A DNA stretch of 64,000 nucleotides from Ureibacillus massiliensis 4400831 = CIP 108448 = CCUG 49529 (GTDB lineage: Bacteria; Bacillota; Bacilli; Bacillales_A; Planococcaceae). The DNA lies in contig NZ_JPVQ01000008.1 of NCBI RefSeq assembly GCF_000772965.1, forward strand, positions 1 to 64,000, read 5' to 3'. Numbering within the stretch: the first letter of the stretch is position 1; each line of letters begins with the position of its first letter. The translations under genes were made by a program, and so were the position numbers. The notes beneath the pieces were generated by a model that did no database searches, was not told the DNA's origin, and saw only the letters and a list, made by a program, of their open reading frames with translations. Below, piece by piece: positions 1 through 64,000 of this stretch.

Positions 1-133
1 TCTAATTTTTTGTGATTTTCAATTTTTCATAGAAGTTTTGACACTACCAAATTAAGGTGCGTTCATTTAATTTTATCTATACTAAATGAAATATTGGAAA
101 AAATGTGCCCCATTGGTAACTCAAATGGATTGA

Positions 134-1225
134 TTAAGCAACACCAGTCATGAATGATAAGTAAATACAAAACACAAATAAAATGCAAACGAGTAAGCTT
201 AGGGCAGCAGGCACTTTTTTAATAAACGATAAAACTATTAAAACAAAAAATAAAATGGATAGTAAAAGCAATAAACTGCTTGTGAAATTAAAACTAAGTT
301 GAATATTTAGATCTGCATGCACGTCTTCGCTATAAAACATTGAAAAAGTAGGAGAAATAGTTTCTGCTGAAATAATCGTTTCTTTAGGTGGTGATTGTTG
401 ACTTAATGCTGCTGTTGCTGAAAAAATCATGAGTATAATGATACTTTCAGCCTTTGCCCATGGCTTTGGATTGAAACTGGCTCCGTGTTTTAATTTGCGT
501 CTTATAAAAATGCTATTTACAATTGCGAAAATGATTAATGGAATGATGAACAAATGCTTTAATAATAAAGCTTGACCATAGGGAATCATCCATGAATTTA
601 TGTAATCTTCATAGTTAACAACGTAATTCATAAGAAGTAATCCAGATATAATGGTTACGCCAAAGCAAAGAAATGCTAGTGGTGTAAACCAGTTTAAAAA
701 TTTTAACCAATTGTCATGATTACTTGATAACCAGCTAACAATAATAAGGATACCTACCCATATGGAGACGGCAAGGACATGCATGGAATCACTTATAAAT
801 CCCCATAGCGGCTCTATAGAACTAGGGTGGCTAGACCAAGCAATCGATAAAATTATAAGAAAAGAAAGGAAAACACCGATATATCCATAGCGGCGTTTTT
901 CATTATAATCAAAAATAAAAACAAATAGGGAACAGATAAGCGTTATAAGTAAGGTTAAACCCCATGCTTTACCAATTTCAAAAGTAAATAGGACAGATTG
1001 AACGGAATCTATAAATGCCATTCTTGTTGATAAAAAAAGAATGACTTGTAAAACAGGTAAAAATGAAAAAATCAATATACCACCTAAAGCAACTAACAAA
1101 ACACTTTTGGAAACAGTAATCTTTGGGCGTTTTATATTAGGAACAAGAGAAAACATAAAAGTTCCTATACATAAAGAAAGGCAAAGATATAGTAAAGCTT
1201 GGCTAATGATTGTAATAATCAGCAT
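134..1225 (-). CDS. CopD-family copper resistance membrane protein
   Basis: This 363-residue integral membrane protein has about eight hydrophobic segments spread over its length and resembles the CopD domain (PF05425), also found in Bacillus YcnJ, which is linked to copper uptake or resistance. The polar stretch around residues 285-310 probably lies outside the membrane. It sits 3 bp downstream of the CopC-like gene on the same strand, so the two are almost certainly co-transcribed; together they correspond to the two halves of a YcnJ-type fusion, here encoded separately. Copper specificity is inferred from the family and the neighbour. No terminator is obvious in the 133 bases between the stop codon and the window edge. 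Confidence 0.8.
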   Translation of the reverse strand: MLIITIISQALLYLCLSLCIGTFMFSLVPNIKRPKITVSKSVLLVALGGILIFSFLPVLQVILFLSTRMAFIDSVQSVLFTFEIGKAWGLTLLITLICSLFVFIFDYNEKRRYGYIGVFLSFLIILSIAWSSHPSSIEPLWGFISDSMHVLAVSIWVGILIIVSWLSSNHDNWLKFLNWFTPLAFLCFGVTIISGLLLMNYVVNYEDYINSWMIPYGQALLLKHLFIIPLIIFAIVNSIFIRRKLKHGASFNPKPWAKAESIIILMIFSATAALSQQSPPKETIISAETISPTFSMFYSEDVHADLNIQLSFNFTSSLLLLLSILFFVLIVLSFIKKVPAALSLLVCILFVFCIYLSFMTGVA

Positions 1226-1228
1226 CTT

Positions 1229-1834
1229 CTATTTCTTTCTTCGAATCATGAAGAAGAGAACAACGACCACAATTCCAATTAAAGCGCCAATTAGAAACGG
1301 CATAAGAATAGAATTTTCCTCTTCAGGTTCTTCCGCTACTTCATGGTCTGTATGGTTTTCTGTTTCCGCTAAGTTTTCCTCGGTTTGCGTTGTAGTTTCT
1401 TCTACTGTTTCCTCTTGTTCCTCAACGTTTGTCTCTTCAACAGTGCCATTTTCCTGTTCTTGTGTGCCTGTATTTTCAACAGGAATATCGATTGTAAATG
1501 AGATACTTTCATCAATTGGATGTCCATCAGCGCCAATAATACTCCATTCTAATGTGTAGTCCCCATTTTCAAGAGGTGATGAAAGTTCGCCAGTTAACTG
1601 ATCGTTATTAATAGTAATGTTGTTAATGGCTATTGACTCACCATTTGTATTTTGTAACGTCATAGTACTGCCCTGCTCAATTTTTGTTTCAAATATGAGG
1701 GTAACCTGTTGTAGTTGCTCAGTTACAACCTCTCCATTCTCTGGGGTAGAACTTTTTAAATGAGTATGGGCAAATGCAGAACTCATAAAGGATAGTAAAA
1801 AGACACAAGTGAATACAATTATTTTTTTTATCAT
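1229..1834 (-). CDS. CopC-domain exported copper-binding protein
   Basis: The 201-residue protein starts with a signal peptide (hydrophobic to about residue 20, then SSAFAHTHLKSSTPENG). The CopC fold (about residues 23-120) follows; the His after the cleavage site (AHTHL) and the DGHP motif near residue 107 are typical CopC copper ligands. A Glu/Thr-rich linker follows, then a C-terminal membrane segment (about 176-195) and a basic RRKK tail, so the domain is anchored outside the membrane. The ATG is preceded by GGAGGTTATT. The gene forms an operon with copD and lies back to back with cadC, making a small metal-handling region. Confidence 0.85.
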   Translation of the reverse strand: MIKKIIVFTCVFLLSFMSSAFAHTHLKSSTPENGEVVTEQLQQVTLIFETKIEQGSTMTLQNTNGESIAINNITINNDQLTGELSSPLENGDYTLEWSIIGADGHPIDESISFTIDIPVENTGTQEQENGTVEETNVEEQEETVEETTTQTEENLAETENHTDHEVAEEPEEENSILMPFLIGALIGIVVVVLFFMIRRKK

Positions 1835-1930
1835 AATAACCTCCGATTAATGTGTAAAATAATATCAATTTTTTATAAAATTTGGTCATATTTAATCATT
1901 ATACAAAAACTAGTGTTTTATTCAACTTAT

Positions 1931-2006
1931 TATTCAAATGTTCGTTTGACTATTTAGATGAAACAGCATATATTAGGAATAAATAATCAAACGGATATTT
2001 GAATGA
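1931..2006 (+). promoter_or_regulatory. cadCA promoter flanked by two CadC-type operators
   Basis: A sigma-A-like promoter is visible: -35 TTGACT at 1946-1951, a 17-bp spacer and -10 TATATT at 1969-1974. Two palindromes of the form TCAAA-N6-TTTGA lie at 1933-1948, overlapping the -35, and at 1987-2002, downstream of the -10. They are near-identical when one is reversed (13 of 16 bases) and resemble the TCAAATA-type CadC box. Their centres are 54 bp apart, about five helical turns. Repression by CadC with release by Cd, Pb or Zn is inferred from the family. Confidence 0.75.
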
Positions 2007-2022
2007 GATAGGGGTGGGAATC

Positions 2023-2394
2023 TTGACAAAAGAAATGGATATGTGTGAAATCACATGTGTCGATGAGGAAAAGGTGACACGTGTTCAAAATAAATTGGCT
2101 GAAGAAAATCCTTTGGATGTAGCGAAATTTTTTAAAGTTTTATCTGATCCTACAAGGGTGAAGATCGCTTATGCATTAGCTTTTGAAGATGAATTATGTG
2201 TTTGTGATGTTGCGAATATTGTTGGATCTACAACAGCGACAGCTTCACATCATTTAAGAAACCTAAGAGAGTTAGGTTTAGCGAAATCACGCAAAGAAGG
2301 AAAATTAGTTTTTTATTCATTAGATGATGACCATGTGAGAAAACTAATTGAAGTAGCTTTTGCCCATCAAAAGGAGGTAGCAAAAGTTGAATAA
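2023..2394 (+). CDS. cadC: CadC, ArsR-family metal-responsive repressor
   Basis: This is a winged-helix ArsR/SmtB repressor. The metal-site motif ELCVCD is present, and so is an N-terminal CEITC with the extra Cys typical of CadC, so the Cd/Pb/Bi-type alpha3N site looks complete. The DNA-reading helix is [20 protein letters not shown] at 1999 is in frame but lies inside the second operator. The TTG at 2023 is preferred: it follows GGGGTGGG by four bases and gives the usual CadC N-terminus ([12 protein letters not shown]). The gene overlaps cadA by 8 bases and is probably autoregulated through the operators upstream. Confidence 0.92.
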
Positions 2395-4525
2395 TGTAAA
2401 AGAAAAAGATGAACAAGAGTTTCGGGTTGAAGGTTTTTCTTGTGCCAATTGTGCGGGCAAATTTGAACGGAACGTAAAGGAGCTACCCGGTGTTCGTGAT
2501 GCAAAGGTGAATTTTGGAGCATCAAAAATCTCAGTTGTAGGAAATGCAACCATTGAGGAGCTTGAAAAAGCAGGTGCGTTTGAAAACTTAAAAATTTACC
2601 CAAAGAAAACAGCTGGACAAAGGGGCACAGCTCAAGATGAAGGTAGAAAAGAAACTAAGATTTCATTTATAAAAAAATATGAGGAAGTATTATTTTCTGC
2701 ATTATTAATTGTCATAGGATTTATTTCGTTATTTACAAATGGTGAAGAAAATATTGTGACAACGCTATTGTTTTTAGCTGCAATCTTAATAGGTGGCTAT
2801 TCATTGTTTAAAGTGGGTTTTCAAAACTTACTTCGTCTTGATTTTGATATGAAAACTCTGATGACTGTGGCCATAATTGGTGCCGCTATTATTGGAGAAT
2901 GGGCTGAAGGTGCTATCGTTGTTATATTATTTGCCATTAGTGAAGCGTTGGAACGATTTTCAATGGATCGAGCACGACAATCCATTCGCTCCCTTATGGA
3001 TATTGCTCCTAAAGAAGCACTCGTTCGTCGAAATGGGCAAGAAATATTAGTAGATGTTGAATCCGTTGCAATTGGAGACGTTATGATTGTAAAACCGGGC
3101 CAAAAAATTGCAATGGATGGTTTGGTTGTTAAAGGATATTCTGCAGTCAATCAAGCAGCCATTACTGGCGAATCTGTACCAGTTGCAAAAGAAGTTAATG
3201 ATGAAGTATTTGCAGGAACATTAAATGAAGAAGGTTTATTAGAAGTAAAGGTAACAAAATTAGTTGAAGATACAACGATTGCAAAAATTATTGAACTGGT
3301 TGAAGAAGCGCAAGGTGAACGAGCGCCATCTCAAGCCTTTATTGATAAATTTGCTAAATACTATACACCACTCATTATGATTATTGCTGGATTGGTAGCG
3401 GTAATTCCTCCTATATTGTTTAATGGAGATTGGGGAACTTGGGTGTATCAAGGGTTATCTATCCTTGTAGTAGGTTGTCCGTGTGCTTTAGTTATTTCAA
3501 CTCCAATTTCAATCGTTTCAGCTATAGGCAATGCTGCAAAAAAGGGTGTCCTTATAAAAGGCGGTATTTATTTAGAGGAAATGGGCGGCATAAAGGCTAT
3601 TGCTTTTGATAAAACAGGGACATTGACTAAAGGTGTACCGGTTGTGACAGATTTCAAATTATTAAAAGATTTATCGAGTGAGAAAGAGTTACTTGCTAAT
3701 GTGGCAGCGCTGGAAAACCGTTCTGGCCATCCACTTGCATCTGCAATTGTTAGGAAAGCAAATGAAATGGGAATTAGCTACAAAGGTATTGTCGTTGAAA
3801 ATTTTGAATCTATCACAGGTAAAGGGATAAAAGGTTCAATTGAAGGAATTACTTATTATATTGGTAGTCCAAAACTATTCCAAACAACAACGGTTGATTT
3901 TCCCGAAATAACTGCCTTTCAAAAAGAGGGTAAGACGGTGATGGTAATGGGTACTGAAGAAGAAACCTTAGCTATCATTGCTGTTGCAGATCAAGTTCGA
4001 GAGTCAAGTAAAGGTGTTATAAGTAAACTTCATTCACATGGTATTAAAACCATTATGTTAACAGGGGACAATGAATCGACTGCAAAAGCAAAAGGACATG
4101 AGATTGGTGTATCTGATGTTCAAGCAGAATTAATGCCAGAAGACAAATTAAACTATATTAAACAATTACGATCTGAATATGGCAAAGTGGCAATGGTAGG
4201 AGACGGAGTTAACGACGCACCAGCACTTGCAGCAGCTACAGTTGGTGTTGCAATGGGTGGTGCTGGAACAGACACTGCATTGGAGACAGCTGATGTTGTG
4301 CTAATGGCAGATGACCTAACGAAGCTACCATTTACAATTAAATTAAGTCGAAAAGCATTGGGTATTATCAAATCGAACATAATCTTTGCCCTTGGTATAA
4401 AGGTATTAGCGCTATTACTAGTTGTTCCGGGATGGCTAACGCTATGGATTGCTATTTTAGCTGACATGGGTGCAACCTTGTTAGTTTCGTTAAATAGTAT
4501 GAGATTATTAAGGGTTAAAGAATAA
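2387..4525 (+). CDS. cadA: CadA, P1B-type Cd/Zn/Pb-exporting ATPase
   Basis: This 712-residue heavy-metal P-type ATPase exports divalent soft metals across the cytoplasmic membrane. In order it shows: an N-terminal HMA domain with [12 protein letters not shown] near residues 16-27; membrane helices; the actuator motif TGES near 260; the transmembrane metal site CPC in VGCPCALV near 364-366; the phosphorylation loop DKTGTLTKG near 407; the hinge GDGVNDAP near 604; and C-terminal helices. All catalytic motifs are intact and the length is normal for CadA. The TTG start overlaps the end of cadC and follows AAGGAGG, so the pair is translationally coupled. CPC together with the CadC partner favours Cd/Zn/Pb over Cu. 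Confidence 0.95.
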
Positions 4526-4536
4526 TTAAAACGGAA

Positions 4537-4580
4537 AAAACGCTTGGGAATCTTTAAAATACCCAAGCGTTTTAAGTTTT
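4537..4580 (+). terminator. Intrinsic terminator after cadA
   Basis: A 12-bp perfect stem (AAAACGCTTGGG, partner at 4562-4573) with a 13-base loop is followed by a T-rich tail. It ends the cadCA transcript. Confidence 0.85.
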
Positions 4581-4631
4581 TATCTTTGTTAGATGTTATT
4601 TGTATAGAGTAGCTTAATGAGCGCTCTAAAA

Positions 4632-5156
4632 TTAATTAGATTTTTTCGGGAAAATAATATACGAAACACTAATTGCACCATCGACTAATACGACAATTGA
4701 CCAGATTCTCCAAAGATTAAACAACGCTTCTGCCTTAAGGTGTCCTACATAGAAAATCATGAGCCAAATTAAGGAACTGCCTATTACATAAGCTACGACA
4801 TGTCTAGCCCACATTTTCATTTCGTATTTCCCTTTTGCCAGTCCTGAAAGTTTCTTTTTTGTTGAAGACTTCTTTAAAAACAGCACTTGGAATTTCTCAT
4901 CTGCCCATGCAATCATCGACTTTCCGTAAGCTAACGAAACGCCGATATAAATAGCCGCAACTCCATGGGCAGTTGTTGCTATAGCGCCATTTTTTAAATC
5001 CATAGCTGTTAATACAATAAGTGCTAAATCAACAAAAGGTGTAAGGATAAAAAAGAACCAACTAAGACCTTTCAAATTCAATATATATCTTGAAACAAGA
5101 CCGAGTGCTATTGCAATCCAAAAGGCAATTTCAGCAGCAATTATCCATGTAATCAA
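4632..5156 (-). CDS. Integral membrane protein of unknown function, under divergent TetR control
   Basis: This 174-residue protein has about five hydrophobic helices and a basic loop near residues 95-112 (KKSSTKKKLSGLAKGKYEMK). I do not recognise a family with confidence. The start is a TTG spaced after AAGGGGTAGAG. It is divergent from a TetR-family gene, and two related palindromes lie in the shared intergenic region, so it is the probable target of that repressor. TetR-controlled membrane genes of this kind often act in export or envelope stress, but nothing in this sequence fixes the substrate. Confidence 0.7.
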   Translation of the reverse strand: MITWIIAAEIAFWIAIALGLVSRYILNLKGLSWFFFILTPFVDLALIVLTAMDLKNGAIATTAHGVAAIYIGVSLAYGKSMIAWADEKFQVLFLKKSSTKKKLSGLAKGKYEMKMWARHVVAYVIGSSLIWLMIFYVGHLKAEALFNLWRIWSIVVLVDGAISVSYIIFPKKSN

Positions 5157-5181
5157 AAACTCTACCCCTTAAATTTTATTT

Positions 5182-5256
5182 AATACAATTGTATTGAAAT
5201 GATATCATGGTGTTTTAAATAATACAACTGTATTATTTAAAAAATATTGTTATAAT
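5182..5256. promoter_or_regulatory. Divergent operator region of the TetR gene
   Basis: Two palindromes share the core AATACA-(A/C)-TGTATT form. One is at 5182-5195 (AATACAATTGTATT), next to the minus-strand gene. The other is a 28-bp palindrome at 5214-5241 with perfect 13-bp arms. A -10 TATAAT at 5251-5256 lies only six bases before the TetR ATG. The larger palindrome covers the expected -35, which fits autorepression. Confidence 0.7.
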
Positions 5257-5262
5257 AAAAAC

Positions 5263-5835
5263 ATGCCGAAAATAGTAAATCATGAAGAAAGAAAAACACA
5301 AATCGCAAAAGCAACCTGGAATGTTATTGCGAAGTATGGATTAGAAGGGGCTTCTGTACGCTCGATTGCAAAGGAGGCGAATTTATCACTTGGAGCAGTT
5401 CGTCACTATTTTAATACACAAGAAGAACTGCTGGAGTTTGCAATGCAGCTTGTTGAAGAACAGGTGAGGGAACGAATTATCGAGCATACAAAGAGGCCAC
5501 TTAGCCTAAAGGAAATTACATTGAACATCTTAATGGAGCTTGTTCCATTTGAAAATCGCAATATTGAAATGCAAGTATGGTTGGAGTATGTTTCTTACAA
5601 AATTCGAAAGAAAGAAGTAGGAGAAGATAATGTTTATTCTGCTGTTGTGCAACTAGTAACAAAGCTAAATGACGAAGGTGTCCTTCAAGAGAATATTTTT
5701 TTAGAAGAGGAAATCGTTCATCTACATGCGTTAATCGACGGGCTAGCATTACATATATTAATGGGGGTAGTACCGATTGGTGAGGAAAGAGTAAGGTATT
5801 TAATCCGACGTGAATTAGATCGGTTATTTAAATAG
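5263..5835 (+). CDS. TetR-family transcriptional repressor
   Basis: This 190-residue protein has an N-terminal TetR DNA-binding domain: a helix-turn-helix near residues 30-50, with VRSIAKEANLSLGAVRHYF. A helical ligand-binding/dimerisation domain follows. The N-terminus is complete by comparison with the family (MPKIVNHEERK). No Shine-Dalgarno sequence precedes the ATG. A TATAAT box lies six bases upstream, so the mRNA may be leaderless. It probably represses itself and the divergent membrane gene through the paired palindromes. The inducer cannot be read from the sequence. Confidence 0.88.
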   Translation: MPKIVNHEERKTQIAKATWNVIAKYGLEGASVRSIAKEANLSLGAVRHYFNTQEELLEFAMQLVEEQVRERIIEHTKRPLSLKEITLNILMELVPFENRNIEMQVWLEYVSYKIRKKEVGEDNVYSAVVQLVTKLNDEGVLQENIFLEEEIVHLHALIDGLALHILMGVVPIGEERVRYLIRRELDRLFK

Positions 5836-5840
5836 ATGGA

Positions 5841-5872
5841 AAACGCACTGATTCTTTTTAATCAATGCGTTT
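5841..5872. terminator. Bidirectional terminator between convergent genes
   Basis: An interrupted stem (AAACGCA and TGATT, pairing with AATCA and TGCGTTT) lies between the TetR gene and the convergent 2TM gene. Confidence 0.65.
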
Positions 5873-5882
5873 ATGTTTCGGA

Positions 5883-6155
5883 CTAATCCTCATCCATATA
5901 TTTAGCAATTTGTCGTTCTTCCCAGTTCTTCCCGAATAGTGATGTGTGACCAAGGACGGCAAAGGCATGTGAAACAATACCAATTCCCCATCCTAATAAG
6001 GGATAAATAAACCATAATGTACCATCGAAATTAAATAAATTAATGCCGATTAACCCGATATTTACAACGACATAAACAAATAGATGAATATAAAAAGCCT
6101 TTATTTTTTCCACTTTCTTTTTTGCTTGTAAATACTTATCATCTAAATTCAACAT
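5883..6155 (-). CDS. 2TM domain-containing small membrane protein
   Basis: This 90-residue protein has a charged N-terminal helix (LDDKYLQAKKKVEKIKAFY), two membrane helices joined by a short loop (FNFDGTLWFIYPLLGWG), and a polar tail ending GKNWEERQIAKYMDED. The pattern matches the 2TM domain (PF13239), a family with no defined biochemical role that is also seen attached to sensor kinases. It stands alone. About 200 bases of AT-rich DNA separate it from the divergent glycerophosphodiesterase gene. Confidence 0.75.
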   Translation of the reverse strand: MLNLDDKYLQAKKKVEKIKAFYIHLFVYVVVNIGLIGINLFNFDGTLWFIYPLLGWGIGIVSHAFAVLGHTSLFGKNWEERQIAKYMDED

Positions 6156-6363
6156 GTAACCCTCATTTCACTTTATTTAATATTTATTGACACATACTAG
6201 ATGGAATATGCTTTACTTGTGATTACTATATCATGGAAAATTTGTATTTCTGTTAAATGTATTGTATCGAGTAATAAAGTTTCGATAACATGTAGAAAAA
6301 CAGGTGTAAGTGGTTTGAAGTTAAATGAATAGGATTATCTGAATCCGATAATGGAGGGGTCGT

Positions 6364-7086
6364 ATGAAAATTTATGCACATAGGGGGTATTCAGGGAGTT
6401 ATCCTGAAAATACATTAGCCGCTTTTCGTGCAGTCGCAAAGTTACCTGTACATGGAGTTGAATTTGATGTGCATTTAACGAAAGATCGCCAAGTTGTTGT
6501 CATTCATGATGAATCCATAGATCGTACTTCAAACGGTAAGGGATACATTAAAGATATGACCCTTGAAGAGTTGCGTAGTTATGACTTTGGTTCATGGTTT
6601 GGTAGGGAGTTTGAAGGGGAAGTCATTCCAACCTTATCTGAAGTATTAAATGTATTTCGTCAATGCCATCACCACATTAATATTGAGCTGAAATCAGATG
6701 TTTTTGTTTATACAGGATTAGAAGAGCTAGTTCTAAAGGAAGTCGAGGAATGTGGGATGGTGGAACGCGTTGTCATCTCATCCTTTGACCATGAAGCGGT
6801 AAATCGAATTTTCGAACTTGCTCCAGATGTGGAAAATGCAGCATTGTTTGCAAATATGATATTAAATGTTAAGGAATATCAAAGGCAGCTTCCTGCAAAA
6901 GCTTTACATGTCTATTTGCCGACTGCAGTTCGAAAACCCGTACTTGATGCTATAAAACAAGGTTCTATTGTGAGGGTTTGGACAGTAAATGAATTAGACT
7001 ACGTTGATCAACTTTTACAACTTGGGGTTGATGGTATATTTACAGACGAGCCAGAGAAAATGTATAAGTATATCCATAATAGATAG
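6364..7086 (+). CDS. Glycerophosphodiester phosphodiesterase
   Basis: This 240-residue GDPD-family enzyme hydrolyses glycerophosphodiesters to glycerol-3-phosphate and an alcohol. It starts with the signature AHRGYSGSYPENTLAAF (catalytic His-Arg), followed by EFDVHLTKD (metal-binding Glu/Asp) and VVIHDESIDRTSNG (second catalytic His). The late motifs NIELKS and VWTVNE are also present. There is no signal peptide, so it is cytosolic, like the short UgpQ/YqiK type and unlike secreted GlpQ. The ATG follows GGAGGGG at good spacing. It is monocistronic with its own terminator. Confidence 0.9.
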   Translation: MKIYAHRGYSGSYPENTLAAFRAVAKLPVHGVEFDVHLTKDRQVVVIHDESIDRTSNGKGYIKDMTLEELRSYDFGSWFGREFEGEVIPTLSEVLNVFRQCHHHINIELKSDVFVYTGLEELVLKEVEECGMVERVVISSFDHEAVNRIFELAPDVENAALFANMILNVKEYQRQLPAKALHVYLPTAVRKPVLDAIKQGSIVRVWTVNELDYVDQLLQLGVDGIFTDEPEKMYKYIHNR

Positions 7087-7093
7087 AAAAAAA

Positions 7094-7130
7094 TGGAGCT
7101 AACCTTTTCATAGGTTGGCTCCAATTTAAT
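7094..7130 (+). terminator. Terminator after the GDPD gene
   Basis: The stem TGGAGC-AACC / GGTT-GGCTCCA (7094-7123, one bulge) is followed by a T-rich stretch. Confidence 0.75.
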
Positions 7131-7182
7131 GTATCATTTTAAAATCTAATAGGTGATTGTTTCTATGAAGTTCTTCGTTGAA

Positions 7183-8205
7183 CTACCATTTTGCTTCGTG
7201 CTCCTCAATACACCCTAGCATCTGCTGAATTAATATTGTACTTCCATCTTCTAATTTAACCTGTCCATGGTAATAACCAACTAATTGGTGGACTTCCGAA
7301 TGAACGATCTTCATCTCATTTTTTGCAACACGTTCAAAAAATGGGTGGAAGCTGAGCATTACCTGATCAGAGAATTTCGTTGTGATATACCAAGGCTTCA
7401 TGAAATTAGTACGATCATAGCTAAATAACACATCTTCATGAATCTTGGTCATTTTACCATCAATGAAAACCGCATTTTCAGTCATACCTGTGCCATCTGT
7501 CCATTGACCACCAAAATTTAAACCTACTCGTTGCCCTCTAACCCGTTGAGATGCCATTGCCCAATTCCAAACCACTTCTCGAGGCCAAATACCGCGACCA
7601 AAATCAAGCACACTAAAACAATCTTCTTCATTGAATTTATAAGTACGATCCCCGATTTTTACAAAACCGGTAGTCGGTAAAGTGTGATGTTTGGCAGTGA
7701 ATTGAAAGATTTGACGGTTTTTTGGAATAACTACATTTAAGGATTCATCATCAGCCGGATGTTCTATAATTAATTCTGCCTGTAAATTAGCATTATCAAA
7801 GTTTTTTGAAGCAACAGATAAATAAGTAGTCTGTTGTAAATGAGTAATACTAATATTTAATTCCGCATTTGAAAATTGGATTGGTTCTAATACCATTGTT
7901 GGCATTTTGACCTTACCACCCAATGGAATTGTAATAGTTTTTTCTATAAACCGTTGTGTCTCATATTCTAAGAAATAAACAAAGCATACCGCAGCATAAT
8001 CTAAATGGCTAATTGTTACAGAAAATAAGATTTCTTCTCCAAAAACACACCAGTAATTCCATTTCTTCTTACGCATAAAATGGCCAGATAAATTACTTTC
8101 AATCAATGGTTTGCGGGCAAATCCGATTGCATTTGGATTTAAATTTCCCTTTTTATCACATAAACGGGTGAGCTCCACAATTTCTCGTTCAGCATGCTGC
8201 GTCAA
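7183..8205 (-). CDS. DUF2804 domain-containing protein
   Basis: This roughly 340-residue cytosolic protein matches DUF2804: the N-terminal pattern is AEREIVELTRLCDKKGNLNP, and the centre has FGRGIWPREVVWNWA followed by GLNFGGQWTDGTGMTENA. The function is unknown; the fold is related to AttH/lipocalin-like lipid-handling proteins. The frame is open to an upstream ATG at 8283, but the 26 extra residues do not look like the family. The TTG at 8205, after GAGAGGA, restores the usual N-terminus and is chosen. It is a single gene, convergent with the GDPD gene. Confidence 0.75.
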   Translation of the reverse strand: MTQHAEREIVELTRLCDKKGNLNPNAIGFARKPLIESNLSGHFMRKKKWNYWCVFGEEILFSVTISHLDYAAVCFVYFLEYETQRFIEKTITIPLGGKVKMPTMVLEPIQFSNAELNISITHLQQTTYLSVASKNFDNANLQAELIIEHPADDESLNVVIPKNRQIFQFTAKHHTLPTTGFVKIGDRTYKFNEEDCFSVLDFGRGIWPREVVWNWAMASQRVRGQRVGLNFGGQWTDGTGMTENAVFIDGKMTKIHEDVLFSYDRTNFMKPWYITTKFSDQVMLSFHPFFERVAKNEMKIVHSEVHQLVGYYHGQVKLEDGSTILIQQMLGCIEEHEAKW

Positions 8206-8470
8206 GTTAATACATCCTCTCACTGAAAAACTCTCAAAAAATATGCAACTTACAATATGATGTCTATCTTGATAATATATCATTAATTTTGTGGAATAAG
8301 TTAAATTTTATAGACAAAAAAATGTTTCATTTTTATTACATAAATTACCTGGAAATTACTAAATCATGTTCAATAAATTTGAAATTTTAGGCAGAATAGC
8401 GAGGGAATACGCATAGGATGGTTGTAGAGGAGGGACGGTAATCGCAACTTATTATAACCGCAATGCGGCG

Positions 8471-8971
8471 GTGCAATATGCAAGAACTTGGTGGAATGGT
8501 CGAAATCCAGTATACCCTTCGTTTGTAGACGACTGTACCAATTTTATTTCTCAATGTTTAAGAGCTGGTGGTGCACCAATGACTGGAGCGCCAAATAGGG
8601 GGAGAGGTTGGTGGATTACTGATGGCTGGCAAACAGGACGGCCGGGGCAGTTTGCGAGGGAGACTTGGAGTTATAGCTGGTCAGTATCGCATGCGCTAAG
8701 ACTATACCTCGAAAATGCCACATCGGGTTTAACGGCAACAAGAGTTAATTCGCCATCAGAATTAACTGTTGGCGATGTGATATTTTATGACTTTGAAGGG
8801 GATGGAAGGACTAATCATAGTACCATTGTGACCAGTATGATAAATGGTGTGCCTTATATTCATGCGCATACGGTAAATAGTGAAAATCGTCACTATGATT
8901 ATCGAAATTCTTTAGCCTACACACCAAATACCCAGTATTTTTATTATAAAATTGATGATGTATTTAATTAA
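8471..8971 (+). CDS. Amidase_6-type putative cell-wall amidase/peptidase
   Basis: This is a papain-fold domain of the Amidase_6 family (PF12671). It has the catalytic Cys in SFVDDCTNFISQCLRAGG, the His in DGRTNHSTIVT, and the conserved NRGRGWW segment. Family members usually follow a leader or act on peptidoglycan; none is visible here. The coordinates use the first conventional start, a GTG. The family N-terminus (YYNRNAAVQYARTWW) is encoded ten codons further upstream, where GAGGAGGG lies six bases before an ATC codon at 8441. The true product is therefore probably about 176 residues. No secretion signal is seen with either start. Confidence 0.78.
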   Translation: MQYARTWWNGRNPVYPSFVDDCTNFISQCLRAGGAPMTGAPNRGRGWWITDGWQTGRPGQFARETWSYSWSVSHALRLYLENATSGLTATRVNSPSELTVGDVIFYDFEGDGRTNHSTIVTSMINGVPYIHAHTVNSENRHYDYRNSLAYTPNTQYFYYKIDDVFN

Positions 8972-9109
8972 AAACAAAAACATTAACTTACATAGCATGT
9001 AAAGTAGTAAAATATAATCACTATTTCCATTTTATCTGTTTTATGATAAGGTAACTGATATGAAATGGGGTATTTGTCGAGTCAAAGTTTAAGGAGAGAA
9101 AACGACAAT

Positions 9110-9718
9110 ATGAATGAACAATCATTATCAGTTAGAGAAGCAATCGTTGGAAGACGTTCCATTAAAAAATTTAATGGCCAACCTGTAGATAGAGAAGATT
9201 TATTAAACATTATCGATGATGCAGTTTGGGCGCCGAATCATAAAAATAGAGAACCATGGAGATTAGTTGTTGCGTGTGGGAAAGAACTTTTCCAATTGCA
9301 TGATTTACTAAGAGATACCGCTATACCAAGATGGCAGGATTTATCAGCTGAAGTGTTAGAAAAACAAATGCAAAAATTTACTACACCGGGTGCTTTCGTT
9401 TTTGTGATTGTGCCAGAGGATGTTCGTCAAAAACAACGTTTAGAGGATTACGCTGCAGCGAGTACATTTATTCACAATATCCAGCTTCTGGCATGGGATT
9501 ATGGTATTGGTTCTTGCTGGAAAACGCCTGAATATTTAGATGCTCCAGCATTTCGCGAGGCGATTGGTGCAAAGCCAGGGGAACGAATTATTTCAATGCT
9601 CCAGTTAGGGTATTTTGATGAATTGCCAAAAGGAAAAGAACGTAAGAAATCGGATGAAATCGTGACGATTTTCGGTCAGAAGGAAGAAAATGAAACCCTT
9701 GAGGATGTTATAGAATAA
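9110..9718 (+). CDS. Nitroreductase-family FMN oxidoreductase
   Basis: This roughly 202-residue nitroreductase-fold protein resembles the YdjA/minimal nitroreductase group. It has the N-terminal FMN motif AIVGRRSIKKFNGQPV, the segment DAVWAPNHKNREPWR, and a C-terminal GSCWKTPEYLDAPAFREAIG. It probably uses FMN and NAD(P)H to reduce nitro, quinone or similar compounds; the substrate is unknown. The frame is open to 9065, but the ATG at 9110 follows AAGGAGA and begins the family homology. It is a single gene with its own terminator. Confidence 0.85.
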   Translation: MNEQSLSVREAIVGRRSIKKFNGQPVDREDLLNIIDDAVWAPNHKNREPWRLVVACGKELFQLHDLLRDTAIPRWQDLSAEVLEKQMQKFTTPGAFVFVIVPEDVRQKQRLEDYAAASTFIHNIQLLAWDYGIGSCWKTPEYLDAPAFREAIGAKPGERIISMLQLGYFDELPKGKERKKSDEIVTIFGQKEENETLEDVIE

Positions 9719-9763
9719 AAATAGCAGAGGTTTTATGTGATAGAAAGTTTGATAGAAAATTAT

Positions 9764-9800
9764 AAAAGCTTATCCGTATTATCTCGTGGATAAGCTTTTT
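9764..9800 (+). terminator. Intrinsic terminator after the nitroreductase gene
   Basis: A 12-bp stem (AAAAGCTTATCC / GGATAAGCTTTT) is followed by T5. Confidence 0.9.
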
Positions 9801-9845
9801 GTTATGTAAGAAAAATTGCAAATGCATTATTTTAAAATTACTTAA

Positions 9846-11237
9846 TTAAACATGTAATGTTAATTGACTATTGGGTATTTCAATCTCCTGCATAAACCAA
9901 CCATTTTCAATTTGTGTAGACATTTTAACATTATTATAGCCCTTTAAAAGATCTCTTACATTGGATAAACCAATTCCGCGACCATCACCTTTTGTTGAAA
10001 AGTTTTCTTTATTAATGTCAGTAATGTTAATGGATGATTCATCTACTGTATTATCTATCCCGATTAATATTGAGTTCTGATGAGTATTGATGAAAGCAAT
10101 GTGAACTTCACCTTCTTCTAACTTTGTACAAGCCTCAATTGCATTATCTGTTAAGATGCCGATAATTCGAGTTAAATCAATAATATCCATATCAATCGCC
10201 TCAATTACTTCGGGAATTTCAATATTCATCTTAATGCCAATTTGATCAGCTCTCATTAACTTTGTTGCAAGGAGGCCTTTAAGCTCTACAATTTTTAAAT
10301 TATCTAAATTGCTAAGTACTTCGTTTTTAATAAGAGTTTCTTTTTCAGCCTTTAAAATGTGAGATTGAAAATAATTTTTTAACCCTTCTAAATCCTCATT
10401 TTCTAAGTAACCACGCATGGTAAGTAGGATATTTGCATAATCATGCTGGAATTTACGCATTTCCTTATTTACTTTTTCCAGTGAGTTCATGTAATTCAAT
10501 TGTTGTTCTTGTTCCTTTGTCATTTGTTGAAATTCTCTATGTTTTTTAATACTTTGATAAAGAATTCTTGCTAGGATAGCCATCATGAACAAATAGCCAG
10601 TTTCTAATGCAACGTTAATGCGGAATGCAATCGTTTCACTAGGATCAACGCGGATAAAAGTATTCAAGTAAACCACGATAATTGTAAAAATGGAAATAAA
10701 TAAAATATACAGACGAACTTTAAAAGGTAATGGTGTAATTGGATTAATATTGGAAATCAGCTTTTTATAAAGAAATGCTAGTAATGAAAAGGCTACCAAA
10801 TATATCGATGTATAGTAGTAAAGATGGTATTGTTCATTACTAATGAAAAAGTATGTAAGCCTTTGAGCGCTATCCTCTGAAAGGTTAGAGCCAAGTACTA
10901 AGAAGCTTAAATCTAATATAGAGCGAATTGATTTAGAAAAGAAATTAAAGATGGCTAATGTAGATAGTATTAAGAATATAGTAAATATCCATTTAGTTCC
11001 TAGTTGAAACAATATCAATAATGGTAAGAAAACAAAAACGATACAAATAAATGTCCTATTAAGTGTTGGCTTCACATTTAGTGTGTAAAATAATCCAAGA
11101 AAGAGCGTGGCTACTTCCAATATAGGTATAAAACTATGCTGTAATATGATGGACACCTCGCTAAGTGGTAGGTTTATTGAGTTATAATCTTTTAGATAGA
11201 CACAATTATATACTAACATAAAATTCCAAGTAATCAA
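9846..11237 (-). CDS. AgrC-type sensor histidine kinase, orphan
   Basis: The N-terminal half (about residues 30-240) has six or so hydrophobic segments, as in peptide-sensing AgrC/ComD kinases. A coiled linker follows, then the phospho-acceptor motif RKFQHDYANILL (His near residue 265), the N box DNAIEAC, and the G box GDGRGIGLSNVRDL of a GHKL_5 ATPase domain. No response regulator, AgrB or convincing AgrD gene is in the window. The start is uncertain: the TTG used here has a weak ribosome site, and an ATG at 11219 is an alternative. A 38-codon ORF lies immediately upstream on the same strand. Quorum or peptide sensing is inferred from the architecture. Confidence 0.82.
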   Translation of the reverse strand: MITWNFMLVYNCVYLKDYNSINLPLSEVSIILQHSFIPILEVATLFLGLFYTLNVKPTLNRTFICIVFVFLPLLILFQLGTKWIFTIFLILSTLAIFNFFSKSIRSILDLSFLVLGSNLSEDSAQRLTYFFISNEQYHLYYYTSIYLVAFSLLAFLYKKLISNINPITPLPFKVRLYILFISIFTIIVVYLNTFIRVDPSETIAFRINVALETGYLFMMAILARILYQSIKKHREFQQMTKEQEQQLNYMNSLEKVNKEMRKFQHDYANILLTMRGYLENEDLEGLKNYFQSHILKAEKETLIKNEVLSNLDNLKIVELKGLLATKLMRADQIGIKMNIEIPEVIEAIDMDIIDLTRIIGILTDNAIEACTKLEEGEVHIAFINTHQNSILIGIDNTVDESSINITDINKENFSTKGDGRGIGLSNVRDLLKGYNNVKMSTQIENGWFMQEIEIPNSQLTLHV

Positions 11238-11240
11238 TCT

Positions 11241-11357
11241 TTATTTATCTGAAAAGTAAAAAAACTTAGGTAGCTTTTTACTGGTTGTAAATAGAGGGGT
11301 GGGAGGTTCTTGTGCTAGAAAAGGGATTGTGAAAACAATAAAATAAATACTATTCAT
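11241..11357 (-). CDS. Possible 38-residue peptide upstream of the AgrC-type kinase
   Basis: An ATG-initiated frame encodes a hydrophobic N-terminus (MNSIYFIVFTIPFLAQ) followed by a Pro-rich and basic tail. It ends three bases before the kinase TTG and begins just after the terminator of the gene upstream. No Shine-Dalgarno site is visible, and it lacks the Cys and acidic tail of AgrD. Its position is the only argument for it, and it may be chance. Confidence 0.2.
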   Translation of the reverse strand: MNSIYFIVFTIPFLAQEPPTPLFTTSKKLPKFFYFSDK

Positions 11358-11383
11358 ATAATAGCATTAAGATAAATAAATAA

Positions 11384-11407
11384 CCCCCTCAAAAAAAGTT
11401 GAGGGGG
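11384..11407 (-). terminator. Terminator after the 207-residue membrane-anchored protein gene
   Basis: A perfect GC-rich 7-bp stem (CCCCCTC / GAGGGGG) with a 10-base loop is followed on the minus strand by TTATTTATTTA. Confidence 0.75.
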
Positions 11408-11413
11408 CCACTT

Positions 11414-12037
11414 TTAATTTGCTTCTGTAATCATTTCTGGAATGAATTCAATACTTTTACTTGTGCTTGTTGTTTTGATTTTTGTGAATTTTTTACGCCA
11501 GTCTTGATATAAAGAAATAACCTGGTCATATGCTTTGCTATCTTCTTTTCGAATATGAAGAATCATATCATAGTAAACTTCAACAGCTTCGCAAAATTCC
11601 TGCCCAAATAATTTACAGCAAACATCTTTATCAACTCGACCGTGTTGAATCCCTGTTGAAATTGTTTTCAAGTGATACAATGCGCCGTGTACATCCAATT
11701 CTTCGCGGATAGCAACCTGGTCCTTTGTTAGCGGATAATCGTATTTAAAGTTGTGAATACCTTTTACATCTGATACAAAAGATGGGTCATCATAAGCTAA
11801 ATCTCGTACTTTAACTTTATAATTTTTTAAATGTGGGACGACAGTATCTGTAAAACGATCTGCGAATAATATGGCCTTTTCCGTTGCGTCCCGTTTATCC
11901 TTTAGTAAATCAATCTTCACAATTTTATTTAACCTCAACCAAACGATGGACAGTAAAAATATCGTAAATAATAGAATTGCGGTTTCGATAGGGTTTTCTG
12001 ATATTAAAGTGTATAGAATTTGATTCCAATTTTCCAA
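11414..12037 (-). CDS. Membrane-anchored protein of unknown function
   Basis: This 207-residue protein has a single N-terminal membrane helix (about residues 17-37, ETAILLFTIFLLSIVWLRL) and a mainly helical, charged cytoplasmic part. The latter includes KDVCCKLFGQEFCEAVEVYYD and SLYQDWRKKFTKIK. The layout resembles DUF4760-like proteins, but I cannot assign a family. It has its own terminator downstream and stands alone. No neighbour suggests a role. Confidence 0.6.
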   Translation of the reverse strand: MENWNQILYTLISENPIETAILLFTIFLLSIVWLRLNKIVKIDLLKDKRDATEKAILFADRFTDTVVPHLKNYKVKVRDLAYDDPSFVSDVKGIHNFKYDYPLTKDQVAIREELDVHGALYHLKTISTGIQHGRVDKDVCCKLFGQEFCEAVEVYYDMILHIRKEDSKAYDQVISLYQDWRKKFTKIKTTSTSKSIEFIPEMITEAN

Positions 12038-12432
12038 GTGTTCTCACTCCTATTCAATGAAAATATTTCTATTTCTATTATGTTTAGTAAAAATGGATTC
12101 TATTCTACATATGCAAAAAAAATAGTAAATATGAATAATAGAGTACAAAAAAATTGAAAAAAATAGATAGTTAATTAGTTTATTATGAGATTTATGCTAG
12201 AAAGAGTTCTATTAATGTCTATTACTTCTTTTAAAGTTTGGAAGAGCGGGGATTTTTAACAACAAAATTTTATGCTAATATTTAACTTTGTCATTAATGG
12301 GTTCGAGAAAAATGGAACGTATTTGAAATGAAAGGATTTATGATGAAATTAACATACTCGTCCTCGAAAAATCGTAAATATAATATAATCCTAAAATCTT
12401 CGTTCGAAAATATACTTACTTGGGGGAGAGCA
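12038..12432. other. AT-rich intergenic region, nothing recognised
   Basis: These 395 bases are very AT-rich, with several poly-A runs near 12115-12170. I see no structured RNA, no clear small ORF and no strong palindrome. A conceptual extension of the next gene upstream to 12328 is possible in frame but lacks homology or a ribosome site. Confidence 0.5.
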
Positions 12433-12711
12433 ATGAGGGTTTATTTTATCGTGACGCAGATGGTGTACTTTCTAACGATACTGCCATGGTTTTTAATTTG
12501 GGGATTGTCACTTACTACCTTTGGCTCGGGGATTAATTTAGATAATACTTTGTTTGTTTTAACGATAACCGTATATCCAGTGGTGATTGTAGTTTGTTCC
12601 ATCATTGCGTGGTATTTTCATTCGAAGAAACCAATTGCTTCGTTCTTCATTAACTTCATACCGATTATTTGGATGTTTTTGTACTATTATTTAATGACGA
12701 TGAACATGTAA
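12433..12711 (+). CDS. Small three-helix membrane protein
   Basis: This 92-residue protein is almost entirely hydrophobic, with three membrane segments (about residues 5-28, 40-62 and 70-90) and a short basic loop FHSKKPIA. The ATG at 12433 follows GGGGGAG at good spacing. The longer in-frame extension to 12328 is unlike a protein N-terminus. I do not recognise the family. It is the only gene between the unknown minus-strand gene and the repeat element downstream. Confidence 0.55.
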   Translation: MRVYFIVTQMVYFLTILPWFLIWGLSLTTFGSGINLDNTLFVLTITVYPVVIVVCSIIAWYFHSKKPIASFFINFIPIIWMFLYYYLMTMNM

Positions 12712-12769
12712 ACAAATAATGAAAAATATCCGGGATAAAGTGTACATGCCATTGGGTGAAAAAACGCTC

Positions 12770-13054
12770 AAAGAGAGGCTGGGACATAAAGAGAAAAGTA
12801 CAATCCATTTTAAAATGCGGATTGTACTTTTTTGATATAGAACCGTTCGTTTCCGAGGCAGGCTTCGCTTTCCGCGGGCGAGCGGTGAGCCTCCTCGAGC
12901 TTTGCTCTGCTGGGTCTCACCACTGCTCTTACATCCCGCAGGAGTCTTCGCCTACCTCTCCAACGAACGACTTCCAAATAAGCGGTGAACAAATATTTAC
13001 TATTCTTTCTTGTGTCTACTTGTTCGTAGTTTACTTTTGTCCCAGCCTCCTTTA
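12770..13054. repeat. GC-rich intergenic repeat element with terminal inverted repeats
   Basis: The element of about 285 bp is bounded by inverted AGGCTGGGACA (12776-12786) and TGTCCCAGCCT (13039-13049). Inside the left end is a strong hairpin with a T-tail (stem AAAAGTACAATCC / GGATTGTACTTTT, 12794-12832), which probably ends transcription. The core (about 12840-12975) is much richer in GC than its surroundings. It forms a long imperfect inverted repeat beginning CGTTCGTTTCC and ending CCAACGAACG. It encodes no plausible protein. From memory, very similar elements are scattered between genes in Lysinibacillus and relatives. Confidence 0.75.
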
Positions 13055-13279
13055 AATTTAAGTTCAATTTTGGATACTTAAAGTGAATAGAAAAAATGAT
13101 GCACCTAGATATCCATTTTGTTACTTTATCCAAATCTGTTCAATTAGTTTTCTATTTAATAAGAAGAGGTTTGTGTAAAAACGTTTACTTCACTTAGTTA
13201 AAATAGCTAAATAGTAAACCTAATTTTGTAAGCAATAGCTAATGTCAAATAGAAAGTAAGAAAATATAATTAAATCATG

Positions 13280-13308
13280 TTATAAAACTTATACACAATA
13301 AGTTATAA
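13280..13308. promoter_or_regulatory. Palindrome upstream of the first ABC importer operon
   Basis: An inverted repeat with ACTTAT-ACACA-ATAAGT at its centre and outer TTATAA arms lies 111 bp before the ATPase start. It is a candidate operator; no regulator gene is adjacent. The rest of 13055-13419 is AT-rich and shows nothing else I can support. Confidence 0.35.
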
Positions 13309-13419
13309 AAAGTAACGTTATTTCTGATTTATGGAATAGCATTCAGCCATTGTACTGAATTTGGTTAAAGAATAAAACGAATTGAAAATAAGAAATCCGC
13401 TAGATTAGGAGGGTTTAAA

Positions 13420-14202
13420 ATGGTTGTAATGGAAAACGAGGTTGTCTCATTTGAACAGGTAGATAAGATCTACAATACAGGAACTGTGGCGTTAAACCGG
13501 CTAAACCTTTCGATAAAGGAAGGAGAATTTATCAGTTTTTTAGGTCCTTCGGGTTGTGGGAAGTCTACTGCATTACGCATGGTTGCAGGATTAGGTGATC
13601 CGACGAAAGGGAAAGTGAATGTATTTGGTCAAGATCCGAAGGCAGTTATTCAAAAGACAAACGATGTAGCATTTGTTTTCCAAGAAGCAAATTTACTTCC
13701 TTGGCGGACGGTTTTGGATAATGTTTTGTTACCGTTGGAATTAAGAGGCTCTGATAAAAAGAGTAGAAAAGAGGCGGCAATTCAAGTATTGGAGAAAGTA
13801 GGGTTAAAAGATCATATTAAATCATACCCACGTCAGCTTTCGGGTGGGATGAAAATGAGGGTGTCTATCGCGCGTGCGATGGCTGCAAAACCAAAGCTTT
13901 TGTTAATGGATGAACCTTTTGCTGCGTTAGATGAGTTAACACGTCAAACATTACAAATGGATTTGTTAAATATTTGGGAAAAGGAAAAAATGACGATATT
14001 GTTTGTTACCCACAATGTTTATGAAGCGGTATACCTATCCTCTAGGATTGCGGTTATGTCCGCAAGACCTGGACGACTATCAACATTAATTGATGTCAAC
14101 CTTCCTTATCCGAGAGAACGTACAAATACCGAATTTGCAGATCTTGTAAATGTTGCCTCTCAAAGTCTTGAGCACAGTATGGGACGAAAGGAGTTAGTAT
14201 AA
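13420..14202 (+). CDS. NitT/TauT-family ABC importer, ATP-binding subunit
   Basis: This 260-residue nucleotide-binding protein is of the SsuB/TauB/ThiZ type. It has Walker A GPSGCGKST near residue 45, Q-loop FVFQEANLLPWRTVLDNV, signature LSGGMKMR near 140, Walker B LLLMDEPFAALDE, and the switch His in FVTHNVYEAV. The LLPWRT segment is typical of this subfamily. The ATG follows TAGGAGGG. The gene directly abuts the permease gene and is completed by the lipoprotein at 15280, so all three importer parts are present. The amidase downstream suggests an amide or other nitrogenous substrate, which is inference. Confidence 0.9.
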   Translation: MVVMENEVVSFEQVDKIYNTGTVALNRLNLSIKEGEFISFLGPSGCGKSTALRMVAGLGDPTKGKVNVFGQDPKAVIQKTNDVAFVFQEANLLPWRTVLDNVLLPLELRGSDKKSRKEAAIQVLEKVGLKDHIKSYPRQLSGGMKMRVSIARAMAAKPKLLLMDEPFAALDELTRQTLQMDLLNIWEKEKMTILFVTHNVYEAVYLSSRIAVMSARPGRLSTLIDVNLPYPRERTNTEFADLVNVASQSLEHSMGRKELV

Positions 14203-15054
14203 ATGACGGTTAAAACTGTATCTACAGAATCAAAAAAAGCTGTAAAGAAAACATCCAGTGTGCAATGGAAAAGCTTGTTTGGCTTAAAGTATCTCGGTCC
14301 AATCATTGCCTTTGTAGTATTTATTTCTGTTTGGCAGTTTGTACCGATGTTAATGGATATTAAACCATTTATTCTTCCGAAACCAACGGATGTTTTGGAA
14401 GCGGCGATTGAGGACTGGCATTTACTGTGGCCAGCGATGCAAATGACCATATTTGAAGCGGTGATTGGCTTTGTTCTCAGTGCAGTTATCGGGATAGGGA
14501 TCTCTATCTTACTAGCGAGCTCAAGAGTATTAGAGATTAGTCTTTACCCTTATGCGGTAATCTTACAAACCATTCCTGTTGTTGCCATCGCTCCGATTGT
14601 TGTTATTTGGTTTGGTTCAGGGTTTAATTCTATCGTAATCATCTCCTTTTTAATAGGATTCTTCCCGATTGTTTCAAATACGTTAATGGGTCTAAACTCC
14701 GTTGATAATAACATGGGTGATTTGTTCAAACTGTACAATGCGAACAAATGGCAAACGATGTTTAAACTGCGAATTCCAGCTGCAATGCCGTTTATTATGT
14801 CTGGTTTAAAGGTTTCATGTACATTAGCTATCATTGGTGCCATAACAGGAGAATATATCGCAGGGATTGGCGGCGGAAAAGGTGGATTGGGTTATGCCAT
14901 TACTGTAGCTGCAGTTCAGCTGAAGACGCCTTATCTATTCGCTTGTGCAATCGCAGGTGCGCTGTTTGGAATTGTGTTCTATCTATTAGTCAGCTTGCTT
15001 TCGCGATTAGTCCTAAAATCTTGGCACGAATCAGCGATGAAAGTAGAAAAATAG
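14203..15054 (+). CDS. NitT/TauT-family ABC importer, permease subunit
   Basis: This 283-residue BPD_transp_1 permease has a polar N-terminus of about 28 residues followed by six membrane segments. The EAA-type cytoplasmic loop reads LYNANKWQTMFKLRIPAAMP. The sequence after it (GAITGEYIAGIGGGKGGLG) is typical of SsuC/TauC/ThiX permeases. Its ATG immediately follows the stop of the ATPase gene, so the two are co-transcribed. A 225-base gap without a terminator precedes the binding-protein gene. Confidence 0.9.
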   Translation: MTVKTVSTESKKAVKKTSSVQWKSLFGLKYLGPIIAFVVFISVWQFVPMLMDIKPFILPKPTDVLEAAIEDWHLLWPAMQMTIFEAVIGFVLSAVIGIGISILLASSRVLEISLYPYAVILQTIPVVAIAPIVVIWFGSGFNSIVIISFLIGFFPIVSNTLMGLNSVDNNMGDLFKLYNANKWQTMFKLRIPAAMPFIMSGLKVSCTLAIIGAITGEYIAGIGGGKGGLGYAITVAAVQLKTPYLFACAIAGALFGIVFYLLVSLLSRLVLKSWHESAMKVEK

Positions 15055-15279
15055 TAGTAAATTCGTAATGTAGGAGAATGACAGACGCTTTCGTTTGAAA
15101 ATTCTTTTATATAAATGGGCTTATAATGATATGTTAATCATTTCAATAAATAAGAAAACCTTTAATTTATCTCACTTCTAAGAAGAAAATCGATTTTAAG
15201 AATCGGTTAACATATTCCAATGATACAGGCCTATGTGTTCAAAATTTATGCATTTTGAAAATTGAAGGGAGTAAAGGTT

Positions 15280-16326
15280 ATGAAGGAATTAAAGAAATTA
15301 AGTTTATTATTATTTGGACTAGCTTTATTAGTTGTTTTAGCTGCTTGTGGTGGAAGTGGTTCAAGTAGCGAACCGGCAGGTGAAGGGACAGGAACGTCTG
15401 GTAGTGAAACACCTTCGGAAACAACAGAAGAACCTGTAGAAATGAAGGATGTCAAATTAGTTTTAAACTGGTTTGCTAAAGCACAGCATGGCGGTGTTTA
15501 TGCTGCGCAAGAAAATGGGTTATTTGAAGAGGCGGGTTTAAATGTAACCGTTGAGCCAGGTGGACCTCAAGTATCTTCGATTAACATGGTCGCATCAGGT
15601 AATGCGGAATTTGGTCTTGCTCATGCTGACCAAATCGCAATGGCTCGTAACGAAGGAATTGAATTAGTAGCAGTTGCGACAGCGATGCAAGGAAGTCCTC
15701 AAGCATTTATGTTCCATAAAGGTCATGGTATTGAAGACTTTGAAGAGCTAAATGGAAGAAAAGTATTTATCCAACCAGGAATTATATATTGGGAATATTT
15801 AAAAACACAATATGACCTTAGTGGTGTTGAAGAATTAACTTACACGGGTCAACATGTAAACTTCATTCCTGATGTAGAATCTGTTACACAAGCATTCCTT
15901 ACTTCTGAACCGTATTTTATGGAATTAGAAGGTGTTGAAGTAGAAACAAAGTTAATTGCAGATGCAGGTTACGATCCTTATAACGTAGTACTTTACGTAA
16001 CAAAAGATTACTTAGAACAAAATAAAGAAACAGTTGCTGCGTTCACAAAAGCATTTGTTGAAGGTTGGAACTTATATAAAGATTCTTACGAAGAGATTAA
16101 TCCAATCATCCAGGCAGATAATCCAGATATAGAATTAGAATCATTGCAATTCGAAGCTGAATCTCAAGCTGAATTTGTTTACGGAATGGATGCTGCTGAA
16201 AATGGTGTAGGTTATATGACGGAAGAGCGTTGGGCGACATTAATTGAACAATTGTACAGCTTAGGATTGCTTGATGAGCAATATGATGCAAGCACAATCT
16301 TTACAACAGAATTTTTACCACAATAA
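15280..16326 (+). CDS. NMT1/THI5-like substrate-binding lipoprotein
   Basis: This roughly 348-residue lipoprotein has a lipobox LAACG and a Gly/Ser/Glu-rich linker. The NMT1-type periplasmic-binding fold then begins at KLVLNWFAKAQHGGVYAAQE. The motif NAEFGLAHADQIAMARNEG is characteristic. It delivers substrate to the permease and ATPase just upstream. A TTG at 15262 falls inside the ribosome-binding site AAGGGAG, so the ATG at 15280 is chosen. The family includes binders of thiamine precursors, sulfonates and nitrate; the downstream amidase and gamma-glutamyltransferase genes hint at an amide, but the ligand is unknown. Confidence 0.9.
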   Translation: MKELKKLSLLLFGLALLVVLAACGGSGSSSEPAGEGTGTSGSETPSETTEEPVEMKDVKLVLNWFAKAQHGGVYAAQENGLFEEAGLNVTVEPGGPQVSSINMVASGNAEFGLAHADQIAMARNEGIELVAVATAMQGSPQAFMFHKGHGIEDFEELNGRKVFIQPGIIYWEYLKTQYDLSGVEELTYTGQHVNFIPDVESVTQAFLTSEPYFMELEGVEVETKLIADAGYDPYNVVLYVTKDYLEQNKETVAAFTKAFVEGWNLYKDSYEEINPIIQADNPDIELESLQFEAESQAEFVYGMDAAENGVGYMTEERWATLIEQLYSLGLLDEQYDASTIFTTEFLPQ

Positions 16327-16342
16327 TTACCTATATCTAAAT

Positions 16343-16380
16343 AGAGGGCTGATCCAATTGTTTGGATTGGCTCTTTGTTT
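16343..16380 (+). terminator. Terminator after the binding-protein gene
   Basis: The stem AGAG..CTGATCCAA / TTGGAT..CTCT with small mismatches is followed by TTTGTTTTATT. The amidase gene therefore probably has its own promoter or depends on readthrough. Confidence 0.7.
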
Positions 16381-16548
16381 TATTGTATTAGGACTTTATT
16401 TAAATTCGGTAGATTGATAGAATTAACTGAATAATAAGAAAATTATATATGGTAACTAAATTAATAATAGGGTTTTGTGGAGAATACCAATGTATGAAGT
16501 GTCGTATTTATTTACAATAAAAACTACTGGTAAAAGGGGGATTTTACA

Positions 16549-17700
16549 ATGGAGAGTCATGCATTTTTTGATGAAGCGATCATGATCTTGCCAAAAAAAG
16601 AAGGGCCATTAAGTGGAATGACCTTTGCAGTAAAAGATGTGTACGAAGTGAGTGGGCATCGTAATAGTGCAGGAAATCCAACATGGTACGAAACTCATGA
16701 AAAGGGAAAACATACAGCGCCCGTGATTGAAAGGTTATTAGATAACGGGGCTACTTTAAAAGGAATGACTCATACAGATGAACTAATGTATAGCTTGAAT
16801 GGAGAGAACATTCACTATGGTACTCCGCTGAATCCGATTGCTCCAAATTGTATCCCCGGTGGGTCATCCAGTGGCTCTGCTTCAGCAGTTGCCTGTGGAA
16901 TAACAGATTTTGCTCTGGGAACAGATACGGGAGGTTCCGTTCGTATACCGTCATCCTATTGCGGATTATTTGGTATCCGACCTACACATGACTCCATACC
17001 TTGTAATGGTGTGATTCCTTTGGCACCGAGTTTTGATACGGTTGGATGGATGGCGAAAACGATTGAAACATTGGAGGCGGTAGGCTCGGTTTTACTACCT
17101 AATGCTGTTGATACCGCCTTTAATCATTTTTATATAGAAGAAAATGCGTGGAGTCTAATGAATTCCGAAGACTGTGAAATATTGCGGAATAAAATTCCTC
17201 AAGGACTTTCTATTGATAAAGTAGATTTCAAATCTATTGGATTCTTTGAATGGCCAGAACTGTTTAAAAGAATACAAGGTATTGAAGCGTGGCGTGCACA
17301 TGGTGAATGGATCACAAACGCGCAGCCGAGATTTTCTGAAGCAATCTATGGGAGATTCCAATATGCTAGCTCTCTAAATCCGATGCAATATGATGATCTG
17401 AAAAAACAACAAGCGCAAATAGCATGGAGGATAAGCGAGGCTCTAGGGGAAGACGGCATGATTATTATTCCTACAGCAGCTTCTGTTGCGCCTGAAAAAA
17501 ATGCACCCGGTGAAGCGGTTGAAAGTGTCCGTGCTATGACTATGCAATTAACTTGTATTGCCGGAATTTCAGGTTTGCCACAGGTAACGGTCCCAGTACT
17601 AAGAGAAGATGGCATGACATTAGGATTATCCTTTATTGCAAATAAGCAATGTGATCGGTCGTTGCTAAAATTTGTCCGAAAATACTTTAGTGGTAATTAA
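16549..17700 (+). CDS. Amidase-signature family hydrolase
   Basis: This 383-residue amidase-signature enzyme hydrolyses carboxamides to acid and ammonia. The Ser-cisSer-Lys triad is present: Lys in MTFAVKDVYEV near residue 29, the cis-Ser in GGSSSGSASAVACG near 105, and the nucleophile in DTGGSVRIPSS near 130. It is shorter than the usual 450-500 residues but both ends look complete. It lies between an ABC importer and a gamma-glutamyltransferase-family gene on the same strand, suggesting that an imported amide is cleaved inside the cell. The ATG follows AAAGGGGGA. The substrate is not predictable from sequence. Confidence 0.87.
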   Translation: MESHAFFDEAIMILPKKEGPLSGMTFAVKDVYEVSGHRNSAGNPTWYETHEKGKHTAPVIERLLDNGATLKGMTHTDELMYSLNGENIHYGTPLNPIAPNCIPGGSSSGSASAVACGITDFALGTDTGGSVRIPSSYCGLFGIRPTHDSIPCNGVIPLAPSFDTVGWMAKTIETLEAVGSVLLPNAVDTAFNHFYIEENAWSLMNSEDCEILRNKIPQGLSIDKVDFKSIGFFEWPELFKRIQGIEAWRAHGEWITNAQPRFSEAIYGRFQYASSLNPMQYDDLKKQQAQIAWRISEALGEDGMIIIPTAASVAPEKNAPGEAVESVRAMTMQLTCIAGISGLPQVTVPVLREDGMTLGLSFIANKQCDRSLLKFVRKYFSGN

Positions 17701-17735
17701 AATTAAGACTTTGGGGATTGTGAGGGGGATTTGAA

Positions 17736-19376
17736 ATGGTGCAACAATATAGAGCGACAACAATGGGGACAAAGGGGATGGTGACAACACCGCATTATTT
17801 AGCTTCTCAGGCTGCGATGGCAATCTTGCAGAAAGGTGGTAACGCTATAGAAGCAGCGATTGCAGCAGCTTCTACTATTGCGGTTGTTTATCCTCATATG
17901 AATAGTATTGGTGGAGATAATTTCTGGCTTATTTACAATGCGCGGAAGAATGAATTAAAAGGGTTAAATTCGAGTGGTCGTTCAGGTGAGAAGGTGACAA
18001 TTGATTTTTACAAAAAACTAGGTTTCTCAAAAATTCCTTCAAGAGGTGCTGTTGCTGCTAATACCGTACCAGGCGCGGTGGCTGGTTGGGGGGAAGCCTA
18101 TAAATACGGAACGAGTGAAATGGAAGGCTCCTTAGCATGGAGTGATCTACTAGAACAAGCTATTACCTATGCTAAAGAAGGTTTCCCTGTGACACCAAGT
18201 CAGGAGTATTGGACACAGGTGAATTTAGATGAAAAAGATAAGGAGTTTCGTGACCTTGGACGGTTTGAGGAATTTTCTCGCGTATTTTTAAAGGATGGCA
18301 AGCCCTATGAAATGGGAGATATTATGGTACAGGAAGATTTGGCGAATACCTTATCGGATATTTCGAAGAATGGTGCGGCGTATCTTTATAATAGTGAATT
18401 GACAGAGCGAATTATTAAAGATTTACAAAAACACGGAGGGCTATTAACTGTAGAGGACTTTAAACAACATACAAGCGATTGGGTAGAACCGATATCAGTC
18501 CCTTACAGAGATTATGTTGCTTACAATTTGCCTCCAAATACGCAAGGGATGGCTTCTTTATCAATTTTAAATATTTTAAACCATATAGAATTACGGCAAA
18601 TGGAAGAGGGGTCTTCTACCTATTATCATATTCTCGTTGAAGCAGTAAAGCACGCCTTTATGGATCGAGATCAATATTTAACGGATCCGGAGTTTAGCGA
18701 TATACCTATAAAGGAATTGTTAAGCTCTGAACGCGGGTTAGTATTTGCTGAAAAAATAAAAGAACACCATTTGGCAAGTGAATTAGCATTATTAGATGTA
18801 AAAGGTGATACCGTATGGTTTGGCATTGTTGATGAAGAAGGCAATGCGGTTTCCTTTATTCAAAGTATTTACCATGAGTTTGGTTCTGGCTTTATCCCAA
18901 AAGGAACAGGAATTTTACTGCAAAATAGAGGAAGCTTTTTCTCGCTTGATGAAAAACATGTCAATGCTTTAACGCCAAAGAAGAGAACCTTCCATACGCT
19001 AAATCCAGCCATGTTGTTAAAGGATGGAAAACCAGCCATTGTTTATGGGACGATGGGGGGAGAGGGTCAGCCTCAAACTCAAGCGATGCTTGTGACGAGA
19101 ATGGTTGACTATGGTATGAGTGTTCAAGCAGCTATTGAAGCACCGCGCTTTTTATATGGGCGTACATGGGGAGCCTCATCCAACAGTTTGAAGCTGGAAG
19201 GTCGAATCGAGGAAACAGTTCGTCGTGAGCTTGAAGGACTTGGTCATGAAGTTGAAGTATTAGCGGACTATACAGACACAATGGGTCATGCAGGTGCAAT
19301 ATTTATTGATGGAAAAACAAATGTGAAATTTGGTGGTGCTGATCCGCGTGGGGATGGTATGGCGATTGGTTATTAA
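17736..19376 (+). CDS. ywrD: YwrD-like gamma-glutamyltransferase family protein
   Basis: This 546-residue Ntn-hydrolase of the gamma-glutamyltranspeptidase family has the N-terminal half GGNAIEAAIAAASTIAVVYPH..GGDNFW. The autoprocessing Thr is in KGDTVWFGIVDEEGNAVSF (Thr near residue 359), followed by FGSG and YGTMGGEGQPQ. No signal peptide is seen, so it is probably cytosolic, as proposed for Bacillus YwrD, and not secreted like Ggt. It lies 35 bp after the amidase stop. Two chromate-transporter-family genes follow it, recalling the ywrA-ywrB-ywrD neighbourhood of B. subtilis. It may act on gamma-glutamyl or other acyl-amide compounds. Confidence 0.88.
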   Translation: MVQQYRATTMGTKGMVTTPHYLASQAAMAILQKGGNAIEAAIAAASTIAVVYPHMNSIGGDNFWLIYNARKNELKGLNSSGRSGEKVTIDFYKKLGFSKIPSRGAVAANTVPGAVAGWGEAYKYGTSEMEGSLAWSDLLEQAITYAKEGFPVTPSQEYWTQVNLDEKDKEFRDLGRFEEFSRVFLKDGKPYEMGDIMVQEDLANTLSDISKNGAAYLYNSELTERIIKDLQKHGGLLTVEDFKQHTSDWVEPISVPYRDYVAYNLPPNTQGMASLSILNILNHIELRQMEEGSSTYYHILVEAVKHAFMDRDQYLTDPEFSDIPIKELLSSERGLVFAEKIKEHHLASELALLDVKGDTVWFGIVDEEGNAVSFIQSIYHEFGSGFIPKGTGILLQNRGSFFSLDEKHVNALTPKKRTFHTLNPAMLLKDGKPAIVYGTMGGEGQPQTQAMLVTRMVDYGMSVQAAIEAPRFLYGRTWGASSNSLKLEGRIEETVRRELEGLGHEVEVLADYTDTMGHAGAIFIDGKTNVKFGGADPRGDGMAIGY

Positions 19377-19453
19377 AGCTAGGCAAAGGCTAGAAAATTC
19401 GATCTGAATGGAAAGCTCATTTGAGGATGTAATGATAAGGGAGAATTAGGTGT

Positions 19454-20011
19454 ATGGGAAAACAAAAAGAGATATTTATCGCCTTCTTTCGTTCGGGTAT
19501 GCTCGGGTTTGGAGGAGGGCCTTCTACGATTCCGTTGGTACATAAAGAAGTTGTAGAAACCTATAAAATGATGACAGATGAAGAGTTTTCAGATGTTTTA
19601 TCCATTGGAAATACATTGCCGGGGCCGATTGCAACGAAAATGGCTGGCTATATAGGCTATCGAGTAGGCGGATGGTTGGGGCTTGTTAATGCACTGATTG
19701 CAACGGTCTTACCTACTGTTTTATTAATGATTTTATTACTAGCCTCATTAAATCAAATAAGAGAATTTGATTTTGTTAAAGGGATGACGAATGGGGTAGT
19801 ACCGATTGTTGGAGTAATGCTAGCAGTGCTAACCTGGGATTTTTTAAAGAAATCCCAAAAATCGCTTGGTTGGGTGAAGGGAGCTATTATTCTTGTAGCT
19901 TCTGGTGTAAGTATGATTTTATTCCATATCCATCCGGGGATCGTTATTGCTGTCTTATTGTTGTTAGCACTCTTTCTGCCATTTAAAAAAGAGGAGGATG
20001 GTGCGAAATGA
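19454..20011 (+). CDS. Chromate transporter family protein, half-size (first of pair)
   Basis: This 185-residue single CHR-domain protein (PF02417) has the conserved FGGGPSTIPLVHKEVV and GNTLPGPIATKMAGYIGY motifs and about five or six membrane segments. Half-size CHR proteins work as heterologous pairs; the partner follows with a 4-base ATGA overlap. In B. subtilis the equivalent pair (YwrB/YwrA) confers chromate efflux. Here it directly follows a YwrD-like gene, so a metabolite linked to that enzyme is an alternative substrate. No Lrp-type ywrC homologue is present nearby. Confidence 0.88.
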   Translation: MGKQKEIFIAFFRSGMLGFGGGPSTIPLVHKEVVETYKMMTDEEFSDVLSIGNTLPGPIATKMAGYIGYRVGGWLGLVNALIATVLPTVLLMILLLASLNQIREFDFVKGMTNGVVPIVGVMLAVLTWDFLKKSQKSLGWVKGAIILVASGVSMILFHIHPGIVIAVLLLLALFLPFKKEEDGAK

Positions 20012-20535
20012 TTTACATCCAAATCTTTTTAGCCTTTTTCTATCCTGGAATTTTAGGTTATGGAGGAGGGCCTGCTACAATTCCGTTAATTGAGCATGAG
20101 GTGGTAGAAAATTATGGTTGGATGACAACGAGCGAATTTAGTGAGGTGCTCGCCCTTGGTAATTCATTACCCGGACCAATTGCAACAAAAATGGCGGGTT
20201 TTATTGGTTATGAAGTGGGCGGGGTTCTTGGAGTGGTTGTTGCATTATTTGCAACTGTAGCACCTTCATTAATATTAATGCTAATCCTTTTAAATATTTT
20301 GTATCGCTTCCGCAATTCTCCGAGAGTTAAGCGTCTATCAAGCTTTGTTTTACCGGCGATTGCGGTGTTGTTAGCTGAAATGACCTTTGATTTTGTAAAG
20401 ACGTCTTATGATGTAATTGGATTAGTTATTACTGCGGTGATTGTAGTATGTGCATATTTTGCTTTAGAAAAGCTTAAAATCCACCCAGCCTTTGTAATTT
20501 TAGCCGGCTTAGTGGTTGGTGGAGTGTTTCTTTAG
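20008..20535 (+). CDS. Chromate transporter family protein, half-size (second of pair)
   Basis: This 175-residue CHR-domain protein is clearly homologous to its neighbour, with YGGGPATIPLIEHEVV, GNSLPGPIATKMAGFIGYEVGG and similar membrane segments. The start codon overlaps the stop of the first gene (ATGA), which implies translational coupling and a heterodimeric transporter. The final segment HPAFVILAGLVVGGVFL is cut short compared with full-length ChrA but normal for half-size members. It is the last gene of the cassette. Confidence 0.88.
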   Translation: MIYIQIFLAFFYPGILGYGGGPATIPLIEHEVVENYGWMTTSEFSEVLALGNSLPGPIATKMAGFIGYEVGGVLGVVVALFATVAPSLILMLILLNILYRFRNSPRVKRLSSFVLPAIAVLLAEMTFDFVKTSYDVIGLVITAVIVVCAYFALEKLKIHPAFVILAGLVVGGVFL

Positions 20536-20554
20536 AAGGAAGGGGTTAGATTTT

Positions 20555-20818
20555 ATTAAGTAGGAGCATGTTTAATGTATTGAACATTTAGACCGAGTTC
20601 GTGAAGTGCTAATATATGAGCTGTGTGGACGCAATGATATATACGGTTGCATTACCACTTCGCCAGCTACTCCTGGTACAGCTTCAATATTACTAGTGAT
20701 TTAGCTGGAACACAAATTATTCATCAAAGGAATCCTCAATATTCGACGGAACCAAAAACTGATATGATGAGTGGCGTTCAAAGCGGAGAAAGCTCCAATC
20801 AGGGGGTATATCTCTAAT
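20555..20818 (+). pseudogene. Possible frame-broken coding remnant
   Basis: Between the chromate-transporter pair and the next terminator, protein-like sequence appears in successive plus-strand frames. A short ATG frame after TAGGAGC is followed by EHLDRVREVLIYELCGRNDI in a second frame. From about 20670, a third frame encodes HYHFASYSWYSFNITSDLAG and ends at the TAA near 20816. No single frame is open through the region and I cannot name a parent family. It may be a decayed small gene or chance. Confidence 0.25.
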
Positions 20819-20826
20819 ATTATGAA

Positions 20827-20865
20827 AAAGGACTTGAGCTCTTTATAAGCTTAAGTCCTTTCTTT
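20827..20865 (+). terminator. Terminator downstream of the chromate-transporter pair
   Basis: The 14-base arms AAAGGACTTGAGCT / AGCTTAAGTCCTTT contain one mismatch and have a 7-base loop; C and a T-run follow. Confidence 0.88.
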
Positions 20866-20931
20866 TAATCTGTCCGAGTGTTTCTGTGTATTTAACCTAA
20901 TGTGTTCCGGGTAATTTTGAAGGTTTGAAAA

Positions 20932-22353
20932 TTAAACGGTAGGAATCTTTGGATTGCCTGTAAACTCCACTATATCGTATTCAAAATAATCCTTGAGAAT
21001 AAGTTCTTTATCATCTTGGAACAATTCGTCTGCAATGGCCATGACGAGTTTTGGGATGGCAAAACGTATTCCAGATAGTGCAGAAGCAGATACACCGCAG
21101 CTGATTAATGCTGAATAATTGAAGGGGAATAAACCGTATAAAGCATCTTTCCCTTCCTCGCAGTTGGCAATGAATTTAAAACCGTAATCTAAATATGGGT
21201 GTGCATCAATCATTGGGCTTGCAATGTTAGGGCTTGCCTTATACACATCGCCCCAGCGTGTAATATATTTTTCGACAGCCTTTAACTCAGGTCGCAATGC
21301 TGGGTCTGAAACTAAACCTGTACTAATGATTAAATAATCAAAAGTAAATGTATCGTGGGGTGTGCGAATGAATACCCCTTCTTCTGTTTCTTTCACTTCT
21401 ATCCAAGGGGAGTCAAGATGCACCTTAAACCCTTCCCATGCACTTGCGCGGTTAAACGTATCATTCGTCGGAGGTTGATTAAATTTAAAGAAATGGGCCA
21501 TTGCCGCATATTTTTCATCATCGCTTAAAGAATGATAACGTTCAATAATGCCAGTTTGTTCAAGGATACGCATTGGGTTGATGCGCACCATTTCTTTACG
21601 TCGAACAAATACATGGGCTTCTTTCACACCAGCTGATAAGGCAAAATTTGCATTATCAAACGAAGAAGCGCCGCCACCGAGAATACCGATTTTTTTACCC
21701 TTTAATGCATCGAAATCAATAGTTTCTGAAGTATGTGCATAGAGTGATTTCGGAAGTGCGTTTTTGACGAAATTAGGTACATGCCACTCTCCGCCGCCTT
21801 GTATACCAGTAGCGAGAACAACCTTACGAGCTAAAATCGTTTTTGACGGTGCGCCATTTCCGCTTAAATGAAGACGGTGTAACTTATTGCCGACTGGTTC
21901 GATTAAATCAACCTTTACTTCGTTTTGTACAGGTAAATTTAAAACTTCTCGATACCATTTTAAATACTCCATCCAATCGTTCCGGGAGATTTTATCTAAT
22001 TCATCCCATGCCTCTTGACCGAATTTAGCAATAAACCATGATTGGAACGTAAGAGATGGGACCCCTAAGTCAATAGAAGGGAGATGCTTTGGAGTCCTAA
22101 GCGTAATCATACGAGCATAAGTAATCCATGGACCTTCAACACCTTTTGGATTTTCGTCTAAAATCGTAATATTCGTAATCCGTTCTCGAAATAAACCGAA
22201 AGCAGTACTTAATCCACTTTGACCGCCTCCGATAATTGCTACATCATAAACATGGCTATCTTCATGTGTAACGGGTTTTACCCACTCTTTACCGGGATGG
22301 GCAATATAAGAAAGATCTTTTTTTACTTGCTCATTTAATGCTTCAAGACTCAT
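20932..22353 (-). CDS. FAD/NAD(P)-dependent monooxygenase-like oxidoreductase
   Basis: This roughly 473-residue flavoprotein has an N-terminal FAD-binding motif (DVAIIGGGQSGLSTAFG near residue 47) and a second dinucleotide motif (KKIGILGGGASSFDNANFA near 230). Together with the ATG motif VVLATGIQGGG, this suits an FMO/N-hydroxylase-like NAD(P)H monooxygenase. An ATG at 22383 is open, but the ATG at 22353 follows AAAGGAG and is chosen. It lies downstream of, but terminated separately from, the HIU hydrolase and OHCU decarboxylase genes. Since no uricase is present, it is a candidate urate-oxidising enzyme. That is inference from context; the family alone does not show it. Confidence 0.78.
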   Translation of the reverse strand: MSLEALNEQVKKDLSYIAHPGKEWVKPVTHEDSHVYDVAIIGGGQSGLSTAFGLFRERITNITILDENPKGVEGPWITYARMITLRTPKHLPSIDLGVPSLTFQSWFIAKFGQEAWDELDKISRNDWMEYLKWYREVLNLPVQNEVKVDLIEPVGNKLHRLHLSGNGAPSKTILARKVVLATGIQGGGEWHVPNFVKNALPKSLYAHTSETIDFDALKGKKIGILGGGASSFDNANFALSAGVKEAHVFVRRKEMVRINPMRILEQTGIIERYHSLSDDEKYAAMAHFFKFNQPPTNDTFNRASAWEGFKVHLDSPWIEVKETEEGVFIRTPHDTFTFDYLIISTGLVSDPALRPELKAVEKYITRWGDVYKASPNIASPMIDAHPYLDYGFKFIANCEEGKDALYGLFPFNYSALISCGVSASALSGIRFAIPKLVMAIADELFQDDKELILKDYFEYDIVEFTGNPKIPTV

Positions 22354-22572
22354 AGGAACAGCTCCTTTACTTTTATGTAACATCTTCTAACATCTATTTA
22401 TATAACTATCTTAACATTCTGAAATTTAACATTCCTTATAGGCCTATCTAAAAATTAAATTTGCTTTTGTGCGGTTTAACTAAAAGGTCTAAATTGCATG
22501 TTGCCTTTTGTTACATATTACTTTGTGAAAGGGGGAGTGAGTTGAAGTGGAGGGTGAGGGTAATCGATGATA

Positions 22573-22618
22573 CTAAAAAAAGAATGTGACCGCCTCCTTT
22601 ATAAAAGGTGTAGCGGTC
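22573..22618 (-). terminator. Terminator after the HIU hydrolase gene (minus strand)
   Basis: Read on the minus strand, ACCGC..CCTTT / AAAGG..GCGGT forms a stem and CACATTCTTTTTTTAG follows. It separates the uraD-uraH transcript from the flavoprotein gene. Confidence 0.75.
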
Positions 22619-22625
22619 GGTTTTG

Positions 22626-22982
22626 TTAGCTTCCTCGGTATACTTGGTAGCTCCAAGGTGTAACGAGTAATGGAACGTGATAGTGGGCTTCCGTTTCTAG
22701 CATTTGGAATCGCACAGGCACCGTTGATAAAAAATTTGGTGTTGGGAGCTCTACTTCTGTAGCTCTATAATAATCCTCTACATGAAAAACGAGCTCGTAT
22801 GTCCCTTGTTTAAAAGTAGCATTTGTAACAAGGGGCTCATTACAGCGACCATCTTCATTTGTATAGATGGTTTTTAATAATAGATTGGGTTCTGTTTCAA
22901 GCTGGAAATAAAGATCAATTCTTACGTTTTTAGCGGGGTGCCCGTGATATAAATCGAGCACATGTGTTGAAAGAGATGGCAT
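22626..22982 (-). CDS. pucM: 5-hydroxyisourate hydrolase (PucM/UraH)
   Basis: This 118-residue transthyretin-like HIU hydrolase converts 5-hydroxyisourate to OHCU, the second step of urate to (S)-allantoin. It has the N-terminal signature LSTHVLDLYHGHPAKNV, the segment TNEDGRC, and the C-terminal YHVPLLVTPWSYQVYRGS, whose His, Arg and YRGS form the active site. The length is exactly that of the family. It follows the OHCU decarboxylase gene by 12 bp on the same strand, with GGAGG before its ATG. Confidence 0.95.
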   Translation of the reverse strand: MPSLSTHVLDLYHGHPAKNVRIDLYFQLETEPNLLLKTIYTNEDGRCNEPLVTNATFKQGTYELVFHVEDYYRATEVELPTPNFLSTVPVRFQMLETEAHYHVPLLVTPWSYQVYRGS

Positions 22983-22994
22983 GAAAAAGCCTCC

Positions 22995-23501
22995 TTAATT
23001 ATAAGTTTCGATAATTCCTCTAAAACGTATATTTGCAATTTTGTAGATTTCTTGTAAAGCAGTCTGGAATTCTTTTTCCGGGTTAGAAGAAAGACGTTCC
23101 TTCATTGCTTGTAATATATCGTTTTTATCCTTTCCGCTAACGGCAATGATAAAAGGGAATCGGAACTTTTCCATATATGCCTGATTTACTTCGGAAAAGA
23201 TTTGATATTCCTCAGGTGTTAAAGAGTCAAGACCGGCACCCTGCTGTTCTTTAACGGATGCCTGGCTCATTTGAATTCGTTTGCCAAGCTCCGGATGTTC
23301 TTTTATAAGTGAGAGCTGTGCTTCGCTGCCGCTTTCCACCACAATTTGCTTCATTGTATCGAAGGCGATATCAAATGAAGAGAACGGTCGCATATGTGCA
23401 GCAATTTTTGCTATCCATGGAGAATGCTCAAAGATTTCTCCGAATAGATTAGTAAACTCTTTTTCTGTAAAGTTGTTTAATTGATCTAATGTTAAAGCCA
23501 T
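22995..23501 (-). CDS. uraD: OHCU decarboxylase (UraD domain)
   Basis: This roughly 168-residue 2-oxo-4-hydroxy-4-carboxy-5-ureidoimidazoline decarboxylase makes (S)-allantoin from OHCU. It contains the family motif HPELGKRIQMS and FPFIIAVSGKDKNDIL. In B. subtilis this domain is fused to uricase in PucL; here it is a stand-alone gene and the uricase half is missing. A TTG at 23516 is open in frame but lies on the GGAGGT ribosome site, so the ATG at 23501 is chosen. It forms an operon with the HIU hydrolase gene. Confidence 0.94.
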   Translation of the reverse strand: MALTLDQLNNFTEKEFTNLFGEIFEHSPWIAKIAAHMRPFSSFDIAFDTMKQIVVESGSEAQLSLIKEHPELGKRIQMSQASVKEQQGAGLDSLTPEEYQIFSEVNQAYMEKFRFPFIIAVSGKDKNDILQAMKERLSSNPEKEFQTALQEIYKIANIRFRGIIETYN

Positions 23502-23623
23502 TAATATAACCTCCAAAATGATGCAAAGGCATCTGAATTTATTTTTAACGATATAGTTCGCTTTAAGAAAATGTATACCGTTATATCCATTTTTATATCT
23601 GCATTTAAAGGCGATTTGATGAA

Positions 23624-25243
23624 TTATGCATGTTGTTCAATGATAAGGTGATTGCGGATTCTTAGGGCAAGGCGTAGCTGTAATGTTACCTCTGGATCCT
23701 TTAAATCTTTATTTAATAAAGAGCTGCACTTTTCAATACGGTAAATGACGGTGTTTCGATGAACAAATAAACGTTTTGCTGTTTCAGAAATTTGGCAATG
23801 ACATTCTAAATATTCGTTTAAAGTTTCAAATAAAATTGTTTGTTCATCATCTGGCAAAGAAGCAAAAGCCTTAAATACCATTCGTTGATAGTTCAACAAA
23901 TCTGTTTGTGGAATCATTTGTAGTAATTCGTTGATCTCTTTCTTTTTATAGAAGGAAACAACGCGCTGTTTATTCCGTAAAGTGACTATTGTACTTTGTG
24001 CTTCTTTGAATGCTCGCTGAATGTCTGAAAAGCTTTGTGTTTGGTTGCTGACACCAAAAACCATATGCAAATCAAAATATTGATAGATGGATCCTTCCAG
24101 CTCCGAAAACAATTCTCTTAAAAATAAAATATAATCAGAGTTTGGATCTTGAAGCTCGTATAAAAAAATCAATTCATTATTTAATGAGAATACGTGTATA
24201 GGTATTCGTGTTGACTGAAGGGTTTCTTCGCAAAATTTATGAATTTGTTCAATTGTAAAAGTAGGTTGAAATGAGTAAGAAGGTGTTTTCGTTATCACAT
24301 GACCAATAATGCATACATACGCCTGTTGGTATGGGAGGGAAAGTTCCTGTGACATCGCCTTCGTAACAACGGTAGATCCGCTATCATTCTCTAAAAAATC
24401 TTTTAAATGCTGATTGCGAATATTGCGCTTTTGTTGCTGTAAAGCCTGCTCCTGCATCAATGCGAATGATAGTACATTGATGGCCTGCTCAATCGTTAAA
24501 CGCACTGTAATATCCTGTTGATCGATATTCCCTTTAACCATTAAAAAGCAGTTTTTCTCCGCGTGGGTATTGATAGGAAAAAAGGCGAATGTTTCTTTTC
24601 CTTCAATGAGAGAAAATGTGAAGGTTTGTTCGCAGTTTAATGGATTTTGAAAACCTTCATTCATCATATTTTGTATAGTTGCAAGTACCGGTACGTATTG
24701 CTGTGTTGAATACATAGGTCTTAAATAAGGGCTTATGAGAAGAACTTCCCTCCCGATAAGTGATGATAGCTGTCGTATTAACTTTGGAACCCCGTGACCA
24801 TTTAAAATAAGTAAAGTGAATTGACGATGAATATCCATTGCGTGCGTCAATAAAGAAGCTTCGCTCTGTAATATTTTCTCTGTCATTAAAAAGTTGATCT
24901 GCCCTAATGATAAGTGCTCCGGTAATTCCATAAAGGGTAAATTTAGTTGTTCTGCTAGTAGTAAGATATCTTGAGGGATTTCGTGTAGGTAACGGTTTTT
25001 CTTTATACCAATCCCAGCGCATCCGTTTGCAGCCATTTCACGAATAAGCTCTTGGAAGTAGTCGTGATTATTCTTTAAATGATAGGCGGTTGTAATGATA
25101 AGCATATTTGGTCGTAAATATGGAATGATATCAGGTGCATCCATCATTGTAATGGATGTTATCTGACGATATTTACTTGCCTCCCCAGCCACCAACGTAA
25201 TTGGAGCCAATTCTTGTTGGGTTAACATTTGTAGAATATTCAC
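23624..25243 (-). CDS. pucR: PucR-family regulator of purine catabolism
   Basis: This 539-residue protein has an N-terminal PucR domain (about residues 7-125), a GGDEF-like/CdaR middle, and a C-terminal PucR-type helix-turn-helix with LECHCQISETAKRLFVHRNT and VIYRIEKCSSLL. In B. subtilis PucR activates the puc genes when allantoin-type inducers are present. The start is GTG after GGGAGG. It is divergent from the allantoate amidohydrolase gene and upstream of uraD on its own strand. It therefore sits between the two halves of the pathway and probably controls both. Confidence 0.93.
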   Translation of the reverse strand: MNILQMLTQQELAPITLVAGEASKYRQITSITMMDAPDIIPYLRPNMLIITTAYHLKNNHDYFQELIREMAANGCAGIGIKKNRYLHEIPQDILLLAEQLNLPFMELPEHLSLGQINFLMTEKILQSEASLLTHAMDIHRQFTLLILNGHGVPKLIRQLSSLIGREVLLISPYLRPMYSTQQYVPVLATIQNMMNEGFQNPLNCEQTFTFSLIEGKETFAFFPINTHAEKNCFLMVKGNIDQQDITVRLTIEQAINVLSFALMQEQALQQQKRNIRNQHLKDFLENDSGSTVVTKAMSQELSLPYQQAYVCIIGHVITKTPSYSFQPTFTIEQIHKFCEETLQSTRIPIHVFSLNNELIFLYELQDPNSDYILFLRELFSELEGSIYQYFDLHMVFGVSNQTQSFSDIQRAFKEAQSTIVTLRNKQRVVSFYKKKEINELLQMIPQTDLLNYQRMVFKAFASLPDDEQTILFETLNEYLECHCQISETAKRLFVHRNTVIYRIEKCSSLLNKDLKDPEVTLQLRLALRIRNHLIIEQHA

Positions 25244-25265
25244 AATTAAAACCTCCCTTTTTCGT

Positions 25266-25302
25266 TATATGTTACAAAATATAACATATATGCATTGGTT
25301 AT
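25266..25302. promoter_or_regulatory. Palindrome and PucR-box-like site between pucR and pucF
   Basis: A palindrome with perfect 9-bp arms (TATATGTTA and TAACATATA, 7-bp spacer) spans 25266-25290. Right beside it, ATGCATTGGTTAT (25290-25302) matches 11 of 13 positions of the PucR box WWWCNTTGGTTAA as I remember it. Both lie close to the pucR start, in the 222-base divergent region. Confidence 0.5.
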
Positions 25303-25465
25303 GTACATATTTGTTAGAAAACATTACATGAAATAAGCTGGAAATATGTCTATTTTGTTTAAGTTAACTAAAAAGTGTTTTTTTTTTCACATTTCTGACG
25401 ATGAACGGTAGGAAACCTTTCCTTAAAATAAAGGAAACGTAACAGGCAGGGAGGTGGTGTCAACT

Positions 25466-26722
25466 ATGAGCGAAAGTACAACAAACGTTCAAACTATTGA
25501 AATTAGAGAATTGGTAGAATGGCTTTCGACTTTCGGTACAACAAACGAGAGGGGTGTAACTCGATTACTGTACTCAACGGAATGGATAAAAGCACAGCAA
25601 GCGTTGAAACAAAAAATGCATGAAGCTGGAATGGCAACCTATTTTGATGGAGTAGGGAATTTATACGGAAGAATCGAAGGCTCTATTCAAGGTGATACTG
25701 TCATATTAACGGGCTCTCATATTGATACAGTAAAACAGGGTGGAAAATACGATGGGGCGTACGGTATACTCGCGAGCTTTCTTGCAGTTAGAAGATTAGT
25801 AGAGAAATACGGTCCCCCAATAAAAACAATCGAAGTAGTGTCACTATGTGAAGAAGAGGGAAGTCGTTTTCCTTTAACCTTCTGGGGCTCAAAAAATATT
25901 ACTGGTGAATTTTCAATAACATCCATTGACAATATTTCTGATAATGAAGGGATTCCTTTTAAAAAGGCAATGAATGATGCAGGCTATCCAATTGATGCTT
26001 ATTCTCCGAAAAAGCGCAATGATATAGAACATTTTGTAGAGATTCATATTGAACAAGGGTCAATCTTAGAAAAGAATTTGAAGGATATTGGCCTTGTTAC
26101 TCACATCGTTGGCCAAAAACGATACACAATTACGCTAACGGGTGAAAGTAATCATGCTGGTACAACACCGATGGATGAAAGGAAAGATGCTATGGTGTGT
26201 GCTGCAAAGGCTATTAGTCAGCTAACTTCAATAGCCATAAGCTTAGCTCCAGGACTAAGAATAACGGCAGGACAACTCATTGCCAAGCCGAATGTTCCTA
26301 ATGTAGTAGCTGGTGAAGTTAGCTTTACATTAGATATTCGTTACCACGATAAGAAGGTTTTAGATAGCTATTGCGAGAAAGTTATAGAAGTACTGGAGTG
26401 TATCTCTAATGAAAGTGATATTCAATTATCGGTAGAAAAGTGGACTGATATCGATCCTGTTACTTTAGATCAATCATTGCATGAGCTAATGAAAAAGAAA
26501 ATAGAATCAAAGGGATTTAGCCATATGCAAATGGTCAGTGGAGCTGGTCATGATGCACAGGTATTTGGACGACATTATCCGACCACTTTAATTTTTATCC
26601 CGAGCTGTAACGGAATTAGTCACTCACCGCTTGAATTTACAGAAGATGAATATTTAGAAAAGGGAGTAAAAGTAATGATGGATACTTTATACCACCTAGC
26701 ATATAAAGGGGGCATCGCCTAA
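25466..26722 (+). CDS. pucF: Allantoate amidohydrolase (PucF/AllC type)
   Basis: This roughly 418-residue M20-family amidase (hydantoinase/carbamoylase type) converts allantoate to ureidoglycine, CO2 and ammonia. The metal ligands are visible in GSHIDTVKQGGKYDGAYG and CEEEGSRFPLTFWGS, followed by EIHIEQG, the dimerisation segment NHAGTTPMDERKDA, and the late GAGHDAQ. A GTG at 25454 falls inside the GGGAGGTGG ribosome site, so the ATG at 25466 is used. It is first in the pucF-pucG-pucH operon and overlaps pucG by one base. Other N-carbamoyl amino acid hydrolases share these motifs; the neighbours settle the assignment. Confidence 0.92.
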   Translation: MSESTTNVQTIEIRELVEWLSTFGTTNERGVTRLLYSTEWIKAQQALKQKMHEAGMATYFDGVGNLYGRIEGSIQGDTVILTGSHIDTVKQGGKYDGAYGILASFLAVRRLVEKYGPPIKTIEVVSLCEEEGSRFPLTFWGSKNITGEFSITSIDNISDNEGIPFKKAMNDAGYPIDAYSPKKRNDIEHFVEIHIEQGSILEKNLKDIGLVTHIVGQKRYTITLTGESNHAGTTPMDERKDAMVCAAKAISQLTSIAISLAPGLRITAGQLIAKPNVPNVVAGEVSFTLDIRYHDKKVLDSYCEKVIEVLECISNESDIQLSVEKWTDIDPVTLDQSLHELMKKKIESKGFSHMQMVSGAGHDAQVFGRHYPTTLIFIPSCNGISHSPLEFTEDEYLEKGVKVMMDTLYHLAYKGGIA

Positions 26723-27963
26723 TGTTTTATAAACCATTACAAACACCAAGTAGAACAATCATGACTCCAGGACCTGTTGAAGTAGATCCAAGAGTATTGC
26801 AGGCAATGAGTACCCCCATTCTTGGGCAATTCGATCCAGCCTTTACGGATATTATGAATGAAGTAATGGAGATGCTACGCTCCCTATTCCAAACGAAAAA
26901 TAAGTGGGCATTCCCGATAGACGGCACTTCAAGATCAGGAAATGAAGCGATGCTAGCAAGTATTATTGAGCCGGGTGATAAAGTTCTTGTACCAATTTTC
27001 GGCCGCTTTGGTCATTTGCTCGTTGAAATATGTGAGCGTTATGGCGCTGAAGTTTATACGATGGAAACAAAGTGGGGTACGGTTTTTGACCAACAAGACA
27101 TCATTAATGAAATGAAAAAGGTTCAGCCAAAAGTAGTGGCCATTGTTCATGGTGAGACATCTACAGGCTGTATGCAACCATTAAATGAACTAGGAAAGGC
27201 GTGTCATGAGCAAGATATATTGCTCATAGTTGATGCAGTTGCTTCTATTGGCGGTGTCAATATCCCAGTAGATGAGTGGTATATTGATGGGATTATCGGT
27301 GGTACACAGAAATGTTTATCTGTACCATCTGGAATGTCACCGATTACGTATAATGATCGAATAGAAGCGATTATTCAAAAGCGTAAAAAAGTGGAATATG
27401 GTATTGCAACAGAGGAAGAGTTTGCAACGAAACGTACAAATATGATTCGAAGTAATTACTTTGACTTAGCAATGCTTCAGGATTATTGGGGACCCAGACG
27501 TTTAAATCATCATACTGAGGCAACGTCTATGCTATATGCATTGCGAGAAGGATTGCGTCTTGTGTTAGATGAGGGATTATATGAACGTTTTGGACGGCAC
27601 AGCTATCATGAGGCTGCATTGATTGAAGGAATCGAAGCAATGGGATTAAAAATATTTGGCGATCGTACTTGCAAACTTCCAACGGTGACATGTATTGAAA
27701 TTCCTGATGGGGTGGATGGTGAACTAGTTCGTAAATTAATGCTCGAGCAATTTGGCGTTGAAATTGCTTCTTCATTTGGTCCGCTGCATGGGAAGATTTG
27801 GCGAATCGGCACAATGGGATATAGCTGTAGAAAAGAAAATGTATTAGCTGTGTTATATGCATTGGAAGCAGCATTAATCCGTAGTGGTTTTGAACCAATT
27901 CGTGGTGAGGGTGTGCAGGCAGCGCTTGATTATTATGAAGCACCTGTTTTCATCTCTTTTTAG
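26722..27963 (+). CDS. pucG: (S)-ureidoglycine-glyoxylate aminotransferase
   Basis: This 413-residue class V PLP aminotransferase transfers the amino group of ureidoglycine to glyoxylate, giving glycine and oxalurate. The PLP Lys lies in GIIGGTQKCLSVPSG near residue 198, preceded by the Asp of LLIVDAVASIGGVNIP. The N-terminal MTPGPVEVDPRVLQAM is typical of the AGXT/PucG branch. Its length is close to that of B. subtilis PucG. It sits between allantoate amidohydrolase and allantoinase genes in one operon, supporting PucG over alanine-glyoxylate aminotransferase. Confidence 0.94.
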   Translation: MFYKPLQTPSRTIMTPGPVEVDPRVLQAMSTPILGQFDPAFTDIMNEVMEMLRSLFQTKNKWAFPIDGTSRSGNEAMLASIIEPGDKVLVPIFGRFGHLLVEICERYGAEVYTMETKWGTVFDQQDIINEMKKVQPKVVAIVHGETSTGCMQPLNELGKACHEQDILLIVDAVASIGGVNIPVDEWYIDGIIGGTQKCLSVPSGMSPITYNDRIEAIIQKRKKVEYGIATEEEFATKRTNMIRSNYFDLAMLQDYWGPRRLNHHTEATSMLYALREGLRLVLDEGLYERFGRHSYHEAALIEGIEAMGLKIFGDRTCKLPTVTCIEIPDGVDGELVRKLMLEQFGVEIASSFGPLHGKIWRIGTMGYSCRKENVLAVLYALEAALIRSGFEPIRGEGVQAALDYYEAPVFISF

Positions 27964-27977
27964 GAAGGTGAAGTATC

Positions 27978-29273
27978 ATGGTATATGACCTTGTTTTAAA
28001 AAAAGGAACAGTAGTTGAACCACACCAAGTCTCGATATGTGATATTGCAGTTAAGGATGGTGTAATTGTAGAAATCGCTCCTTCAATTGATATGGAAGAC
28101 GTGCAAGTGGTCGATTTAGAGGGCAAGTTTGTTTTACCTGGTGCCATTGATGTCCATGTGCATTTTAATGAACCGGGAAACGTTGAGTGGGAAGGGATTG
28201 AGACAGGTACTAAAATGCTTGCTGCTGGTGGTGTAACGATGTATTTTGATATGCCATTAAATAGCGATCCCCCGACGATTAATGTACCTTCTTTACAGTT
28301 AAAGGAAAAATTATCGAAGGAAAAGTCCGTTGTTGATTATAAATTTTGGGGAGGTCTAGTCCCAGATAATATTGGAGAGCTTGAGGCGCTAGCTGAAAAA
28401 GGTGTTATTGGGTTTAAAGCTTTTATTTCAAATTCTGGATTTGAACCCTTTTCTTCAGTAGATAACCAATCTTTGTTAATAGGTATGAAAGAGATACGTA
28501 GATTAGATAAAATTTTAGCTTTGCATGCGGAAAGTGATGAAATGACGAGCTTCCTACAAGCTGAAAAAATAGCAGATAGAAAGTTAACGCCAAAGGATTA
28601 TTGCGAATCAAGACCGATTGCAGCAGAAGTGGAAGCCGTAGTTCGTGCATTAAGCTATGCAGAAATTACAGGCTGTGCCCTTCACTTTGTTCATATTAGT
28701 AGTCCAGAGGCTGTTCAAATTATCCACGAGGCAAGGGGGCGCGGCTTAGACGTAACGCTTGAAACCTGTGCACATTATTTGCTATTTAATGATGAAGCCT
28801 TTGAAGAACATGGGGTTTTTGCCAAATGTGCACCACCTCTTCGCCCACCAAGTGTCCAAAATGAATTAGTAGCGTTATTGGTAGAAGGGAAAATCGATTT
28901 CATTACTTCTGATCATTCCCCATGTTCTCCGCATTTGAAGGATTTAAGTAAGCTTAACTTTTTTGAAGCGTGGGGAGGGATTAGCGGCGGACAATATACG
29001 CTACTGGCAATGTTAAAGGTTGCAAAGGAAAAAGACTTACCGATAACAAAAGTAGCGGAATTAACAGCTTTAGGGCCTGCGGAAAGATTCGGCATTACTC
29101 AGAAAGGCAGGATTGCAAATGGTTATGATGCAGACTTTGCAGTAGTAGAGGAAGTACCTTTTGTAGTGACGAAAGGAAATATGATGGCAAAGCATAAACA
29201 ATCCATATATGCAGGCTATGAATTTCCACACAGTATCGTAGCAACCTATTGTCGGGGGAAAAAAGTGTTTTAA
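27978..29273 (+). CDS. pucH: Allantoinase
   Basis: This 431-residue cyclic amidohydrolase opens the allantoin ring to give allantoate. It has the metal motif DVHVHFNEPGNVEWEG, a Lys in GVIGFKAFISNSG at the position carboxylated in this family, LHAESDE, FVHISSPEA, and the late ligand in ITSDHSPCSP. The family hallmark GNVEWEG favours allantoinase over dihydropyrimidinase or dihydroorotase. It is the last gene of the operon, 14 bp after pucG, with GGAAGGTG before the ATG, and is followed by a strong terminator. Confidence 0.94.
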   Translation: MVYDLVLKKGTVVEPHQVSICDIAVKDGVIVEIAPSIDMEDVQVVDLEGKFVLPGAIDVHVHFNEPGNVEWEGIETGTKMLAAGGVTMYFDMPLNSDPPTINVPSLQLKEKLSKEKSVVDYKFWGGLVPDNIGELEALAEKGVIGFKAFISNSGFEPFSSVDNQSLLIGMKEIRRLDKILALHAESDEMTSFLQAEKIADRKLTPKDYCESRPIAAEVEAVVRALSYAEITGCALHFVHISSPEAVQIIHEARGRGLDVTLETCAHYLLFNDEAFEEHGVFAKCAPPLRPPSVQNELVALLVEGKIDFITSDHSPCSPHLKDLSKLNFFEAWGGISGGQYTLLAMLKVAKEKDLPITKVAELTALGPAERFGITQKGRIANGYDADFAVVEEVPFVVTKGNMMAKHKQSIYAGYEFPHSIVATYCRGKKVF

Positions 29274-29313
29274 AAGATATTTATGTATTTCGATAATAAT
29301 TAGGGCATATTGA

Positions 29314-29355
29314 AAAGAGGCTTGATTTTCTATATCAAGTCTCTTTGATTTTTTT
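29314..29355 (+). terminator. Terminator after the puc operon
   Basis: The stem AAAGAGGCTTGAT / ATCAAG-CTCTTT with one bulge is followed by GATTTTTTT. Confidence 0.88.
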
Positions 29356-29471
29356 AAAGTAATCGCATTGTGTAATATAGAAGTGAGAATTTCGATGGCT
29401 ATTTCAAAGACAAAATGTCGATTAACGATTTCTACTTAAACAAATTTCGATTATTTCCAAGGAAATATTCC

Positions 29472-29561
29472 ATGAAATTCATTGAAATTAAATTTCTTCG
29501 ACAAATGATAGAAGTTATGGGCATGAAAGAACCGACACCAGTAAGGTATCGGTTAAAATGA
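29472..29561 (+). other. Possible 29-codon ORF in the gap after the puc operon
   Basis: An ATG eight bases after AAGGA opens a 29-codon frame (MKFIEIKFLRQMIEVMGMKE, then PTPVRYRLK). A stem AACCGA..TCGGTT (29530-29554) overlaps its end. I do not recognise the peptide, and chance is likely. Apart from this, the terminator and the small minus-strand gene at 29600, nothing else is seen in 29281-29890. Confidence 0.2.
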
Positions 29562-29599
29562 GGTGTATGAAAAGGGTTAATAGATAAAAACGAGATTCA

Positions 29600-29680
29600 T
29601 TATTTTTCTTTTTTACTGTCAAATAAACCTAATGCAACTGCTATTGCAATACCAATCGCTACCCAAGAAGCAAAATTCAT
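29600..29680 (-). CDS. 26-residue single-helix membrane peptide
   Basis: The frame encodes MNFASWVAIGIAIAVALGLF followed by DSKKEK: one clean membrane helix with Gly/Ala small-residue spacing, and a charged cytoplasmic tail. GGTGAT precedes the ATG. The coding-like composition (hydrophobic helix, basic end, immediate stop) makes it more convincing than a random ORF. I recall similar tiny proteins in Lysinibacillus relatives but cannot name one. Its role is unknown. Confidence 0.5.
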   Translation of the reverse strand: MNFASWVAIGIAIAVALGLFDSKKEK

Positions 29681-29890
29681 TATCATCACCAATCCGATCT
29701 CTTTCTTCATATACGAAGCGAAGAGTGGAAAGTTTCGAATATTTATTTGTTCCTATTCTATTCAGTTTCATACTATAACTTTAGGGACATGTGCGTAGAA
29801 TTGGAAATAAGTCTAAAAAAACGACTACCATTAAGACGCAAAATTTAATATATAGGATAAATTGAAAGCATGATTAAAGGAGATCGTCAT

Positions 29891-30346
29891 ATGCCAGAAG
29901 ATCAAGAGTATTATAAGTTTTTGAGGAAGTATGTTGGAACAAAACCTTTAATATTACCAGGCTCCACGGTAATCATTTTAAATGAATTAGGAGAGGTTCT
30001 ACTGCAAAAGAGACCTGAAGGAAGATGGGGTTTACCAGGTGGGTTAATGAATCTTGGCGAAAGCTTTGAGCAAGTAGCGATTAGAGAAGTATTAGAGGAG
30101 ACAGGTTTACATATTCAAAATTTGAGACTGCTCCATGTTTTTTCGGGAGAAGAATTTTATGCGAAAGCCCCAAATGGTGATGAGTTTTATGGAGTGACAG
30201 CTGTGTTTTTAACAAATGAAGTGGAAGGGGAGCTTCATAAACACTCATCTGAAACAATTGATGTGCAGTATTTCAATTGCCGTAAATTGCCAGACAGAAT
30301 GGTTGGGAGCCATCGTAGATTTATTGAGCAATTTGTTTGTAGCTAA
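29891..30346 (+). CDS. NUDIX hydrolase
   Basis: This roughly 151-residue NUDIX enzyme hydrolyses nucleoside-diphosphate-X compounds. The NUDIX box GX5EX7REUXEEXGU is complete near residues 51-73 (GGLMNLGESFEQVAIREVLE, ETG), and RWGLPGG precedes it. An ATG at 29870 is open, but AAAGGAG lies between it and the ATG at 29891, which is chosen. A second, unrelated NUDIX gene follows 60 bp later on the same strand and may be co-transcribed. The substrate is unknown. Confidence 0.85.
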   Translation: MPEDQEYYKFLRKYVGTKPLILPGSTVIILNELGEVLLQKRPEGRWGLPGGLMNLGESFEQVAIREVLEETGLHIQNLRLLHVFSGEEFYAKAPNGDEFYGVTAVFLTNEVEGELHKHSSETIDVQYFNCRKLPDRMVGSHRRFIEQFVCS

Positions 30347-30406
30347 TACCTATGAGTATAGCTAATTATGTTAAATTATAAGAAACGTTAAATAAAGGAG
30401 TACCCT

Positions 30407-30973
30407 ATGAATCTGAAACTACAAATCGAAAACTATAAACCATATAATGCACAAGAAATGAAGGATCAAGAAGTCATCCTGAAATACATGGATACATTCG
30501 ACAATTTATTGGTACGTGATAATGAATTTGCTCACTTTACTGCATCGGCATGGCTTGTAAATCAAAATCATACAAAAGTATTGATGGCGTATCACAATAT
30601 TTATAATTCATGGTCATGGGTTGGTGGACATGCAGACGGTGAAGAGGATTTGCTCAAAGTCGCTATTAAGGAAGCGAAGGAAGAAACGGGATTGAGTCTG
30701 GTCAAACCGGTATCAGAGGAGATCTATTCGATTGAAATTTTAGGAGTACCAGCTCATGAAAAACGAGGAAAGCATGTGGCGACACATGTTCATTTAAATG
30801 TTACATATTTATTAGAAGCTGACGAAAACGAATTAACAAAAGTAAAACCAGATGAAAATAGTGCCATTCAGTGGATGGGACTTGAAGAAGCCATTGAGAA
30901 AAGTACGGAGCCAGAAATGAAAGTCGTTTATAAAAAGTTGAATGAGAAATTGAATGTATATAGTCAACTGTGA
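30407..30973 (+). CDS. NUDIX hydrolase
   Basis: This 188-residue NUDIX protein has about 60 residues before the catalytic box, in which WSWVGGHADGEEDL and AIKEAKEETGL form the motif. The N-terminal segment (about residues 1-40) is helical and unlike that of its neighbour, so the two are not recent duplicates. The IDI/YfcD-like spacing suggests a larger substrate pocket, but none can be named. The ATG follows AAAGGAG. It is followed directly by a terminator. Confidence 0.83.
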   Translation: MNLKLQIENYKPYNAQEMKDQEVILKYMDTFDNLLVRDNEFAHFTASAWLVNQNHTKVLMAYHNIYNSWSWVGGHADGEEDLLKVAIKEAKEETGLSLVKPVSEEIYSIEILGVPAHEKRGKHVATHVHLNVTYLLEADENELTKVKPDENSAIQWMGLEEAIEKSTEPEMKVVYKKLNEKLNVYSQL

Positions 30974-30983
30974 AAACAAAAAA

Positions 30984-31018
30984 GAAATGCCGTTACTCAA
31001 TTGGAAACGGCATTTTTT
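30984..31018. terminator. Bidirectional terminator between the NUDIX and glutathione peroxidase genes
   Basis: The stem AAATGCCGTT / AACGGCATTT has T6 on the plus strand and lies between convergent genes. Confidence 0.85.
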
Positions 31019-31058
31019 AACGAAATTAAACTCATTTGCTCTATAATAAAGTACTAAT

Positions 31059-31535
31059 CTACAATATTTTTTGGATATCGTCATCAATTTTTTCTGGTTC
31101 AGTTGTCGGTGCATAGCGTTCAATAACACTGCCATTTTTATCGATTAAAAACTTCGTAAAATTCCATTTAATATTTTTCGATAAAACACCTTTCTTCTGC
31201 TCTTTTAAAAACTTAAATAAGGGATCAGCATTATCGCCATTGACATCGATTTTTGCAAACATCGGGAACGTGACACCGTAATTCATCTGGCAAAACTGCA
31301 ATGTTTCATCAATATCATTAAATTCCTGATTGTTGAACTGATCACAAGGGAAACCGAGAATTTCGAGCCCTTGCTCCTTGTATTTATCATAAAGTTCCTG
31401 AAGACCTTTAAATTGTGGCGTTAGCCCGCATTTACTGGCAGTATTGACGATAAGTAATGGTTTCCCCTCATAATCTTTAAGTGATTTCATCTCCCCAGTA
31501 GGTAGCTTTACGGAAAAGTCGTAAACAGTTGTCAT
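31059..31535 (-). CDS. bsaA: Glutathione peroxidase family thiol peroxidase (BsaA type)
   Basis: This roughly 158-residue enzyme reduces hydroperoxides. The peroxidatic Cys is in [19 protein letters not shown] near residue 36, with a Cys in place of selenocysteine; then come [10 protein letters not shown] and the catalytic Trp/Asn in [13 protein letters not shown]. Bacterial enzymes of this type usually draw electrons from thioredoxin or bacillithiol, since glutathione is absent. FPCDQF has Asp where Asn is common. An ATG at 31550 overlaps the GGAGG site, so 31535 is chosen. It is a single gene. Confidence 0.92.
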
Positions 31536-31731
31536 TTTGTATCCCTCCATTGTTTATTTATTTCCATCGTACACAATATGGTGAATTCCTGGCTAATGAA
31601 TTGCTTCTGCTATAGAAACGCAGCTTGTAGAAGCTATGGTTATTAAAGAAAATTTTAAATATATCATTATCTCTACCCTCTCAAAATATATTAATAAAAG
31701 ATAAGTAATTATGAAGGGGGATTCTAATTAT

Positions 31732-32592
31732 TTGGCTACTGTTATTGCGACTATTAATTTAAAGGGTGGCGTAGCAAAAACAACGACAAGTGTTGGACTA
31801 GCTGAGATTCTTTCATCTGAGTTTAAAAAGAAGGTGCTTTTCATTGATCTAGATCCTCAAACGAATGGTACAACAATGTTAATTGGTGAGCATGCATGGA
31901 AAGAACTGAATGACCAAGGCTATACGTTAGCTCGTTTATTTGAAAGCGCGTTAAAGCCGAATGAATATAACTTTGATTTAGAAAACACATTGCAACGTAA
32001 TGTATCCAATATTTTATCTGTTATGAGTTTAGATCTGATTCCCTCTAGTTTAGATTTGATTAAAGTACAGGATGAGCTAGCGAAAGTGCCGATGGGTCCA
32101 CTCTATGCAAATAATCCGACTGACATTTTACGAAAAGCGATTCAGCCGATTCTAAACAACTATGATTATATATTAATTGATTGTCCACCGAATCTTGGCA
32201 TTATTACCCTCAATGGCCTTCGAATTGCAGATGGCTATATGATTCCTACAATTCCAGATGTGCTTTCCACATATGGCATTCCACAAATTATAAACCGTGT
32301 AAATGACTTCGCATGGGAAATTGGTTATCCAATTGAGACGCTAGGTATAGTGATAACGAAGTATAAGGAAAATTCTAATATTCATAAAACAACTTTGAGG
32401 AAATTGAAGCGGGAAATCGATGCACCACTACTCAGTGGAATATTTAAAGAAAATAACCAAATGGCAAGTGCAGCTGATTTCACCATGACTTATGCGACAT
32501 TCCGTCAAAAATGGGGCTATGGAGGTCAATTTGATGCCTTTTACAGCTTAGCTAATGAAATAGTGGAGAGGTATGAAAGAAATGAACATTGA
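31732..32592 (+). CDS. ParA/MinD-family ATPase, orphan
   Basis: This roughly 287-residue ParA-type ATPase has the deviant Walker A LKGGVAKTTTSVGLA at its very N-terminus, Walker A' FIDLDPQTNGTTML, and Walker B in YILIDCPPNLGIITLNGL. It has no N-terminal DNA-binding extension, as in Soj-like chromosomal ParA. The TTG at 31732 follows AGGGGGAT; the upstream ATG at 31711 has no ribosome site. There is no ParB gene nearby. The next gene overlaps it by 11-20 bases and encodes a small basic protein that may be its partner, so it may position a cargo other than the chromosome origin. Confidence 0.86.
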   Translation: MATVIATINLKGGVAKTTTSVGLAEILSSEFKKKVLFIDLDPQTNGTTMLIGEHAWKELNDQGYTLARLFESALKPNEYNFDLENTLQRNVSNILSVMSLDLIPSSLDLIKVQDELAKVPMGPLYANNPTDILRKAIQPILNNYDYILIDCPPNLGIITLNGLRIADGYMIPTIPDVLSTYGIPQIINRVNDFAWEIGYPIETLGIVITKYKENSNIHKTTLRKLKREIDAPLLSGIFKENNQMASAADFTMTYATFRQKWGYGGQFDAFYSLANEIVERYERNEH

Positions 32593-33031
32593 AATGAAGC
32601 TCTTGGAATTATTTAAAGTGATCTTACAAGAAATAAACGTAAATAAAGAATTCGCTAAGAAAATTGAGACGGTTTTCACAGAGAAGGAGTTCGGGAAGTA
32701 TGAGCAGAAAAAGCAAACCACAAGGAAACCTAAACTGGAGACAATCGCAAGCTCCACAAATACTTCAACTACAGGCAAAAAAAGGGCAAGAAAAAGAAAA
32801 CCAGCATTGTTCAACCCAGAAATCGTCCTAAGTGAAAAAGGAAAAGAGGGGCTTTTTGAATCCTTAAATCAATTAGAAATTGATCAACTAAAAGACATCG
32901 TTTCTGAATACGGTATGGATCCAGCTAAAAAAGTGATGCGATGGCGGACAAAGGAAAAGATTGTAACCCATATATTAGAGGTGACCAACAACTGGGTCCA
33001 AAAAGGAGAAGCATTTCGAAGGTTAAATTAA
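32573..33031 (+). CDS. Small basic protein coupled to the ParA-type ATPase
   Basis: This 152-residue protein has a helical N-terminus (about 1-45), a very basic linker with TTGKKRARKRKPALFNPE near residues 63-82, and a C-terminal helical segment (LEIDQLKDIVSEYGMDPAKK, then a W-R-T-K-E-rich helix). I do not recognise the family. It overlaps the ParA gene and must be translationally coupled. ATG codons at 32573 and 32582 are both possible; the second has better spacing from GGAGAG. The basic linker suggests nucleic-acid or membrane contact, and the pairing suggests it is the ATPase's regulator or adaptor. That is inference. Confidence 0.65.
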   Translation: MKEMNIEMKLLELFKVILQEINVNKEFAKKIETVFTEKEFGKYEQKKQTTRKPKLETIASSTNTSTTGKKRARKRKPALFNPEIVLSEKGKEGLFESLNQLEIDQLKDIVSEYGMDPAKKVMRWRTKEKIVTHILEVTNNWVQKGEAFRRLN

Positions 33032-33181
33032 TAAATGGGATGGTCATGGACTATGCTTTTAAAATAAGTACCTCAAAGTAATATTAAAAATACTGAAAAA
33101 TATTTTTCGAAAAATTCTCACTTTTATCTCTAGATATGCTACATTAAAAAAGGAAAATTTTGAAAGTAAAGAGGTATGAAC

Positions 33182-34753
33182 GTGAATTCGCAATTGACTG
33201 CCTATATAGCGCTTATTTGTACGTCGGGTGTATTGAATCTATATTTATGTGTTTATGTTTTTGGAAAGCGGCATAATTATACAAACATCTTAAATTTTTT
33301 TATTCTTAGTACGTCAGTCATCACGATTTATTGCTTTGCTTCTGCTTTTGGCTTAATGTCTACTACATTAGAAGAAATGAAGTTTTGGACGGTTATTCAG
33401 TATGTGGGAATACCATTTGCTCCTCCGTTAGGATTAATATTTGCTATGCAATATGTAGGGATTCCTATAACGAAAAAACAGGCAATTTCCCTACTTACAC
33501 TGCCCTTTATTACTTTATTAATGGTTGCAACAAACGATCTACACCATCTACATTATCGTGTGTACGAATTTCATCCACAATTAGGCGCTCCGTATATGCT
33601 ACAAGAAATGGGGATTTGGTATGTTGTCCACGGAGCCTACATCTTTGGATGTATGTTCTTCGCATTCTTTATTGTTTTAAGAAAGTGGAAAGATACAGCG
33701 AAGACCTATCGCCCTCAATTGATTGCCCTCATGTTTGGTCAGCTTGTACCGATGTTAACAGCTTTTATATATTTACTTGGTTTAACACCTACTGGGGTAG
33801 ATCCAGTTCCAATGGTATTATGGATGACTTCATTGCTTTATCTTTGGTCGATTCGATCATCACAATTGTTTATGGTAATGCCGATTGCAAAGGAATCGAT
33901 TTTTAATAGCATGAATGATGGGGTAATGGTGCTTGACGAATCCACTAGATTAATCGAATACAATGAAGAAAGTCAACGTATGTTCTCTAGGTTGAAAAAA
34001 TCGATGTATGGAACGGATTTTAATAAGGTTTGGTATGAATTATCAGGAGAAGCATTTCCATTACAATTTGAAATGACAGTGACTAATAAAGATCTTACAA
34101 GTACTATCCAATTTGAAGAACGTATTTATCAGGTTCGCGTATCTTCTCTAAAACAGAAAGATCATCAAAAAGGATTACTCCTGATGTTTACGGATATTAC
34201 CGAGTTAAAAAAGCTACAAGAGCAGCTAAAAAAACAAGCCTATTATGACGAATTAACAAAAATTTATAATCGCCGTGCGTTTTTCCAGCAGTGTGAAGAA
34301 GACTTTGTACAAGCGAAAAATGAGGGCATTCCTTTTACACTTCTTTTAATCGACATTGACTTTTTCAAGAGTGTGAATGATACATATGGACATGATGTAG
34401 GTGATCAAATGCTTGTTCATGTAGTGAATGCTTGTCAAACTCAATTAACGGATGATATGTTATTTGCTCGCTATGGCGGTGAGGAGTTTGTCATTGCCCT
34501 TAAAGGATATACAGTAGAGGAAGGAGAGGCGATTGCTAATCAGATTCGTCAATATGTAGAATCTAATCCACTTGTTTCTTCTAAAGGGGTTCATTCTGTC
34601 ACATTAAGCTTAGGTGTAGCAGAGGCGTCGTATGAAGAGGATGAGACACTAAATCTAGTGTTAAATCGAGCAGATAAAGCTCTTTACTCTGCAAAACATA
34701 GTGGTCGCAATCAGGTTCGAATTTATGAAGAAGCAATAGAAGTATTGAATTGA
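33182..34753 (+). CDS. 7TM-PAS-GGDEF diguanylate cyclase
   Basis: This roughly 523-residue membrane protein has seven hydrophobic segments in the first 220 residues (histidine-kinase N-terminal 7TM region, PF16927 type) and a PAS-like domain near 235-340. The GGDEF domain begins at YYDELTKIYNRRAFFQQCEE, with the active-site motif RYGGEEFVIAL near residue 430. It should make c-di-GMP from GTP. No RxxD inhibitory site is evident in the expected place, and there is no EAL domain. A GTG at 33182 is better spaced from AAAGAGG than the ATG at 33176. The signal sensed is unknown. Confidence 0.88.
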   Translation: MNSQLTAYIALICTSGVLNLYLCVYVFGKRHNYTNILNFFILSTSVITIYCFASAFGLMSTTLEEMKFWTVIQYVGIPFAPPLGLIFAMQYVGIPITKKQAISLLTLPFITLLMVATNDLHHLHYRVYEFHPQLGAPYMLQEMGIWYVVHGAYIFGCMFFAFFIVLRKWKDTAKTYRPQLIALMFGQLVPMLTAFIYLLGLTPTGVDPVPMVLWMTSLLYLWSIRSSQLFMVMPIAKESIFNSMNDGVMVLDESTRLIEYNEESQRMFSRLKKSMYGTDFNKVWYELSGEAFPLQFEMTVTNKDLTSTIQFEERIYQVRVSSLKQKDHQKGLLLMFTDITELKKLQEQLKKQAYYDELTKIYNRRAFFQQCEEDFVQAKNEGIPFTLLLIDIDFFKSVNDTYGHDVGDQMLVHVVNACQTQLTDDMLFARYGGEEFVIALKGYTVEEGEAIANQIRQYVESNPLVSSKGVHSVTLSLGVAEASYEEDETLNLVLNRADKALYSAKHSGRNQVRIYEEAIEVLN

Positions 34754-34782
34754 TAATCTAAATAAATTAAGTATTAAATTAT

Positions 34783-34815
34783 AGTAGGATTTTTTAAAAA
34801 TTCTACTCTTTTTTA
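34783..34815 (+). terminator. Terminator after the diguanylate cyclase gene
   Basis: The arms AGTAGGATTTTT / AAAATTCTACT contain a mismatch and are followed by CTTTTTT. Confidence 0.75.
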
Positions 34816-34905
34816 TTCACATTTTAGTAAGATTTATCATCTTGTAGAAAGGTGTTTTGGGTGTCATAATTAGTGGGTAATTTTATTCATGAAAGGAAAG
34901 TCAAC

Positions 34906-35054
34906 ATGTATAAAACTGTAGTAAATAAACTGAATAATGGTCTTTACATGTGGCAAGATGAATTGATAAAAAATCTGAAAATCAAGAAGATATCATCATT
35001 ACAATAAATAGTCCGGAAGTTACTTTAGATAGTATTACAAATGGCGATAGCCCA
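34906..35054 (+). pseudogene. Detached 5' end of the SLH protein gene
   Basis: An ATG after GAAAGGAAAG opens a frame (MYKTVVNKLNNGLYMWQDEL) that stops after 33 codons. One extra A in the A6 run at 34968-34973 would join it in frame to KKSENQEDIIITINSPEVTL. The latter is the start of the X2-like domain that continues into the ORF at 35055. No signal peptide is encoded, although an SLH protein needs one, so a larger 5' deletion is also likely. Confidence 0.55.
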
Positions 35055-36665
35055 TTGGAAGAGGGTAAGGACTATACAATTAGTGATTCAACTATAGTAC
35101 TGAAAAAAGAATATTTAGCAAAACTCCCAAAAGGTACATCTACACTTATTTTTGTATTTAATGAAGGTGAAGTACAAAGCTTAAATCTAACAGTACAAGA
35201 CTCAACTTCTCATTCTTCTGGTGGGAGCAGTTCAAAACCTCAATCATCAAAAGAAGAAATCAAAGTTGATGTTAAAACAGGTGATAATAATTCGGTAGTG
35301 AGCCAAACAACTGTCACACGTACGAAACAATCAGATGGTACGGTACAAGATGAAGTAACGTTAACTGAAGAAAAAACAAAAGAGACAATAACAAATGTAA
35401 AAGGTTCTGGACAAAACACAGCAAGTATTGTGATTCCAGATGATAAGGATGAAGTTGGACAAGTTGATGTTTCAATCACAAAAGAAGCTGCAAAATCACT
35501 AAGCGAAGAGATCGTAAATCTTGAGATCTATACAGAAAATGTAAGGATTCAAGTCCCTGAAGGTTCATTGGATAATTTTGAAGAGGATTTATATTTCCGT
35601 GTTATTCCAATTAAAGATGAAGTACAGCGACAAGAGGTGGAAAGTCGTGCGCGGGTAGAAGCGATTGTAAAAGAGGTTGCAGGGGATAAGGAAGTCAATG
35701 TTGTATCGCGTCCAATGACAATTGAAACAAATTTACAAAGTCGTCCAGTGACACTTATCTTGCCACTACGTGAAGTGGAAATACCTACAAATGCTTCAGA
35801 AAAAGAAGCCTCTTTAGCTGACTTAGTAATATTCATTGAACATAGTGATGGAGACAAAGAATTACTTAAACCGACCGTTGTGCAATATAAAGATGGTCAA
35901 CTTGGATTGGAATTTGGAATCACGAAGTTTAGTACTTTTACGATTCTAAACATGGAAGGTTGGGAAGATTTAATTCCTGATTCAAATCAAGGACCAACTG
36001 ATGGTTCTGGGCAAGATGAACAGAAGGATCTGATGCATAAACCTTATATCAGTGGCTACGGAGATATGTTCCGTCCAAATGCGTCCATTACAAGAGCGCA
36101 AATGGCATCAATGCTTTCAAGAAATCTGGAAGGAATACCTTCTACAGTGCTATATAACGATGTGAAAGTATCGCATTGGGCGTATCCACTGATCATGGAA
36201 GCTAAAGGTGCAGGTATCATGACTGGTGTGAATCCTACAACATTTGACCCAAATGGGACAGTGACCCGTGCGCAAATGGCTGTCATTGCCTATCGATGGA
36301 TTGAAAACGAATGTAAAAATGATAATTCTGCTTTTGATAGTTGTCAAAAAATAACGAATTATTCTACAGCAACTTTTAGCGATGTATCATCTAAACATTG
36401 GGCAATTGAGGCCATCAGTTTTGTAAAAGAAGCAAAAGTAATGGTAGGGTATGAAGACAACACATTCCGCCCAAATGAAAAACTAACAAGAGCGCAAGCC
36501 GTTGTTGTTTTAAATAATTTATTTAAACGTGGTCCGTTAACAGGTCTCACGACACCAACCTTCAAAGATGTCCCAACAACGAACTGGGCATTCTCGCATA
36601 TCGAAGAAGCTGCCAAAAAGCATACAATTAACTTCGATTCGAATGGCAACGAAATATTAAAATAA
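35055..36665 (+). CDS. S-layer homology domain protein, 5'-truncated
   Basis: The open frame from a TTG encodes 536 residues. It begins inside a CBM_X2-like domain (LEEGKDYTISDSTIVLKKEY up to about residue 45), followed by a Ser-rich linker and a roughly 250-residue region of unknown type. Three S-layer homology repeats follow, marked by FRPNASITRAQMASML, FDPNGTVTRAQMAVIAYRW and FRPNEKLTRAQAVVVLNNLF. SLH domains bind pyruvylated wall polymer outside the cell, yet no signal peptide is encoded. The first SLH repeat also lacks its usual beginning. Upstream coding sequence continues in another frame (34906-35054), so this is probably a decayed or phase-switched gene. Confidence 0.7.
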   Translation: MEEGKDYTISDSTIVLKKEYLAKLPKGTSTLIFVFNEGEVQSLNLTVQDSTSHSSGGSSSKPQSSKEEIKVDVKTGDNNSVVSQTTVTRTKQSDGTVQDEVTLTEEKTKETITNVKGSGQNTASIVIPDDKDEVGQVDVSITKEAAKSLSEEIVNLEIYTENVRIQVPEGSLDNFEEDLYFRVIPIKDEVQRQEVESRARVEAIVKEVAGDKEVNVVSRPMTIETNLQSRPVTLILPLREVEIPTNASEKEASLADLVIFIEHSDGDKELLKPTVVQYKDGQLGLEFGITKFSTFTILNMEGWEDLIPDSNQGPTDGSGQDEQKDLMHKPYISGYGDMFRPNASITRAQMASMLSRNLEGIPSTVLYNDVKVSHWAYPLIMEAKGAGIMTGVNPTTFDPNGTVTRAQMAVIAYRWIENECKNDNSAFDSCQKITNYSTATFSDVSSKHWAIEAISFVKEAKVMVGYEDNTFRPNEKLTRAQAVVVLNNLFKRGPLTGLTTPTFKDVPTTNWAFSHIEEAAKKHTINFDSNGNEILK

Positions 36666-36691
36666 TCAGGCACTGTAAAAAGTGCAATTCT

Positions 36692-36726
36692 GAAAGCAAG
36701 TCTATTAAAACTAGGCTTGCTTTCTT
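36692..36726 (+). terminator. Terminator after the SLH gene
   Basis: The stem GAAAGCAAG / CTTGCTTTC has inner pairing CTA/TAG; TTTG follows. Confidence 0.75.
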
Positions 36727-36810
36727 TGTGTTGTAGTGAAATTCCGTAAAAGTATACCTTCATAATCTTAGAACAATAGGTAAAGCTAATGAAAAAGGAG
36801 GTAAATTCAA

Positions 36811-36957
36811 ATGAAAAAGCTATTTTTCTTGCTCTTCCTAGCATTTTCTTCAGTTGCTTTAATAGGTTGTGGGGACGATGAACTGGAAGATGGGGAACAT
36901 ATTGAAGAAATTGAAGAAGAAGATGAAATTGGTGACGGTGAGATTGATGATGAATAA
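36811..36957 (+). CDS. Small acidic lipoprotein, 48 residues
   Basis: A classic lipoprotein signal (MKKLFFLLFLAFSSVALIGC, Cys at position 20) is followed by only 28 residues, of which well over half are Asp or Glu. The ATG follows AAAGGAGG at ideal spacing, and a strong terminator comes after the stop. The gene is clearly real despite its size. The mature peptide would be a lipid-anchored acidic tag on the outer face of the membrane, perhaps able to bind cations. I do not recognise a family. It lies alone after the SLH gene. Confidence 0.72.
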   Translation: MKKLFFLLFLAFSSVALIGCGDDELEDGEHIEEIEEEDEIGDGEIDDE

Positions 36958-36986
36958 GGCGTAGTTGTAATTTACACCTATAAAAT

Positions 36987-37026
36987 AAAAAGTACGCATT
37001 GGAAATTAGGCCAATGCGTACTTTTT
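36987..37026 (+). terminator. Strong terminator after the small lipoprotein gene
   Basis: A perfect 16-bp stem (AAAAAGTACGCATTGG and its complement) with an 8-base loop ends in T5. It can serve both convergent genes. Confidence 0.92.
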
Positions 37027-37052
37027 GCATTATGGTATACAACGAAATAGTG

Positions 37053-37481
37053 CTAATAATATAACTTTCTATGAAGTATATCCATAGCTCGTTCAATCTC
37101 TTCTAAATCTTCTTCAGATGCATTTTTAATCCGAGCTAAAAAATGAGATTCAACTAATGCAAAGGCTTCGTCCATCATTTTTTCTCCATCCTTCGAAAGA
37201 CGAACTAATTGCTTGCGTTTATCTATTGAGTCAGTAATTTTCTCAATAAGGTTCTTCTCGCTTAATTTTCTTAGTTCTCGACTTGTATTAGGCATTGATA
37301 TATATAGGCAATCACTAATTTCACTTGGAGTGACAGGTTGATTCACCGTGATGAATTCGAGAATGTCATATTGCACGGGCGTTACGAAATCTGCTTTAGC
37401 GTCTTTCGTTAATTCATGTGTTACTCGATAAAAAGAAGCTGTAAACGACACTACTTTTTGAAAAAGTCTTTTTTTATCCAT
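37053..37481 (-). CDS. MarR-family transcriptional regulator
   Basis: This roughly 142-residue winged-helix regulator has a recognition region in CLYISMPNTSRELRKLSEKN and a wing at DSIDKRKQLVRLSKDGEKMM, where the conserved D-x-R of MarR is present. A GTG at 37490 overlaps the GAGGTG ribosome site; the ATG at 37481 is chosen. It is divergent from a quinone-reductase-like flavoprotein gene and a palindrome lies at that gene's transcription start. The arrangement recalls MhqR/YodB-type repressors that control quinone and azo reductases. No conserved redox Cys is seen, so sensing by ligand binding is more likely. Confidence 0.88.
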   Translation of the reverse strand: MDKKRLFQKVVSFTASFYRVTHELTKDAKADFVTPVQYDILEFITVNQPVTPSEISDCLYISMPNTSRELRKLSEKNLIEKITDSIDKRKQLVRLSKDGEKMMDEAFALVESHFLARIKNASEEDLEEIERAMDILHRKLYY

Positions 37482-37536
37482 CAGGTTCACCTCACATCAA
37501 AACATAACAAATTTATTATCAAAAAACAATTATTAT

Positions 37537-37584
37537 TTGACAAGTAAATGCCGTGCGGTATACTCTATACTTATCAAATGATAA
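37537..37584 (+). promoter_or_regulatory. Promoter and operator of the quinone-reductase gene
   Basis: -35 TTGACA (37537-37542), a 16-bp spacer and -10 TATACT (37559-37564) are visible. The perfect palindrome TTATCA-AA-TGATAA (37571-37584) covers the expected start point and is the likely MarR-protein site. A half-site-like TTATTATCA lies at 37513-37521, near the regulator gene. Confidence 0.75.
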
Positions 37585-37600
37585 ATAAAAGAGGTGCTAT

Positions 37601-38188
37601 ATGAACGTCTTAGTTATTTATACACACCCGAATCATCAAAGTTTATGTTATTCATTTTTACAAAAGGTTATTGAAGGTAGTGAAAAAAATCCAAACATTA
37701 CAGAACTGCAGGTTTTAGATTTATATGAACAACAGTTCCAACCGGCTTTACAATTTAATAAACAAAAGCGAAGAAGGGATATGCATCTTGATCCGAAAAT
37801 GGAGAGATATAGAAAACAAATTTCCTGGGCAGATAAAATTGTATTCATTTATCCTATCTGGTGGGGAAGACCTCCTGCAATGTTGCTTGGCTACATCGAC
37901 CAAGTATTCGCAGCCAATTTTGCCTATAAATTTAAAAATGGACTATTACCAGAGGGACTTTTGAAAGGAAAGTCTGCTGTCTGTATATCGACGATGAGAG
38001 GACCTACATTCTATCCACGTTTTTTACTCCACAATGCACACCAAGTATTGATGAAGAAAGGCTTATTTCATTTTACGGGCATGAAAAAAGTGAAATTTTT
38101 TGAATTTGGCTCAATGGAGAATCCAGGAGGAAATCAATCCAAAAAACTAAAAAAAGTGTTTCAATATTTTCAGAAAATCAATCGATAA
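37601..38188 (+). CDS. Flavodoxin-fold NAD(P)H:quinone oxidoreductase
   Basis: This 195-residue Flavodoxin_2-family protein has an FMN phosphate loop in VIYTHPNHQSLCYSF at the N-terminus and the family motif FIYPIWWGRPPAMLLGYIDQ near residues 84-103. The family also includes KefF, MdaB and YwrO-like proteins. It probably reduces quinones by two electrons, avoiding semiquinone formation. The ATG follows AGAGGTG. It is monocistronic, under the divergent MarR regulator. The C-terminal basic stretch (KSKKLKKVFQYFQKINR-like) is unusual but may simply be a terminal helix. Confidence 0.85.
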   Translation: MNVLVIYTHPNHQSLCYSFLQKVIEGSEKNPNITELQVLDLYEQQFQPALQFNKQKRRRDMHLDPKMERYRKQISWADKIVFIYPIWWGRPPAMLLGYIDQVFAANFAYKFKNGLLPEGLLKGKSAVCISTMRGPTFYPRFLLHNAHQVLMKKGLFHFTGMKKVKFFEFGSMENPGGNQSKKLKKVFQYFQKINR

Positions 38189-38269
38189 CCAAATATAACT
38201 GCGGTAAAATGTAGCAGAATGACTTACTATTGTAGAAGTGAAAGATATACCGAGTAAGGACGTGAATAG

Positions 38270-38959
38270 ATGAAGTATCAGAACATTGTACATGGCAAAT
38301 TCCATAAGAGAATGAATCGTTTTATTGCTGAAGTTGAGATAGAAGGAATAAAAGAACGCGTACATATTAAAAACACGGGACGCTTAAAGGAGCTATTTAT
38401 CCCAGAAACAGCAGTTCTGCTAGAAGAAAGTGATAACCCGGATAGAAAGACAAAGTATTCCCTTGTCGCAGTTGAAAAAGATAGTAGATGGGTGAATATT
38501 GATTCACAAGCGCCAAATAAGGTCGCATTTGAAGCGATGAGTGAAGGGGAAATAGTTGAATTTGGAATTCCAACTAACCTTAAAAGGGAAGTAACCTATG
38601 GTGCATCAAGATTCGATCTTTATTATGAGAAGGATGGAAAGAAAGGATTCATTGAAGTGAAAGGTGTGACATTAGAAAAAGATGGAATTGCAATGTTTCC
38701 AGATGCGCCAACGACAAGAGGGACAAAACATGTTCTAGAATTGGCAAAAGCCCAGCAAGAGGGATACCAAAATGCCATTCTTTTAATCGTGCAATTAAAG
38801 GGTTGTCATGAATTTACTCCAAATCGAGAAACAGATCCAGCTTTTGCAGATGCATTGCTCCTGGCACACCAAGCAGGGGTACAAATTTTAGCCTATGATA
38901 CGATTGTGGTAGAAGATGGTTTGAAAATTGACCATTCTATTCCAGTTAAACTTTCTTAA
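38270..38959 (+). CDS. sfsA: SfsA family DNA/RNA nuclease-like protein
   Basis: This 229-residue protein matches SfsA over its full length. It has HIKNTGRLKELFIP near the N-terminus, then RFDLYYEKDGKKGFIEVKGV, an Asp-Glu-Lys nuclease-like motif, and FPDAPTTRGTKHVLEL. In E. coli, SfsA was named for a sugar fermentation phenotype and binds DNA; a nuclease fold is now recognised. The ATG is preceded by GAGTAAGG. It is a single gene with a clear terminator. The role in Bacilli is unknown. Confidence 0.92.
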   Translation: MKYQNIVHGKFHKRMNRFIAEVEIEGIKERVHIKNTGRLKELFIPETAVLLEESDNPDRKTKYSLVAVEKDSRWVNIDSQAPNKVAFEAMSEGEIVEFGIPTNLKREVTYGASRFDLYYEKDGKKGFIEVKGVTLEKDGIAMFPDAPTTRGTKHVLELAKAQQEGYQNAILLIVQLKGCHEFTPNRETDPAFADALLLAHQAGVQILAYDTIVVEDGLKIDHSIPVKLS

Positions 38960-38988
38960 TAAAAATATTCCCATAACTATTTTGATAT

Positions 38989-39020
38989 AACGTTTCTACT
39001 AAATTGTAGAGACGTTTTTT
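38989..39020 (+). terminator. Terminator after sfsA
   Basis: The stem ACGTTTCTAC / GTAGAGACGT has one mismatch and is followed by T6. Confidence 0.88.
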
Positions 39021-39162
39021 ACTTTGTTTTAGGGAAAATTATTTAAATAAACTTCTGTAATTCAACGCATCAACGCATTAAATCAAAAAAGTACCATAAA
39101 TATCAAATATTGCATAAAAGTTATTCTACCCTTATAATTTTTTTAGGGAAGGGGTAGAAAAT

Positions 39163-40032
39163 GTGAATCAAGTGAAATTTTATTTTTCTTTAATTATAGG
39201 AACATTAATTATTGCGTTATCCTTTAATGTATTACAAGGACCCAATCAAATAGCTTCTGGTGGATTACCGGGGACTTCCTTGGTACTTAGTTCTATATTT
39301 CATCTTCCTTCAAGTATCATTTTATGGGCAATTACGATAATTATATTAGTTATTTCTAGTTATTTTTTAGGAATCAAATCAATTGGAAAGTCCGTTATAG
39401 GTTCGTTATTAATTCCACTGTTCGTCAATTTAACAAATGGATTACCTGCACTGACAAATGATCCTTTACTTGCATCAATTTATGGAGGTGTCGGTGTCGG
39501 CATTGGTTTAGGTATTGTAATTCGGGTAGGGGGCAACGTAGGTGGATTTTCATTAATCGCACAAATATTATATAAAATGAAGTCTGTTAAACATAGCACT
39601 TCTCTGTTGGTGATGGATGGTACGGTTATTATTGCAGGAGGAATTATTTTCTCTCCGGAAATCGCTTTGTATGCTTTAGTTGGTGCATTCCTAACAAGAA
39701 AAACGATGGATATTATCATCCATGGCGATAAAAAAGGCTCGAAGGTTGCATATATTATTACCTCTAAAGAATATGAGAAAAAAATTGAAGAGAAAGTTCT
39801 CCATGATTTAGATAGAGGATTAACGAAAATATCTGGAGTAGGTGGCTATACGAATAGTGAAAGAGCTATTATGATGATTGTTTTAAATCCAGCAAAAGCA
39901 ACTATACTTAGAGCTATTGTACAAGAAATTGACCCCGGTGCGTTCATTATTTTATGTGAAGCGACCGAGGTATTTGGAGAAGGTTTTTCCCATTCCTTTC
40001 AACCAAAAGTCGCTAAAACAAACGTATCTTAA
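39163..40032 (+). CDS. YitT family membrane protein
   Basis: This 289-residue protein has five or six membrane segments (YitT_membrane, DUF161). They include NVLQGPNQIASGGLPGTSL and GVGVGIGLGIVIRVGGNVGG. A cytoplasmic C-terminal DUF2179 domain (about 200-280) contains DRGLTKISGVGGYTNSERA. The family is very common in Bacilli; the DUF2179 part resembles a nucleotide- or ligand-binding module, and the transported substance is unknown. The start is GTG after GGGAAGGGG. It is monocistronic. Confidence 0.9.
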   Translation: MNQVKFYFSLIIGTLIIALSFNVLQGPNQIASGGLPGTSLVLSSIFHLPSSIILWAITIIILVISSYFLGIKSIGKSVIGSLLIPLFVNLTNGLPALTNDPLLASIYGGVGVGIGLGIVIRVGGNVGGFSLIAQILYKMKSVKHSTSLLVMDGTVIIAGGIIFSPEIALYALVGAFLTRKTMDIIIHGDKKGSKVAYIITSKEYEKKIEEKVLHDLDRGLTKISGVGGYTNSERAIMMIVLNPAKATILRAIVQEIDPGAFIILCEATEVFGEGFSHSFQPKVAKTNVS

Positions 40033-40050
40033 AAATAAGTTTGAAGAATA

Positions 40051-40088
40051 AAATGCACACCAGCATTAAATTGCTAGGTGTGCAATTT
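40051..40088 (+). terminator. Terminator after the YitT-family gene
   Basis: The stem AAATGCACACC / GGTGTGCAATTT has an inner GCA/TGC pairing. The T-tail is weak, so its efficiency is uncertain. Confidence 0.65.
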
Positions 40089-40148
40089 ACATTTTGAATG
40101 GTTCGAACATTAGGGGAGAGGAAATGCTAGGTTAAATTAAAATAAAAA

Positions 40149-40176
40149 TAGAGTGTAGAAAAAATGCTACACTCTA
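40149..40176 (-). terminator. Terminator after the chemoreceptor gene (minus strand)
   Basis: A perfect 10-bp stem (TAGAGTGTAG / CTACACTCTA) is followed by TTTTTATT when read on the minus strand. Confidence 0.85.
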
Positions 40177-40184
40177 AGTTTGTA

Positions 40185-41894
40185 TTAAGAAATTTTAAAC
40201 GTATTTACTGCGTTTCTTAGGTCTTCTGCCATATTAGCAAGTGCTTGGGCAGAAGCGGTTATTTCTTCCATGGAAGCTAATTGTTCCTCAGCTCCAGCCG
40301 CAACGCTTTGAGAATTTGAAGAAGCCTCTTCAGCACTCTTAGATATATTTTGTATTTTGTGGCTCATTTCTTCTACAGATGCTGTAATTTGTTTTGATGT
40401 AATCGATACCTCTTCTGATTTATTTGCAACATCAATAGCAGAGCTTAAAATTTTCTCGAAGGATTCTCCAGTTTCATGGATTAACTGTAAACCAGTCTCG
40501 ACTTCTGATGTACATTTATCCATTGATGAGACAGCATCTATCGTGTTGTTTTGAATATCTAAAATAAGATGTGTAATTTGCTCTGCAGAACGTTTTGATT
40601 CTTCAGCTAATTTTCTAACTTCTTCAGCAACTACAGCAAATCCTTTACCGTGCTCACCAGCTCTTGCAGCTTCAATTGCCGCGTTTAAGGCTAATAGATT
40701 CGTTTGTTCAGAGATGCCAGTGATAACAGCTACTATTTTTTCAATCTCCGATGAACGATTACCAAGCTCTTTAATAACACTTGATGAAGCTTGAACAGTA
40801 TTACTGATAGATTTCATTTGATCAATTGTTTTATTTAAAGCTACATTGCCTTTTTCCGATTCTTCGGAAGTTGTATTTGAATGCTTAGAAACAAGGGAAA
40901 TAGAATTAGCAATTTCTCCAATGCTTGTTGCCGTATTTTGCATTGAGATAGCTATCTCCTCTGTATCATTTAATGAACTTTCCGCACCGGTAGCCAGAAG
41001 TGTGCTCGCCTCTGCAATATGTTGTGAGGCATTGCTTGTTTCTTCAGCACTTGCGATCAATTCTTCAGAGGATGATGCAACCTGATTGGATGCATCGCGA
41101 ACATTCTTGACCAATCTATTTAATTGGCTAAGCATTTCATTAAAGGAATGAGCTAACGATCCAATTTCATCTTTTGATTGGTATGTACTTTGTACAGTTA
41201 AGTCACCGCGCTCAGCCTTTTTCATCAATTTTTCCATTTCTTTTGTTGGTTTTGAAATGAGTTGTGAAATGACCCAACTTAGTCCAACATATAAAACTAA
41301 CGCACCAACGATGATACTAATTAATAAAATCAATGATGTGCTTATATCTTTTTCGTTTTGTTCATTTTCTGTTTTGGCTTCTAAATTATTTACATTGATA
41401 AGATGGGAATACAAATCATCTATTTCGTTTACTAAAGGAGCTACTTCAGCTACATATAAATTATAGCTTTCTGTATTTTGATTTTTTATTGCTAAACTCA
41501 TTACTTCATCCTTTAAGTCATAGAATTCTGCCTCTAAAGCATCGAGTTTTTCTAGTAATCCTAATTTCTCTGGATCATCGGTTTGATAGGATTGTCGTAA
41601 ATCTTCGTTTGCTTTTATTCTTTCGTTAATGGAAAGTAAAAGCTCCTCGTTACGGCTAATTCTTGTATTAATCATTAATTCTATTAATGCTAATCGGATA
41701 TATTGCGAATTGCTTTTCAGTTCACTCACAGTTTCGATTGGAGTGAGTTTGTTATCATACATATCGCTCAATTTATTTCCCATTTTCGAAAATTGGGTAT
41801 AGCTAATGACGCCTATTAATATAAGGCTTATTAAAGTAACGACTAATAGCAAAGTGAATTTTTGAGTAAGTTTTAGATTTTTGATCCACTTCAT
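40185..41894 (-). CDS. Methyl-accepting chemotaxis protein
   Basis: This 569-residue chemoreceptor has an N-terminal membrane helix (about 12-32), a roughly 150-residue extracellular four-helix-bundle sensor (4HB_MCP type), and a second helix near 190-212. A HAMP domain follows, then the cytoplasmic signalling domain with the invariant hairpin tip [19 protein letters not shown] near residues 400-420. Several Gln/Glu-rich heptads look like methylation sites. The CheA/CheW contact region is intact, so it should signal to the flagellar system. No other chemotaxis gene is in the window. The ligand is unknown. Confidence 0.94.
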
Positions 41895-42200
41895 TCGATT
41901 GGTCTCCTTTTTTAATAGATGATTAATAGAGTTGTTCTTACTTTGAATTATATCTGAAAATTTAGGTATATGTTAATAGTTTGATTCAGTTTTTAGAATA
42001 GTTTGTATTCAAATGAATTTTGGATTTGTTAGTTATTTTGACCTATAAACGAAATACGTCTTAATTACTTAGGGAAAATAAGTAAAGTGTTACTAATCCA
42101 ATTTTAGATTTAGTAGCGTTTTTCCTTTGGAAATCCGAAATTGATGAGTCGGGTATCAGGTTGTAAACAAAGGGTTTTTAAAATTTTTATTATTTATGTG

Positions 42201-42316
42201 TTGACAAAGTTGGAATCATAACATAAAGTTTCCTCAAGGAAAATTTTTGTCTTGTAGGAAATGCTTGTACTAGAGAACTGCTAAATTTTTTACCCCAAAA
42301 GTTTCCTTAGGGCAAC
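42201..42316 (+). promoter_or_regulatory. mnt operon promoter with two MntR-like boxes
   Basis: -35 TTGACA (42201-42206) is followed 17 bp later by the weak -10 TAAAGT. Box 1, TTTCCT-CA-AGGAAA (42229-42242), overlaps the -10. Box 2 (42302-42315) reads TTGCCCTAAGGAAA on the minus strand, one base from the B. subtilis MntR core as I remember it. The centres are 73 bp apart, about seven helical turns. The remaining sequence from 41895 to 42200 is AT-rich and holds nothing else I can support. Confidence 0.72.
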
Positions 42317-42346
42317 AAATATTCCTAAAAGCAAGGAGGAGAATAA

Positions 42347-43303
42347 TTGCGTAATTTAAAATCTTTTATTCAGTTAATAGTGTTAGGTATTGGGAGTGTG
42401 ATTCTATTAAGTGCGTGTAATTCAACAACCGAGGAAGGGGCAAAGGGATCAGATTCAAATGATTCTATACAGATCATTACGACGATTTCTCAAATTGGTG
42501 AACCGATTCAAATTATAGGTGGAGATCGTGTAGAAGTTGAAAGTTTAATGGGTCCTGGAGTGGATCCGCACTTGTATGAAGCGACACAGGGAGACATTAC
42601 GACATTACAAAATGCAGAGATTGTTTTCTACAATGGCCTTCATCTTGAAGGAAATATGATTGAAATATTTTCCAAATTAAAGGAATCCAAAACAACACTG
42701 GCTCTTGGGGAGTCAATTGATGAAAGTAGATTACTAAAGGATGAGGAAGGTGCAATCGATCCGCATATTTGGTTTGATTTAGATATTTGGAAGGATGCGT
42801 TGGATAATGCAACTGAAGTGTTAAAGGAATATTCCCCAGAGGATGCTGATTATTTTGAGCAAAACAAACAGAAATACTTTGCTCAAATCGATGAACTTAA
42901 GGCAGAGGCCACAGAGAAATTATCTAGTATTCCGGATGAACAACGCGTTTTAGTTACTGCTCATGATGCATTTGGTTATTTTGGTCGTATGTATGACATA
43001 GAGGTTGTTGGATTACAGGGGTTAAGTACAGAAGATGAGGTAGGTTTATCGGATATTCAATCAACAGTAGATTTGTTAATCGATAAACAGGTTCCTTCCG
43101 TCTTCGTAGAAAGTAGTATTAATCAAAACTCTATTCAAGCAGTTATTGAGGGTGCTGCGAAGCAAGGTTTAGAAGTTGAACTTGGTGGAGAACTATTCTC
43201 AGATGCGATGGGCGAAGAAGGAACTGAGGAAGGAACCTATTTAGGTATGTATCGCCACAATGTAAACACTGTTTATGAAGGCTTAACTAGAGGTGTTGAG
43301 TAA
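42347..43303 (+). CDS. mntA: Manganese-binding lipoprotein of the Mnt ABC importer
   Basis: This 318-residue cluster A-I solute-binding lipoprotein has a signal ending LLSACN and metal ligands at the expected places: His in GPGVDPHLYEAT, His in DPHIWFDLDIW, Glu/His in VTAHDAFGYFG, and the late Asp region of LGGELFSDAMG. There is no His-rich loop, which favours Mn over Zn. The start is TTG after AAGGAGGAG. It is first in the four-gene mntABCD order and lies under MntR-like boxes. The start codon of the ATPase gene overlaps its stop. Confidence 0.9.
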   Translation: MRNLKSFIQLIVLGIGSVILLSACNSTTEEGAKGSDSNDSIQIITTISQIGEPIQIIGGDRVEVESLMGPGVDPHLYEATQGDITTLQNAEIVFYNGLHLEGNMIEIFSKLKESKTTLALGESIDESRLLKDEEGAIDPHIWFDLDIWKDALDNATEVLKEYSPEDADYFEQNKQKYFAQIDELKAEATEKLSSIPDEQRVLVTAHDAFGYFGRMYDIEVVGLQGLSTEDEVGLSDIQSTVDLLIDKQVPSVFVESSINQNSIQAVIEGAAKQGLEVELGGELFSDAMGEEGTEEGTYLGMYRHNVNTVYEGLTRGVE

Positions 43304-44055
43304 TGCATGTTCTAAAAGTAGAAAATTTAAGTGCCGCTTATCGGAAAAATACAGTTCTTCATGATGTCTCCTTTTCCGTTAAGAAAGGTTCACTTACTGG
43401 AATTGTTGGTCCTAATGGTGCAGGGAAGTCTACGTTAATCAAAGTTTTACTGGATTTACATCCTAAGCTTACTGGAAATGTATCATTTTTTGAGTCACCT
43501 TTAAAAACAGTGAAAACTAGAATTGGCTATGTTCCGCAACGTGGTTCTGTTGATTGGGATTTTCCTACGGATGCATTAGACGTCGTGATGATGGGGATGT
43601 ATGGCCAGATTGGTTGGCTGAAATGGCCTAATAAAAAACATAAAGAAAAAGCTTTAAATGCATTAGATAAAGTAGGTATGGCTGACTATGCTCATCGTCA
43701 AATTAGTGAACTGTCTGGTGGTCAGCAGCAACGGGTTTTTTTAGCGCGAGCTTTAATTCAAGAGGCGGATTTGTATTTTATGGATGAGCCACTAGCTGGC
43801 GTTGACGCTGCAACAGAGAGGGCGATTATGACCATATTACGTGAATTAAAAAATGAAGGAAAAACAGTTTTAGTAGTTCATCATGACCTTCAAACTGTGG
43901 AAAATTATTTCGATCAGGTGTTGTTCTTAAACCGTACTGTTGTTGCACATGGCGAGGTTCATAATACTTTCACAACAGAAAATATTGAGAAAGCATATGG
44001 TGGTACTGTTCGTTGGTTGAAGGAGGGGATCGGCCTTGTCCATTCTCCTATCTAG
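43303..44055 (+). CDS. mntB: Manganese ABC importer ATP-binding protein
   Basis: This 250-residue metal-type ABC ATPase has Walker A GPNGAGKSTLIK near residue 35, and VPQRGSVDWDFPTDALDVVM, a segment characteristic of the Mn/Zn ZnuC-MntB group. The signature LSGGQQQRVFLARAL, Walker B DLYFMDEPLAGVD and switch His VVHHDL follow. Its start overlaps the end of mntA by one base. The next gene begins 20 bases before its stop, which is tight operon packing. It energises uptake through MntC and MntD. Confidence 0.92.
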   Translation: MHVLKVENLSAAYRKNTVLHDVSFSVKKGSLTGIVGPNGAGKSTLIKVLLDLHPKLTGNVSFFESPLKTVKTRIGYVPQRGSVDWDFPTDALDVVMMGMYGQIGWLKWPNKKHKEKALNALDKVGMADYAHRQISELSGGQQQRVFLARALIQEADLYFMDEPLAGVDAATERAIMTILRELKNEGKTVLVVHHDLQTVENYFDQVLFLNRTVVAHGEVHNTFTTENIEKAYGGTVRWLKEGIGLVHSPI

Positions 44056-44956
44056 TAACTTTCAGTGGGTTTTCATGAGTACACTCTTTCTAGGTATCGC
44101 CTCCGGATTGATAGGTTGTTTAGCCTATTGGAAAAAGCAGAGTTTAATGAGTGATGCCCTTTCTCATGCTGCCCTACCTGGCGTTATGATTGGTTTTCTA
44201 TTATTCCATGAAAAGAATTTTATTGTATTAATAATAGGAGCAAGTATTAGTGCCCTTCTTGGCGCATTATTAATCCTGTTAGTAAAATCAACCACTCGCA
44301 TTACGGAAGATACGGCAATGGGGATGGTTTTAGCGGTATTCTTCGGTGGAGGAATGGTTCTTCTTACGATTGTGAATCGGAGTGGTGGCGGAAATCAGGC
44401 CGGTTTAGACAATTTTATATTTGGGCAGGCAGCCTCCATGGTAGGATCAGATGTTACTCTAATGTCAGCTCTTGCTCTACTAATCATTTTCGTAATTATT
44501 GCTGGATTTAAAGAATGGAAATTGTTTTTGTTCGATCCTAATTTTGCGAAGGGCTTTAATTTTTCAATTAAAGGAATGAATGCTCTCTATCTAATACTAC
44601 TTGTATTGACAATTGTGATTGGAATTCAGGCGGTTGGCGTTATTCTGATGTCCGCTCTACTCATAATTCCGGCAGTTAGTGCACGCTATTGGACGCATTC
44701 ATTTAAGACGATGATGTGGTTATCGGCAGTATTTGGTGGTGTTGCTGGTGCGATTGGAACAACCATTAGTACATTTGGTGCTGGCTGGCCAACGGGACCT
44801 TTCATTGTATTGACATCAGGTTTTATCTTTTTAGCTTCCTTATTTTTAGGTGCAAAGAAGGGGTTAATTATCGAATATATGATGCTGCGCAATAAAAAGA
44901 ATGAAATGAAGCAGCTTTCTTTAAAGGCACCAGTTGTAAGGGAGGGGAAATCATGA
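44036..44956 (+). CDS. mntC: Manganese ABC importer permease (first)
   Basis: This 306-residue ABC-3 family permease has eight or nine membrane segments. It includes QSLMSDALSHAALPGVMIGF and the later AVGVILMSALLIIPAVSARYW, both conserved in metal permeases. The TTG start after AAGGAGGGG lies inside the 3' end of the ATPase gene. The C-terminal tail is charged and somewhat longer than usual. It is paired with the next permease, forming a heterodimeric channel as in B. subtilis MntCD. Confidence 0.9.
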   Translation: MSILLSSNFQWVFMSTLFLGIASGLIGCLAYWKKQSLMSDALSHAALPGVMIGFLLFHEKNFIVLIIGASISALLGALLILLVKSTTRITEDTAMGMVLAVFFGGGMVLLTIVNRSGGGNQAGLDNFIFGQAASMVGSDVTLMSALALLIIFVIIAGFKEWKLFLFDPNFAKGFNFSIKGMNALYLILLVLTIVIGIQAVGVILMSALLIIPAVSARYWTHSFKTMMWLSAVFGGVAGAIGTTISTFGAGWPTGPFIVLTSGFIFLASLFLGAKKGLIIEYMMLRNKKNEMKQLSLKAPVVREGKS

Positions 44957-45825
44957 GCTATACGGCATGGATATTATTAACCGCTTCTCTCGTAGGAATT
45001 TCCTGTGGGATTGTGGGTGTGCTTTTGATTCTACGTCGAATGGCCATGATGGCAGATGCTATTAGTCATACTGTACTTCTGGGTATTGTCATGGCTTACT
45101 TGGCAACTCAGAGTTTAAGTGGCATTCATATGGTGATAGGTGCAGCCGTTGCAGGTGTATTAACCACATATCTTGTGCAATGGTTAAATTCTAGAGGGGT
45201 TCAACACGATGCATCGATTGGTGTAGTATTTACGATACTTTTTGCATTAGGGGTTATTCTGATTGCAAAAAAAGTAGGGAATGCTCATCTTGATGTTAAA
45301 CATGCTTTAATGGGGGAAATCGCATTTATTCCGTGGGATACCATTCGTATACCTTTGCTCGGAGAAGTCCCTGTTGCAACACTGACTTTAATGATTGTAT
45401 TATTCATTGTTAGTTTAATTATAGGGCTATTTTATAAGGAATGGAAAATTACAACCTTTGACCCAGCTCTTGCTGCAAGTATTGGACTTCCAGTGCTTGC
45501 AATGCATTATCTATATATGACATTGCTATCGATGACAACTGTTGCAGCTTTTGATGCAGTTGGAGCTATCATGGTAGTTGCCATGCTAATTGCCCCTGCA
45601 GCTTCAGCCTATCTCTGGACGGATAAACTTATTATGATGTTTGTTTTAAGTGCTCTTTTTGGAACAATTTCAGCAGTTTTTGGGTATTACTTTGCCCTAT
45701 GGATTGATACCTCCATTTCAGGCTCTATGGCATTTGCGACAGGTATCGTTTTTCTTATTAGTTTTTTATTCTCACCTCGACACGGTATGCTTTCGTATTG
45801 GATTCGCCCAGCTACAGCTAAATGA
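44953..45825 (+). CDS. mntD: Manganese ABC importer permease (second)
   Basis: This 290-residue ABC-3 permease starts in a 4-base ATGA overlap with mntC. It has RRMAMMADAISHTVLLGIVM, then AFDAVGAIMVVAMLIAPAASAYL, and about nine membrane segments. It is homologous to MntC but clearly not a recent copy. A second frame read within the 3' end is only a shadow. The regulator-like gene follows 42 bp later without an intervening terminator, so it is part of the same transcript. Confidence 0.9.
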   Translation: MSYTAWILLTASLVGISCGIVGVLLILRRMAMMADAISHTVLLGIVMAYLATQSLSGIHMVIGAAVAGVLTTYLVQWLNSRGVQHDASIGVVFTILFALGVILIAKKVGNAHLDVKHALMGEIAFIPWDTIRIPLLGEVPVATLTLMIVLFIVSLIIGLFYKEWKITTFDPALAASIGLPVLAMHYLYMTLLSMTTVAAFDAVGAIMVVAMLIAPAASAYLWTDKLIMMFVLSALFGTISAVFGYYFALWIDTSISGSMAFATGIVFLISFLFSPRHGMLSYWIRPATAK

Positions 45826-45867
45826 TGAAGTTTGTTTTAACGTATTGCGAAATAGGGAGTGAAAAGT

Positions 45868-46233
45868 TTGGTTTCAGCTAATAGAGAGAAACACCTTTGG
45901 GAGATATATACCAATTTAAACGAAGAAGGGTACACGAGAGTATCGCAATTAGCAAAATCATTACAAGTTTCAGTTCCCTCTGCCTCTAAAATGGCGAAAA
46001 AATTAAATGAAGAGAACCTAATACAATTTCAACGATACGGCATCATTACTTTGACTGAAAAGGGAAATGAAATAAGCAAGGGACTTATTCGGAGGCATAA
46101 AATATTAGTGCATCTTTTCGAAGTAATAGGTATCGAGCAGGAAAAAATCGAAAATGAAGTAAAAAATGTAGAAACCTATATTAGTAGTGAAGTGATTGAG
46201 AAGCTAGAGCGTTTTTTGATGAATTATCACTAG
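45868..46233 (+). CDS. Divergent MntR/DtxR-like regulator in the mnt operon
   Basis: This roughly 121-residue protein aligns along B. subtilis MntR without gaps in most of its length (YTRVSQLAKSLQVSVPSASK and RRHKILVHLFEVIGIEQEKI). It lacks most metal ligands. By my alignment, Asp8 is Lys, Glu11 is Trp, Glu99 is Lys and His103 is Thr; only His77 and Glu102 remain. The C-terminus is about 20 residues shorter. The TTG at 45868 follows AGGGAG; a GTG at 45859 overlaps that site. It may be a metal-blind partner of a genuine MntR encoded elsewhere, or bind DNA constitutively. Confidence 0.8.
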   Translation: MVSANREKHLWEIYTNLNEEGYTRVSQLAKSLQVSVPSASKMAKKLNEENLIQFQRYGIITLTEKGNEISKGLIRRHKILVHLFEVIGIEQEKIENEVKNVETYISSEVIEKLERFLMNYH

Positions 46234-46239
46234 TTTTTT

Positions 46240-46277
46240 AAAGGTCTTGCAGTAAGATAAGCTGCGGGACCTTTTTT
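46240..46277 (+). terminator. Terminator of the mnt operon
   Basis: The stem AAAGGTC-TTGCAG / CTGC-GGACCTTT is followed by T6. Confidence 0.88.
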
Positions 46278-46420
46278 GTTGTGTTGATGCAAAGAAATGG
46301 CGACATTTTGCCTTCAAGTAACTGTTCATTATCATTTTTCATTTTTTTGTGGGAAAATAATTAAAGGATGATTGTAAATAAAGCGCGACTAAAACGAAGT
46401 CCAAAGGGAAGGGGGATTTT

Positions 46421-47032
46421 ATGGTTATTGATAAAATACGAGAGAGATTTAATCAAAATCAGCCACTTTTTATAGGGGAGGATACGGCATTTCAATCTGC
46501 AGTGCTTATTCCGCTAGTGCAGGTTGATGGAGTGTGGCACGTCCTATTTGAAGTGCGCTCATTGAAAATGCGAAAACAGCCTGGAGATATCAGTTTTCCT
46601 GGCGGCAAAATAGATCCAACAGACAAATCTCCTTTGGAAGCAGCAGTACGGGAGACAGTCGAAGAGCTAGGAATTAAATTTGAATCAATCAACGTCATTA
46701 GTGAGTTAAGTCCACTTGTCACAAGTCCGAAGTTTGTTGTATATCCCTTTGTTGCAATACTGGACGTGAAGCAAATTCAGATCAATGAACATGAAGTGGA
46801 AGAAGTGTTTACGATTCCTTTAGATTGGCTGTTGGAATACGAGCCTTATATGCATTATGCATCGGTTGAAGTAAAACCATCAACTGATTTTCCGTTTCAT
46901 AAAATTATGAATGGTGAACAATATGAGTGGAGAACACGCTCCATGGAGGAATGGTTTTTTGACTATGAAGACTACACGATTTGGGGGCTAACGGCAAGGA
47001 TTTTAAAATACTTTGTGGAGAGATTGAAATAA
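46421..47032 (+). CDS. NUDIX coenzyme A pyrophosphatase
   Basis: This 203-residue NUDIX hydrolase is of the CoA diphosphatase group (YeaB/NudL-like). The group pattern before the box (VRSLKMRKQPGDISFPGG) is followed by the NUDIX box near residues 62-85 (KIDPTDKSPLEAAVRETVEE, LG). It should cleave CoA or oxidised CoA to 3',5'-ADP and phosphopantetheine. The usual LR-H-GQ reads MRKQPGD here, a mild departure. The ATG follows GGAAGGGGG. It is a single gene with a strong terminator. Confidence 0.88.
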   Translation: MVIDKIRERFNQNQPLFIGEDTAFQSAVLIPLVQVDGVWHVLFEVRSLKMRKQPGDISFPGGKIDPTDKSPLEAAVRETVEELGIKFESINVISELSPLVTSPKFVVYPFVAILDVKQIQINEHEVEEVFTIPLDWLLEYEPYMHYASVEVKPSTDFPFHKIMNGEQYEWRTRSMEEWFFDYEDYTIWGLTARILKYFVERLK

Positions 47033-47074
47033 TGGAGTAGCCTTAAGGAAAATGGATTTGACTAAAGTGATGAA

Positions 47075-47107
47075 AGGTGTGCAAAATCAGATTTTGCACA
47101 CTTTTTT
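47075..47107 (+). terminator. Terminator after the CoA pyrophosphatase gene
   Basis: The perfect stem GTGTGCAAAAT / ATTTTGCACAC has a 3-base loop and a T6 tail. Confidence 0.92.
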
Positions 47108-47156
47108 ATTAGGCATGAGGCGATATGAATAGAAGTTTTTTTATAATTTTGTAGTG

Positions 47157-47415
47157 GGGCTATTATTGTTCCGGGATTGTCTATTATATGCTTCATTCTG
47201 TCTATTATCCTGGAACTTCTGTCTATAATGGATTGGCACTGCGACAGATGTCTATTAAGTGTATTGGCTTGTCTATTATCCAGTGAGGTCTGTCCATTAA
47301 CTTGCCGCAAAATGCAATGTGTATATTATCGGACTGTTTTGTCTATTATCCAATGAGGGTTGTCTATTATCGTCCAAAATCCGGTCTATAATCCACCAAA
47401 CGCAGTTTATAATTT
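47157..47415. repeat. Helically phased short direct-repeat array, consensus TGTCTATTATCC
   Basis: Twelve copies of a 12-base motif begin at 47157, 47178, 47199, 47220, 47249, 47270, 47291, 47320, 47340, 47361, 47383 and 47404. A weaker thirteenth lies near 47428. The steps are 20-22 bases except for two of 29, while the roughly 9-base spacers are unrelated to each other. Core positions CTATTAT are best kept. The spacing changes rule out a protein-coding repeat. It fills most of the 418-base gap between the CoA pyrophosphatase gene and the small membrane protein gene. Confidence 0.9.
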
Positions 47416-47450
47416 TCTGGCGTCCGTTTGCTATTAGAAATGTAAACATT

Positions 47451-47627
47451 TTATTTTCTTGCCTTCCTCCAAATCAAACAAGCGATTAATAAAATTACTC
47501 CAACTATTCCACCAATCATTTGGTCTAAAAATAGTTCACCTGTTCGAACGTAACGAAGAATAAAAGTGCCTCCAAAAATAATAATGATAATGAGCGAAAG
47601 TCGAATTAAAAATGAGTTGACGGCCAT
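47451..47627 (-). CDS. 58-residue two-helix membrane protein
   Basis: The frame encodes an N-terminal helix (FLIRLSLIIIIIFGGTFIL), a polar loop RYVRTGELFLDQ, a second helix (MIGGIVGVILLIACLIW) and a basic RKARK end. AAAGAGG precedes the ATG at good spacing. The layout is a clean two-span hairpin, so it is a real gene. I do not recognise a family. It is divergent from the sodium channel gene, with about 147 bases between the starts, and just downstream on its strand is the phased repeat array. Confidence 0.65.
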   Translation of the reverse strand: MAVNSFLIRLSLIIIIIFGGTFILRYVRTGELFLDQMIGGIVGVILLIACLIWRKARK

Positions 47628-47774
47628 ACTTATACCTCTTTTCGTGTAAATATTTTTTGATTATATAAAAATCAGTGGCTTCTTTTTGAGCCCTTTTAAT
47701 ATTAAACTAGTATTAACTTCTATTAGAGTAACATAAGCGGTGAAAATAACTGAAGTTTAAGAGAGGAAAAATGT

Positions 47775-48593
47775 ATGAAATTAAAAGGTATTGTTGAACA
47801 TCGATTATTCTCTACTGGAATTATGTTGCTCATTCTTGTAAATGCAATTTGCATCGGCTTAGAAACGTATCCGGAACTACATAGTACATATCAAGATTTG
47901 TTCATCATTGTGGATCGCGTTATACTAACACTATTTTGTATTGAAATTGCACTAAAATTGGTCGCTTATAAAGGTAATTATTTTAAAAGTGGTTGGAACG
48001 TAATGGATTTTTCTATCGTCGTCCTAAGCTTACTTTTTATTAATACGAGCTTTGTGAGCGTCTTACGAATTATTCGAGTGTTAAGGATTTTAAGAACTAT
48101 TTCAGTTTTCCCTTCATTAAGACGGCTAGTAAACGCACTGTTCATGTCTATACCTGCATTGGGCAGTACTTTTTTATTAATGGTGATTGTATTTTATATT
48201 TATGCCATTATCGGTACAACGTTTTTTGCAGAGGTTACACCGGAATACTTTGGAAGTCTGGAATTGGCATTATTAGCATTATTTCAAGTATTTACATTAG
48301 AATCATGGGCAAGTGCAATATTCAGACCAATTTTTCTAGAGTTTGGTTGGTCTTGGATATATTTTAGTTCCTTTATAATTATTAGTGCGTTTATCGTCGC
48401 AAATATCTTCTTTGGAGAAATCGTTAATAATGCACAGAAAATATCTCAGGAGATGGAAGTAGATAATAAAGAACTTGTGAATGAATTAGAAGGGATCCAA
48501 GAAGAATTAGCCAATGTTCGAGAGTCTAATAAGCAGTTACAAGAAAAAATGAACCAGCTGATGAACGCCCTACTGCAGAAGCAAAAAGGTTAG
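47775..48593 (+). CDS. NaChBac-type voltage-gated sodium channel
   Basis: This 272-residue, single-domain six-helix channel is the length of NaChBac from alkaliphilic Bacillus. The S4 voltage sensor has regularly spaced arginines (LRIIRVLRILRTISVFPSLRR), and the pore has the sodium-selectivity sequence FTLESWAS at residues 173-180, identical to NaChBac at TLESWAS. A C-terminal coiled coil (about 235-268, LEGIQEELANVRESNKQLQE) should hold the tetramer. In B. pseudofirmus the homologue (ncbA) supports motility, chemotaxis and pH homeostasis at high pH. The ATG follows GAGAGGA. Confidence 0.93.
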   Translation: MKLKGIVEHRLFSTGIMLLILVNAICIGLETYPELHSTYQDLFIIVDRVILTLFCIEIALKLVAYKGNYFKSGWNVMDFSIVVLSLLFINTSFVSVLRIIRVLRILRTISVFPSLRRLVNALFMSIPALGSTFLLMVIVFYIYAIIGTTFFAEVTPEYFGSLELALLALFQVFTLESWASAIFRPIFLEFGWSWIYFSSFIIISAFIVANIFFGEIVNNAQKISQEMEVDNKELVNELEGIQEELANVRESNKQLQEKMNQLMNALLQKQKG

Positions 48594-48651
48594 TTTATGT
48601 TCCATTTAATGAAGCATGATTCTATATATAAGGATTCCTTTAAAAATAACA

Positions 48652-48698
48652 ACACCCTTTTCTTCAAAATTAGTTTGATAGATAAGGGTGTCTTTTTT
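48652..48698. terminator. Terminator between the sodium channel and DDAH-like genes
   Basis: The stem ACACCCTT / AAGGGTGT has a long loop and a CTTTTTT tail on the plus strand; it lies between convergent genes. Confidence 0.75.
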
Positions 48699-48725
48699 AG
48701 TACTTATTATGCTTCTGCCGAAAAT

Positions 48726-49583
48726 TTACTCTTCCCTCAAAAGAGGTAGGGTACAGCAACGGAATGACCCGCCAGATTTTATGATTTCGGTAATATCAAC
48801 TTCAATTACCTCAAAGCCTTTATTGCTAAGTTGTTTATTTACCTTTTCATTCACTGGTAGACTAATCACTCTTTTGTTGCCAATGCTCAAGACATTTGTA
48901 CCTAATTGAAACTGTTCCTCTTCAGATACTTCGATTAAATCATAGCGTGAGGCAAAAAGATCAATGTCTTTTTCTGTTAAGGCTTTTGGATAGATGAGTG
49001 CAACGTCAGGGGAAACTACATTAAATACACAATCCAAATGTAAGAACTTTTCTTTGAATGGTACAGTTATGACATTAAATTGATTTAAGAGTCGTTGTAA
49101 TTGATCCGCTGCTTTTTGATTTGTCCGATCGCTTAGTCCAACATATATAGTATCTCTGTCTATAATTACATCTCCACCTTCAATTTTCTCCTCAACTAAA
49201 TTGAAATAGGAGATTTCTTCATCCTCTAGCCATTGTTTTAAAACGTTTTCCTCACCTTGACGTAGATTGTTTGCCATTTTCGCAACAAAGATTGTTTGTC
49301 CTAGAGTAAAACCGATATCACGAGTGAAGACCTGTTCGGGATATTTTTTATGATAGGGTAGTAAAATAACCTCGATATTATACTTTTTTAGTGTCTTCAC
49401 CAATTCCTCATGTTGTTTGAGTGCGCGTTCGATATGAATCCCTTCATTTTTAAAGTGCCTCTGTGTTTCGTTAATTATTTCTCGGATATTCATATACTGA
49501 GGCTGGCAAAGGATTACTCGTTTTAATGTATCGTATTCACTCTTACAAAAAGTCTTCAAGTTTGTTTCTGTATGTTCTTTCAT
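48726..49583 (-). CDS. DDAH/arginine deiminase-like amidinotransferase-fold enzyme
   Basis: This roughly 285-residue protein of the guanidino-group-modifying superfamily resembles Bacillus YkgA. It keeps FTRDIGFTLG, the Glu/Asp motif EGGDVII, HLDCVFNVV (catalytic His), and the C-terminal nucleophile region SGGSFRCCTLPLL (Cys). A dimethylarginine, arginine or related guanidine hydrolase is expected. The first ATG (49592) lies on the AAGGA site, so 49583 is chosen. It is a single gene, convergent with the channel gene. The substrate is not established. Confidence 0.87.
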   Translation of the reverse strand: MKEHTETNLKTFCKSEYDTLKRVILCQPQYMNIREIINETQRHFKNEGIHIERALKQHEELVKTLKKYNIEVILLPYHKKYPEQVFTRDIGFTLGQTIFVAKMANNLRQGEENVLKQWLEDEEISYFNLVEEKIEGGDVIIDRDTIYVGLSDRTNQKAADQLQRLLNQFNVITVPFKEKFLHLDCVFNVVSPDVALIYPKALTEKDIDLFASRYDLIEVSEEEQFQLGTNVLSIGNKRVISLPVNEKVNKQLSNKGFEVIEVDITEIIKSGGSFRCCTLPLLREE

Positions 49584-49763
49584 CTTAGCCATCCTTTTTT
49601 AAAACTATGTTTTCCGAAACAATCAGTATTATTACAATTTAAGCTTAAGAAATTTCAGTGCATGATATAAAAGATGTTCACAAAAATCGAATTCATACCA
49701 AATCTATCCACTAGATAGTATAATGGGAGCGAAAATAAATACAGCGAAAAAGGAGTCGTTAAA

Positions 49764-50489
49764 ATGGCACAATCAATAAATGGAAAAGTAGCATATATCA
49801 CTGGTGCAGCAAAAGGAATTGGTAAAGCGATTGCAATTCATTTAGCAAAAGAAGGTGTAAATGTAGGCTTACTTGCAAGAACAGAATCCACATTAAAAGA
49901 AGTAGCGGCTGAAGTTGAAGGCTTAGGTGTAAAAGTTGCTTATGCTGTGGCGGATGTTACATCGAAAGAGGAAGTTGAAACAGCTGTTTCCAAATTAACG
50001 AAAGACTTAGGTACTGCTGATATTTTAATTAACAATGCAGGTACTGCAAAATTTGATACGGTTTTAAATATGGATCCAGAAGAGTGGAAAAAAATCATTG
50101 ATGTCAACTTGATGGGTACTTATTATGTAACGCGTGCCGTATTACCTCAACTAATCGAAAAAAATGGTGGGGACATCATTAATATTTCATCAACAAGCGG
50201 ATTAGGTGGAGCTGCAACATCAAGTGCATATAGTGCATCAAAATTTGGTGTTATTGGTTTCACTGAGTCATTAGCACAAGAGGTTCGACGCAATAATATT
50301 CGCGTGTCAGCATTAACGCCTAGTACTGTAGGAACAGATTTATCCCTTGAGTTAAACTTAATTAAAGAAAACGATGAATCTAAAATTATGCAACCAGATG
50401 ACATTGCTGAGTTTATTGTGGATCAACTAAAATTAAATCCAAGAGTTTATGTGAAAACAGCAAGCTTAATTGCGACGAATCCATTCTAA
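49764..50489 (+). CDS. Short-chain dehydrogenase, FabG-like
   Basis: This 241-residue SDR has a cofactor loop [12 protein letters not shown] near residue 13, NNAG near 90, and catalytic Ser in [11 protein letters not shown] with YSASK (Tyr and Lys near 155-159). The Arg in LLARTE after the second strand suits NADPH. It resembles the extra 3-ketoacyl-ACP reductase paralogs common in Bacilli. It stands alone, so fatty-acid elongation is not shown. The substrate may be another ketone or alcohol. AAAAAGGAG precedes the ATG. Confidence 0.87.
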
Positions 50490-50521
50490 TTAGCTGAAAT
50501 TATAAGTTGAGAAATATAGTT

Positions 50522-50555
50522 AACCCCCTTCGCTCTGTTGGTAGCAAAGGGGGTT
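50522..50555. terminator. Bidirectional terminator after the SDR gene
   Basis: The stem AACCCCCTT-GCT / AGC-AAGGGGGTT, with small mismatches, lies between convergent genes. Confidence 0.85.
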
Positions 50556-50567
50556 ATTTACGTAAAA

Positions 50568-50897
50568 CTACATTTCTAATTTTTTAGCTTGGATAATAAA
50601 GGACTTATTCATGCTGCTTTCGAGTGAAAAGGAGTTGCCTAATCCATCAACGACATCAATGATAATTTGCAGATGCTGCCAATAAGAAAAGTTTGAGGTG
50701 TGCATATAATAAGGCACGTCCAATATCATTCCTATTTGCTCGTCACGGCTACCGAGATAAAAGTCACCAGCTGTCATGCAAATAGGGGAAGTCCCATCAC
50801 AGCAGCCTTCTGAGTGAATAAACACAAGCTCTCCGTGCTGCTTTTGTAATTGTTTGATTAGCTCTTTAGCAGCAGCTGTTGCAACAACTTTCTCCAT
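50568..50897 (-). CDS. DUF779 domain-containing protein
   Basis: This 109-residue protein matches DUF779 (PF05610). It has a cysteine-rich motif SEGCCDGTSPICM near residues 28-40 and a central LGSRDEQIGMILDVPYYMH. Genes of this family are very often found directly after ExaC/AldB-type aldehyde dehydrogenases, as here, where one base separates it from the aldehyde dehydrogenase stop. The Cys pattern suggests metal or redox chemistry, but the role is undefined. It is the last gene of the cre-controlled operon. Confidence 0.88.
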   Translation of the reverse strand: MEKVVATAAAKELIKQLQKQHGELVFIHSEGCCDGTSPICMTAGDFYLGSRDEQIGMILDVPYYMHTSNFSYWQHLQIIIDVVDGLGNSFSLESSMNKSFIIQAKKLEM

Positions 50898-50898
50898 A

Positions 50899-52419
50899 TT
50901 AGAAGAAGCCCATTGATCCTTTATTGTAGCCTACTAAAATACATTTTGTTTGTTGATAGTGGCTAAGCATCATTAAGTGGTTTTCACGACCGATACCCGA
51001 TTGTTTGTAACCACCGAATGCAGCATGTGCTGGGTATTGGTGATATGTGTTAGTCCAAACGCGACCAGCTTGGATTGCACGACCAGCGCGGTATGCGATT
51101 TCGCCATTACGAGACCATACACCAGCACCTAAGCCGTATAATGTGTCGTTAGCGATTGAAATTGCTTCGTCGAAATCTTTGAATGTTGTCACTGAAAGTA
51201 CTGGACCAAAGATTTCTTCTTGGAAGATACGCATGTTGTTTGTGCCTTTGAATACAGTTGGAGCTACGTAGTATCCTTCAGCTAATTCGCCTTCTAATTT
51301 GTTTTGGTAACCGCCGATTAAAAGTTCAGCACCTTCTTCTTTACCGATTTCGATATAAGAAAGAATTTTATCTAATTGTTGTTTAGAAGCTTGAGCACCC
51401 ATCATTGTGTCTGTATCTAATGGATTACCAATTTTAATCGCTTTAATGCGTTCCATTACTTTTTCCATGAATTTATCATAGATTGATTCATGAACTAATG
51501 CGCGTGAAGGGCATGTACAAATTTCACCTGAGTTAAGAGCGAATAATACGAAGCCTTCAATTGCTTTATCTAAATACTCATCATCTGCATCCATTACGTC
51601 TGGGAAGAAAATGTTTGGTGATTTACCACCAAGCTCTAATGTTACAGGAATAATATTTTCAGTTGCATATTGCATAATTGAGCGACCTACTGCTGTTGAA
51701 CCAGTGAAGGCGATTTTTGCAATACGTGGGTTTGTTGCAAGTGGTTTCCCAACTTCTAAACCTGTACCTTGAACGATGTTTAATACACCTTTTGGTAATA
51801 AATCTTGGATTAGCTCGATTAATACACACATAGAAGCCGGTGTTTGCTCAGCTGGCTTCATCACGATACAGTTACCTGCAACAAGTGCTGGAGCGATTTT
51901 CCATGCAGCCATAAGTAGTGGGAAGTTCCAAGGAATAATTTGTCCAACTACACCTAGTGGCTCGTGGAAATGATATGCTACTGTATCACCATCGATTTCA
52001 CTAATACCGCCCTCTTGAGCGCGAATAACACCTGCGAAATAACGGAAGTGATCAACTACTAAAGGAATATCTGCATTTAATGTTTCACGCACTGCTTTAC
52101 CATTGTCCCAAGTTTCAGCAACAGCAATCATTTCAAGATTTTCTTCAATGCGATCCGCAATTTTATTTAAAATTTGTGAGCGGTAAGCAACAGTTGTTTT
52201 ACCCCAAGCATCTTTTGCTGCATGTGCTGCATCAAGTGCTAATTCAACGTCTTCTGCTGTTGAACGAGGAACTGTTGTAAATACTTTACCTGTCACTGGA
52301 GAAATTACTTCTAAATATTGACCTTTTACTGGTGCAACCCATTCTCCGCCAATGAAGTTTTGATATTGATCTTTAAATTGAACTAAAGAACCTTCTGTAT
52401 TTGGATTTGCATAAATCAT
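50899..52419 (-). CDS. NAD-dependent aldehyde dehydrogenase (ExaC/AdhB type)
   Basis: This 506-residue aldehyde dehydrogenase has the usual length of the ExaC/acetaldehyde group. It has the cofactor segment [14 protein letters not shown], the Gly motif FTGSTAVG, the catalytic Glu in [11 protein letters not shown] near residue 263, and the nucleophilic Cys in [15 protein letters not shown] near 302. GEICTCPSR is typical of this subgroup. The ATG at 52419 follows GGGCAGGA; the one at 52434 is less likely. A promoter with a perfect cre site lies upstream, so CcpA repression by good carbon sources is expected. Confidence 0.92.
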
Positions 52420-52497
52420 AATTCCTGCCCCCATAAATTAAAAAATATATTTATTATTAGAGATTGTCATAATTTCGACATATTTCTCTTTGAATCT

Positions 52498-52535
52498 ATC
52501 ATACTCCTTTTTAAAAAATAATGCAAACGTTTACA
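52498..52535 (-). promoter_or_regulatory. Aldehyde dehydrogenase promoter with overlapping cre site
   Basis: On the minus strand, TTGCAT (52526-52521), a 17-bp spacer and TATGAT (52503-52498) form a good sigma-A promoter. ATGCAAACGTTTACA (52521-52535) matches the cre consensus WTGNAANCGNWWNCW at every position and covers the -35. Confidence 0.85.
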
Positions 52536-52620
52536 ACTTGGGGATTTTTTCTTGATAATATTTAAAGTTGAAGGGGGGATACATTTTAACAAAAATTCAA
52601 TGATAGGAAAACTCGATGAA

Positions 52621-52650
52621 AAATAAAAAAACCCGGAAATAAATTCCGGG
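52621..52650 (-). terminator. Terminator of the unassigned RNA
   Basis: The perfect 7-bp GC-rich stem CCCGGAA / TTCCGGG with a short loop is followed on the minus strand by TTTTTTTATTT. Confidence 0.92.
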
Positions 52651-52830
52651 CGATTCTCACTTACTTTTCATCCTCCATGACACTTCAACCTCCGCTTTTT
52701 GCTTGGATCTTAAGATTTACCCTAAGAAAACCTTGCTCTAGCTATTCAGTTGACGGACCTTTTGAGTTAACGATCATTCGCACTCATCGGGTTGACCCTC
52801 CTTGTCACTTGGATTAGAAGTGAAATCTTT
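52621..52830 (-). ncRNA. Unassigned structured RNA ending in an intrinsic terminator
   Basis: The minus strand has a -10-like TATACT near 52846-52841. Then comes a compact region closed by TCC..TGACA (52814-52804) pairing with TGTCA..GGA (52682-52674). Inside, a hairpin GAGTGCGA/TCGT..ACTC lies at 52785-52764, followed by conserved-looking unpaired stretches. It ends in a strong terminator. I could not match it to a T-box, SAM, TPP, FMN, lysine, M-box, c-di-AMP or guanidine class. Since the aldehyde dehydrogenase gene has its own promoter downstream, a separate small RNA is as likely as a leader. The flanks out to 53048 are AT-rich. Confidence 0.5.
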
Positions 52831-53048
52831 AATAGTATAGATCGTTCTGTTATTTTCATACCCGTAATTTTAAATAAAATTAGATTTTTTACATGAAGTC
52901 TTGGGCAAATTAAAATAACGCTTTAACGGGAATTAGAAATACACAAATAGGAAGATAATTTTTAAGCAATTGTCCCTAATGTCTAAGTTATCGGTAAAAA
53001 TTCACATATACTAAGCTGAAGTTAATACATGATAGGTGGTGAATAAAA

Positions 53049-53543
53049 TTGGTGTATTATCCGCCAGATAATTCAAGAAGACCAGACTCGCCTATGTATC
53101 CACAAAGAACGGGACCAAGATCTGCCAATCTAATGCGTAGACAGGATGCGGAGTATTTTTACCCTAATGAAATGCAAATGGGCAGTAATTCAAGAGGGAA
53201 TCCACGATTTCGCCCTGAAGCAATTAGAAGAGAGGATGCGGCCTACTTTTATCCGAATGAAATGATGAGAGGGCAGGGAGCACCGAATTACTATCCGAAT
53301 CAAATGAGAAGACAAGGAGCGCCTGAATATTATCCGACTGAGATGAGAGGTCAAGGAACTCCTGACTATTATCCAAATCAAATGCAAGGGCAACAACCTC
53401 CTCCAAATCAACAACGGAGACCCTCTCGTTTTGAAAGATTGCCGGATCATTTTAATACATTAGTAGGTCATATGGGAACAATCAACAACGGGATACAAAT
53501 GATGAGGCAGTTTGGTTCCATTTTAAATATTTTTAGAAGATAG
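53049..53543 (+). CDS. VrrA/YqfQ-like repeat protein, probable spore-associated
   Basis: This 164-residue, very hydrophilic protein has degenerate 11-17-residue repeats centred on YYPNEM/YYPNQM (copies near residues 36, 62, 77, 88 and 100), rich in Gln, Arg, Pro, Gly and Tyr. A short amphipathic C-terminal region (HFNTLVGHMGTINNGIQMMR, then QFGSILNIFRR) follows. This layout, with tandem polar repeats and a helical tail, resembles VrrA/YqfQ or YppG spore proteins, though I cannot fix which. The start is TTG, or the adjoining GTG, after AGGTGGTG. The repeats should be prone to length variation. Confidence 0.6.
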   Translation: MVYYPPDNSRRPDSPMYPQRTGPRSANLMRRQDAEYFYPNEMQMGSNSRGNPRFRPEAIRREDAAYFYPNEMMRGQGAPNYYPNQMRRQGAPEYYPTEMRGQGTPDYYPNQMQGQQPPPNQQRRPSRFERLPDHFNTLVGHMGTINNGIQMMRQFGSILNIFRR

Positions 53544-53847
53544 TTTAAAGGGCAGTTTGTACAAAAGAACTACAAAGTTACAAGGAGTTTCCTTTCGTCA
53601 TTTAGTTAGTGATTTCAGGAAAAATTCTTACCCATCTCATCGGAGTCTTAACTCATGGATGGGTTATTTTTAGTTAAGAGTTTTGTTTGTAGTTGTTTTT
53701 TCGAAACGTCGCGAAACTAAAATTGACATCCCTTCGCTCTATGATACTATTGAGTTAATTAGCGCTTAGCATCTAAAACTCGTTATTATTATAATCACAC
53801 AGTAATAAGCTTAGCTCTATTAAAAACTTATAAGGAGCAATGAGAAA
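53544..53847 (+). promoter_or_regulatory. Intergenic region: terminator, then promoter for the zinc-ribbon gene
   Basis: A stem ACCCATC / GATGGGT (53630-53664) with TTATTTTT probably ends the upstream transcript. -35 TTGACA (53723-53728), a 16-bp spacer and -10 TACTAT (53745-53750) follow. The resulting leader of about 90 bases shows no structure that I recognise. Confidence 0.6.
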
Positions 53848-54039
53848 ATGTCTTATTATGTTAAATGTAGTGGTTGTTGTGAAAGATATGAGCTTGCTGA
53901 AGGTAGCCTTCAATATAAGTTATATAAAGAAAGACGTACAAAATTTTTTAGATGCGAAAAATGTAATAATAATGTTCGATTAAATGCGATTAAATACCTT
54001 TTTGGTGCTGGTAATACGAACTTTATTGATAACCAATAA
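53848..54039 (+). CDS. Small zinc-ribbon protein (DUF2197/YlaI-like)
   Basis: This 63-residue protein has two paired cysteine motifs, VKCSGCCERYEL (residues 7 and 10) and FFRCEKCNNNVRL (38 and 41), forming a four-Cys zinc ribbon. Spacing and the KxxKERRTKFFRC segment resemble the YlaI/DUF2197 family. AAGGAGC precedes the ATG. The function is unknown; zinc ribbons of this size often bind RNA or a protein partner. It stands alone. Confidence 0.7.
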   Translation: MSYYVKCSGCCERYELAEGSLQYKLYKERRTKFFRCEKCNNNVRLNAIKYLFGAGNTNFIDNQ

Positions 54040-54137
54040 TTATTCATATGAGCTGAAAAATGCTCGTATAAATAAAAGTTTTTTTATATTTCTGCCAGTA
54101 ACGGATAACGCATTTTACTATTTATTATAAATTGTCT

Positions 54138-55043
54138 TTAATAATCCATTTTCATGTATTCTAAAAATAATTTCGTTGTCGTTGACATATAGCGATCTTT
54201 TAGCCACATTAGAACCGATTCTGTATAGAAATTGGTATCCGAAAATTTAATTACTCTTAAATTTTCTCCCAAAAAGCCACTAACAATGGATTGGGGGAGG
54301 ATGGTAGCGCCTATGCCCGCTTTTACTAATGATAAAACTGTGTTTACATCATTACTTTCTGCTGTAACATCTGGATAAAACCCTTCTTTTAAACAAGCCT
54401 CTAAAAACCTCTCGTAAATCCCATTGCCAGAATCTCTTTTTAAAAGAATTAATGGTAAATCTTTTATTTCTTTAAAAGAAAGTTCCTTCTTTTTGTTTAT
54501 CGTATCCTTCCAGAGCTCAGGGACGACACATACAAATTGTTGTGTTTCAAGATGGATGTATGAAAATTCATCATTTTTTACAGGTAGATTTAACACTGCT
54601 AAATCAATTTCCTTTGCTTCCATACGTTCTCTCAATTGATTTCCATCGACAATGGCGATTTTTAATTTTACTTTTGGATAATCCTTTTTAAATTCTTTGA
54701 TTTTATTAAAGAGAATGGAAGAATCAAAAATAGAAGAGTAAAAAACTGAAACGGCAATGACTAAGTCTCCTTGAGGGTCCTTACCGATTCCCTTCATTTC
54801 ATTCACCATTTCTTCAAATAAGTTGACGATTTTAACAGAGTGCTGATAAAGTGCTTTTCCTTCATCCGTAAGCTCCAATTTCCGACCATGTCTTTCAAAT
54901 AAATTAACGCCAAGGGTTTTCTCCATACTTTTAATTTGTTGACTCAAAGGAGGTTGTGAAATATGTAATTTCTTAGCAGCTCTAGACATGTTCTGATTTT
55001 CATCCACTACAATTTTAAAATGCTTTAAGTGTTTTATATCCAT
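54138..55043 (-). CDS. LysR-family regulator of the second ABC importer cassette
   Basis: This 301-residue LysR regulator has an N-terminal helix-turn-helix (NMSRAAKKLHISQPPLSQQI near residues 18-37) and a periplasmic-binding-like effector domain with DLVIAVSVFYSSIFDSS and TAESNDVNTVLSLVKAGIGA. It is divergent from the importer ATPase gene, with 213 bases between. A TGTTATA-TTT-TATAACA palindrome sits next to its own start, so it probably controls itself and the cassette. The inducer may be the imported compound. GAGGTGG precedes the ATG. Confidence 0.9.
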   Translation of the reverse strand: MDIKHLKHFKIVVDENQNMSRAAKKLHISQPPLSQQIKSMEKTLGVNLFERHGRKLELTDEGKALYQHSVKIVNLFEEMVNEMKGIGKDPQGDLVIAVSVFYSSIFDSSILFNKIKEFKKDYPKVKLKIAIVDGNQLRERMEAKEIDLAVLNLPVKNDEFSYIHLETQQFVCVVPELWKDTINKKKELSFKEIKDLPLILLKRDSGNGIYERFLEACLKEGFYPDVTAESNDVNTVLSLVKAGIGATILPQSIVSGFLGENLRVIKFSDTNFYTESVLMWLKDRYMSTTTKLFLEYMKMDY

Positions 55044-55060
55044 TATAAGCCACCTCTAAA

Positions 55061-55077
55061 TGTTATATTTTATAACA
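55061..55077. promoter_or_regulatory. Likely LysR operator
   Basis: A perfect palindrome (TGTTATA-TTT-TATAACA) contains the T-N11-A pattern of LysR sites. It lies 18 bases before the LysR start and 180 before the importer genes. Confidence 0.6.
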
Positions 55078-55256
55078 CAAAATCACTGTATACTTCTATT
55101 TTATATGATAATATCTCTTTTCTTATAACAAATTCAAATAATGATTATTAAATTTCGGTATTTTTAAAACGATTTTTTGTATGATAGTATGGTTTTAATC
55201 ATTTTTTAACAATTTTTATGTTAGAAAAGTTAACGTGATAGAGAGGGAGTGGTTAA

Positions 55257-56039
55257 ATGGGTGGTTACAAACTGGAAGTCCTTAACGGTAACAAAATATT
55301 CAAAAAAAGTGGAAAAGAGTTTATTGCATTACAAGACACCACAATCCAAATTGAAGAAGGGAAATTCATCAGTATTATCGGACCAAGTGGATGCGGTAAA
55401 TCGACTCTATTTAACATGATAGCTGGGTTAATGAAGCCGACTAGTGGAGAAATTCTCTTAGATGGCAAAAGTATTGTTGGAGAAAACGGACACGTTGGCT
55501 ACATGTTACAAAAGGATTTATTACTCCCTTGGCGAACGATTCTTGAAAATGTCATTTTAGGCTTAGAGATAAAGGGGACACCTAAAAAGGAAGCCCACGC
55601 GAAAGCCTTGCCTTTACTGCATAGATACGGACTGAAAGGTTTTGAGAATCATCTTCCAAATGAATTATCGGGAGGAATGCGACAAAGGGCTGCCTTGTTA
55701 AGGACTATTTTATATGATTCTGAAATTATTTTACTAGACGAGCCCTTTGGAGCGCTTGATGCACAAACAAGATTAACAATGCAAAACTGGTTGTTGCAAA
55801 TTTGGGAAGATTTCAAGAAGACGGTATTGTTCGTCACCCATGATATAGATGAAGCGATTTATTTATCAGATGAAATCTATGTGTTATCTCCAAGACCAGG
55901 GCGCCTAAAAGCAAGAGTAAGTGTGAATATGGCAAGACCAAGAAATGATCAATCCTTACTCTCGGAAGATTTCATTCGTTTAAAACAGCAGCTTTTAGAA
56001 ATGTTGAAAGAAGATCAAATTGAGGAAGCTTCGAGTTAA
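55257..56039 (+). CDS. NitT/TauT-family ABC importer ATPase (second cassette)
   Basis: This 260-residue ATPase has Walker A GPSGCGKSTLFN near residue 42, Q-loop MLQKDLLLPWRTILENV, signature LSGGMRQRAALLRTI, Walker B EIILLDEPFGALD and switch His FVTHDIDEA. The LLPWRT stretch places it with the nitrate/taurine/sulfonate group, like the ATPase at 13420, but the two share only family-level similarity. The ATG follows GAGAGGGAG. The permease and binding-protein genes follow on the same strand. Confidence 0.9.
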   Translation: MGGYKLEVLNGNKIFKKSGKEFIALQDTTIQIEEGKFISIIGPSGCGKSTLFNMIAGLMKPTSGEILLDGKSIVGENGHVGYMLQKDLLLPWRTILENVILGLEIKGTPKKEAHAKALPLLHRYGLKGFENHLPNELSGGMRQRAALLRTILYDSEIILLDEPFGALDAQTRLTMQNWLLQIWEDFKKTVLFVTHDIDEAIYLSDEIYVLSPRPGRLKARVSVNMARPRNDQSLLSEDFIRLKQQLLEMLKEDQIEEASS

Positions 56040-56080
56040 CTAAGAATTGAAAATTAATCATAGAGGAGGAGGTTAATTCT

Positions 56081-56950
56081 ATGAAAGAAAAAATGGGAGT
56101 AGTCATAGAGTCAATCATCTTAGAACCAAAATTCACAAAGGAAGAAAGTTCGAAAGTGATTATTGAAGATGAAGAATTAGAGCTTAAAAAGATAAAAAGG
56201 AAGACGCTCATTGGTCAAGTCACCTTGGGTATATTGATTGTCGCATTGTGGGAAATCCTTACTAGAATAGGGGTCATGGATTCCTATTATTGGAGTAGCC
56301 CTCAAATTATTCTACAGACATCATGGGTTGCCATCACAGAAGGTACTCTATTAACCGATATGGCATTTACTTCTGGAGCGACAATATTAGGATTTATTCT
56401 AGGTACAGTGACAGGCGCTATTTTAGGACTATCCTTTTGGTGGTCAAAGCTTTACTCAAGTATATCAGAACCCTACCTTGTCGCTTTTAATTCCATTCCA
56501 AAATTAGCCCTTGCACCCGTTATTGTAATTTTATTAGGCATTGGTTTTTCCTCAAAAGTAATACTAGCATTCTTAATGGTCGTAATAGTCACAGCATTAG
56601 CAGCACATAGTGGCGTGAAGGCTGTAGATCCGGATCTTGAAAAGATGCTATTTTCCCTCGGAGCAAAAAGACATCAAGTATTTACAAAAGTAGTTATTCC
56701 ATCATCTATGCCTTGGATTATTAGTAGCTTAAAAATTAACATTGCCCTTGCCCTTGCTGGGACAATAGTAGGTGAGTTTATCGCTTCACGCCAAGGGGTA
56801 GGACGCATGATTTCCTATGCCGGACAAATTATGGATATTGATCTTGTTTGGGTTGGGGTAGTGGTTTTATCTCTCCTATCAATAGTTATGTATTTAGCAA
56901 CGGTATATCTCGAAAAGCTGCTTTTAAAAGGTGCTAGCAGGAAAATATAA
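56081..56950 (+). CDS. NitT/TauT-family ABC importer permease (second cassette)
   Basis: This 289-residue permease has an unusually long, charged N-terminal extension of about 45 residues before the first membrane helix (TLGILIVALWEILTRIGVM). The EAA-type loop is LGAKRHQVFTKVVIPSSMPW, and GTIVGEFIASRQGVGRMISY is typical of the subfamily. AGGAGGAGG precedes the ATG, so the extension is translated. It lies 41 bp after the ATPase gene. Confidence 0.9.
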   Translation: MKEKMGVVIESIILEPKFTKEESSKVIIEDEELELKKIKRKTLIGQVTLGILIVALWEILTRIGVMDSYYWSSPQIILQTSWVAITEGTLLTDMAFTSGATILGFILGTVTGAILGLSFWWSKLYSSISEPYLVAFNSIPKLALAPVIVILLGIGFSSKVILAFLMVVIVTALAAHSGVKAVDPDLEKMLFSLGAKRHQVFTKVVIPSSMPWIISSLKINIALALAGTIVGEFIASRQGVGRMISYAGQIMDIDLVWVGVVVLSLLSIVMYLATVYLEKLLLKGASRKI

Positions 56951-56992
56951 AAAAGTAAAAAATGTAGATTACACTTTTGGAGGATAAATTAT

Positions 56993-58063
56993 ATGAAAAA
57001 AAACTTAATGTCCATCTTAATAATTTGTTTGGTTTTCATACTAGCAGCATGTGGTGGTTCAACACAATCAACAGGGTCAACTGGATCTACAGGTACTACT
57101 AATGGTGAGACAAGTGGTGGAGAAACTAGTAGTGAGGAAACAAAAAAACTGGTCATTGCAGAACCGGTTCATAATGTAGGTTACTTACCGATCTACGCAG
57201 CCATTCACGAAGGCTATTTTGCTGAGGAAGGTTTAGAAGTTGAGATTATAACAACAACAGGTGGTGGGCATGTTACGACTGTTGTTAGTGGAGAAGTTTG
57301 GGGAAATATTGGTGGACCAGAATCAAACCAAATGGCTAACAATGGAAGTCCAGATCCTATTGTATCTGTTGTCAATGTTGCGAATAGAGCAAATGTATAC
57401 TTAATGGCACAAACTGGTTTGGAAGTTCCAGACCCTTCAGATGAAGAAGCGTTTGCAGAATTTTTAAAAGGGAAAACCATTTCTGCACACCGTTACGGGG
57501 GGAGTTTAAATGTTCTGACTCGTTGGTTACTGTTAGAACTTGGCTTAGATCCTGAAAAAGATGTCGTACTTGAAGAGCTAGCTGACCCAGCTGCTGCTAT
57601 TTCCTTAGTCGAATCTGGAAAAGCCCAAATTGCCAATGGAGCTGAACCACAAATTAAAGATGGACTTGCAAAAGGGGTTTGGGGTGAGCCTTTCTATAAG
57701 TTTACGGATTTAGGTGATTATCCGTACTCAGTAATTAGCGTAAGGAAATCAACTATAGATGAGGATCCGGAAACGGTTCAAAAATTTGTTAATGCTGTCA
57801 TAAAAGGCTTGAAAGCTATCAATGAAGATCGTGCCTTAGCAGAGGAAATTTTCATGAAAGAATTCCCTACGTCTGATGAAACGAGTATGAAAGCGGCTCT
57901 TGATCGTGCTTTTGAAGACGAACTATGGAGTAAAGACGGATTTATTACAGAAGAAAGCTTAGCGTTAACGATGGAAGTTGTTGAGAAAACTGGTATTTAT
58001 ACAGATGGGTATAGTTATGACGAATTGATCGATATGCAATTTGTTGAAAGCTCTGATGAATAG
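56993..58063 (+). CDS. NMT1-like substrate-binding lipoprotein (second cassette)
   Basis: This 356-residue lipoprotein has a lipobox LAACG at residues 17-21, a Ser/Thr/Gly linker, and an NMT1-type binding domain from KLVIAEPVHNVGYLPIYAAI. It keeps the EGYFAEEGLEVEI motif of nitrate/taurine/pyrimidine-precursor binders. The hydrolase gene that follows (RutB-like) suggests a carbamoyl- or amide-bearing ligand, by inference. GGAGGATAA precedes the ATG. Confidence 0.9.
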   Translation: MKKNLMSILIICLVFILAACGGSTQSTGSTGSTGTTNGETSGGETSSEETKKLVIAEPVHNVGYLPIYAAIHEGYFAEEGLEVEIITTTGGGHVTTVVSGEVWGNIGGPESNQMANNGSPDPIVSVVNVANRANVYLMAQTGLEVPDPSDEEAFAEFLKGKTISAHRYGGSLNVLTRWLLLELGLDPEKDVVLEELADPAAAISLVESGKAQIANGAEPQIKDGLAKGVWGEPFYKFTDLGDYPYSVISVRKSTIDEDPETVQKFVNAVIKGLKAINEDRALAEEIFMKEFPTSDETSMKAALDRAFEDELWSKDGFITEESLALTMEVVEKTGIYTDGYSYDELIDMQFVESSDE

Positions 58064-58123
58064 TTTTGGGATGAATTAGTTTTTCAATAATAAAAAATAA
58101 TAATTTGAAGGGCAGTGGTATTT

Positions 58124-58765
58124 ATGTCGTTAAAAACAAATGTTTCTCCTGAAAGTACGGCGCTAATTGTGGTGGATGTTCAAAATGATTTTTGCTCAAG
58201 GGATGGAAATTTAGGAAAACAAGGCGCAGATCTTACGATGGTTAATGAAATGATGCCTAATTTAATCGAATTAATAGCCAATGCCAAAATGAATAAAGTA
58301 CCGGTCATTTACATTCAAACATTCCACGAGGCGGCGACGGATTCTGCAAGTTGGAAGTCTCGTAGAATAAGTAGTGATGCAGAACCGAATATTTGTAGGC
58401 CGAATACATGGGGAGCTGAATTTTATGAAGTAGCTCCAGATGTAGATGATATTATCGTCAATAAGCATCGTTATAGCGCTTTTCTGAATACGAGGCTAGA
58501 TTCAGTATTACGCACATTGAAAGTAGAAACGCTTATTATGACAGGTGTTGCGACGAATGTTTGCGTGGAATCCACTGCCCGAGATGGTTTTATGAGAGAT
58601 TACAATATTGTATTTCTTGAAGATTGCACAGCATCCTACTCTCGCGAAGCTCACGAGATGACATTAAAAAATATGAGTGGCTTCTTTGGTGAAGTGACCA
58701 ATTCAAAAGAACTTGCAAACGAATGGGAAGGTATCAAATCTGTTCCAATCGAATTAGAAATTTAG
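58124..58765 (+). CDS. Isochorismatase-family amidohydrolase, RutB-like
   Basis: This roughly 213-residue cysteine hydrolase has the Asp-Lys-Cys triad: Asp in ALIVVDVQNDFCS, Lys in VNKHRYSAFLNTRLDS, and Cys in TGVATNVCVESTARDGF near residue 147. KHRYSAFxNTxLDSxLR and ATNVCVEST are strongly like ureidoacrylate amidohydrolase RutB and N-carbamoyl hydrolases, more than like isochorismatases. It probably releases ammonia and CO2 from an imported ureido compound. The ATG at 58124 follows GAAGGGCAG. A terminator separates it from the exporter gene. Confidence 0.86.
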   Translation: MSLKTNVSPESTALIVVDVQNDFCSRDGNLGKQGADLTMVNEMMPNLIELIANAKMNKVPVIYIQTFHEAATDSASWKSRRISSDAEPNICRPNTWGAEFYEVAPDVDDIIVNKHRYSAFLNTRLDSVLRTLKVETLIMTGVATNVCVESTARDGFMRDYNIVFLEDCTASYSREAHEMTLKNMSGFFGEVTNSKELANEWEGIKSVPIELEI

Positions 58766-58787
58766 AGGATCATTATAATTTATTTCA

Positions 58788-58819
58788 CCCCATTAATCAT
58801 CTAAATTAATGGGGTTTTT
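58788..58819 (+). terminator. Terminator after the RutB-like gene
   Basis: The perfect stem CCCCATTAA / TTAATGGGG has a 9-base loop and T5. Confidence 0.92.
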
Positions 58820-58849
58820 ATATCAATTTAGCTAAGGAGACTTTAACGT

Positions 58850-60334
58850 ATGAAAAAGGAGATTACAGAAACTACGATATCTTTTCAAAGGAGTATTAAA
58901 AGTCATTCTATTCCTCCACTATTAATTCTAATCTCCGTTCTTCCTGGTTCTTTTTTATCTCATTTTTCAGCAGGATTAGTAAATGTTGCATTACCGGATC
59001 TTTCGATTGTTTTTCAAGTGTCATTAAGCTTTTCCCAATGGGTTGTCACAGGCTATTTACTTGCCGTTATGCTGTTTTTGCCGATTATGGGAAAGGTAGC
59101 AGATATGATTGGGAAAAAGAAGATTCATTATGCAGGGTATGTGGTATTTGGAGTGGGAGTCATTTTATCTGCGGTATCACCAACTCTTTATTTCTTATTA
59201 GTTGCAAGAGTCCTACAAGGTATAGGTGCTGCAATGCTACAGGCGGTGAACATGGCCATCATTACGGAGAATTACCCAAAAGAAAAAAGAGGAAAGGCAT
59301 TAGGGCTGATTGGAGCGTCAGTTGGAGTAGGTGGATTGTTGGGACCTCCAGCAGGTGGAATCTTAATACATTGGTTTTCCTGGGATGTTCTATTCTGGAT
59401 ACAAATACCTTTAGTTTTACTAGCCTTTGTATTATCGATTTATTTTGTTCCAAATGATGTGGGTACGAAAAAAAATTCCTTCGATGTCGTAGGTGCATTT
59501 CTATTTGGTGTCGGCATCATCTCTATCGTTTACGTACTAAATCAAATTGGAGAAGGAATTACCGATTCTACCTATTTACTAATTGGTGCCATTGGTATTA
59601 TTAGTTTAATCCTATTTTCTTTCTGGGTGAAAAAATTCCCGGAACCATTTATTAATATGACTATGTTTTCACATCCTTTCATTCGTACAGGATTAATCAT
59701 CATCGTGTTTAGCTTTATGGCAACGTTTTCTACGATGGTTGTCATTCCTTTTTACCTAAGAGGTGTTCTGGAGCTATCGTCTACTTTAACGGGAGTATTG
59801 TTAATGAGCTATCCTTTGCTGCTAGCTTTGATTGGTCCAATTAGTGGTGCATTATCAGACAAAATAGGTTCATTTAAAGTGGTCATCATTGGAATGGTTT
59901 TAATGATTTTCTCATTAATTGGGCTAGGAACTTTATCGACAACATCATCGCTATTTACGGTCTCGGTTTTTCTTTGTTTACTTGGTGTTTCTATGGGAAT
60001 TTTGACATCGCCTAATTATAATCTCGTGATGAGTCACTTACCTTTATCTGAAACTGGAAGTATGGGTGGAAATATCGCGTTGTTTCGAAATTTAGGAATG
60101 ACTTTAGGGACAGCCCTCGGTGTAACCTTTATGAACTTTTTCGCAAACGGTTCCATTACGAAATGGATGACTTCTACGAATAAAGAAAATACTGACCTAG
60201 TCATGATTGGCTTTCATAGTCTTTTTCTTCTGTTAGCATGTTTCATTAGCTTAATGATGGCGAGGCTTATTTGGATAGCCTATAAGTATCAAGAAGCTAG
60301 TATTGCAAGTGAAGAGATGGAAGGGGTAAAGTAG
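58850..60334 (+). CDS. MFS transporter, DHA2 (14-helix) family
   Basis: This 494-residue drug:H+ antiporter-2 protein has about 14 membrane helices. Motif A-like GKVADMIGKKKIHYAG lies between helices 2 and 3, and motif C-like LGLIGASVGVGGLLGPPAGG in helix 5. An export role (drug or metabolite) is typical. It follows the RutB-like gene by 85 bp, with a terminator between and its own TAAGGAG site, so linkage to the cassette is positional only. The 308-base gap after it holds a terminator (60486-60505) and otherwise AT-rich DNA with only a 23-codon ORF. Confidence 0.88.
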   Translation: MKKEITETTISFQRSIKSHSIPPLLILISVLPGSFLSHFSAGLVNVALPDLSIVFQVSLSFSQWVVTGYLLAVMLFLPIMGKVADMIGKKKIHYAGYVVFGVGVILSAVSPTLYFLLVARVLQGIGAAMLQAVNMAIITENYPKEKRGKALGLIGASVGVGGLLGPPAGGILIHWFSWDVLFWIQIPLVLLAFVLSIYFVPNDVGTKKNSFDVVGAFLFGVGIISIVYVLNQIGEGITDSTYLLIGAIGIISLILFSFWVKKFPEPFINMTMFSHPFIRTGLIIIVFSFMATFSTMVVIPFYLRGVLELSSTLTGVLLMSYPLLLALIGPISGALSDKIGSFKVVIIGMVLMIFSLIGLGTLSTTSSLFTVSVFLCLLGVSMGILTSPNYNLVMSHLPLSETGSMGGNIALFRNLGMTLGTALGVTFMNFFANGSITKWMTSTNKENTDLVMIGFHSLFLLLACFISLMMARLIWIAYKYQEASIASEEMEGVK

Positions 60335-60485
60335 GTTAACTATACTAATGGGGAATTGGAGCTTTCGAAATATGGTGGACTTTATTTACTAAACGTTATG
60401 AATGATGTGAAAATAAAATCAGGACAAAACTTGAAAACGCTAATTCGTATGATTTATAGTAACATTTGAAGGGAACAAATCTTCA

Positions 60486-60510
60486 CCCCGCAGAATTCTG
60501 TGGGGTTTTA
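60486..60510 (+). terminator. Terminator downstream of the MFS gene
   Basis: The perfect stem CCCCGCAG / CTGTGGGG (one G-U pair) with loop AATT is followed by TTTTAATTATT. It lies about 150 bases after the MFS stop. Confidence 0.85.
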
Positions 60511-60642
60511 ATTATTAGTAATCTTTTATTTTATCTAATACATAACATGAAATTTTTAGGTAAATTTACCACTACTATAATAGAACATTTTTAAAGTAAT
60601 ATGAGAGTAATAAATTATTTCGCTAAAGAGAAAGGGTTTTAA

Positions 60643-61923
60643 ATGTATAACGACGTGAATTATATTGTAAAGCACCATGAAACTGATCCGAATGCAAAAT
60701 CCAATTATTTTGAGTATGGTTTTGTCATTCATCGCATAAAAGAAAAACTTGTTCAGAAGTTTGGCTTTGAATTTAAAATGTACGCAGATGATGAAACAAC
60801 AAATGAAATCTGGGAAGTATTAGAAGAGGATCTTGAAAGTAATCAAAGTGAAGTAACATTGGTTTCCTATATTTATGATGGGATAGAGACTGCAACTATT
60901 TCGTCCAATCATACTCAAGAAAAGCTAGAGCTAATAATTAAAAATAGAATTGAAAATGCTCTTTATTACTATCCAAAATTTCAAGTAGCGTTATCAAAAA
61001 CACCTGTATTCCTAAGTCATAGTGATTTAACCCATGATTTTATATTAGCAAAAGATGATAACTGTATGGTTGCATTTTTAGAATATGTTTTAGAACGAAA
61101 AAGGGAATATATTAAAAATCATGTCACTGTATTTACTGATACAGAAGATGGTGTTGATAATACAAAAGAAAAGATTACAAGTTTAGTATCGAGAGATGAA
61201 GTGTTTTTAGAAGAAGGTTTGAAAAAAGAAATCTATCGCTCAATCGATGAATTTTTCTCGAAAAGTGGGAGCTTTTTTAAAACATATAATATCCCATATA
61301 AAAGAGGAATTTTATTATATGGAAATCCTGGTAATGGAAAAACAACCCTTGTTAAATCCATTGCCAATAGCATTTCAGCGCCGGTAGCTTACTGGCAAAT
61401 TACAGAATTTACTTCTAGCTACTCAATTCATGAAGTATTTTCAACAGTAGCAAAAATGGCGCCGATGGTTTTGGTCATTGAGGATATTGACTCGATGCCA
61501 GAAGAGGTACGTTCCGTATTTTTAAACACATTAGATGGCGCAACTTCAAAAGAAGGCGTGTTTCTAATAGGCACTACCAATTACCCTGAAAAAATTGACC
61601 CCGCATTAATAAATCGCTCGGGTCGTTTTGATAGAGCTTATGAAATAAAACTTCCAACTGAGGAGTTACGTAAACAATATTTATTGAAAAAAGATATTCA
61701 CCAGTTCATTTCATTTGAGGATGTAGAAAAAATCGTTAAGGAAACTAAGGGATTTTCCTTTGCTCAGCTAAATGAACTGTATACTTCTATCGCGCTACAA
61801 TGGCACTATGACCGTGTTGTAGATATAGATGCATTATGTAAGCAGCTTCAATTGGATAACAAAAGTAATAAAAATCGTACATGGAATTCAGAATCAGAAT
61901 CTAAACATGTAGGATTTCGATAA
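60643..61923 (+). CDS. AAA-family ATPase, YjoB/BCS1-like
   Basis: This 426-residue protein has a unique N-terminal region (about 1-190) without recognisable motifs, and one AAA module. Walker A is GILLYGNPGNGKTTLVK near residue 222, Walker B is MVLVIEDIDSMPEEV near 280, sensor 1 is IGTTNYPEKID, and the arginine-finger region is NRSGRFDRAYEIKLP. Length and layout recall Bacillus YjoB, a chaperone-like AAA protein, but the match is from memory. It has its own terminator and no operon partner. It probably acts as a hexameric remodeller; the target is unknown. Confidence 0.85.
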   Translation: MYNDVNYIVKHHETDPNAKSNYFEYGFVIHRIKEKLVQKFGFEFKMYADDETTNEIWEVLEEDLESNQSEVTLVSYIYDGIETATISSNHTQEKLELIIKNRIENALYYYPKFQVALSKTPVFLSHSDLTHDFILAKDDNCMVAFLEYVLERKREYIKNHVTVFTDTEDGVDNTKEKITSLVSRDEVFLEEGLKKEIYRSIDEFFSKSGSFFKTYNIPYKRGILLYGNPGNGKTTLVKSIANSISAPVAYWQITEFTSSYSIHEVFSTVAKMAPMVLVIEDIDSMPEEVRSVFLNTLDGATSKEGVFLIGTTNYPEKIDPALINRSGRFDRAYEIKLPTEELRKQYLLKKDIHQFISFEDVEKIVKETKGFSFAQLNELYTSIALQWHYDRVVDIDALCKQLQLDNKSNKNRTWNSESESKHVGFR

Positions 61924-61947
61924 GAGTGGCAAAATAGATTAATGATA

Positions 61948-61986
61948 AACCTTCATCGTATTTAACCGTGCGATGAAGGTTTTTTC
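61948..61986 (+). terminator. Terminator after the AAA ATPase gene
   Basis: The perfect stem AACCTTCATCG / CGATGAAGGTT has a 12-base loop and T6. The rest of the 295-base gap to the next gene shows nothing else. Confidence 0.92.
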
Positions 61987-62218
61987 ATTTCACCTAATCC
62001 CTATTAAATAATCGTCGTTTGGTGAATTCCTAAGGGAGAGCTTGATGGGAATCGAATCAGAAAATGAATATAGATAGCTCATTACCTAAAACAAAAATTA
62101 CCAAAGCTATTCACATCTAAATCGTATTATAATCAAGAAGTTATTATGCAGTATTGAGTTCGGGAGAATTTTATATAACCTCTGTAACTAATACATAAAT
62201 CAACGAGAGGAAGTCATC

Positions 62219-63139
62219 ATGAAAAAACTATTAGGGTTTTTATTTGTCATATCAGTGCTAGCTGCGTGTAACCATGCAGAAGAAAGCACGGATGAGAAGG
62301 TAGTTGAGGGAGCGCAGCAAGAAGTAAAGCAAGAAACACAGGTAGAATCAATTGCTTATGAAGCATATTTACAAACGAATGAATTAGATATTTACGGATA
62401 TTTAACGGTGGCAATCATCGTAAAAAATAATAGCAATGAAGAGATACAAGTAAAACAAGAAGATTTTACTTTATATGATACACAAGATCCAAATGCTGAA
62501 TTTTCCCTAGGGGAGACAGCTTTTCCAACAGAAATTACTTTAGCTCCTCAGGAAGAAAACGTTATTTTTGGTTATTATAATGTATCCTTTGCAAAACCGG
62601 ATATATTTGCGATAAATATCGAGGAAGTAAGGCTCAAATATTTAGGCAATCAAGAAGTAACGGAAGAAACCGTTGCATTACAGCTAAATTTCCCTAGTCA
62701 ATATGAAGAACAAATCATGGCGATGATGTATCCGGAATATGAGGAAATTGTTGGTCCCGAATCGCAGTTTGGTTTAGTAATTTCCTTATACGGTCCAATT
62801 GATAAAGAAGATGGCTATATAAGAGTGGAAAATACATCAAGTACTGAAATTTATTTTGATTCAAATAAAATCTATCTTTACGACGATGTAGCTCGCTATG
62901 GTACGGACCAAACGATGTTTGACTCTGAATTTGATGAAACGATGTATGTAAAACCGGGAGAAATTATCGATTATCATGAACGTTTTATCTTTGATAATTA
63001 CCTATTGCAGGATCGCTCTGAAATTGCTGAAAACATAAAAGGGGTCCTTTATGCTCCTGAGAATGGTTCGGAAGTATACGGATTCTTCAACCCTGAAGCT
63101 GAGCGGCCTGAAGATTTTGGAGAATACTATTACGAATAA
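62219..63139 (+). CDS. Lipoprotein of unknown function
   Basis: This 306-residue lipoprotein has a signal peptide ending VLAACN (lipid-attached Cys at 17), an acidic Gln/Glu linker, and two beta-rich regions. One starts near residue 45 (AYLQTNELDIYGYLTVAIIV) and one near 182 (SQFGLVISLYGPIDKEDGYI). Both carry the pattern of a surface ligand-binding or DUF4352/DUF5067-like fold, possibly an internal repeat. The protein is strongly acidic. GAGAGGAAG precedes the ATG. The neighbours do not indicate a role. Confidence 0.75.
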   Translation: MKKLLGFLFVISVLAACNHAEESTDEKVVEGAQQEVKQETQVESIAYEAYLQTNELDIYGYLTVAIIVKNNSNEEIQVKQEDFTLYDTQDPNAEFSLGETAFPTEITLAPQEENVIFGYYNVSFAKPDIFAINIEEVRLKYLGNQEVTEETVALQLNFPSQYEEQIMAMMYPEYEEIVGPESQFGLVISLYGPIDKEDGYIRVENTSSTEIYFDSNKIYLYDDVARYGTDQTMFDSEFDETMYVKPGEIIDYHERFIFDNYLLQDRSEIAENIKGVLYAPENGSEVYGFFNPEAERPEDFGEYYYE

Positions 63140-63146
63140 ATTTATT

Positions 63147-63173
63147 AAGAGAGGTGGTATGCCTCTCTTTTTT
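63147..63173 (+). terminator. Terminator after the lipoprotein gene
   Basis: The perfect stem AAGAGAGG / CCTCTCTT has a 7-base loop and T7. Confidence 0.92.
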
Positions 63174-63189
63174 TCGTGCTACAAAATAC

Positions 63190-63420
63190 TGTTCCACTCT
63201 TATACGAGGTGGCACCAATGCTTATAAGTGAAAAATAAATCCGGGAGAAAGGACACATAGGAGTCCAATGTACCTGAACGGAAAAAATCCAGAGGAAAGG
63301 TACTGTAAAATGGCTCCAATGTTCCCGAGTGAAAAAGTTCCTAAGAAGAAAGGCCATAGGAGTATTCAATGTTCCCAAGCGAAAAATGCTCCTGAAAAGA
63401 AAGGGAAAATAGCAATGCCA
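63190..63420. repeat. Degenerate tandem repeat with a period of about 50 bp
   Basis: Four and a half copies share CCAATG-TTCCC-GAGTGAAAAA, then TCC, GAAAGG and TAGGAGT. The CCAATG-equivalent anchors lie at 63215, 63265, 63316, 63366 and about 63412, giving steps of 50, 51, 50 and 46. The two central copies are the most alike. A 73-codon plus-strand ORF across it has shifting, low-complexity composition and is not convincing. It fills the gap between the lipoprotein gene and the minus-strand gene. Confidence 0.75.
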
Positions 63421-63496
63421 AGCATACTGGTTAACGAAACTTCACGATACAAAATCCGTCCACAATCTCACAAATCACTACTAACCTAATCAACCC

Positions 63497-64000
63497 TTAA
63501 AACTCTCGAATAAACTTCGGATTTAATAAAGAAACAGTCGAACGATCCTGAACTTCTCCTTCGAATTCAATACTGAATGTTTCCTCAACTTGAAGAGGGA
63601 GATCAATATGAACTTCGTTATTTGTAGGAGATAATGAAAAATGTCCAATCACTTCGCCATCCGCTATCACATTAATCTTAAATGTGGTTTGGTTTGTAGT
63701 ACCGTTTAACTCTTCATTTATTGGCCTATATGATACAGTCGTTTGGAAACGATTGATATCCTGCGGAGCGCTAAAGAGAAATCCATCAAATTGAAATTCT
63801 GTCGAGAAAGTTGAAAACTGACCAATCTCGTCTCTATCTTCTCCGAATGCTACCCATAAAACGTTTTTTGCATCTTGAGCCCTGCCGCTTTCTTCTTTTT
63901 CACGTTCAGAATATGTATAGTAATCAAAGGAATGTTCATGTTCATTTTGAATATTCACTAGCTTAAATTCAGTTTGCACAAGTTGTCCATTTGAAAACGT
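63497..64000 (-). CDS. Hypothetical protein, cut by the window edge
   Basis: The minus-strand frame is open from the stop at 63497 to the end of the window. The family start is not visible: the residues before the first GTG (63979) read TFSNGQLVQTEFKLV and look coding, so the N-terminus is missing. The visible part is polar and beta-rich (FDGFLFSAPQDINRFQTTVS, then VIGHFSLSPTNNEVHIDLPL), without membrane helices. I do not recognise it. It could be the extracytoplasmic part of a membrane or lipoprotein similar to its neighbour. Confidence 0.65.
   Translation of the reverse strand, partial: TFSNGQLVQTEFKLVNIQNEHEHSFDYYTYSEREKEESGRAQDAKNVLWVAFGEDRDEIGQFSTFSTEFQFDGFLFSAPQDINRFQTTVSYRPINEELNGTTNQTTFKINVIADGEVIGHFSLSPTNNEVHIDLPLQVEETFSIEFEGEVQDRSTVSLLNPKFIREF

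Follow-up and report, generated by a model that had tools for sequence, protein, structure and literature searches.

Arrays of a short motif at a 21-bp pitch in intergenic gaps of Ureibacillus massiliensis and related bacteria

The array at 47157–47415 and described repeat families

In phased operator arrays such as plasmid iterons, protein sites stand about 20–22 bp apart on one face of the DNA, and CRISPR repeats and spacers measure some 20–40 bp each. REP/BIME elements, DUS and rDNA terminator arrays are intergenic and often lie behind genes or terminators, and DUS have species dialects. Bacteroidota have 7-nt simple repeats in which the repeated heptamer also makes up the spacer. The STAR elements of staphylococci carry a GC-rich 14-mer, T(G/A/T)TGTTG(G/T)GGCCC(C/A), separated by spacers of at least 40 bp (PMC3532100). 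The TAACTGA direct repeats of Beggiatoaceae and others are heptamers lying mostly just upstream of start codons (PMC4679880).

The array described here occupies positions 47157–47415, on the plus strand, of the window, the whole stretch of 64,000 nucleotides that was analysed. Motif matching and autocorrelation confirmed what a sequence-only reading had reported, namely twelve copies of a motif in a single gap; they are degenerate copies of the 12-mer TGTCTATTATCC. Three units match it exactly, unit 3 (47199–47210), unit 6 (47270–47281) and unit 9 (47340–47351), and unit 10 (TGTCTATTATCG, 47361–47372) carries one mismatch. Two mismatches were found in units 2 (TGTCTATTATAT, 47178–47189), 8 (TGTATATTATCG, 47320–47331) and 11 (GGTCTATAATCC, 47383–47394), and three in units 4 (TGTCTATAATGG, 47220–47231), 5 (TGTCTATTAAGT, 47249–47260) and 7 (TGTCCATTAACT, 47291–47302). 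The first unit (GGGCTATTATTG, 47157–47168) and the last (AGTTTATAATTT, 47404–47415) are weak, since they depart from the 12-mer at 4 and 5 positions respectively. From unit to unit the steps are 21, 21, 21, 29, 21, 21, 29, 20, 21, 22 and 21 bases, units 4 and 7 each being followed by a 29-base step.

The regularity of the array was evaluated by autocorrelation of the gap 47033–47774. Lag 21 was the top lag, with a score of 31, and the best-lag maximum over 1000 dinucleotide shuffles was no higher than 15, so that none of the shuffles attained the observed value. Motif matches with up to 2 mismatches numbered 14 in the 64-kb window, 7 of them within the array, while the same count in 100 shuffles of the window had a mean of 7.0 and a largest value of 12. 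Over the twelve units, the mean pairwise identity of the 11-base motif is 0.78. The spacers, compared in the seven steps of 21 bases, where each measures nine bases, are only 0.25 identical, where composition alone predicts 0.26, and the view that the spacers are unrelated is therefore borne out. A recent tandem duplication would have left neighbouring spacers alike, so the window array is not one, and Tandem Repeats Finder did not report it because its spacers are unlike one another. Their GC content is 0.48, against 0.33 in the flanks. These data demonstrate that an array with a 21-bp pitch exists at this place.

As had been argued from the short spacers, the locus is not CRISPR-like in its spacing: its motif measures 11–12 bases and its spacers 8–17 bases, and a Pfam scan of the proteins flanking the arrays found no Cas among them. 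The heptamer organization of the Bacteroidota repeats was not found either, the window spacers being at chance identity. Unlike plasmid iterons, the arrays occupy many chromosomal loci, and no replication gene lies beside the scanned ones. They share with REP/BIME elements, DUS and rDNA terminator arrays an intergenic place, often behind genes or terminators, but they are non-palindromic and phased, and isolated copies are not enriched. In being short intergenic direct repeats with locus-specific spacers, variable copy number and stable places, they resemble STAR elements, the nearest of the known kinds, and, like these, they are found at many intergenic loci with variable copy number (PMC3532100). 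The 14-bp STAR consensus is absent, the motif here being the AT-rich TGTCTATTATC; the spacers, of about 8–10 bases and relatively GC-rich, repeat at a 21-bp pitch; and the motif varies between species of one genus (PMC3532100). With the TAACTGA repeats, the next nearest kind, they have in common that short words form intergenic direct repeats, with many sets per genome, whereas the units here exceed a heptamer in length, recur every 21 bp and often follow terminators (PMC4679880). We place the array of the window among interspersed intergenic direct repeats, as a novel variant of that kind, and not with the STAR elements. A search of an open-access library found no account of these arrays; some of the motif strings do occur in papers there.

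The array had also been said to separate a CoA pyrophosphatase gene from a channel locus, and this stands, with two additions to the gap. Upstream lies the NUDIX hydrolase gene (46421–47032, plus strand, 203 aa, Pfam), which is the pyrophosphatase of the earlier reading, followed by a terminator-like inverted repeat and T-run between it and the array (47073–47105, plus strand, by eye). On the other side, a 58-aa minus-strand ORF (47451–47627), hydrophobic by eye and oriented towards the array, precedes the ion transport protein gene (47775–48593, plus strand, 272 aa, Pfam). The latter protein was found in just 2 of the 25 genomes of the genus. Elsewhere in the window, a tandem repeat of period 39 and 3.4 copies (53249–53384) lies within the ORF 53049–53543.

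Further arrays in the genome and at orthologous places

The exact two-unit pattern occurs as 68 pairs in the whole genome, and its reversed pattern not at all; with up to 3 mismatches, at least 107 pairs were found, against 6 for the reversed pattern. This genome-wide search for the motif at 21-base spacing yielded nine more loci, with 17, 33, 18, 4, 4, 8, 8, 45 and 7 units. Contigs C55 and C145 each end in one of these loci, and the two are probably halves of a single array, because an array of the nearest relative (L325 in G013) is flanked by ORFs of equal lengths. The unit of the family combines a motif of 10–13 bases (TTTGTCTATTATC in this species) with a free-to-vary spacer of about 8–10 bases, at a pitch of 21 bp. 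The arrays are dispersed over intergenic places, and the window array is a small, partly decayed member of this family. Pfam revealed no common theme among the flanking genes (GatB, enolase, UvrC, a RecD2-like helicase, OTCase, YlaH, NUDIX and others). Judged by eye, many of the arrays follow terminators, and at L065 one of the four units falls, also by eye, inside a terminator hairpin. A terminator hairpin is common to just two loci of this genome and their two counterparts in G013. In 19 of 20 arrays from this genome, G013 and G011, the spacers exceed the flanks in GC content.

Two readings of these arrays have to be weighed above all. Our best guess, to which we give somewhat less than an even chance, is that they are sites of a putative DNA-binding protein between transcription units. 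It is favoured by the 21-bp pitch and by a motif that is kept while its spacers vary freely; the nine further loci, the GC-richer spacers and the arrays at orthologous places in relatives also count for it. The main rival, nearly as likely although it too falls short of an even chance, is a functionless or selfish STAR-like satellite that grows and shrinks by slippage or recombination where insertions are harmless. The likeness of the motifs would then reflect common descent, and position and pitch would be inherited. Against such a satellite stands the window array itself, in which the motif has been retained although spacer identity is no higher than chance. In its favour, the large arrays contain higher-order repeats (21,21,21,30 in L068; 21,21,21,21,18 in L062 and L061), and spacer classes recur between arrays, by eye, as if copied.

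Comparison with G013 bears on both readings. All six orthologous places that were compared carry arrays there too, between flanks that are 86–94% identical, with altered unit counts (17/8, 33/26, 4/20, 8/7, 8/16 and 45/24 for U. massiliensis/G013). Such copy-number change again fits a satellite. Four of the six pairs were aligned, giving ratios of same to different columns of 278:25 for the motif, 206:61 for the spacers and 2124:173 for the flanks; since units were picked by consensus likeness, unit choice and alignment favour the motif in these counts. The motif was more conserved than the spacer in three of the four aligned pairs, which speaks against a functionless satellite. In the fourth, L065–L071, conservation of the spacers equals that of the motif (0.90 against 0.88), and this counts against binding.

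Two places have lost or lack the array in G013, which a satellite would allow and which counts against binding. Downstream of enolase, where U. massiliensis has 18 units, the G013 region is without a lag-21 signal, and at the window locus a single exact motif copy (L089, near 5953) was found and no array. Between the NUDIX and channel genes of G013 there is a 675-aa MHYT-GGDEF-EAL gene (L089, 6151–8178), preceded by the motif copy; at the corresponding place, the window has only the array and the small ORF.

Helical pitch, motif turnover and spread

Two helical turns per step had been proposed for the array, with 29 bases as a step close to three turns. The first part was borne out: lag 21 is the top lag in the window, and 117 of 168 distinct spacers, taken from 20 arrays of this genome, G013 and G011, give a step of exactly 21. 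The second part did not hold, since 29 bases correspond to 2.8 turns, and steps of 31–32 are almost absent elsewhere (1 of the 168). Among the same spacers, 29–30 occurs in 23, 18–19 in 12, 20 in 2 and 22 in 3; the exceptional classes (18–19 and 29–30) are not whole turns and fit helical phasing poorly.

Pitch was further evaluated without use of the motif in a 2-Mb sample, to which G002, G013, G021, G009 and the Sporosarcina-like G267 each contributed 20 stretches of 20 kb. The scan found 40 arrays, of which 7 were set aside as coding and 33 non-coding ones kept. In 25 of the 33, where about 6.6 are expected, the best lag corresponds to an integral number of 10.5-bp turns to within 0.1 turn; the lags are not independent, most being supplied by two pitch classes (21/42 and 52). 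The chief lags are 21, 42, 52 and 104, and the misses are 40 (twice), 55, 60, 79 (twice), 82 and 114. Divided by three, the lags leave remainders in the proportions 13, 14 and 6. Helical phasing is thus supported by this test and triplet phasing is not. The window array fell below the threshold of this test and reached the threshold in another scan.

The regions downstream of gatB and of enolase were compared in all 25 genomes of the genus, one enolase region being too short. Lags of 19–23 exceeded the maximum of 100 shuffles in 8 of 25 gatB and 9 of 24 enolase regions, and in 12 of the 25 genomes when both are taken together. In most of these the top lag is 21 or a multiple of it; behind gatB in G003 the peaks are at 41 and 20. 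The remaining 17 gatB and 15 enolase regions are below the shuffle limit, which counts against binding. The gene-sense motif changes from genome to genome: ATAATAGACA in U. massiliensis (G000), ATATCAGCCA in G002, TAATCGCCA in G011, TATTAGCCA in G007, AATCCGCCA in G021, ATAATAGAA in G017 and G003, and ATTAGTCAA in G010. By eye, these dialects share a skeleton such as ATnnGnCAAA. The motif therefore turns over between species, and the persistence of the pitch despite this change argues against a satellite, whereas the presence of several different motifs in the one genome G021 counts against binding. The sequence-only reading had pointed to a -10-like hexamer on the minus strand of each unit; the gene-sense motif of relatives reads GATATCAGCC, AATCCGCCA or ATTAGCCAA at the same place, and this part of the reading was not upheld. 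A promoter array was rejected as GATAAT is not kept in the relatives.

Beyond the genus the distribution is patchy, as expected of a satellite. Pairs of the degenerate motif GTCYRWTAWC set 21 bp apart were found in 16 of the order's 261 genomes, in 7 of 19 genera, and in 3 of 398 genomes of a class-wide sample, one of which has a single pair. The reversed pattern matches five genomes of the order once each, and hence single matches may be due to chance. Clusters of at least three copies occur in 6 of the 7 matching genera; G182 and G248 have single pairs only. Behind enolase in two other genera, 4 of 29 and 4 of 30 genomes were above shuffles at some lag, of which 3 and 2 have lags near 21 or 42, with different words. 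Among the 80 matches listed by a scan of named genomes, seven loci proved to be arrays on reading, one each in Sporosarcina koreensis, Lysinibacillus odysseyi, a Lysinibacillus MAG, Bacillus sp. REN16 and Ornithinibacillus caprae and two in Fredinandcohnia onubensis; many of the remaining listed matches are heptamer repeats or lone pairs. Also among the matches listed, a Bacteroidetes MAG (L134) and a Clostridiales MAG (L161) have 21-bp clusters of 5 and 3 copies, which may reflect chance, contamination or wider spread. We infer from this distribution that the family is one of Planococcaceae. A mobile origin found no support: with the low-complexity filter on, no match was obtained for the window array among plasmids or for the 45-unit array among plasmids and phages. 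Six stretches of viral contigs hold a motif pair, and none of them is an array.

Possible roles and weaker alternatives

In the binding reading, the putative protein would take one motif per two helical turns, and neighbouring molecules, lying on nearly the same face, would bind side by side. A protein coat might then extend over 200–1000 bp between transcription units. It could serve as an insulator of these units against supercoils, read-through or polymerases that arrive head-on, or as an anchor of the nucleoid at that place. Motif turnover would represent joint evolution with the binder, while the pitch would stay, being set by the helix. Of the two possibilities first offered for the array, protein-binding sites and a curvature element, one-face binding sites appear to be the best fit, and curvature of the window array was not supported: it scores z -1.0 against shuffles, though two of five other arrays score high (z 4.4, 1.7, 1.6, 1.0 and 2.9), all with assumed wedge parameters.

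We consider an RNA-level element unlikely. An unstructured transcript of the motif strand would, on this explanation, load Rho or a single-strand RNA-binding protein and stop transcripts that reach the gap from beyond the terminator, which would suit the many arrays that lie, by eye, behind terminators. Over the first 400 bases the motif strand is indeed less folded than shuffles in 5 of 6 arrays (z 2.2 to 4.2), with inconsistent values for the opposite strand (z -2.0 to 1.4), but the window array folds like shuffles (z +0.5 and -0.4). Moreover, the direction of the motif relative to genes is mixed: of 14 codirectional gaps, 8 have, by eye, the motif running opposite to the genes and 6 in the same direction, a mixture that counts against binding too. 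On the same tally a polar barrier, proposed from arrays whose motif runs against the flanking genes, was rejected. Rho is not known to require a 21-base pitch with free spacers, which also counts against an RNA-level role, and Rfam gave no match for the window array.

A signal for DNA uptake or genome labelling, with dialects by species as in DUS, is very improbable. Motif dialects with a common skeleton, often near terminators, would suit it, but there is no excess of isolated copies: across 20 stretches of G013 and the window minus its array, the counts were 3, 4 and 3, where 1.9, 3.5 and 3.5 would be expected, copies of the L325 array being included. Least credible of all are coding repeats of seven codons (21 bases), which find stop-free frames in L068, L061, L063 and L343 and a 352-aa ORF in L068, but the G013 counterpart of that ORF is split into 125, 132 and 87 aa, the pitches of the 33 non-coding arrays have no triplet preference, and the window array, as had been said of it, is not coding: none of its six frames is free of stops, and the frame is lost at the steps of 20, 22 and 29. 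Nor is it a decayed known gene, all Pfam matches being below the cutoff.

Returning to bound arrays, these would provide natural experiments in which site spacing is held while the word changes, and would make testable both the co-evolution of a bacterial DNA-binding protein with its satellite sites and the insulation of transcription units by protein-coated spacers. Unbound, the arrays would be a clean case of bacterial satellite DNA in which motif and spacer evolve at different rates. A more specific proposal, which we regard as doubtful, is a class of satellites whose pitch is fixed by the helix at 2, 4 or 5 turns while the motif changes fast, each species having a different word in the same gap behind the same gene. 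If true, it would be a sign that bacterial satellite DNA and its binding protein are engaged in an arms race or evolve together, as at centromeres.

Other repeats were noted in the course of the comparison. A second class of intergenic arrays has a 52-bp pitch (five turns) and was seen in G002 (L299, L310 and L312), G013 (L317 and L318) and G267 (L417 and L430); several of its units have inverted half-sites, by eye, in G002 around TTTTGTCT. At L343 of G021 (2973–3233) there is a near-pure tandem of the 21-mer CTTGCTCGGATAACCCTCCCT with spacers that are alike, unlike those of the window array. Behind enolase, G005, G008 and G014 (L251, L255 and L257) carry arrays of AAGTGCATCAT-like words without a 21-bp lag, in which some words are inverted, by eye. 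Finally, four genomes of genus g24 (G084, G092, G076 and G068) have a second match to the last 40–45 residues of enolase, at a distance of some 1.5 to 3.4 kb from the gene itself.
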